Source of the DNA: Datnioides undecimradiatus
Lineage: Eukaryota > Chordata > Actinopteri > Lobotiformes > Datnioididae
DNA length: 64,000 nucleotides
Direction of reading: 5' to 3'
NCBI GenBank assembly: GCA_008933995.1
Contig: WARS01000031.1
Span: forward strand, 5,805,979-5,869,978
Shown here piece after piece: positions 1-64,000 of the stretch. Both the position numbers and the translations under genes were made by a program. How positions within the stretch are numbered: the stretch's first letter is position 1; every line of letters begins with the position of its first letter. The notes beneath the pieces were generated by a model that saw nothing but the letters and a program-made list of their open reading frames with translations, was not told where the DNA came from and ran no database searches.

Positions 1-1232
1 GTCTTACATACAGCAAACATGAGCACAATAGAGTAGTCGTTATCAAAGTGTGCGATTAGGCAGGATGCAGAACATGAGGGATGAATAAAATTAGTACTGG
101 AATGACAGATTTAATGGAAATAAACTTGCATGTTGCTTAGCAACTACCACAACGTTGAAATTTAAACAGCACTGGCAAGGTCAAGGCACATACTGGAAGG
201 AGAAACATAGTCAGAAGCCATAATGTATTTTTGAGAGGAGTGAAAAAGAGAAAGCAGAGAGAAGAAAATTCATGAGCGATTGTTGTTGGCAGAATGAGGT
301 GTTACTATAAGTTCAGATAAAACAACATAAGTACATATAAACTGAGCACAGATGTACAAAATCGGCATCTTAGTTGTGTGTTAAAAAGCTGTTTGATGTT
401 GTTATAGCCAGCTATGATAAACTGCGAATAAAGTAAAATTTAATTCATTCATCGTTCTCATTATGTTGTGTGAAAACACTCACCACCTCTTGAGGTGCCA
501 ACACTGTGCTAAACTACTCCCTTAGTTAACCACGGGTCACGTGACACAGTGTCTTGCTCATCTCTGAGCACTGTGGTTTTAAATTAGTTAAATGAAATGC
601 ATCATTTCCCCCCACTGGACTGAATAAGTTCAGTTCATGTCAGTCAGGGCTGTTTGGTGGATACATGTCGAATAATGTGCTATATGTCAGGTACACCGTG
701 CAAAGCAGCCACAACCAAAATATCCCTGTTGTACCCTTCGCTGCACTTATCATGCAGGCTGAGCATTTAACTGTTGAACAACAAACTGATGTGTTTAGCC
801 TTTGATGCAGACTGCTGATAGTTGCTAGGACACGGTGTGCATCTCCTTCATTAAGTATCAGTGACAGTAAGATGTGATCATTGGCTCTGGGTGATGAAGA
901 GATCACAGTGTTTTAATGGCTTGTAAGGTCAAGAATGAAGGAGATGTTTTTGTACAGAGAGCTATATAAATAGGACTGAATAAGGAAAACTAAATGACAA
1001 TCAATGACAAGCAATAATATTCGATTTTAAGCAGTTTGAATGTAGAAACATGAGTCACTAAGCCACACTTTCACAAGTGAGGTATAAGACATGTCACTGA
1101 GACGGTGAAGTGTGAAGATTGGGAGGGCAGAAAGAAAAACATTGTATCCGTGGTCTGATGTTTCTTGAAGCCTGCAGACTTAATAAAGGGATGCATTACT
1201 TTGCTGAGATATTTAATACTGTCTTTTCTCAG
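1..1232 (+). other. znf821: znf821 upstream intron (3' part)
   Basis: Non-coding sequence ahead of the znf821 terminal exon. It ends in a pyrimidine-rich tract and AG at 1231-1232. I looked for C2H2 finger exons on the + strand and saw none, so the zinc-finger exons of this gene should lie to the left of the window. The stretch contains an exact GTCACGTGAC palindrome at 536-545 and a TATATAAATAG-like sequence near 964. The open frames here have no recognisable protein features. Confidence 0.6.
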
Positions 1233-2205
1233 GGAGAAGCTTAAAGATGTCCTCGACACAACCAGGATGGATGTCACCGGTGGAAGAGATGCCTGTTCCT
1301 TGTCCCATTCGCTCTCCAGCAGTCCCATGACCAGTCCTGGCCCCGGGACCTGCTCCTGCCACAGACCGGGCCCCAGCCCCAGCTCATGCCAGGGCCCTCG
1401 TCCCTGTGAAGCACCTGACCTCAATCCCAACCTATGTCAAGCTCATCGTACCTGCCAGGGATCAGGCCACATCTCAAGCCAGTGCCATGGCCCAGGCCCA
1501 GGATCTGGACCGTGCTCAGGCCCTGGACCCTGCACAGGTTCTGACCAAGGAACCTCCTTTCCCTCGCTGCCTGACAGTCTCCTCTCTGAAGGCCCATCAC
1601 TAGCGTCTATCCCTGATGCTCTTAACTCCTCCTCCTCAAGCCTTCCACCTATCCCTGATATCCTGAGCCCTATGCCTGTGTATCCCGCCGGGGTGCTGCT
1701 GGTGTGCAACAGCTGCGTGGCATATCAGCAGCTAGTGGAGGCCCAATCGCCAATGCGAAAATGGGCTCTGCGCAGGAAAAATGAACCCTTGGAGGCCCGT
1801 TTGCAGCGTCTTGAGCGAGAGCGCACGGCAAAGAAGAACAAGCGGGCGTGCGAGACGGAGGAGGAGAGGGAGATGAGGAGGCTGCGGGACCGTGAGGCCA
1901 AGCGCATGCAGAGAATGCAGGAGTCGGAGGAGCAGCGGGCACGCAGGCTGCAGAGAGACAGGGAGGCCATGCGTTTGAAAAGGGCCAACGAGACCCCTGA
2001 GAAGAGGCAGGCCAGGCTGATCCGTGAGAGGGAGGCGAAGAGGATCAAGCGGCGGCTGGAGAAGATCGACCCTGCTCTGAGGACTCAGATAGAGCACGAT
2101 CCCGCTGCAATGGCTGCCCTCACAGCAGACATGAGTCTCTTTCAGTTCCCTTGCCCTATGCCTGTCCCTTCCATTGATAATGGTCTGTTCATGAAGTTGC
2201 CCTAA
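1233..2205 (+). CDS. znf821: ZNF821 terminal coding exon (partial gene; STPR-domain protein)
   Basis: This is the last coding exon of a zinc-finger protein 821 orthologue; 323 residues are encoded here. It starts after TTTTCTCAG at 1232 with one base completing a split Arg codon and ends with TAA at 2203-2205. In order it holds a Ser/Pro start, a Pro/Gly/Cys-rich segment (1336-1545), a Ser/Pro-rich linker (about 1550-1680), a CNSC motif, and then four consecutive 23-residue Arg/Lys/Glu-rich repeats at 1798-2073 (for example RARRLQRDREAMRLKRANE). These match the STPR (score-and-three peptide repeat) domain, a helical DNA-binding module known from silkworm FMBP-1 and vertebrate ZNF821. The tail DPAAMAALTADMSLFQ also resembles ZNF821. 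The protein is presumably nuclear. An in-frame ATG at 1165 lies before the acceptor and is not a credible start. The C2H2 fingers are outside the window. Identity rests on the STPR block and tail; the cysteine-rich part is unlike any ZNF821 I recall. Confidence 0.85.
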
Positions 2206-3885
2206 TTGGACCAGGCCACTGGGGAGGGGGAGGAGGGGAGACCAATTGGCTTCTAGCAGCATCATTAACCTCTGCACTCTGCCATCAGGCTGCCATGGTC
2301 ACAGCGAACCATTCCTAGCTGGTTTAATTCCAGCCTCCTCTGTGTCGAACCGCTTCACACACAAACTGCTTTGTTAAATACAGAAAAACTACTTCAGTTT
2401 CTAATTTATTACAGTCAAGAAAACCTTGGGAACAGGGTTGAGAATGTTTCATGTTGTATGAAAGACGACATAAAAGCATGTTGTAAAGAGATTTATCTGT
2501 TTGTCAGTGGGCTAGCAGATTTAACGCAGTTCATTTCAGTAGGAGCAGTTGTACTTCCTTTAAGGGAAAAAAAAAAAAATCTTTTTGCACATGGACCTTC
2601 AGTGACAGGAGTGGGGACTTTGTAGCCACAGCCCCCTCCTTTCTGGTCCACTCCGCCAGCCCAGTGGCACGGGTTTACCGGTAGCTACACCTCTCTCTTC
2701 GAGCTGCCACCGTGGGTCCCTGGGAAGTTCATATTCAGTCAAACTACTACCTCAGCTGGCGCTTCGGTCGCGTCCTCTGTCTCGTGGCTTACTGCGTTCC
2801 AACTCCAAGCTTCCAAAGCTCTCTACGTACTGTACACTACTGCAGAGGATGCAGGTTGTTTTTCCACGGTTTATGTTTGCGTTTATCACTCGGGCTCTTT
2901 CAATCGGACACAAACATTCACAGCAAATGATTTACAAACGCACCAGTTCCACAATTTTTATTTTTCCCGGGTTGATCATGTTCCCTAACTCTTGAGTGTT
3001 TGGTCCTATTGAACACACCCAGTGTTAAGCAACATTCCTTCTAATCTCCTGAGTTGTACAACTTAATGCATTCGCCTCTTTACATTCTCTTTGCCAATAT
3101 TTGCATTTTTTCCCAACATTGTTACACTCCAGTTTTGCCAATGTCATTTCTTTCTTTCTTTCTTTTTTACTTTGTGTTACAGAGCTTTTCTTCAAATCAT
3201 AAAGGAATATTCAGTCTGTGCTGCTGTTACTGTACTGTACAATACATTAGTTACCTCTTCTATATTTTGGGCTCATCACATTGAGGAATATTGTGCAAAA
3301 ATGTTCCAGTAAGTGGTCACAATGAAACAAATCCTAACATGTTACTTGCTGACAACAGAATTTGTCACATTACTTGAATTCTGCCCACAAAGACACATTT
3401 GTTTTCCTCATTCTGAGTAAATTACAACATATGAGAGTGGGTTGTTATTAATATATAGATGATCATAGACAGATGATGCAATTTCTGTAGCATCCACGTG
3501 CTTTGTAAAGCTGCAGTAACTTCAATATATGTAACCACTTAAACTGGGGTTCATTTTATTTCCTCTGTTGGCAGAATTGATGAATACAGTTATATTTATT
3601 GTTCCATATGACAGAGGAACTCATTTTTATGCTTGTTTAAACCTTTTTTGTTTTTGAGTTGTTTCTTTTTTTTTTTTTTCTTTTCAAACCCCTGTCTGTT
3701 ACCGAGCACTGGGGCTAATTTCATGACATATACAGCCCATACTGGGAGAGAGATTTTATTAATCTATAGTCATTAACCTCATTCCAGCACATATTTATGC
3801 AATATGATGTGAATATATTTTTCTTGTGAAAATGTCGGGGTTATTTTGTTACCGTCGGTTGTATTAAAAAATTGTTTTAATGTTT
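2206..3885 (+). other. znf821: probable znf821 3'UTR
   Basis: Non-coding sequence after the znf821 stop, with poly-T tracts (3665-3680) and AT-rich blocks. The best polyadenylation hexamer I see is ATTAAA at 3863-3868, followed within about 40 nt by a T/G-rich stretch. The 3' limit is inferred. Open frames here have no recognisable domains. Confidence 0.4.
3863..3868 (+). terminator. znf821: candidate polyadenylation signal of znf821 (ATTAAA)
   Basis: ATTAAA on the + strand about 1.66 kb after the znf821 stop, followed by T/G-rich sequence. It is the common variant hexamer. A longer 3'UTR ending at AATAAA near 5066 is the alternative. Confidence 0.35.
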
Positions 3886-6274
3886 AAAATTAGAGGCCAT
3901 GTTTGGATATCCCTCATTTGATTTTCCTGCCTGTAAGGTTACCTCCAGTTTTTCTTGACGTCACTTCTTCTCCAGATGCAAACATCTACAGTGTCAAAAC
4001 GAGCCGTTTCTGAAATGTTCTTCAAAGAATATCAGAGACAAGGACAAGTACTGGTTCTGTTTGAGTCACTCCTAGACGAGAGAGTCGATGTACGCTGCTG
4101 CTTGTTGCAGCAAATTTAACAAAAGAAGAAGAAGAAAAATAGGGATTTTTAGTTTTGTCCTCAGAGGCTTTTCTAGGAGTGCATCAAACCTCTATGCAAC
4201 AGATGTGTTATTTATTCCAAGGGAAATCAATTCACTGAAACTATGCAGAGTGCGACTTTGATTTAAACTGACTTCAATGTAAAGAGTTTAGCTTCTCAGG
4301 CAATTTAACTCAGTGAGAGGGCTCAGAGCCTAGTTACAGCACCCTGGTCCATAAGAATCATTTATAGATGTATCATACGACAGTTTCGGGCAGGTGTGGG
4401 ACTTTTCTAGAGACATTTCTTCTTCGGGGATTCGTCTTCTCTTCCTAGTTCAGCACATAATAGCAACAGGGTCTCACTGCCATCCTACTCATCACATACT
4501 CTACCAAGGGCAGATCAGTGTTCTTGACAAAGTCTTCAGGTGTCATTTATCTCTCTCTTCTCTCGGACTATGAATACTGGGTATTCTCGGAGGTTGCTCT
4601 CTTAAATTGCTGTGATCCCTTTTTTGCCCTACAGTGGATTAATGCGACAGAAAACTGCAGCGTCTGTGGTCTGACATGCCGTTGCAAAAGGTGATGTTGA
4701 TCTTTACGAGCAGTACTCTCGTTATGGATTAGGTAAGCACTGCATGTCGTGAAACTGCACTTGTCCTAGAATGGTTCAATATGAGCTTGTGTTCTACTGT
4801 TAGTTTATGCCTGCCTGTTTTTTACAGTTTAATCAAAAGGAAACATGTTGAAGACGTTGGCCTTTCTATATTAATTCTATCAGGATTTTCTCTCGATGTC
4901 CATGTTTACAAAACGAATCTCTCTGAACAAGGCCAAATGAATGAGCTAAACTGCTAATGAGAACATTCATGCTTGCGATATCAATGCATTCTGACGGGAT
5001 GCCATCCTCTGTTACTGGACTGACAGATGTACAGACCGTGATGAAACCTGGTAAAGAATGTGGAAATAAACATTGACTTTACTATAACTGTAGTGTCTAG
5101 TGTCACTTCCCTTCTTTGTTTTGTGCACAGAAACACATTTGTTTGTAATGGATACGTTCTCACACACTTGGAAATGAGAAGTGAAAGTGGGGTTTCAAAC
5201 ATAAGAATTATGTGTTTGTCTCAGAGGCGATGAGGTTATCTTCTGTGGTGGGACGTACTTGTATGGGTGCATTTGTTTTGTTCTTGTATTCACTTTAGTT
5301 AGAAGTAAAATTCAATTGGTCAAATTCTGAATTAAAAAATTTTCACTTAAAATTTTATGATTTGGATTTTAGTGTCTGGACTTTACAAGTACAAACTAAG
5401 CTACTTGTTCTTTTACTTGACTTGAATTTTTGAACCAGAGATCAACTGAATTTGCAAAGCTCGAGTATGGATATATTTTTTTTAGTAACTTCACTTATTC
5501 TATTTAAATCAGGGACGTCCCGTTACTAAAATCCAGTTTTTGATGTCCCACCTCTTCAGATGCCCATTTGAGATGACAGGGACTCAAAGCACGTTCACAA
5601 AGAGTTTTCATTGGAAAACATGTCAACACTGTAAAGTCAGTGGGTCTTCGACAGTGATTCAGTGTCATTATTACATATTTAGTTATAATGTTCAAATTAT
5701 TTTGACTTTCATTGGCTTCCACAGATTTATACAATTGTGTTTGCCAGCAATACTTGTTGATGTGAAGATAAAGATTCAACTTTTAGAGCAAGATGCAGTT
5801 TTACAGGTTGAACTAACAATTTTAAACCAGCTAAAGCGTCAAATCAACAGTGACAAACATTAAAATAATCTTACAGTAACTTAGTGTTACCAATCATAAA
5901 GCTGCGTCAGGTTCATTTCCACTGCCTTATGAGTGTGTTTAATACTCATATTGCTGATTATACTCAAAGATTAGCAGGACTTAACATATAAAGGTGAATT
6001 TTTAATTTTTTAAACAAAATATATTAATATTTCTTCCCACTAAAAGCCGACACCTGAATGCAACTGAAGAAACACAGTACACAAGCTGGATAATAGTTTA
6101 TATTTATATTTGTATATATATATTATATTGTGTTTACTTAACAAACATGATAAATGCAATGTCTCCAAGTTAGCTGTAACAATAAAAATACAATATCTTT
6201 GTGTCCTTAAAGTACATAGAATTAAAACAGCAAAACAAAAAAACAAAAACCGCCCTAAGTAGTTCACAGAGAGG
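3886..6274. other. convergent intergenic region znf821 / atxn1l
   Basis: AT-rich sequence between the presumed 3' ends of two convergent genes. It contains a TGACGTCA palindrome (3956-3963), a short Cys-rich open segment after a good acceptor-like tract (4635-4690, see findings), an AATAAA near 5066 and AT-rich simple sequence at 6093-6130. No gene was recognised. Confidence 0.5.
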
Positions 6275-6297
6275 TACAAATATACAGTACAAATCTA

Positions 6298-6303
6298 TTT
6301 TAT
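6298..6303 (-). terminator. atxn1l: candidate polyadenylation signal of atxn1l (AATAAA)
   Basis: TTTATT on the + strand reads AATAAA in the atxn1l sense, followed by TGTATATTTGTAC-type T/G-rich sequence suited to a downstream element. It lies about 5.3 kb after the stop codon. Confidence 0.4.
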
Positions 6304-8696
6304 TCAAAAACGGTACAAATAAAAATGCAACAAAATAGAGATATTAATGCTTTGTTAAAGTCAGGTAGGTGTAGGGTATTCTAAGGGAGCACTTTCGGTC
6401 GACAACTCTAAGGCTTCTGATAAAGATCAATACATATTGGTACGGCCATACGATATTAAAACTCACTATACAAAGTTCATACAACCTGGATTATACTTGA
6501 GGATTGAATGTTACATTTACATCATTGCATATATTTTGCAGATTTAGGCATTAAAAAAAAAAAAAGATGCTGTTTTTTGTTTTGTTTTTAGTTACACATC
6601 ACATAAAAAGCAATGTCACCTTGTGCCAAAAAAGGTACAATGTCAAATCTGAGAAAACACAGACTTCTTTAAAACTTTAAACCGTTCTCGTTCTCCTGAT
6701 TTAATTCGACATCAGCGACACCAAAGAAAAACAAAAATTGTCCTAAATTCACCTTTGCAGTTCAATATTGGATCAAACAACAGGAAGTAGTTCACACACA
6801 CACACAGTAAAAATCCCCACCGCCAACGTCACGAAACATAATAAACCGTTACATTACTACCAATGGAAAGCTATCTGATTTATGCAGCCCGTCTGTCTCC
6901 ACTGATTCAATTCCACCGTCTGTCGTCAAGAGGCCGTGGGACAAAGCACAAGACACCAAACACAATCCATTAATTCAAGGGATAAAAAAAAAAACAACTA
7001 CCGATTTTGTGCAACAACAATAAAAAGAAAACAACAGATGTGTGCGTGTCTGTCTATGTGTGTGTGTGTACTTGTGTGTGGAATTAATGGATTGGCCTCC
7101 ACTGCAGACACTCTTGGCATCATCTTGTAAAAAGTGCAGATTAAGAGCTTCCATTTACTTCGCCGCCACACATGAAAAGAAAACAGGAATTAAAAAGGTA
7201 AGAGGAGCATTAAGAGTGTATTAAAATCGTAACGGAATAGATGAATAATTAAAAAAAAACATGGTTGAACCGTCTGTGGCCCAAAGAGAATTCACCATAA
7301 CCCCTTTGAGAAATGTAAATATGAATTTCTGCTCATAAGCATGTCCAGAGTGTCAAGGCTTGACATTTCTGGTTTGCTCTTGTACGGCCTGAAAAGGGAA
7401 CACCGAGTGAAGCAGAAGCATCATTCCATTATTTCAATTTCACACGTTGTACAAAGCAGAATTTAAGGCATTATCGACAAGCATCATCAAAGCTATCTAT
7501 ACAAAATAATACATCTATCTACAGAAACACACAACCTGCCACTTCTCCATGAGTTGGTGTGCTTTTTTTCACTTTGAAACGCTTCAATTTACCAACAGTT
7601 TTTTTTTTTCTTTTTACAACACTGTAAAGGAGGGCATTTAGTGCAATTACTTACAGCAACAGACTATCAGTGACGTGAATAAGATTCATTGGACATCTTG
7701 GTAGCAGTCGAGCTCTTCTGCTTGAAAAATGGCACACGCTGCTCGTAGCAGAGGGCAGAAACGGGCTCACAGCAGCACAGGGTGGTCTTGCTGTGAGAAT
7801 TAACAGGAGGTAAAGTCACAGGTGGCACTGCTTGTACCATTCAAATCCCATCAAATGCATCTTGACCTAAAATATGAAACGACCAAGCGGCCTGGCAATC
7901 GTGCCAAAAAAATATTTGACGAACACAAATTGAAAATTTTCAAGAGACACGCGCCTGATTTGGCTCTGACTGTGGCATCGTAAGAAGACAATGACAGTTT
8001 ACCAATCTGTGACTCAGCAGTGTGCTATACATAGGTTAGATTGGGACCACCGAGTGAAAAACACAAATAGGAAGGCAAAATACTGGTCTGTACTCCTACA
8101 AAAAGCTCATTTAAAGTAAAACAGAAATCATACAACCCGACATCATTGGTAAAACGACTGCATCAGCCGATCTGCCCTGCTGCTTCAGAGAGCTGTACTT
8201 AAGACAATGAAGGATACAATACTGAGTTTACTGCATAGAAAACACCAAGACTACGTGAAATGTGTTCAGGTATAATGTATATTGCTTACAGCGTGAAAAA
8301 AAAAAACCTTAATGTGGTGAGCTTCTGATGGGAAAATGTGACTTTAATTGTAGCAAATTGATTTTCTCCATCTCCCAGTGCGAAGCACTTTAAAGGATTC
8401 ACATTTTCTCAAATGTATCGTAATACCAAGTTGTCCATATGTATACTGAAAGAGTCACTAGTTGTTATCAGTCCTCTTGTCCATACGATGTCACCCTGTG
8501 CATTTAGCCGTCTCTGAGCAACAGTAACAAAAAGTCAACTCTGCATGACAGTAACTGTAACTTTAGAAGATACTTAATTTGTTTAACTGCTGCAGCATCC
8601 AATCAGCTTGAAGTGCTCTGATGCACAGAAAGACAACTCAGAGGGAATCTGAGCAGCCAGCATGGACAACCAATGACTCTTTATGGACATGTGAGA

Positions 8697-8999
8697 CAGG
8701 GTTCCCACAACTTCATACTACTACTGTTGCAATTTTTATAATGAGATCTAATAGGATGTACAGAAGCTCCCAGACTACAATTAAAAAGAGAAGAGTGGCC
8801 TGGATGTGTGAACACTTCTTAGTTGTGCTGCAGTGCTACAGTGATGGCAAATAATGTGCTCTATTGACTTGCATCAACCAAAAACATGTCAAATCTTCAG
8901 TTTCTTTTCCCACATCTGTGTTCAAAAAAATTCAACACCTTGATTTTTCCCTTCAAATTCACTGACTTTCAAGGAAATCAAGGACCCGTGGGAACCCTG
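8697..8999. mobile_element. hAT-like non-autonomous DNA element (MITE), 303 bp
   Basis: The ends are perfect 12-bp terminal inverted repeats, CAGGGTTCCCAC (8697-8708) and GTGGGAACCCTG (8988-8999). The flanking octamers ATGTGAGA (8689-8696) and ATGAGAAA (9000-9007) agree at 6 of 8 positions, consistent with a decayed 8-bp target duplication as made by hAT transposases. The interior has no transposase frame, so the element depended on a relative elsewhere. It sits in the presumed atxn1l 3'UTR. TIRs of this type are widespread in fish hAT families; the exact family was not determined. Confidence 0.75.
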
Positions 9000-10531
9000 A
9001 TGAGAAATGATGCAAGACTGACTTGGGAAAATGTGAATGTACACTTTCAAAATGCTTGTAATGACAGAGGGAGAGGACGAGAGTCTACTAGGCCCAGTTC
9101 AGGTCACTCTGTCTGATACTTCTCTCACTGCCACCTGCTGATGGACGGGCAGGCTGCGTACTTAGTGAACCACAGGGAGTTGAGGGTGCTATTCACCTTA
9201 AGAGAGTTGAAGAGGAGAGACAGAGACACACACAAACATACACATAACTGTGTCTGGGCTACAGCACCAACGCAATAGTCAGACACAAACTCGTCAACCA
9301 TGTAACTAACTGATCATCCTGTCTTAGCACATCCAATAAAAGAAAATGTAACAGGTAATGAGGGAAATACTCAAAAGGGATCAAATGTTTTGCCAAAGTC
9401 CAAAGATTTATGACAAAAAAAAGAAAACTGGTTTTGTTTGATTTCCATTTTCTGATGGGAATGTCTGCATGAGGAATGCCGTCTGATTATAAATCTCTGA
9501 ATGATTTTTATGGATGGTCTAATTGCACTTATTTTCTGTTTTAACCCTTTTGGATTTTTTTGGATTTCAAGAAGAGGATACAAATGTGTCAGGTGTAGGA
9601 AACTGCAGCATTCATCTTGGCTAATTTGTAAACAGAGTTAAAAATGCAAGTCAGTTTTCTCTCTCTCTCTCTTGCTCACCACAAAAACACCAACAATACT
9701 TCAAACATATTCTCTTCATTAAAAAAGCAAAACACTACTGTACTGTGATTCCTATTAACAAGGTCAGTGTGAAGTCAATGAGTGACATTTTCCTTGTGCA
9801 ACACAAGACAATCATGAGATCCACTGGATAAAGTAGATCTGAGTACAAAAGTGAAGGACAGCATACGTTCAAACAACAGACAGAACGGAAGGTAACTGGA
9901 TAATGATCACAAACTTAATTAGAGTCAAGCCTTCGATGCACTTGGGATGCACTTGTGTAATTCCATGTAAGAGAAAACGTCATCAGTGAGATGAGAGAGA
10001 ATCAAGGAGAAGCGCTTTTGTCTGTGATGATTTCTTGAGAAATTTGCCAAAGGCATGCTTTTTCTTGTGTACAAATATTGAAGCATCAATGAAAATGAAC
10101 AGAAAAATAGTGCATCACCTTTAAAAGTCGGGGGTTAAAAAGGTACATCTGACCTCACACCTCACGCGTAGAGAGATAAGAAAACAGCCCACGGCCAGAG
10201 GTTCCCACAGGAGCCCAGTGCAGCCGAGTACTGTGAAAAGAACTATTGCTTTGATTTTTGTAACTGAGAGAAAGAGTAACTCAAGTTGAGGACAAAGGGA
10301 AAACCTTGTCACTGACTCACTCGCAGACAGGGTTTCTCACCAAGGCAAACTAAAAGGCCCTTCCACTCTTCTGGGGAAGTTTAGGTCTAAGGGGCCTGCG
10401 CTCAGTGATGTGACTGGTTCATTCCCACAAGTGACTTTGGTGATGACCAGCCAGTGCCTCCTCGCTTAGTTACGCTCTTTAAAATTGCATTAAAAGACAC
10501 CAGTCTGGTTGGGAAAGCTTTGAGGTATAGT

Positions 10532-10560
10532 GAGGAGGAGGAGGAGGAGGAGGAGGAGGA
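10532..10560. repeat. (GAG)n trinucleotide repeat
   Basis: About ten uninterrupted GAG units, then AAAA and two more GAG-like units. On the - strand it makes a poly-Ser open frame, which I regard as spurious. Confidence 0.9.
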
Positions 10561-11587
10561 AAAGGAGGAGGAATCATTCTCTAGAGTGGGAAAAATGTTA
10601 AACACTAAGTGAGGGATTTTCTCACTGATGATACTGGAATGCACAATCTCTCTAGTTATCACAAAGAACAAAGCGTTATTCCAATCTGCAGCATTCATGC
10701 AAACACACACATTAGGGCCCTCATGCTGGACCGGAGGGCATGACGGTGTGTAACGTAGGCAGATTTGTTTTTTTGGACTGGAAACTGATTGCTGAGCAGA
10801 CAGTTTGATTGATTTATCACTATTTCGATTGTAAGACAAGTGGGACATGCCACACTTGGCCTGAGAAAAGGATCCCATTCATTGCAGACCGGCAAAAAAG
10901 TATCTCTGCTGACAAATGAGGTTTTAGACTCCTGCCGGAGAAGCGTAATGAAACGTACACTGACAGTTAGCATCAACAGTGCTAACATCGTCACACGAGC
11001 TGCTGATGTCAGCAACTCCACTCTTTTTTGGGTAAATGCTTTTGAAGGAAACAGGATCTTAGGAATGAAGGAGACAAAAGATCACTGGCTGTGATCCTTA
11101 AAATACATCAGAACCTGCAGAGCTGGTAGCTTCGCCGCGCTACAAACACATTCTCCATAGTCTGTGGTCTTCCAAAGAGACAGTTTGGTCAAAAAGGAAG
11201 CAAAAGTGTTCTGAATGTGATGGTAACCTCCATGCATGGTTATGAGGAAGTGGCGACAAAGGAGGGAGGGAGAAATGCAGTGTGTAAGGACTATGAGAGG
11301 CATTTCATCAGCTACATACTTTCTACTCAGCTTGACATGTCCCTGTCAGACCTCAGCTGGCTGGGAAACCACAGGCTCGTATCCTTTGGCTGAGTGACAA
11401 CCAAACCAAACCGGAACTTCTCACCAGATAGAAAACAATCTTGGTTTTTTTTGTATAATTTCAGCTGTGCAAAATCTCAAACATTCTGAGGCTACATTCG
11501 CACTCTTTTTTAAAAATTCCTTTCTCTCCTTGTCAGTCTCATTCTTACTCGTGGCAGTCTCCTCTAAAGTTGCTACCAAATGTGATG

Positions 11588-13048
11588 CTACTTCCCTGCA
11601 TTAGAGCGCCCCTCGATGGACAGTTTGACCTCCTGGGGGATGAACGACGGCCTTGTGTGGCCGGACGTGCTTATTTGAGGGCGTGGCCCTTCGTCTCCCT
11701 TCATATTGTATCTTTGGAGGCCAGGTGAGGACCAGCGCCTTTGAGAAGCACCTAGTGCAGCCTGCATTGCTCCCATCCCCGCCGCTGCAAAAGCAGAGCC
11801 CTCTGTGTGCAAGTGGTAACTGCTCTGGCTCCTTGGATGCTCTGCTGAGGTCCTACTTGGTCTGTTGGACGACTCAGTGTGCCCAACAACCCCACAATGT
11901 GTGGCTTCCTCCTTATCAACCCCATCTTTTTCGCCGTCCCTCTGTCTTTCTCTGTGGATGCGGTCTAGTCTGAAGTGAGACTGAGGCCTTGACTGCTGAG
12001 GGGCAGGAGGCCCCATGAGCTGGTGACCAGGCCCTGATGGAGCATTAGTTTTGCTCAAAGTCCTGGACAGGTTCTGCTGTTGTTGTTGTTGCTGTTGTGA
12101 ATGATGGTGCTGTGGCTGTTTCTGCTGCTGTGGCTGAAGCTGCTGCTGCTGCAGAGTGATGGACACACACACGTCTCCTACTTGCAGATGATGGCAGGTC
12201 AAGCCGTACAGCTGGGCTGTGCGTTCAGGGCTACAGGACGACCAGCCCTGACCAAACACAAAGAAGGGATGCTCCGGGGGCACATCGATGGTCACTTTGC
12301 TCTGCTGCTCCCCTACAGTGAAGTGAAGCGACACAAGGCCTGGCCTCTGCTGGCTGGCACGGATGTCCACCACCATGCTGGAGTCAATCTTGAGCCCCCC
12401 GCTTACCTCAGCACTCCGCACAAAGTCCTGAGTCTGCAGGTCCTCCACACGCTTCAATTCCCCAGTAGCCAGCTGGATAATGGCCCCCTTCATGAAGTGT
12501 GACGGGTTGCAGGAGGCCTGGGCAGGAGTGAGGCTTGAGGCTAAGGCCTGAGTCACATCTGCTGTAGGCTGGACAGGAGGCTGCTGGGGGAGCTGCTGCT
12601 GAGCTGTAGTCGAATCTGCCCTCTCAGGGAGGCACACCCTGGCAGAAGAATCCGAGGCTTTAAAGCTTGGGTTAGGCGAGGCCATGGTGGTGGAGGCATG
12701 GCTGGCTGAGGCATCGTTAGCCTGTCCTGGGTAGTGTTGCTGTGGTGGTTGGGGCTGATGCTGCAGGTGATACTCCAGGGGTATAAGAACTGGTTGTCCA
12801 TTGGCAAGCATGACAGCATGGCCCGGTTGTCCCGATTGCTGCTGGACGCCAGTCACTCTGGGGTCTCCATAATTTACAGGCTGCGCCATGTATGCAGTTC
12901 GACCAGATACAACACCTGTGCTCTCTCCATGGACATCTCTGGCTCTTTGTGCACCCTGAGAGAGGTTCAAGGGAGCAAAGGAGACCTCTTTACGTGCTCC
13001 AGTAGCACCTTGGCTGGAGGAAGTTAAACGACCAACCACCTGCTGCAC
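11588..13048 (-). CDS. atxn1l: atxn1l coding exon 2 (AXH domain, Gln/His tract, C-terminus)
   Basis: The acceptor TTTAACTTCCAG ends at 13049, the exon opens VQQVVGRL and stops with TAG at 11588-11590. It encodes residues 356-841. The AXH domain lies at about 12499-12150. The following CAG/CAA-mixed tract (about 12147-12070) encodes Gln and His with a few Pro and Lys. Antisense frames across this exon are shadows. Confidence 0.92.
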   Translation of the reverse strand: MQQVVGRLTSSSQGATGARKEVSFAPLNLSQGAQRARDVHGESTGVVSGRTAYMAQPVNYGDPRVTGVQQQSGQPGHAVMLANGQPVLIPLEYHLQHQPQPPQQHYPGQANDASASHASTTMASPNPSFKASDSSARVCLPERADSTTAQQQLPQQPPVQPTADVTQALASSLTPAQASCNPSHFMKGAIIQLATGELKRVEDLQTQDFVRSAEVSGGLKIDSSMVVDIRASQQRPGLVSLHFTVGEQQSKVTIDVPPEHPFFVFGQGWSSCSPERTAQLYGLTCHHLQVGDVCVSITLQQQQLQPQQQKQPQHHHSQQQQQQQQNLSRTLSKTNAPSGPGHQLMGPPAPQQSRPQSHFRLDRIHRERQRDGEKDGVDKEEATHCGVVGHTESSNRPSRTSAEHPRSQSSYHLHTEGSAFAAAGMGAMQAALGASQRRWSSPGLQRYNMKGDEGPRPQISTSGHTRPSFIPQEVKLSIEGRSNAGK

Positions 13049-13374
13049 CTGGAAGTTAAAGATCAAGGAAATGAAGCGCTGGTCAGACTAACTTTTCTTT
13101 ATGGAGATACACAAAGAACAAGTCAAAACTGGCCTGATGTGTTTCCCAAAAGAAATCCAAACACTTGCAGTCACTGACACTTGATTTACAGAATGTATGT
13201 GTAAAATATCTGTGGGTCTCAGTGGATACAGAGGATAACTACATTTAACCATCTCATCAGTCAAGCCCTAAACTGAGTCTGTTACACCACTATTTCTGGC
13301 CAAATATTTGTATGCAACAGGATATACACAATAATTTTAAAAGATGTTTTGACACCAGCAAAGGAAGACACAAG

Positions 13375-13413
<39 letters not shown>

Positions 13414-15181
13414 CAGTTTCCTTCCTACGGTAGCGAGAGTGTGAAGTTGCTTGCGATGGTTTTTATTAGTAATTGTTAGCACATCTCCTTATTTGATTCA
13501 ATATTCAATTTATTTATAAGTAAAAACTATTTTACTTATAAATAAACCTTCTTTCCTTGCACAGTATCCCAAAAGAAGCCCACTGAGGGTTTAACTGCAG
13601 CATGTCCATGAATATACAAATGGCCTAGCTTTGGCACAAAGTGTCAGTTGTCTAGCTGTGAGTGATTGCTACAGACCCACAGTACACAATGACAGAAGGA
13701 AGTAGAGTCTAAAATTAACACGTGTAATTAGGTCTTAGAAATACAGAGGTAAGAAAATGGTTAGGTAAGAGCACTTTGAACACTATGAATTCATTCACAT
13801 GCACATCAACAGCAGACTGCTTTGAGTAATCATGTAAAGCCTGGAGGTCAGATTACTCTAACACTCAACTGCAATCTTTGGTTGCTTTCAGGGTCCTTTC
13901 ATTCACATGTGCAGCTTACAACAAAAAAAGATCAGGGTATAAATAAACAAATAATTTGGTTTCCTTATCAATCTTAAATTTAATGTTTAATTTAATGTTA
14001 ATCCCTATTACATTTACGATGTAAAATGGTTTTGTGTTTTTTTATGGATTGTAACAGTTTACTGCTAAAAGATGACAATGCTCAGTTTAACACAGAAGGC
14101 CTTTAGTGAGTCTCACCTCCAGATCGCTGTCTGGAGTGCTGCGCTGGCCAGGTGAGCTCCTCTCTTCCAGCCTTCGGTTCTGGAGGCCTCTGTCTTGGCT
14201 GGGCTCCTGTGCTGCAGAGCTGGACGCTACTTGCAGTAGACGTGCATTTCTAGGAATGTAGGTTGAGTCTACTACAACCTCCCTGGTTCCCTGCTCCTTT
14301 TCTCCTCCATTCATCTCTGGTTCATTCTCCTGCTGGGCACTGTGGGGGTCCCTGGTGGCAGTGGCAGCCCTGGCCCCCTGAGCATGATAGAAGACTGACA
14401 TCCCTCGAGAGCTAACCTCTGTTGCAGGCAGGACTCCCACAGTACCAAGGTGCTGCTGGGCAGCTTGCTCTGAAGGCAACATCAGTGGGACACCACTGGA
14501 TGCTGCAACTTTGGCAAAGGTATGTGCAGCCACCTGGGCCTGGGGAGGTGGAGAAACAACGCCTTCCTGTATGACAGATGGATAGGGGACAAGGTGGGAC
14601 ACAGCATGGGGCTGAGGAATGGTGCCTGAGGGAGAGATTAATGATCCCGGGACAAAGCCAGGGGGTAGAGCGTAAGGTACAGCTGCATAGGGGGAACTAA
14701 CAAACTGAAGAGAGGAATGAGGGATCTGGGCATAACCGAGAGGAGGATAGGGGAGGCCTGGATGCTGCAGGAGAGGTGAGTGTACAGTGTAGGCTGGAGA
14801 GATGTGGCTTAACACTGGGTGAAGACTGGTAGGCGAGTAGGTAACAGATGGAAGAGCCACTTTGTAGAGCATACTGTACTGGTCAACGGGCACCGCTGGT
14901 ATGCCATCTGAGTTATCCACTCCATAATGAAGCCCTGGCTGAGCTCGCAGCCACTCTGCAGATGGGGCCCCTCCCTGAGTGTCACTGTTGGCTGCAGAGT
15001 TCTGGGTGGAAACAACCTCATCTTCTCCAATACCACCACCAGCATTACTGCCACCTCCGCTGCCACCACCTCCCCCTGCAGCTCCACTCCCCGTCCCTCC
15101 AGCTCCACTGCTGTTATTGACTGGAAGGTCTCTCTTCTTTGGAGGCAGGCACTCCTGATTGCGCTCCTGAGCTGGTTTCAT
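11588..15181 (-). CDS. atxn1l: Ataxin-1-like protein (BOAT), AXH domain, two coding exons
   Basis: Coding segments are join(15181-14117, 13048-11588) on the - strand: 1065 + 1461 nt, 841 residues, phase-0 intron (donor GTGAGA, acceptor TTCCAG). The start MKPAQERNQECLPPKKRDLP matches the ATXN1L N-terminus. An in-frame ATG seven codons upstream (15202) was not chosen because homology begins at MKPAQE. The order is: Gly-rich run (about residues 24-50); conserved DQYSMLYKVALP and proline-rich LQHPGLPYPPLGYAQ blocks; TPDSDLEV at the splice junction; AXH domain at about residues 538-654 (SHFMKGAIIQLATGELKRVE...); Gln/His tract 655-680; and the conserved C-terminus IPQEVKLSIEGRSNAGK. The human protein is about 690 residues, so this one is longer, mainly in low-complexity parts. 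ATXN1L acts in the nucleus with ataxin-1 and the repressor Capicua, stabilising CIC and repressing its targets; the AXH domain mediates dimerisation and partner binding. It could only be confused with ATXN1, but both ends match ATXN1L better. Confidence 0.95.
13381..13409. repeat. (AG)n microsatellite
   Basis: Fourteen to fifteen uninterrupted AG dinucleotides within the atxn1l coding intron. Confidence 0.95.
13509..13546. repeat. perfect 17-bp inverted repeat with 4-nt loop
   Basis: TTTATTTATAAGTAAAA (13509-13525), loop ACTA, then its exact reverse complement (13530-13546). It could form a cruciform in DNA or a hairpin in the atxn1l pre-mRNA, with AATAAA present in both strand senses. Confidence 0.95.
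14117..15181 (-). CDS. atxn1l: atxn1l coding exon 1 (N-terminal half)
   Basis: Encodes residues 1-355, from the ATG at 15179-15181 to the donor GAG|GTGAGA at 14117/14116. It contains the N-terminal KKRDLP motif, a Gly/Ser-rich stretch, and the Tyr/Pro-rich region shared with vertebrate ATXN1L. Reading through the donor would add only nine residues before a stop at 14087. Confidence 0.92.
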
Positions 15182-15303
15182 TGCAATCCTCTGATCGAGC
15201 AAATAGCTTTACTGTACTGCACAGGAACTGAAACTTGCAAGGCAGTCAGCCTGCACAGGAACCAGTTCTGAAATCACCTGGCTGACCTCATCTGCCACTT
15301 CAC
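15182..15303 (-). other. atxn1l: atxn1l 5'UTR part of coding exon 1
   Basis: Sequence between the ATG and an acceptor-like TTTATTTGCAG ending at 15304. It implies at least one upstream non-coding exon. The acceptor call is by pattern only. Confidence 0.5.
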
Positions 15304-17315
15304 CTGCAAATAAAAAAACAAAACAAAAACAAAACCCCACAAAAACATAAATGATCTATTAGAACAGTTGAACTCTTTCTCTGGTTACATGAAGTCACTT
15401 TACATCAGTGCTAATATACATGTCAAATGTGACGAAAGCAATAAAATGACTTAATTTTTAGTTTCAGGTTTGCGAAAGAATTATCTCTGGTTATTGACAG
15501 ATTGTGTTATGTTATGCTGAACCACAGATGGAAAGCATTAATGGTGCTGTTACACTCATCTGTCACCACAGAGAAGAAAAATGTCAGAGTACAGTGTTAC
15601 AGAGTTTATTTGTAGCTGCAAAAACAAACCATTAGACTGGCCCAATACAAACTTTACCTGCCCAAAATATAAAGGTGGGTGCAGCAAAAACCACTCATTC
15701 AGTTCAGTTAGTGCTTGTGTTCTTTTACTGAACATAACTGAATTCTGAACTGTTATTTAGTTGTTGTTATTTAGTTAACATTTGAATAATTGCTCACACA
15801 TTCTTGGTGCTGAGTTTGTGAAATCCTCTGACTAAATGCACTGGCACCATTTTATAACAGCTGTCTATAAAATTGTCAAACTAAAAATACTTCCTTCATG
15901 AGAATATGTGATTCATTGCTGCTTTGTTCATTTTTAGTACGAAATGAGTACACAGATTAAAAATCAATTATTGTGGAAAACAATTTTGCAATTGACTCAA
16001 TATTGCAGAATTTTGTGCTAAGTTACTGTATTGCAACAAAGAGCAAAGCACCAATAATCATCCCATTGTCTCTTTCTATTTATATATGTCTGACCAACTG
16101 TGTAATGTTTACACACATGTTCTGATAAGTGAAACAATCCAAAAACCACGTTTTTGGCTGTACCCTTCAATCAAATGGAAATTTTCTCTATGTCTCGAGT
16201 ATACATCACTAATTTAAAAATTCCTCCACATATATTTATAGTATATTTGGAAACTGTAAAACTAGGACTTAACATTAAGTTAAGTGGTGGGTGGTGAGCA
16301 TGACTTTAAATGACTCACCCACCAGCTGAGCAATAGGGTTCAAACACCATTGTTTTTTTAACATGCCTCATATGCCCACCAACATTTGAATAAGAAAAAT
16401 TCACCATGGCAACAAGCCTTAAAATTACACCCAAGAAATTAGTTGGAACAAGTAAAATAAAAGCATCATGTTGAATCCACACACCAAACATCAACCAAGA
16501 AATATAATTTCTAACTACTGACATCCTCAAGATTATGTTTTAGTTTTGCTGAACAGTAAATAATTTTTTAGAATCCATCAAAAACAGCACAGTACATATT
16601 TTATGAATACAGAAAGTCCTGTTGGGTTTTTTTCACTAAAAAGAGGCAAATTCCTGTCCGATTCAATAGAGGTGAACAAACATGAGGTAAGTCTGAGCTA
16701 ACACGAACCAAAGTTCTTGGGCGTGTTCGAAGACGCAGGTTTTAACTTATTTATCACCATTTAACTCAGAGCAGCTCTTCCTTTTCTTTATCAGCCAAAA
16801 ATCCAGACTCGAGTGTGTTCCTGGTTTCATTCAGACCAGTTTCTTCCTGAAACAACTCTCTACACAGCACTACATGAGAAAAACAATGCTTTAAAACTGC
16901 ACTTAAAAGTCAGGTTTCCCCCACTTGCCGCCACACTTCACTTCAGAGTAACTATGTTTACCGTTAGCTAGAGGCTGACTTGGCTAAAGTTAGCTAGCAA
17001 CTTGGAGTTATCAGTTTCCCGTTATCACAGGAAAGTGACGGTATGACACTTCATACATTAAAACCAAAAGTAGACGTCGAGTCCAAACGGTAGTTAATTA
17101 TAAATAAGGCCATGCAGTTTTCCGCATATTTTTATCTCTGAGCACTAGCCCCAGTGGTTTCAGCGAGTTAGCTAAATGGCTAGTACAGCTACAGCTAGCT
17201 AGTTGCATGAACTGACTCCAGTTCTGTTCGACTCACGTCTGCTCAACAACTAACATGCCAACGCACCCAGTTCATATAAAAGATGTCTCTGCTGTGTGTC
17301 GTTGTGTTGACCTAC
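15304..17315 (-). other. atxn1l: presumed atxn1l 5'UTR intron
   Basis: AT-rich non-coding sequence between the acceptor at 15304 and the donor-like AAG|GTAGGT at 17316/17315. Several TTAGCTAG-type short motifs occur at 16960-17205. No coding exon was recognised. A further small non-coding exon could be hidden here. Confidence 0.45.
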
Positions 17316-17430
17316 CTTCAAATGTCATCGCGAACAGGCTTTTCTTTATAAAAAAAAAGTTGATATGCAGAGGGACAATTGAAGAAATCAAGGCTAAGGA
17401 GTCGAGCCCATTTCGAAGGCCAGCAGAGGC
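17316..17430 (-). other. atxn1l: presumed atxn1l first non-coding exon (5' limit approximate)
   Basis: It ends in TTGAAG|GTAGGT, a good donor on the - strand, and lies just downstream of a CCAAT/CRE cluster. The transcription start is inferred, not observed. Confidence 0.4.
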
Positions 17431-17600
17431 GCTCACCAATGACGTCACTCAGTTTATTCAATTTCCTGTTTTTTCATGCAGAAATGCCCAGCACGTACAC
17501 CAAGGATCATGTCAGCAACCCACGGTCACGCACCTTGTTCTTCATCTTCTGTGAAGTTCTGTGGTCACGCTTCATCTTTTCATAAAGTTTTGTCCTAACT
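17431..17600 (-). promoter_or_regulatory. atxn1l: probable atxn1l promoter (CCAAT box overlapping a full CRE)
   Basis: CCAAT (17436-17440) shares its last base with a palindromic TGACGTCA (17440-17447), about 124 bp upstream of the donor of the presumed first exon. This is a typical CREB/ATF plus NF-Y arrangement. An imperfect duplication beginning GGTCACGC (17524 and 17562) lies just beyond. Confidence 0.5.
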
Positions 17601-20600
17601 ACAGTTATGTGTGACTGTGACATTTAAACAGAAATCTACAGATCACGTGTTTTATTTCTGCAGAAAGATAGTAAAAAAAAAATGCAGATTTTAATCAGTT
17701 TGCACAAAATGCAACAGTAGTCTAAGAAGACAGAACCAAGAAATAAAGTTTGTAAAAATGCATTAAATGTACATTTTCACATTTTATGCAGCAGGGGGAG
17801 CTGGAGGTATATGTACTAAATGGAGTTCATTCTATGATGGCGATTTTATCATGTTGCATGTCTGTCTCTCTGTGGCCCTCTTCAAAAACAGGCCATTTCT
17901 AAAACCCTCCGGCAGTTATTACAGTAACTGGAATTGAATTTTATCTAATTTAGATGTGACCCAGCATACTATGTGTGTAGCCTCCTCGTCTATAACCATT
18001 TAGTTGTTTTGACATCATTTGCTATTTGACACAGGAAATATGCTGTCTTTTTATGTCCGTGACTACGGACATGATAAATCACTTTTGTCACACAAAACCA
18101 TGGCTGTATTAGGTTGTTAGGGAGCACACAGTGAACCACTTCTTGATTAAATAAAAATGTGAACTGATCAAAATGCATCAAATAGTAACATAAAGTGAAA
18201 TTATTTTTCAATTTTGGGCAATTTTTGAGTAGCCTAATGCTGAAAGAACATAAACTGCCAAAAACAATTGACCATATGTTAAAAAATTGTGATGTTAACT
18301 TAAATGAAAATATCTTGAAAATGGTCAGCTTCATGCCTCTGGGTGCACTAATGAAGAATATCAATAGGCTTGTTCACAGCATTAGGTTTTACACGTCTCA
18401 GCAGCACAAGCACAGGTGTAGTTAAAGACATTAATAATATCTGGATCCTGTGCAGGTTTTTCAGTTTCCTGTTGTTGTGCATGGCTCGCCCCTAGCATGT
18501 TTTATTGTGACACTACTGGAATATCACTACTGTAGATGTTATTTGTCACAATGTTGTTTTCCCTACTATGGTCTGTCAAAATATCTGCTGTAAAAATGTC
18601 ATCAGCAAGACAAAGCTATCTATCATTAACTCTTCGACTAAACTTAGATTTGGTAACATTAACATCCTACAACAAAGCTTTATTGTAAATGTAAAGTTCT
18701 TATACAAGAATGAGGAACTAAATATCATAATTTCCCTCTTAACCAGTGTTAAACACTATATCACATGGTCTACACTGGCTATCCAATGGCCTTAAAGCAA
18801 ACCAAATTACACTGTGTTTGTTGTCCCACAGTATCATGTGCATTAAAGTGGGCAACGGTTCACTTGGCCTCTTTAAGGGCAATGGAAATACTTAAATTAC
18901 TTACAAACTAAGACAAAATATACTCTACGTACACAACTATGCACTAGCACACATTTGTCACATTGTTCTTTGCTGGTTTATACTATAGGATTTCTTATCC
19001 TACAAAAACTGATCTGCATTTGTTTGTGTCAGCATTAGACTTTCATGTTGCACATATGGAAAGTCTGAGTCTGATCTGTAACTCAAAAAGCTGTAGATCT
19101 ACTCTTGTATATCACATACTGAATAAATACAGAATGAGGTCTGTAACATCAGTTTTAAAGCCCACCTGAGTTCTTCGGTATCTGGACATAGGTTCTAGGT
19201 AAATTTGTGTTGTGTGTGTTTGGAGATGATGAATGCAAATATCCATGTTTGAGCATATTTTCTATATTGGCATATTTATAGTGTATAAAAATGAGCAAAT
19301 TGTTTAATTAGGATCTTATTCATGTTTTGCTTCTAAGATTGTAAGATCAATTTTGCATTGTGATTTTTGTTGTTAATCACTAGGTGTCATGTGGTAAATA
19401 ACTTCTTTTTACAGAAGCATATACAAAAGGTAAGTCTTAAGTGGTTCTGCCGAAGAGATCAACCGCAAACCTTGTGCACGATTCATTCATTGAACCATCT
19501 GAGAGAATTTCTCCTGTTTTTACTTCTCATGGCCTTTGTGTCTTTCTATCCGTCATTTGTTCTGAGGGATCTTAATGTGTTTAACACTTCACTACTTTTT
19601 TAAATTGGGATCTTTCTTGAAAAGGCCCAGAGAAACTCTAATACTAATGTTTAGCATTAATTGTGATCATCACTTGGTGCAAGGAGTCTTTGTGGATATG
19701 AACACAGCAGGTAGGTTGAAAACTCTTCCCTTGGCCAGAACAACTTGCTACCCATCTCCTCTAATTGTCAAAGATTTGTGTAAGAGGCTTTTTGGTGTTT
19801 GTTATATGGCTTATGTTGTCTGAGGTTAAAAGACAAAATGAGTGGATTCTTTTCCAAGGACAGATTTGCTTTCATCAGTGAAACCCAGTGAAAATAAAAC
19901 CCAGAGAGCACATTCACTTAAAAATAATATAATGATTGGTTACTGGTACACAATTGAGCCTTATTTTCTGGTAGGAAACAACAGCTTCAGTGCAGTACCT
20001 CTGAATGTAACTAGAATTACAGAACTGATAAATCATCAGCTTTAGAAAACTAAAATAAGACAATAGATTCAGAATATAGTTACAAAAATGGTAAGTTTTC
20101 CCAAAAAGGCACGGGGGGGTGGGGGGGGGTGTACAGTAGCAATTGCATCCCTCTTGGAGAACATTTGCATAACTGAATAAATACATCTACTGCTAATCAA
20201 TATCAAACTGTGCTACAGTGGAAGCACAATTATCATGCAATTACAGCAGAGTGCAACACTGTGAATTAGTGGAAAAAAACCCACAACATATAAATATCTC
20301 TCCAGAAAATATAAAGACTAAATCAAGAATAAAAGTTATTTAGTACCATTAATCAAAAATATTAATTGGAAGATTTCAAGCATATACAGTTTTTATAATA
20401 TTTGCCAAAATTATATTCAAATAACCACCTTAAAACAAACTATCCTATATATTGAATAAAATGTGCAATTAATAGCATTTGGGAGAGCAGGTTCTGCACT
20501 CACACTATACACATCTACATCAAAAAACACCTGAACTAGTTATTGCCAAAGAATCACGAGTTTATCTGTTGGTAACTGGTCAATCTAGCATCTAAGGATT

Positions 20601-22479
20601 GATGCGCCTGTATAATAGGACAGTTATTGAGCCGGACCAGTGGTCTTATTGTTAAAATGACAAAGGGCTTTTATGATAGATGCTTAACTGTTATTTTAAG
20701 ACATTATAATGTTACACAGTGTGAGTTTCTAGCCAGTTTTAAAAAGGCACTGGTTAACTGATCCATTTCTCCTTATGTGCATCAAACCAGTCCCTAGTTT
20801 AGTGGGTAGTCAACTTCTGAGGCAGACTAATGTCAAAATCTTTTAAGTTGGTTTGTTTTCTACCACACCGTTTCTCTACACAGAGAATTTTCTGGACAAT
20901 AACAAATGTAAGTATTCGTGTAGCTACGTACAGCATGTTTAACAGTGTATACAGTTTACTTCTTTGTCCCTCTGATCCTTTTCCCTCTGTAGAAAACAAA
21001 ACAGTGAACATTGAAATGTTATAATTACACAAATGGTGTATTCATAACACTTGCTATCAAGATTACTTTACTGATTACTTTCCTTTCTCATGTGCTGGCT
21101 TGAAACTGTGTCACTGTTCATTGACCCATCACTGTTGAGTTCAATGGATCAGAAACTTCGAAGTCTGAAATTTAATTCACTACGTACTAAAGTAGAGACT
21201 GGTTTGAGTCAAAGCCCTTGTCTGTCCCTTTGCTTTCAAATATTTATGTATTCACCTACTGATAATCAGAGTAGTTCCTCCTCAGTGCCTTACCAGAAGG
21301 CCTCTAGAAAAGTTTAATAAACCCCCCCTTCAAAAGAAAAGAGGAAATATCTACCACAGATTGAAGTCCTTACAGCTCCACTTCCCCCTCACCTGCTGCA
21401 GGATACAGAAAATAAAGGGCGTTTTTCTCTGCTTCAAAAATAGAGTAAATCTACGAAGTAAAACCCTGAAATCACACTATTTGCCACTTACAGTGAAACC
21501 CCAACACAACCATTAAAATCTGGGCACTCAGAGCAAATAGCATTACATTTGTGCAAAAACAAAAAACCCCAACAAAAAAAAAACCAAAGAAAGAAAAAGT
21601 TAAGAAGGAAGAAAAAAAAAACAAAACGGCCTGTTACATTCAACCAGGCCAGATCCTCTTTACTGCATAGTATAAGTATGTCTTAGCAGTGTTATTTTCT
21701 GTTCCTCTTTCTAAAATAAAAATAGGTAAAATATTATACTATCTTCAATTACATTTCCAAGAAGGTACAGACATACTGAGTACTTGGAGATCAGTGTTCA
21801 GTAAAATGCACCATTGACGCTGCAATAAAACCTGGTATTTTCTAGTTTCAAGCAGTCCCATTTGGATTAAAATGCTGAATTCCATTACAGTGGGGGTGTC
21901 TTACGGACCAATGAGAATTCAAAGAAGGGACAATTAACCTGACATTCCTACACACATAGGTGAATAGCAAAAATGTATTTAATTGCAGTGAATCACAGGG
22001 AGCTCTGAACCTCATCTTGACTCAACATTAAAGTCTCCAAAAGCAGCTTCTGCGTGGGTCATACAGTACGCTCAGCAAAAAGATCTGTTAGCTTAGCTAA
22101 ATCTTGAGAAAGACATCTTGAAAAATACATCTGTTATAAAAATGCCTAATGATCTTTCACAGTCAAGAGAGCTCACAGTAACGACTCACTGGCCAATAAG
22201 GAGGCTGTGCTTCAGTGTGCTTCATCTGAACTCCTCAACTGCAGTGGACGATAACGATTCAAGCCTGTAGATGATGCTTCACTTTAGAAATTACCTCAGA
22301 TTTCAATGCAGCTTCAATGGTGCAAACTAGCTTATAAATAATTAAAAATCAGAAGTCCAGAGTTACATTTTTCTATTTCTCATTTTCCTTCTTGGTATTT
22401 AAGAAAGAGGCAATAGAAAATAAGATGATTAATTGTTACGTGAGCCCGTACTGAGCTCAGAAAAGTGAGCCCCACAGTC
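17601..22479. other. mtmr10 3'UTR plus intergenic DNA
   Basis: AT-rich sequence between the atxn1l promoter and the mtmr10 stop. Part of the right side must be mtmr10 3'UTR. The nearest variant hexamers in its sense are ATTAAA at about 21978-21983 and 21313-21318, and the nearest AATAAA is at 18679-18684, so the end is unresolved. It contains a G-run at 20113-20129. Short frames at 17990-18364 and 18568-19169 show no recognisable domain. Confidence 0.45.
20113..20129 (+). repeat. G-tract (G7-T-G9), potential G-quadruplex
   Basis: Two long G runs separated by a single T on the + strand, enough for several four-run quadruplex registers. In the mtmr10 sense it is a C-tract. Confidence 0.7.
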
Positions 22480-23091
22480 TCAGAGAGCATCATTAGCTAG
22501 AGTCTCTGTAGAGAGCCAGATCCTCGCCCCATTCAGAAATTTGCTAATGGGAGTCCCATGCACACTGCGGCGGCACAGGTTTCCCACTGGCGTGAAAGGA
22601 AAGGAGGAGGTAAGGAAGTCTGGAGGTGTAGGGGGATCATTTGGGGAACTGGCCTTAAAATACATCCTCCTCTGGTCTGAAGGGGGCCCACTTGGGCTAG
22701 GGAGTGGAGTGCTGCCTGGACTAGGTCCCTTGTACTGTCTGAGCTGGCTCTGTAGTATCTCAATTTCATCGACCAGTTGGGAGAGCTTGTGGTAGGCGGT
22801 GATAGAGCCTCCTTTGGGAATGCAGGCTTCAGGAACCCAGCGAAGAAAGAAGAGCTTCCAGAGTGCCATGTGTGAGGGCATGAGCAGAGGGATCAGGACA
22901 CCCTGCTGGTCAGCAGGTCGAGAGAACCAGTCCCTGAAGAAGCGCTCTGACGGGCTATCGTCTTTCACTGGTGACAAATCGGGCTTCAGCTCTGACAACA
23001 GGGAGCCCCGTCGGGGCAGTGTATCCTCTCCGCCCCTCAGTCCATTACGCAGAGATGCAGGCGTTCCTCGCAAAGTGGAACTGTAGTTTTT
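22480..23091 (-). CDS. mtmr10: mtmr10 terminal coding exon
   Basis: Encodes residues 564-766, from KNYSSTLRGTPASLRNGL to LSTETLANDAL and TGA (22480-22482). The acceptor is a CAGCAG tandem: using the upstream AG (exon from 23094) adds one Gln. I chose 23091 because human MTMR10 reads RTKKSYSS without the Gln. A helix-rich stretch (HKLSQLVDEIEILQSQLRQ) may form a short coiled coil. A Pro/Ser linker and the conserved SSFPFTPVGNLCRRS motif follow. Confidence 0.92.
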   Translation of the reverse strand, partial: KNYSSTLRGTPASLRNGLRGGEDTLPRRGSLLSELKPDLSPVKDDSPSERFFRDWFSRPADQQGVLIPLLMPSHMALWKLFFLRWVPEACIPKGGSITAYHKLSQLVDEIEILQSQLRQYKGPSPGSTPLPSPSGPPSDQRRMYFKASSPNDPPTPPDFLTSSFPFTPVGNLCRRSVHGTPISKFLNGARIWLSTETLANDAL

Positions 23092-26000
23092 CTGCTGGAG
23101 GGCAGACACAGTTAATTACTTTCCCTAAACATGACAAACAAACTCTGACAGGCTGCAGCAGCAGGCTGAACAACGAACACTCACTTGAATCCATTAGTGC
23201 ATCTCAAACTGCATTATCAAGTTTTCATGTGCCTTAAAACTACAACTTCATGAAAGAAAACACGTTTATTTTCTGTGTAATAATTCACTTTCTGTACCTT
23301 TTCTGAAGTTGCTGATGGCACACAAACAACACACCTTCGTAACATCTCAGCAGCAATAAACAAAACTGCTGAGTGGATGGATTGCTCATGCTAAACATTT
23401 ACTCGATCAGAAATTGTGTGAAAACAGTAATACATGCCTCTGTTATAGCTGTAAGAAGGTAAAGGATTGTCTTGACATATTGTGAGAATACCTACACAAC
23501 CTTATTGATCCTAATCTGACCTTAAAAATGGCAGGGTTATGGAGTGGTGAGCAAACCCAAATCCAAAGTAGTAAAACAAGAGAGAAAACATAAAACAGCA
23601 AACACTGTGCTGCTACTACTGCTGCTGCTATAAACAGGTAAAGCTCAGTTAGTGTTCCATGTACCTTCGTGCGTCTGAAGGTTTTCACTTCCCCATTTTG
23701 AACGCAGGCAGCTCCTTTTCCGACATACATGGGGTTATTAAAGAGCGTTTGGTCTTTGGTGGAGAACTGCTGTGACCAGTTCCAAACAGGAGGGAAATAC
23801 ACAACATGGTCCTCTCCTTGTGGGATGGCTTTATTCTTGGCAAAGTCCTGCAAAGTAAACATGTTATTCACACTCGGTACATTGTATTACATACAACATT
23901 CTTGTACACTATGAAGTCTGACAGACTAGAGACAATAATCCCTGAGGGTAAACAACAAAGCCACAAATGCCTTAATTTGCTTTTGTCAAATGTATCAGTT
24001 ACTTTCCTGACCACCAGCTAAATGCTTTCTTATCCATGTACTTTACAATTCACCTTCCTGTCAATTATCTCTCTCTCTCTCTCACTCACACTCACACACA
24101 CGGGGAAATTATAATCTTTGACATGAAATTCTACCTTGCTGCACACCATCACCTGTAATTATAATGTGTTGGTTTTGTTCCTTATACCACTGACAAAAAC
24201 ATTATTATTATTATTATTTTTGTGAACACATTTTCATTGATCTAATATTTTACATTTCACTTTTAAGAAGGCACAATTCAGATAGTTATTTTTTGTTAAA
24301 TGTTTACATTTAATCAGTGACGATCTTTAAAATTTAATTGATATCAACATGTATCAGGATTAAGTTGAAACTTTTGGTGCACATCTCATGTATCAATGTA
24401 GCATCAAAATTCAACTAAATAAATTAATTTAAAATCATATATGTATCTCTCACCATCAAGTGCTGAGCCCGCTGTTTGGAAGAATTGAAGAGGAAAGTAC
24501 TGAAGAGTGGGATCCACATGCTATCACTCAGTATTGTCAGATAGGTCTCTGTGAACTCGAATGCTGCGGGGTACTGATTCATTATCTGCCACACGCAGTC
24601 CAGGAAAAGCATGAACACTGGGGACTTGAGAGAAAAGGAGAGCCACAAACAACAAAAATATTAAGTGCCTTGGCAAATTGATACTGTCTCTCACTGGGTT
24701 GTTCACGATTAGAAAAATACCTCCTCTTTGTCGTTCTTCTTCAAGTGGTTGCATCTGTCCAAGAAGCGATGGCCAGCCATCACCCACTCCTTCTGCACTA
24801 AACTCTGAAAGCCGATGAGGCTGCGATAATGAGGGTCCAACATGAGCTGCACCAAGGAGGACACGACACAGTTCAGGTCTCTGTCTTCTTCCTCTGCACA
24901 GGAAGGGGGGAAAAAACAGACAAAATAAAAAACTGTTTGTATGTAAGCAGTTTCAATATAATATGGTAATAACTCTAATTATTCCACAAACATTGTATTT
25001 TGACTCCTGTGCAACATATTCTAAGTTTGAAGCCAAATGTTGGCACAATATCACAAATGATGGACGTCGTGTGAGTTTATTTGTGGACACCATGTGTGTA
25101 ATTACAGCGCAAACCTAAAATGGGTCTCAGTTCTTTTTTTTCTTGTGACATATGGAATTAAGCCAGGCTATAATAGCTTATTTTGCAATAGGAAATTACA
25201 AATCAAAAGCTAAATTAACCCTGAAGTCACATAAAGAATAAAAGAAAATGTTACTCTGGGACATCTTGACTAAAGACTGTGAGGCTTTACATCAAAATAC
25301 CATGTGGAATAACGGCAGATAAAAAAAGATAACAGAGAGTTTTACCTTGAAGAATGACTGAAACATTCTTCCCATCCAGGTAGTACACCATCTCAGCCGA
25401 GTGTTTCAGGAAGGCCCTTCAGTCACAAACGGAGTGAGAAGAAAAACAGAAAGAAACAAGAGAGAAAGTTATTTGTCTGTTTATGGACTAATTACTGGTC
25501 AGGCAAGAAGATGGCGATAGCCAGGAGAGAAGCTTGCTGCCAGTCAACAGTTCTACAATTCCACATTTCTACAATGTCCTTTGGCAGACGCTTTTATCCA
25601 AAGCCACGTACATATAGAATAGGTACAACACAAGCGAAGATTTAGGTAGGTAAAGCAACGCGGACAAGTGCTAAGAAATGTTTTAAGTCCAGTAGGACCA
25701 AGGTGTCGAGGATGGTAGTGTCGATGTCAAGTGTTTTTGTTTGTTTTTTTATTGTTTTATTTTTTGTTCGTTTTTTTAACGTGCTTGTTACGGGAGGAGG
25801 TGTTCGGAAAACAATAAGGTCTTAAATAGTTTCTTGAAGATTGTGAGGGACTCGATTGAATGGAGTTAGGTAACTCATTCCACCACTGAGAGACCACAGA
25901 GGAGAGACTCTAGCTTGTGTTTTTGGTGATGTTGGGACTAGACGTTTTTCATTGTGTAGAGTGTAGAGAGCGGAATAGGGTAGAGACCAGGGGGTTCAGG

Positions 26001-29000
26001 TAACCAGGAGCAGTTTTAGTTATAGTTTTGTTATAGCTTACGAAAGTTATAGTTTTGCCAGTTACCAAACTATAAATTTTAAGGCTAGATAATCATGCTG
26101 TTAGAACAAGTTAATTGAGAAATAGGAGTCAAGAGTAAAGAATACTCAAAATGTACAAATCTTTAACAGAAATATCATTTTGTAGTTAACAAATTGTGTA
26201 AAATGCACCTTAAAGAGGTATGAACTGCCAAAAACAGTCCAGAATATGCATGCAGGGGTTTTATATTCCAGAACGAACTACAAGGGTAACACAAACATTA
26301 TGAAGACTAGCAGGACATTTTAATTTTGGCTGCCCTGCAGCGTCAGGTTGTTTACATACCTGATGTACTCCAGCCAATGTGAGTTCTCAATAGATGAAAG
26401 CCACCTCTCCTCAGACTCTTCAAAAGGATCTGCACACCATCAAAATGAACAGTCAAACACTTGTTCATCTATAAAACCATACACAAGTCAGCTTCAACCA
26501 TTTCCATGTGAAAGAAGTTACATTTCACACAGAGGTTGGTGGTGGTTATCTACGGTAGATGTTGAAAGTTTGAAACTCACCCATGACACAGATCTGTCTG
26601 ACTTTAACAAAGGCAGTCTGGATGTCCTGGATGTTTGGCATACACTTGTCCAGATCAAACTTGACCACTTCACTGCGCTGTGGGTGGCTTTTTGTGATGG
26701 CAGCGTTGATCCTGTAAAGACACAAGACAGACAGACGTTTTAAAACATATGTGGCAACATCAAAGCAACACATCGTGCATATATTCAGAGCTTAAACAGC
26801 TAAATTTCCAAAAACCAAAAAAACAGTTAGAATGATATCAAAAATATAATTAATCTAAACACTTTTTCTTCTTCTACAGTTAAACTAGAGTAGAAAGAAC
26901 AGATTGAATCAGATGAATCTGAATGAAGCTGCTGTACCTCTGATCAATCTTCCTCTGCTGTAATGGATCACTAATGCTGGTCATGCGAACAAGAGCACTT
27001 CCATTTTGGTGATTCCAGCACCAGAGCTACAAGAAAGGATATGGATAAATCAGACATGGATCAATAAGCAAACAAGAAGGGCACACTGAACAATCCAGTT
27101 GGATGCTCCTTGAAAGATAATAATTACAAATGATTTTATCAATGATCCTTGCTTGTCAATAACATAACAATGCTGGCCAAATAATAAATAACTGACAGGG
27201 ACACAGCACAGCACCGGATTGATGCAGATACTAGAGCAAAACACTTACAGGGATCCGCTGATCTGTGAAGAATATAGAGTATTGCTTAAGATCCTGATCT
27301 GCCAGAGAAACTGGGACCACAACGTATTCTGGAAGACTAAAAGACGAATTATAGAAAGACCAGTGTTACACAGGAATCAGCAAATCAATCAACAAATGAT
27401 GCCATTAAAAAGAAAAAAGCATGAAAATAGATCTAGCCAAATGTATTTTAATGTTTCCCACAACTTAAAATGTTGTCGTCAGGATGGGACGTCCTAATGA
27501 TTATCAACATGCAAATATATTGTATGACTTAGCTTATTAGCATGAAAAAGATGGGCATGGCTAATTGTTTTGAACCATTTTGACGTACGATAATATAGTA
27601 CAAATGGCAGTGAAGCCTTTGGTTGATGTACTGTACATAACGTGTTAGTGCTGGATTTGTTTTGCAGTGCCTGTCTCGAATATCTAATCTGGTGAATATC
27701 TTTAGCATTGAGGTTTTTTTGATTGGAAGAAAACTGAATCAGGGTGGACTCTAAGTATTGTTTTAACCCCAAGTCATGTGTACAGTTTGGTGCAAGCTAC
27801 TATTATGCAATTACAAGTCTTTTCTCAAAATTCCACATAAAACACTGTACAATCCTGCCTTCTAAACCTAAGATGATGTCACCACTGAACTCAGATGAAT
27901 AGCACGTATTGTCCAAAATAGACTGGCGTGTTACGCTGAGACATTCACAAAGTCTTTTCCTTAAGTCACTCATGAAGAAAGTAAAACGTGTGTAAATACA
28001 CAGTCTTGCCAAAACATACCAAGTATGAGTAAAGACATGCTCTGCACACGATGGCCATTGAAAATGGCCTACAACAAACAACATGAGCCAAAAAACCTTG
28101 ATGAGATGGCATAGCTCTCGTTGATGGAGCACACCCTCCACTCTGATGCCCCTGTTCGCTTGATCTCTCGATCCCAGTCTGATGGACAGTCAAAAATGGG
28201 TGTTTGTAATCCTCCTCGAGGGCTCGAACCATTGACTCGCTCAACTGGAAATGGTGAAGAAATGAATAATGCAGAGAAATTAAACCAGAGTAGTCAACTT
28301 TGGATTAACTGGACAGTTTTGTTACGTCTTTAAGTCAAAAAGAAAAAAATGGCATGCTATGTGTGTACCTTTAGATTCATGGTATCGCCGCCCTTGATAC
28401 TCAAATCCAAAAAGCAGCTGAAGATCAGCCGGATGGGAATAGTGGGCAATAGCAAGGCAAACCTAAAATAAGTAGAAAAGTACTTTTATGGGTCATACAG
28501 TAAAAAAAAGAACTATTGCTAAATGGTGCAAACGATTATCAAGGCAGATGTGGTGATGTGATGTTTCATCACAACTGTTCAGCTTTCCGACTCTGGTTCA
28601 CTCAGAGGGTTACAGTGAGTTCTGAAGCATGTTCGGTAACCAGACAAACACAAGAACAAGTGAAACCTGGAAAGGCAAATGTTAAACTGACAGCCTGCTG
28701 CTCTGGGTTTACAGCACTGGATCTCTCTGTGGCTCCACTGGAGTCACACAAAGCAGCCCATTCAGTAGTAAAGCTGTGAATAACACAAGAGGACACAGAA
28801 AAAGTGCGTGTGTGTGTGTGTGTGTGCGCTCCCAACACTGTAATTTCCTATTGCAAAATAAGCTATTATAGCCTGGCTTAATTCCATATGTCACAAGAAA
28901 AAAAAGAACTGAGACCCATTTTAGGTTCGCGCTGTAATTACACACATGGTGTCCACAAATAAACTCACACGACGTGAGGGAGGGCAGACTTATTTCTATT

Positions 29001-30036
29001 ACAGTGTTGTATGCATAACTACCCTTCCATATGCTGCTGTATGCAGCAGAGTACACAAATTAAGATGAGTACTGCACTTTAAAATAAATCGAAAATTAGA
29101 CCTGCAACACCTGCCATAAAGCTGTTCAGTGCAGTTCAGTACTGTAATGCTGTTCTTAGACAGATGTGCTGCAGGTATGCACTGTGGGCCTACAAGTTCT
29201 CAGAATCCTACACAAAAATTGCTCCCAGATGATATGGAGGAGACCAAACATGCAACTGAACATTCACACTGACGAACACTTCATTGGCACAGTAAAGAGA
29301 TATACAGCCGCCTAACTCTTGTGGGTCATGTAGCAAGGCTGCAGGGAAGACTCAGGCACATAATTCACACAAATATTTATGTCCAGGACTTCTATAACTC
29401 CAGATACCACAGTGTTTTCAGACAACAGTCACAAGCAGTCACTAGGTCCCAAAGCCTGGTAGGTTCCTTCCAAGGCGACAACTTCCAGGTTGAACTAAAA
29501 GTGCCTGAAAGTCTTGGTAAATTCAGTCCACCGCTAGTTACCACAACAGCTCAACACAACTGACTAATATAAACAAGAAAATTCATGTTTTCCAGGCCTC
29601 AAGGCTCCAGTTTTGTTGGGTGGCCCCAGTTCCTGTGCTTCATAAATTCTTTCATATGAATTTAAGTTGACTTTCTCTATATGTTTGGCCAATGTATCTG
29701 CAATATATAGATTTTTTTAATTCCCCTGTACCTATTGTATCCCACATCTGCACTTCAATTTGAAGAATAAAACATCTGTCCAGCCAATCTCTCTGTGCAG
29801 GAGATGAGTCAGAGTCACGCTGCCAGTTGTTCCTACAATCAGGATCATTCTCTATTTCCTTTTCCTTGAATGAGCATTGTTCTCAATGTCTCTTATTCAT
29901 TGTTTGGCTAATGGCCACACTGACAAAGCTAGTTGAACAGTTAGTAATTTCTATTCAGAAGGAGCATATCAGAGCAGCATATCAAAGTTTATATGAAATA
30001 AATATCCTTGTTGCCGAGGAGGGGGTCATGGCACTG

Positions 30037-30087
<51 letters not shown>

Positions 30088-33000
30088 ACAGTGAGCTCAC
30101 ATCGTCAGGAAAGGAAAAGTTTAGTCAGCGGCACTAACGGTGAAATGGACAGCGGAAATGGAGTAAAAGGGAATGCTTGATACAGAGCCATTAGTCATTT
30201 GGCGGTATGAAATTAAGAGACAAGTAAAAGCTGCTATGTAAAATCTTGACTCAGTTCTTTCAAATATGAAACAATTGCAGTAAATAACGGTGCCATCTGT
30301 GTTGTGTTCATAGGAAAAGTGAGTAAGCAGCATGTATTTTTGATGCTACCACACAAAATCAGAAATGACAAATCTTTACAAATGGTAGCTTTATGTTGAG
30401 CTAAAGCTGGTAAGAGTCTGACAAGCATTGATCTGCTATTTTTAAAAGCCTGTTTAAAAGGGCACCGTGAAATTACTTGATTTGAAATAAAACAAGTTGA
30501 GAAAATGGAGCAGCACCCACCTTTTTGGCACTTTCAGGCCCTGCCTCATCAAAGCAGAACCTTATGATTCGCAAGTCTTTGCAGTAGAGGATGAGCTCTG
30601 TTGGGTTGAACTTCAGCTTTTGGTTTGACCCAAGCACTTTCTTCTTCCCTTTTGTATCATTTACTAAGAGGAACAAACAAAACATATACAAATAAACTTC
30701 CAATACAGTTATACAACACAATATTTAGAGATTAAATATTGTACTTTAAAGCACCTGCCACAGTAAGTATAAAAATCAACCATAAGAACTAAACACACAT
30801 TTCTGCAAAAGCTGAAAAACTGACTTTTGAGTCTAAGAGTTGTGGCAGTTTATATCACATAAGCAATGACAACATGAATTTGGAAACCAATCATAGACAA
30901 CTGTATGGTACATCAAAAAATAAACAGTTTTTTTTCTGGACACAGTAAAATATGTCCCATGTTTAATCTCCAGCACATCATGTTGAAATCAAAGCTAAAG
31001 GAATAATGCTGCATTCATCCAGAACAGTAACCCATGACTTTGACCTAAAAATAAGCCATTGCAGATCACATTTTAATTCTTATGCAAATATGATTGAAAG
31101 AAAGGACAAAACATCAATAATCAGGGGAGTCAAAACATACTGATATTTGATATTACTGGCTTTATCCAGCACTTGGCCCCTTTTCCTTTAAATGCTCCTA
31201 TACTTTTGCAAATCCCACAGTGATAATGTTGTGTAGACAGGTTCAAGCAGGTCAAAAACACTCTGGGTAAAACAAAGCTGCATGCTTAATCACTGTAGCA
31301 CAACAAACCTTGCTCTGGGCAGTTGCCCTTGCAGTGTCAGCGATCGACAGCAATGAGATATATAAACAAGGCTAATCCCAGCCCGGCTGCACTGTCACTA
31401 ATCACTGCTTTAGCTGTGACATCACCTGCTATCAGAGTGCTGATCAGGACAGGGCAACAAAGGAGACCAGTTACCCAGGCTGTCAAAGATTAATGAGAGG
31501 CCCATATCACTCTAATTCTGATTGTAGATTAGTGTTTGAAATGGCTTCGGATGCTAGCTGTCTGTGCTAAAACAGATCAATTATTTAATCAGAAGATCCA
31601 AACTGGCATCAAGATGTTACCTGTTACTACTTGCTCCAGACAGGTGAGGGGGATGTCATGCTCTCCAAGTAGCAGGTGGGACAACTTGGACTTCTGTAGT
31701 AAAGTAAAAACAATTGAAAAGTATTTAAGACATCCTGTACCCTGTAGACATTATATTACCCTCATTACTAACTGAAATACTGCCTCAAATACTGGTAGGT
31801 AAATTGAGTTAATCGTCTGAGCATGAGCAATGATCGAGCCTCTTTTTATTATGGCAACAATCTGCCCCATAGCTGGAAATGACGTTGGTTCTCTCACTTC
31901 TTGTGTGATATCACCAACAATGTGGTGCAGGAAAGTACACAAGTTTTCCTTCCTCCTTGCAGATGCACTGCACATACAAGCGAGGATGAGGAAATACAAG
32001 TATTTAAGGTATTCAGCTGTATGCTCGTGGCACCAACAGAATTCAGCAATAAAGATAAAATGGGTGCCATGGGACACATATAACTTTAACATTTTATGAA
32101 GAAAAGTAAACGTGTGTAAATACAACCTATGTTATTATGATGACAGGGCATCAAACCAACTGCATTATATTTTTAACCACTACTAAAAAAAGGATTCATG
32201 CAAAACAGCACAATCTGACTGCTTTACAGTTACTAGACCCAGTACCTGTTTCGTTGGGGCATCTTGAGGGATGAAGGAGACCTTAAAGTTGGTGCAAATC
32301 AACTTCCCCCAAAGTTCATCCTGGCTGCTCTCAGCGCTGATGCATTTCCTCACAAAGTTGACCTCATTAACAACTATCTCCCCTGGTGGCAAAAAACATG
32401 TGAGTGTTAAACATAAGTTTACCACCACAGTTCAAGAAAGACCACAGGCAGCGAAGATGACAAAAGCAAAGTAAACACAACAAAGTTCAACTGGCATGAC
32501 TTTGTCTTTCTAAACAATCAGACAGTCTGCAATGATTTTGGAAGCATTAACAGACAAAAAGTCACATGTAAAACTTGTATTATTCATAAAGCTTCTTATT
32601 TAAAATCACAAAATGCAACTGAAATCCAGTGAATGTGTATTAAAGGTAAAATATCTTGTGTTTTCAAAAATAGAAACTTAAACGTAAAACTGCCTTCAAT
32701 TTATGAACAAACAGATTTGCAATAAAACCCACTGAACATCCTGTATGACACAATCTTCTCTGTACATCAATATGCAACCACTTATAACTTTCTCATCTCA
32801 AATGCTTTTCTGTACAAGTAGTATGGCTATGAGAGGCTGCGTTGCAAAACCAAAAGCTAAAATTCAATTCTGCCACATGCACATCACATTATACAGATAT
32901 ATACATATACATTTTACTTTAGGCTAACGAGGCAGCTTTTCATATACTATCTTTATATGTAACCTGACCCTTGCCTCTTAACATGATCACAAAACGATTA

Positions 33001-36000
33001 ATGGTTAGACAAGAATGTGGCTATAAAAAGTCTCCCTGGGGATTTTTAAAAGATGAGAACTGGGGCAGCAGGGTGGAGTCGTACAGACAGTCTCATCAAA
33101 GGGCTGCATCAGAGCAGCAGGCAGCATATGTACAGTGAGCTGTTAATAAAACCTGTTTGTCTGATTGGCTCCAAGATCAACATGGGAAAAGAACAAGTGG
33201 CAATGCTGCCCGGAAATGGATGGAAGAGACATTGATCATTCTCATGTCAAACTTAGCCTATAGAAGATACACCTCAGTGAAGTACAGCAGCTTTACAAAT
33301 GATGACCTTTTTTAAGGGAATCTCTTACTTTAATAGATGACGTCATGTATATTTACTCCAAATAACACACGCGGTAACACTATGCAAAGGGTGTGTTGAG
33401 CCACTCCCATGACGTTCCGAAACTAAACTTCTCAGGTCTGAAACAGAGTAAATAAGTGAAATGAAGGCTTTCCTGTTGCTCCAGTTAAAAAACACAACAG
33501 AGAGTATCTGCATTGACTGGCAGAGGCTGAGAAAACAGGAATTAAGAATACTTTAACTAAAAAAAACTCTTAAAACAAGTTTTTAGACACTTGTTTTCTG
33601 TAAAAAAATAAATAACTTTCCCGTGACTGAGAAGTGGAGACACCAAGGTGATGAAGAGGACCTGCAAATAGAAATAAACTGCTGCTATACAAATAACACT
33701 GACAGGGTTATGTTTGTCAGTCCTCATGAGACTGTGCACTCACATCATCAGAAGACAGAGCAAAGACTTGTTACAGCAGGGTGGCACTGATTGACGAATA
33801 CATTAATTAGTTTACTAAGCAATTACAGTTGCCCAACGCAGCCAACACTTCAATGTGTGCTAGAAATATTTATAAAAAGTAAGTGAGCATGATGATGTGA
33901 TGTAGCCCTGAAAGTGACACTGTCAAGACACTGCACGTGCATTTTGATTGTGTATACAGAAACATGCAGTACTGCGGACGTTCCCACTTTTTGATGAGCT
34001 ACTGCAATGGCTACACATGCTCAGGATGGCAAGCGTGGCAATTCAGAAAGTAAAGCTTTAGGGAAGAGGGTGAAGACGCTTGTGAACTAAATGCTATGAA
34101 AAAGGGAAGTTTCTAATATATTCAACAACACTGTAGAGACTTCTCCTAAGTTTTTTTCTCTTCTGTGTCTACAATTTTTAAAACTTCCTTAAATAATGCT
34201 CCCTTCTGTTTAATTTACTAAGAATTAAATCTAGTTGACACACCAATATCTATATTTCTGATTTAAAGTTAATGTAGCACTCCCTAACGACAAGTTGTAT
34301 GGTTTACACTATTATCTTTAAGACAAACACTTTGTATCTCATGAGTGTTCAAATGCTTTGTATCTTAGGGACAGCATGGTCCCTACTGTGTATGGAGAAA
34401 TCTTGACAGCTTGAGAAAGCTGAAAATGGGAAATAAGATACGTTTATACAATCAAGGGCAATAAAAACATTTGCATTAGCTTAGGCTGAAACAGAGTTGC
34501 AGGTTTGCCTGAGTCAGCCAGCTATGAAATACAAAATAGGATCACTTATTATTTAAGTGCTCCAGATGAACTTCATCCAGGTTTTCTTAGCCAAATCTTG
34601 AGGCATTAAGAATTATGTTTGAGAGAGTTAGCGAGAGAAAGGAGAGGTGGAAGAGAGAGTGAGGAGATGTCGTGCTCTGGGCCAGTAAAGGGCCCTGTGC
34701 CAGAATCAGACCCATGCAGCTAATGAAAATATGGTACGCACACTACCAGGTGAGCTACCAGGACCTGTGACTACATAAGGTTCTATAGAAATGCAACACT
34801 GACCACCAGTAATATAAATGGGACAAAAGGAAGTAGGATACCCAATTCTCTATTTTAGAAGCTTCATACTAAAGTCATCGCTGAGGTTGACAATTGCATG
34901 CCTCAGAGGCCTCAACTGTATCTAAATTTTAGAGCGAACGGAGATGATTACTTTTGAGAAAATGTTTATAAAAGCTGTCACTCAAAGTTAAATGATAATT
35001 CTGGAGACATGAGTACCAAGGAAAACCATACAAAAAAGCAGGCCTAATTGCCATTTGGATAACAATATTGGTTTGAATCACTGGGAACAAAATGAGGGCA
35101 TCTGCAGAACCAAACTGAAGACACTGCTCTCTGTAGTTATGTAGTCAGTGACAAATTTATTCTTTTTCACCAATGTCTGCTGCCAACTCCCACATTACAT
35201 CCAAGGCAGGACACAGTACATCTAATACAGTGTAAATACAGTGTTTTGTTTGGTTATTAACATAATGTCTAAATAATGTTAATTGTTGGGTAATTGAAAG
35301 GTTTTCTGGTGCCAACTAATTTTCGTAAAATGCAGAAAATAAAACATACCTTGAAGCAACTTAGGTTCCAACTTTTTAATAGGTGGTTCAATTGTCTTCT
35401 TCACATCAGTCTAGAGAAAATACACAAGTCAAATGAGAGTTAGTTAACCACTAGTTCAACACATTGTAAATGAATAATGGCAATAAAGTGTAATCATAAA
35501 GTTGGGACACTCAAAAATAAAGTCAAGTTGAACATCCTGTAAGCTGTTATGATTTGTTTTGTTAAATTAAGGTTACATAAACCGTTAAATCATGCAGGAA
35601 ATGACATGCTTTGTGCATGTTGTTTAAATAACTGGAAGGAACTGGAGATACAAAGCATTTGACTGATGCTATGACTACTGGATCTCCAAATACTGCGCAC
35701 AGTGCACAGTTACAGATACAGTGACAGCTCATAAGCATTTGGACAGTCATGTGTTTTCACTGTTGGCTCTGCTCCAGCAAACTCTTTAAAGAGAATGAAT
35801 GACTGTGGGGTTAAAGTGCTGACTTTCCGCATTCAGAGTGTAGGAGGTGGAAGTGTAAGAATTTGGGTTAAGTAAATCATTCAAATTATCAACGAGATCA
35901 GAGCATGGTCATAAGAGTATGATTTTGAATGTGGATCATCTTTCAAAAACAAAATGCCACTGAAAAAACGTATCTAGATGGAAAAAAAACACTTCCCTAC

Positions 36001-36597
36001 ACGGTCTTGACCTTGCACTATCAAACACTGATTTTGTTTGGGTTGTTACACCAGAGTCTGTAAGCAAACCACTTGTCCTGATGTCTGGATAAGTGCATGC
36101 ACCTGCAGGGAAAGCAAGGCAAACAGGAGCCTATACCCCAACAGAGGATGCCAAGTTATAGTTGAGTAAATACTGTTGTTTTCAAAATAGTTTCAAAATC
36201 ATCATAAAAGTTTCAGTTATCTATATTTTGCTCTCTTCTCATCTCTCTCAGACTATTTGTGTAAAACGTTTGTGTTTGTTCATTCCGGTCAAAACAGGGA
36301 AAAGTCAGCCGGGCTGCATATAGTTTGCATTTCTTCTGATAACTTAATCATGACTACATATCAAGTATCTACTTTTCTTGCGCAAACGTTTGAGAGTCGC
36401 GCTGTAACACCCCGCTCACCACAATTTCAGCTTAAGTTAATATAAGTACACATTAAAAAATATATATTTGAGAGTGTATCGTGTGACCCATTGACTTTGG
36501 TAAGTAAACTGCGAGTTAAAAGTCACAGGGAAGTACATACCTGTACAGGTGGAAGATAACACTTGAAGGTTGGTTTCATAGGTTTAACAGAAAACAT
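22480..36597 (-). CDS. mtmr10: Myotubularin-related protein 10 (inactive phosphatase), 16 coding exons
   Basis: Exons on the - strand: 36597-36541, 35410-35350, 32382-32246, 31693-31621, 30663-30521, 28462-28369, 28244-28097, 27336-27249, 27026-26938, 26711-26581, 26429-26360, 25416-25346, 24893-24721, 24624-24454, 23847-23665, 23091-22480. They total 2301 nt (766 residues) with consistent phases and GT-AG borders; human MTMR10 is about 777. The N-terminus MFSVKPMKPTFKCYLPP is followed by a PH-GRAM region (about 40-190, with PGEIVVNEVNFVRKCI and VLGSNQKLKFNPTELI), the myotubularin phosphatase fold (about 200-560, SDWDREIKRTGAS, SLADQDL) and the C-terminus FLNGARIWLSTETLAN. The catalytic Cys-x5-Arg is absent (Glu-388 and Leu-394 at those places), as in MTMR10-12, so it should bind rather than hydrolyse phosphoinositides, probably as a partner of active myotubularins on membranes. 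It is divergent from myo1e. Closest alternative: MTMR12. Confidence 0.95.
24721..25416 (-). CDS. mtmr10: mtmr10 exons 13 and 12: degenerate phosphatase P-loop
   Basis: Exon 12 (25416-25346) encodes residues 364-387, RAFLKHSAEMVYYLDGKNV through VILQ. Exon 13 (24893-24721) encodes 388-445, starting EEEDRDLNCVVSSLVQLMLD. Anchoring on the conserved LDPHYRS, the place of the catalytic Cys in active myotubularins is Glu-388 and of the Arg is Leu-394. The intron between them carries one arm of the 137-bp inverted repeat. Confidence 0.9.
25064..25200 (+). repeat. 137-bp inverted repeat, arm A (mtmr10 intron 12)
   Basis: Reverse complement of 28839-28975 over 137 positions with a single mismatch (CA here where arm B, read in this orientation, has CG). 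It lies between mtmr10 exons 13 and 12. No terminal repeats or target duplication are evident, so it is probably a piece of a young dispersed repeat or a local inverted duplication. Confidence 0.95.
25561..26020 (+). repeat. teleost-type interspersed repeat (unclassified)
   Basis: It begins near an imperfect palindrome CTTTGGCAGACGCTTTTATC with CCAAAG (about 25579-25605), a motif I recognise from many dispersed fish repeats. A T-rich middle (25738-25780) follows, then a stretch reading TTTCTTGAAGATTGTGAGGG and CATTCCACCACTGAGAGACC that also recurs in fish genomes. Boundaries are approximate. It lies in mtmr10 intron 11. I cannot assign the superfamily. Confidence 0.5.
27972..28000 (+). repeat. 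29-bp dispersed repeat, copy 1
   Basis: ATGAAGAAAG... through CGTGTGTAAATACA. It matches 32096-32124 except for a shifted GT inside an A-rich run. Both copies are in mtmr10 introns. Confidence 0.7.
28839..28975 (-). repeat. 137-bp inverted repeat, arm B (mtmr10 intron 5)
   Basis: Partner of 25064-25200 in opposite orientation, 136 of 137 identical. It lies between mtmr10 exons 6 and 5, next to a (TG)n tract at about 28808-28826. It retains a CpG where arm A has CpA, so arm B looks like the unmutated state at that site. Confidence 0.95.
30041..30086. repeat. (TG)n microsatellite
   Basis: Twenty-three uninterrupted TG units in mtmr10 intron 5. Confidence 0.97.
32096..32124 (+). repeat. 29-bp dispersed repeat, copy 2
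   Basis: Second copy of the 27972-28000 sequence in the same orientation, in mtmr10 intron 3. The surrounding sequence does not continue the match. Confidence 0.7.
32383..35349 (-). other. mtmr10: mtmr10 intron 2
   Basis: About 3 kb of non-coding sequence. It contains a palindromic TGACGTCA at 33338-33345 and a TGACGT half-site at 33410-33415, with no recognisable exon. Confidence 0.7.
35715..35860 (+). mobile_element. degraded fish DNA-transposon relic
   Basis: The order of phrases GATACAGTGACAGCTCATAA, GCATTTGGACAGT, TTTTCACTGTTGGCTCTGC, CTCCAGCA and GGGGTTAAAGTGC resembles an abundant fish DNA element, probably of Tc1/mariner type. Only a fragment remains, without intact TIRs. Recognition is from memory of the repeat; boundaries are approximate. 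It lies in mtmr10 intron 1. Confidence 0.4.
36541..36597 (-). CDS. mtmr10: mtmr10 first coding exon
   Basis: Nineteen codons, MFSVKPMKPTFKCYLPPVQ, then donor GTATGT. The ATG at 36595-36597 is the only start compatible with the MTMR10 N-terminus (MFS...KPTF). Confidence 0.9.
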
Positions 36598-37360
36598 TGT
36601 TTATGTCCGCCCTCTCCGTGATGATCCTAAACGGGTGCCTGGCAAGCGTTTGGCTGCTGCCAGTGGAAAAAAACAACTCCGAAGAAGCCTTAAAGAAAGT
36701 TTAGGTCAGCCTTTAGCTGAGTAAACCCGACACGTCCAGGTGTAAAATATTCATCGAGATAGCCTGGGACAGCGACGGCACTCCTCCATTTCGATGAGTA
36801 AGTCAAGTAGCAGAGTTGCGCTACGCTGGCCGAAAAACTTGACACAAGTTAACGTTGAGACGTCGGCGTTAGCGCGGCTGGCTAGCTAGCTAGCATAAAG
36901 TACTACATGAAGTTTAATAACGCCGTCACCATGCAGGGATAAAACTATTAAAACAACTCACAGGCGCCCGTTGCGTGTCTACATTTTCTTTCCACCTGTT
37001 ACTGCACTAGTTACCCTCGGTGACTTCCTGAAAGTCTTACAATTTCAGCCAAACGCAGGACCTGATGCTGTGGAGGACTTAACGGCCATGTTTATAAAGA
37101 GCCGAGGTCCCGCCCTACTTCCGGGCTCCGCTGTTGAGCTGTGTTTCTGTGCCGAGACTTTCTTTCATCAAACTTTCCGCAAAGCTGACACGGGACAATT
37201 GGGTAATCTGCCTATATTCTATGCGAAATAGATCTCCGCCAATGTAACTGATAGTAGATATTAATAACCGTATCATCTGAAATATAAAACGACGATTATT
37301 TTGCTGGCGTTCATCACGCATCAAGTACACCACCCATGGACTACAACTCCCATGAGACAC
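36598..37360 (-). promoter_or_regulatory. mtmr10: mtmr10 5'UTR and CpG-rich promoter
   Basis: CpG-richer than its surroundings (for example 36770-36880 and 37080-37140). It contains ACTTCCGGG, an ETS/GABP-type site, at 37117-37125 and ACTACAACTCCCA at 37340-37352, which fits the ZNF143/Staf element typical of vertebrate CpG-island promoters. Transcription probably starts between these motifs and 36700. The tandem GCTAG units at 36880-36895 have no assigned role. Confidence 0.55.
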
Positions 37361-38556
37361 AGCTAAAGGCTTGAGGGCGTGTGACATTTTTTTCCCCCAT
37401 AACTTTATTTCACAAATTATAGCTCTCCTGTGAGAATACTAAATTTGTATGTGTGACACTAAAATGATCTATTTGTTTCATAGATTATCCATATGAAACT
37501 ACATTTTGATTTGATATGAATACTAATCACAGCAATATACACACGACCATACAGGTGCACAACACTAATAAACCAACAATTAGCCCACAACTAACCGATA
37601 GCAAAAAGGCAGGGGAAAAAATACTGAAAGATTTGATTTTTTTTTTTCCACCATGGGTCAGCCCATGAACGCGAACCGAAATTTAAACCAGATCCGTTAA
37701 ATTTTAGGGCAAAAAAACAGGTTTTGATCATTTTTTTTAGTGATGTTTTATTAAAAATATGTTTACCATACCAAACTGTCGTTATCTTTTTAAAATTAGT
37801 AATACAGAAGATTCACCAGATTATATGCGCTAGGTGGCACTATTGGTTAATTAGCGAAATTAATTTAATTCCTGAATACAATTCAGACATGAAAGACTTC
37901 ATTATTCTAAGAATTTTAACATGACATCTATCCACTTAAAATCACAAGTGTGTGGCAATTGAATTCTATAAGATCGGAGTTACCAGTTTTCTGAAACACT
38001 TGATGCCTTATGTGAATGATAATGATGCTGAAAGCACAGTGAAACACTCATTAACATCAGTAGCTATCTTAATCATAAAACTATCTGAATTTCTCATTGC
38101 TCTTTCCTAAAATGTGAGTTCAGTTAAAAAGTTAAATTACCTTCAACTGACCCAGTACCAACTTGTGATCAACAATGTTAGGACTGTTTCTTTTTCTCAT
38201 TAACTACTGTGATCGGGAACAAGTTCATTATCGTATTCACTGAGAACTATTCCAAAGTTTCCACTGTAAATGTGTCATATATTTCAGTCATCTTTTATGA
38301 CAAAACATTTAAATATAAATAGTACAAGTTTACCCAGTCAGTCATGAGTTCATTCTCAAAGAGCACAGCCTTTCCTTAACAATTTAACAAAAAACTGATC
38401 TCAAGAGCACCTTCAAGTGACAGTGCCAGCCAGACTTGATGGCAGTCTGATGTATTCTGATGCTTTATGAGGTAATAAGGGTGCTGGCAGAGACAGGTGA
38501 TGGGCAGAGGAGCAAGCTTGGTGGACAGATGGGAAATAGGATGAGAGGAACTGCTA

Positions 38557-38588
38557 TTAGGTTAGTATAGCACAACATACTAACCTAA
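38557..38588. repeat. perfect 12-bp inverted repeat, 8-nt loop
   Basis: TTAGGTTAGTAT, loop AGCACAAC, then ATACTAACCTAA. It lies in intergenic DNA between two divergent genes. Confidence 0.9.
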
Positions 38589-39129
38589 ATATTATGATTA
38601 TCAGTGCTGCCTTACTCAAGACCAATATTTGCATTTCAAAATTATTTTATGATTCATATAACTTCATCTTGAATAAATTAAAAGAAATCTCAAAAATTGA
38701 TGTAGAAAGATTATTTGAAGCCATTAATATTACAGTGATTTGATACACTACACACATTGGATGTCTAAATATTAATTTAACCCAAACATTTGCTTGTCTT
38801 ACTTATAGGCGTTTTTGAGGCCAAGTTACTATGACTTAATGTTTGGTAGGTAGATGCCTTAGTAAATGCCCTGCTAATCTAAATATAAACAATGTAGAAA
38901 AGTTTAATAATGTCCTACAATGTCCACAGGATGGCGCCAAAACACTGCGACAATGGCACCAATAAACCTCTGCGAATTACACTAATTTATTCATCTTAAC
39001 AGCTCTATTTGTTTGCTGGTGTTGTTAGTCATGTCTGTTGTCGCTCATCGATAGAACTGCAAACTCAGGTTTTCCTCCGGTTCAGATGACAGTTACTGGG
39101 CTGTAATTGTTAATATGATCTAAAATGAC

Positions 39130-39130
<1 letters not shown>

Positions 39131-39154
<24 letters not shown>
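39131..39154. repeat. (AC)n microsatellite
   Basis: About twelve AC units upstream of the myo1e promoter region. Confidence 0.95.
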
Positions 39155-39160
<6 letters not shown>

Positions 39161-39777
39161 TGCGTACAGAGGCAGCCTGTTAGACAGGTTACACCCAGAG
39201 AATCGCCGCACCGCCCAACATCATTTCAAGGCGAGCCTCAGTCTGGTAGAAGTGAATACCAGTGCCACCCATGCACTTCAAAGGATGTAGACAGAGAATT
39301 CCTAAAAGCCTTTGATTTGCGTTTTTATTAGTAACAAGACGGGGATGGACTTTTTCACCTTTAACTATTAACTCAGTAAAAGAAAACACTGTTAGAAATC
39401 GAAGAATGTGAATCATATATATATATAAAAGTACTGATGATGTTGATATCTATCCCTGAAAGTTCAAATAATTATTACGCATGTGGCATATAAGAGGAAA
39501 ATGGCCGTAAATATTGTTTTTAATATTTTAATTGACAGGCGATCAAAGCTTTATTTCACACTGTGGGCATACAAGTTACATTTTACAGCAGTAATAAGAA
39601 AAGCAAGTAAAATCGAAAAATACAAAAAGTATGATAGTTTTAATTCTAGATTTGACTAATTTTACGATATCACCTACTTTAATGTACTTTTGGATGTACT
39701 GGTCAGCACATACAGTTAGATAAAATAGAGTTAAGCTTCATTAGGGGACAGATGCTGACTTTTCCCAAAGTCCCAAA

Positions 39778-40212
39778 GCTGCGCATGCTCAGTTGTTTCA
39801 CTTCAAGTAAGTAATGAATATTTAAGTTTGTTCCGCGTTCAGCGTCCTTTGATTGGACCCTCTGGCTCAGTTTCCTGTGTTATGTTTTCGAGCCGATTTT
39901 TGAGGGCATTGCTCCCTCCGCAAATTACCATCCAGTCCCAGTCAGTTTGAACACTGCTCCACTTCTGTCAGTGTAGGACTCAGATCTGTCTGCAACAATG
40001 GACGGAGGACACCGCTGAGGAGCCGCATCCATGCTTCCTGGAGTTTTATCAGGAATATCTTGTGTGAACGTTTGGATTTCGTCCTCTTGGCTTTAGGTTT
40101 AACAACCAGTGTTTTCTTTGAAAGAGTGTGAACTTCACTGAGGTTCGCACACATACTGGATCGCGGGGAATACAACAGAGGAAAACTGCGACGGTAGCGT
40201 TGAAGGCAGAGG
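39778..40212 (+). promoter_or_regulatory. myo1e: myo1e promoter and 5'UTR
   Basis: Upstream of the start-codon exon there is an NRF1-like TGCGCATGCTC (39780-39790) and an inverted CCAAT box ATTGG (39852-39856). The transcription start probably lies around 39880-39960, giving a 5'UTR of about 250-330 nt. No TATA box is visible. These are pattern calls only. Confidence 0.4.

Positions 40213-64000
<23,788 letters not shown>

Follow-up and report, generated by a model that had tools for sequence, protein, structure and literature searches.

Alu pairs provide reverse complementary matches in introns that flank circular RNAs (circRNAs), and paired inverted intronic repeats form ADAR substrates. In worms, such matches promote back-splicing and exon skipping alike, and at zip-2 a 13-nt match suffices (PMC8330042, accessible portion). 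Carp circRNAs from the two subgenomes have similar reverse complementary matches, according to the available text of PMC11579021. A review of fish circRNAs states that DHX9 and ADAR destabilise the pairing of intronic repeats and so counter circles, and the words 'flanking' and 'inverted' are absent from its accessible sections (PMC8268770); circRNAs are also reported as regulated by ADARs in the available part of PMC8938519. On the side of origin, templated insertions that combine several templates with microhomology have been described as a class of germline change (PMC8421209, accessible portion), and short-range template switches in apes have a median of 12 and a maximum of 128 nt in the accessible text of PMC7954356.

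We analysed a 64,000-nt stretch of the Datnioides undecimradiatus genome (the window; C479:5805979-5869978 in the 581 Mb and 497 contigs that were searched; all positions below are window positions). A minus-strand gene in the window carries Pfam matches to 3-PAP (22480-23115, E 2.3e-48) and Myotub-related (24709-24978, E 3.5e-18). These are the two of its eight pieces that score above the cut-off; the other six have no Pfam match up to E 0.1, and exons 6-12, when joined, match Myotub-related (E 2.1e-24). We take this myotubularin gene with a 3-PAP domain to be mtmr10; the numbers of exons 6-12 are those of the original prediction, made from the sequence of the window, and the located part of the gene spans 22480-32431, with exons 1-4 outside the model. 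Intron 11 holds the motif TTTGGCAGACGCTTTTATCCAAAGCCACGTAC at 25580-25611, which is presumably widespread in fish genomes. Near the myotubularin gene, on the minus strand, an ataxin-1-like gene occupies 11591-15208 as two long open frames, with an AXH domain at 11591-13087 (E 3.5e-42) and ATXN-1_C at 14090-15208 (E 4.2e-09). A literature search found no mention of circMTMR10 in various spellings; MTMR10 and circRNA occur together, once each, in one paper, an osteosarcoma lncRNA study. The arms of the inverted pair and the exons around them are as follows.

24721..24893, minus strand, exon 13; placed directly after exon 5, it gives RKKTET followed by a stop
25064..25200, no strand assigned, arm 1, in intron 12 (25345-24894, 452 nt)
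25346..25416, minus strand, exon 12, predicted donor side of the back-splice
26360..26429, minus strand, exon 11
26581..26711, minus strand, exon 10
26938..27026, minus strand, exon 9
27249..27336, minus strand, exon 8
28097..28244, minus strand, exon 7, with donor GTTTTTTG
28369..28462, minus strand, exon 6, predicted acceptor side of the back-splice
28839..28975, no strand assigned, arm 2, in intron 5 (30520-28463)
30521..30663, minus strand, exon 5, phase 0 with exon 6

The original prediction had placed both arms in introns of one minus-strand transcript, on either side of seven exons, and this layout stands. Its exon boundaries and splice sites agree with ours (exon 6, 28462-28369; exon 12, 25416-25346), the seven enclosed exons do sum to 691 nt, and exon 5, which ends at 30521, continues into exon 6 in one reading frame. 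Arm 1 begins 145 nt past the exon 12 donor and ends 170 nt ahead of the exon 13 acceptor; arm 2 is followed, 376 nt downstream, by the exon 6 acceptor. Like known circRNA-flanking matches, the locus has complementary introns around exons of one transcript, for which full pairing is predicted here. It differs from flanking repeats that belong to abundant families in that its arms, whose RNA pairing is predicted, are a single-locus duplication. The Sry inverted repeats are nearest in spirit, although their arms exceed 15,500 nt (PMC8330042, accessible portion) and those of mtmr10 are far shorter. The likeness to ADAR substrates formed by intronic repeats lies in a long, near-perfect intramolecular pre-mRNA helix, here a predicted one, whereas the mtmr10 arms are not members of a repeat family. 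The pair fits known kinds and is not surprising in itself; what is new is that the searches of its genome located no further copy and that a template switch is suggested by one junction.

Arm 1 and the reverse complement of arm 2 share 136 of 137 positions, exactly as had been claimed, and the single difference is the CpA/CpG change described earlier, with A in arm 1 and G in the reverse-complemented arm 2, within GCGC[A/G]AACC. The likeness stops sharply at both ends, with flanks that lack homology; chance is out of the question as its cause. The pair is the sole self-match in the 64-kb window at E<=1e-6 (3e-64, low-complexity filter on) and the only inverted pair of at least 40 nt within 20000-35000, and no second inverted pair of at least 35 nt and at least 80% identity (E<=1e-3) lies wholly within the located part of the gene, 22480-32431. 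Among 19 background tiles of 10 kb, each cut from the contig that holds the window and able to reveal pairs up to 10 kb apart, the longest separated inverted pair has AT-rich 63-nt arms (86%); the remaining separated pairs are 36-49 nt and mostly simple repeats, and longer matches are low-complexity palindromes. Since these tiles hold arms of at most 63 nt, pairs like arm 1 and arm 2 are not common nearby, a statement about 190 kb of one contig, which is too little for a genome-wide rate. The inverted-repeat scan also returned a self-complementary 38-nt stretch (89%) at window positions 13509-13546.

The original prediction had proposed a genome-wide BLAST of the 137-mer, and this search gives two places, both in the window, namely arm 1 and arm 2. 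Because counts of the BLAST type skip very common words and are lower bounds, we added a pattern search with a 33-mer and a 31-mer, one from each half of the arm; at up to 3 mismatches each finds the same two places, and reversed-pattern controls find none in the genome. The flank at 28976-29600 (625 nt) occurs at one place in the genome, so no alternative-haplotype contig is seen. Two genome places for the 137-mer argue for a single-locus inverted duplication and not a dispersed transposon. The 137-nt arm does not look like a common dispersed repeat, on counts that are lower bounds. Rfam gave no match in the whole window at the gathering score; within 25000-25260, at E up to 5, its one match scored 16.2 bits against a gathering score of 50 (E 3.9) and was judged chance. 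The arm had no match among phage records at E up to 1, nor did a 24-letter arm pattern in viral contigs, and the exon 7 protein, used to look for stray fish DNA, gave 160 pattern stretches in prokaryote genome contigs, none of them confirmed. Three other candidates were set aside: a SINE or MITE, given just two genome places, no terminal inverted repeats and no adjoining target-site duplication; a retrocopy, given that the arms are intronic and contain no exon; and a small-RNA gene, given the lack of an Rfam match.

The junctions of the arms carry the evidence on origin, and three short features are needed to follow it.

25195..25200, plus strand, ATTACA, the end of arm 1, proposed as the 6-nt microhomology of a second switch (putative role)
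28833..28844, plus strand, CAACAC|TGTAAT, spanning the left end of arm 2, with six flank and six arm nucleotides
28998..29009, plus strand, ATTACAGTGTTG, the proposed first template (putative role), identical in reverse complement to the junction sequence at 28833..28844

We propose that the pair is a single-locus inverted duplication made by templated insertion through serial template switching, in which arm 1 was copied into intron 5, and we hold this reading to be somewhat better than an even bet. Its basis is the two genome places, the sharp ends, the lack of terminal inverted repeats, the enclosed exons lying in line with exons 5 and 13, and the junction match: ATTACAGTGTTG is an exact 12-nt inverted match to the arm 2 left junction, 22 nt beyond the right end of arm 2. 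A strand replicating or repairing in intron 5 would have ended in CAACAC and paired with GTGTTG just ahead (6-nt homology), and the 6 nt TGTAAT would then have been copied from this first template. Through the 6-nt TGTAAT homology, the strand would have switched to intron 12, 3.6 kb off, landing at the end of arm 1; after inverse copying of 137 nt it would have rejoined at GAGGG. Which way the copying ran and through which switches is our inference, which the 12-nt match at one junction fits; arm 1 is the more likely source and arm 2 the more likely inserted copy. Of 4000 points drawn at random from the window, 7 have an inverted match of at least 12 nt, which makes ~0.7% over four junctions, a figure that rises if direct matches, which were also looked for, are counted. 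A straddling match of at least 7 nt within 250 nt is lacking at the other three junctions, one of which, on the right of arm 2, is where copying would have stopped. Further short matches to the arm 2 left junction, 8 nt inverted at 28610 and 9 nt direct at 27841, show that such likeness does not always carry meaning. A GT run at 28808-28826 stops 12 nt short of arm 2; GT runs can break or stall replication, and this one may bear on the origin of arm 2.

The proposed event resembles germline MMBIR or template-switch insertions in being an inverted copy of nearby DNA with microhomology at one junction, and more than one template also figures in our model for arm 2 (PMC8421209, accessible portion). 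It departs from that class in three ways: microhomology of at least 7 nt is not found at the other three mtmr10 junctions, the accessible text of PMC8421209 describes templates sought within 100 bp whereas the proposed mtmr10 template lies 3.6 kb away, and 137 nt would have been copied. The 3.6-kb jump and the 137 nt likewise exceed the short-range switches described in the accessible sections of PMC7954356.

The same type of event in the opposite direction, in which the intron 5 copy (arm 2) would be the source and the intron 12 copy (arm 1) the insertion, is a minority reading to which we give limited but real weight. A 6-nt direct match, ACAAAT, stands around the ends of arm 1, one of its copies shifted by 5 nt and the other lying half within the arm, and might point to arm 1 as the insertion; the 12-nt inverted match could likewise be a pre-existing hairpin that halted copying mid-stem. 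Neither junction of arm 1, on the other hand, has a straddling inverted or direct match of at least 7 nt within 250 nt.

It is improbable, in our view, that the arms belong to a selected or long-kept circRNA architecture in which gene conversion, or selection for pairing, holds them alike. The full pairing in the transcript would suit such an architecture, as would the sole change giving G-U and not a mismatch, the splice sites close to the arms and the located part of the gene without a competing inverted pair. A single change, however, cannot demonstrate selection for pairing, and youth explains the near-identity equally well. The 13-nt match that is enough at worm zip-2, according to the accessible portion of PMC8330042, implies that 137 nt need not be kept.

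Two independent insertions of a very low-copy mobile element would account for two copies with sharp, identical ends, but we regard this as highly improbable. The patterns of 31 and 33 nt, with up to 3 mismatches allowed, find no third place in the genome, the arm ends show no terminal inverted repeats (3 of 15 positions match), no adjoining target duplication was found at the arms, and the window has no Rfam match at the gathering score. For such an element, the sole two hits in 581 Mb would lie 3.6 kb apart by a striking coincidence. That the pair is an assembly artefact is a general possibility of very slight probability, against which stand the one-base difference between the arms, their unrelated flanks, the absence of any N in the window and in the 19 tiles of the 6.49-Mb contig, and the single genome place of the neighbouring 625 nt. 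An inversion with staggered breaks would leave inverted duplications at both ends of a 3.6-kb segment, much as seen here, but is scarcely credible: the seven enclosed exons all read in the direction of exons 5 and 13, and the reading frame continues from exon 5 to exon 6. At present, then, the segment is not inverted.

The pair was also claimed to be of recent origin. This is a fair reading of one difference in 137 (divergence 0.7%; 95% Poisson range 0.02-4.1%), but gene conversion between the arms could also maintain their likeness. We draw no date, because such conversion could hide time.

The structural half of the circRNA interpretation is supported, and its functional half is a model-based prediction. 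That the co-transcribed arms can pair, as proposed, is borne out by the predicted fold of a 4221-nt pre-mRNA piece (29100 to 24880), which holds 137 of 137 arm-arm pairs in a calculation that leaves out proteins and co-transcriptional splicing. The predicted helix is unbroken over 137 bp, with a duplex energy of -244.5 kcal/mol; the sole difference between the arms becomes a G-U wobble in the transcript and would be A-C on the opposite strand. This helix would bring the exon 12 donor and the exon 6 acceptor together. By analogy with described systems, paired arms would yield some circular exon 6-12 RNA and some mRNA in which exon 5 is joined to exon 13 with an early stop, and would act as an ADAR substrate. 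Back-splicing of exons 6-12, skipping and A-to-I editing are thus plausible on this model, and their effects are most likely minor and near neutral. The expected break of the reading frame on skipping is borne out by the sequence: exon 5 joined to exon 13 gives RKKTET and a stop after six new codons, and the skipped message would therefore probably decay. Around the circle, whose 691 nt are not a multiple of 3, all three frames meet stops. On the sense strand of arm 1 we noticed, by eye, an AATAAA that could act as an intronic poly(A) signal hidden by the helix; this reading was rejected, the word being too common to count.

That one copying error, in a single step and without a transposon, made a complete mtmr10 circRNA and exon-skipping switch in this lineage is a bold reading that we consider unlikely. 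If it were true, a 137-bp intronic helix without a competing pair would divert a fraction of mtmr10 to a 691-nt circle and a truncated message, and the locus would amount to a natural before-and-after experiment on mtmr10 output. Should the circle exist, the locus would gauge the circRNA output of a new single-locus intronic helix, free of confusion with repeat families, through a comparison with a sister species in which one arm is missing; if there is no circle, the pair would caution that even 137 bp of nearly perfect inverted repeat in introns can be of no consequence. Within the enclosed exon set, the exon 7 donor at 28097 looks weak when judged by eye.
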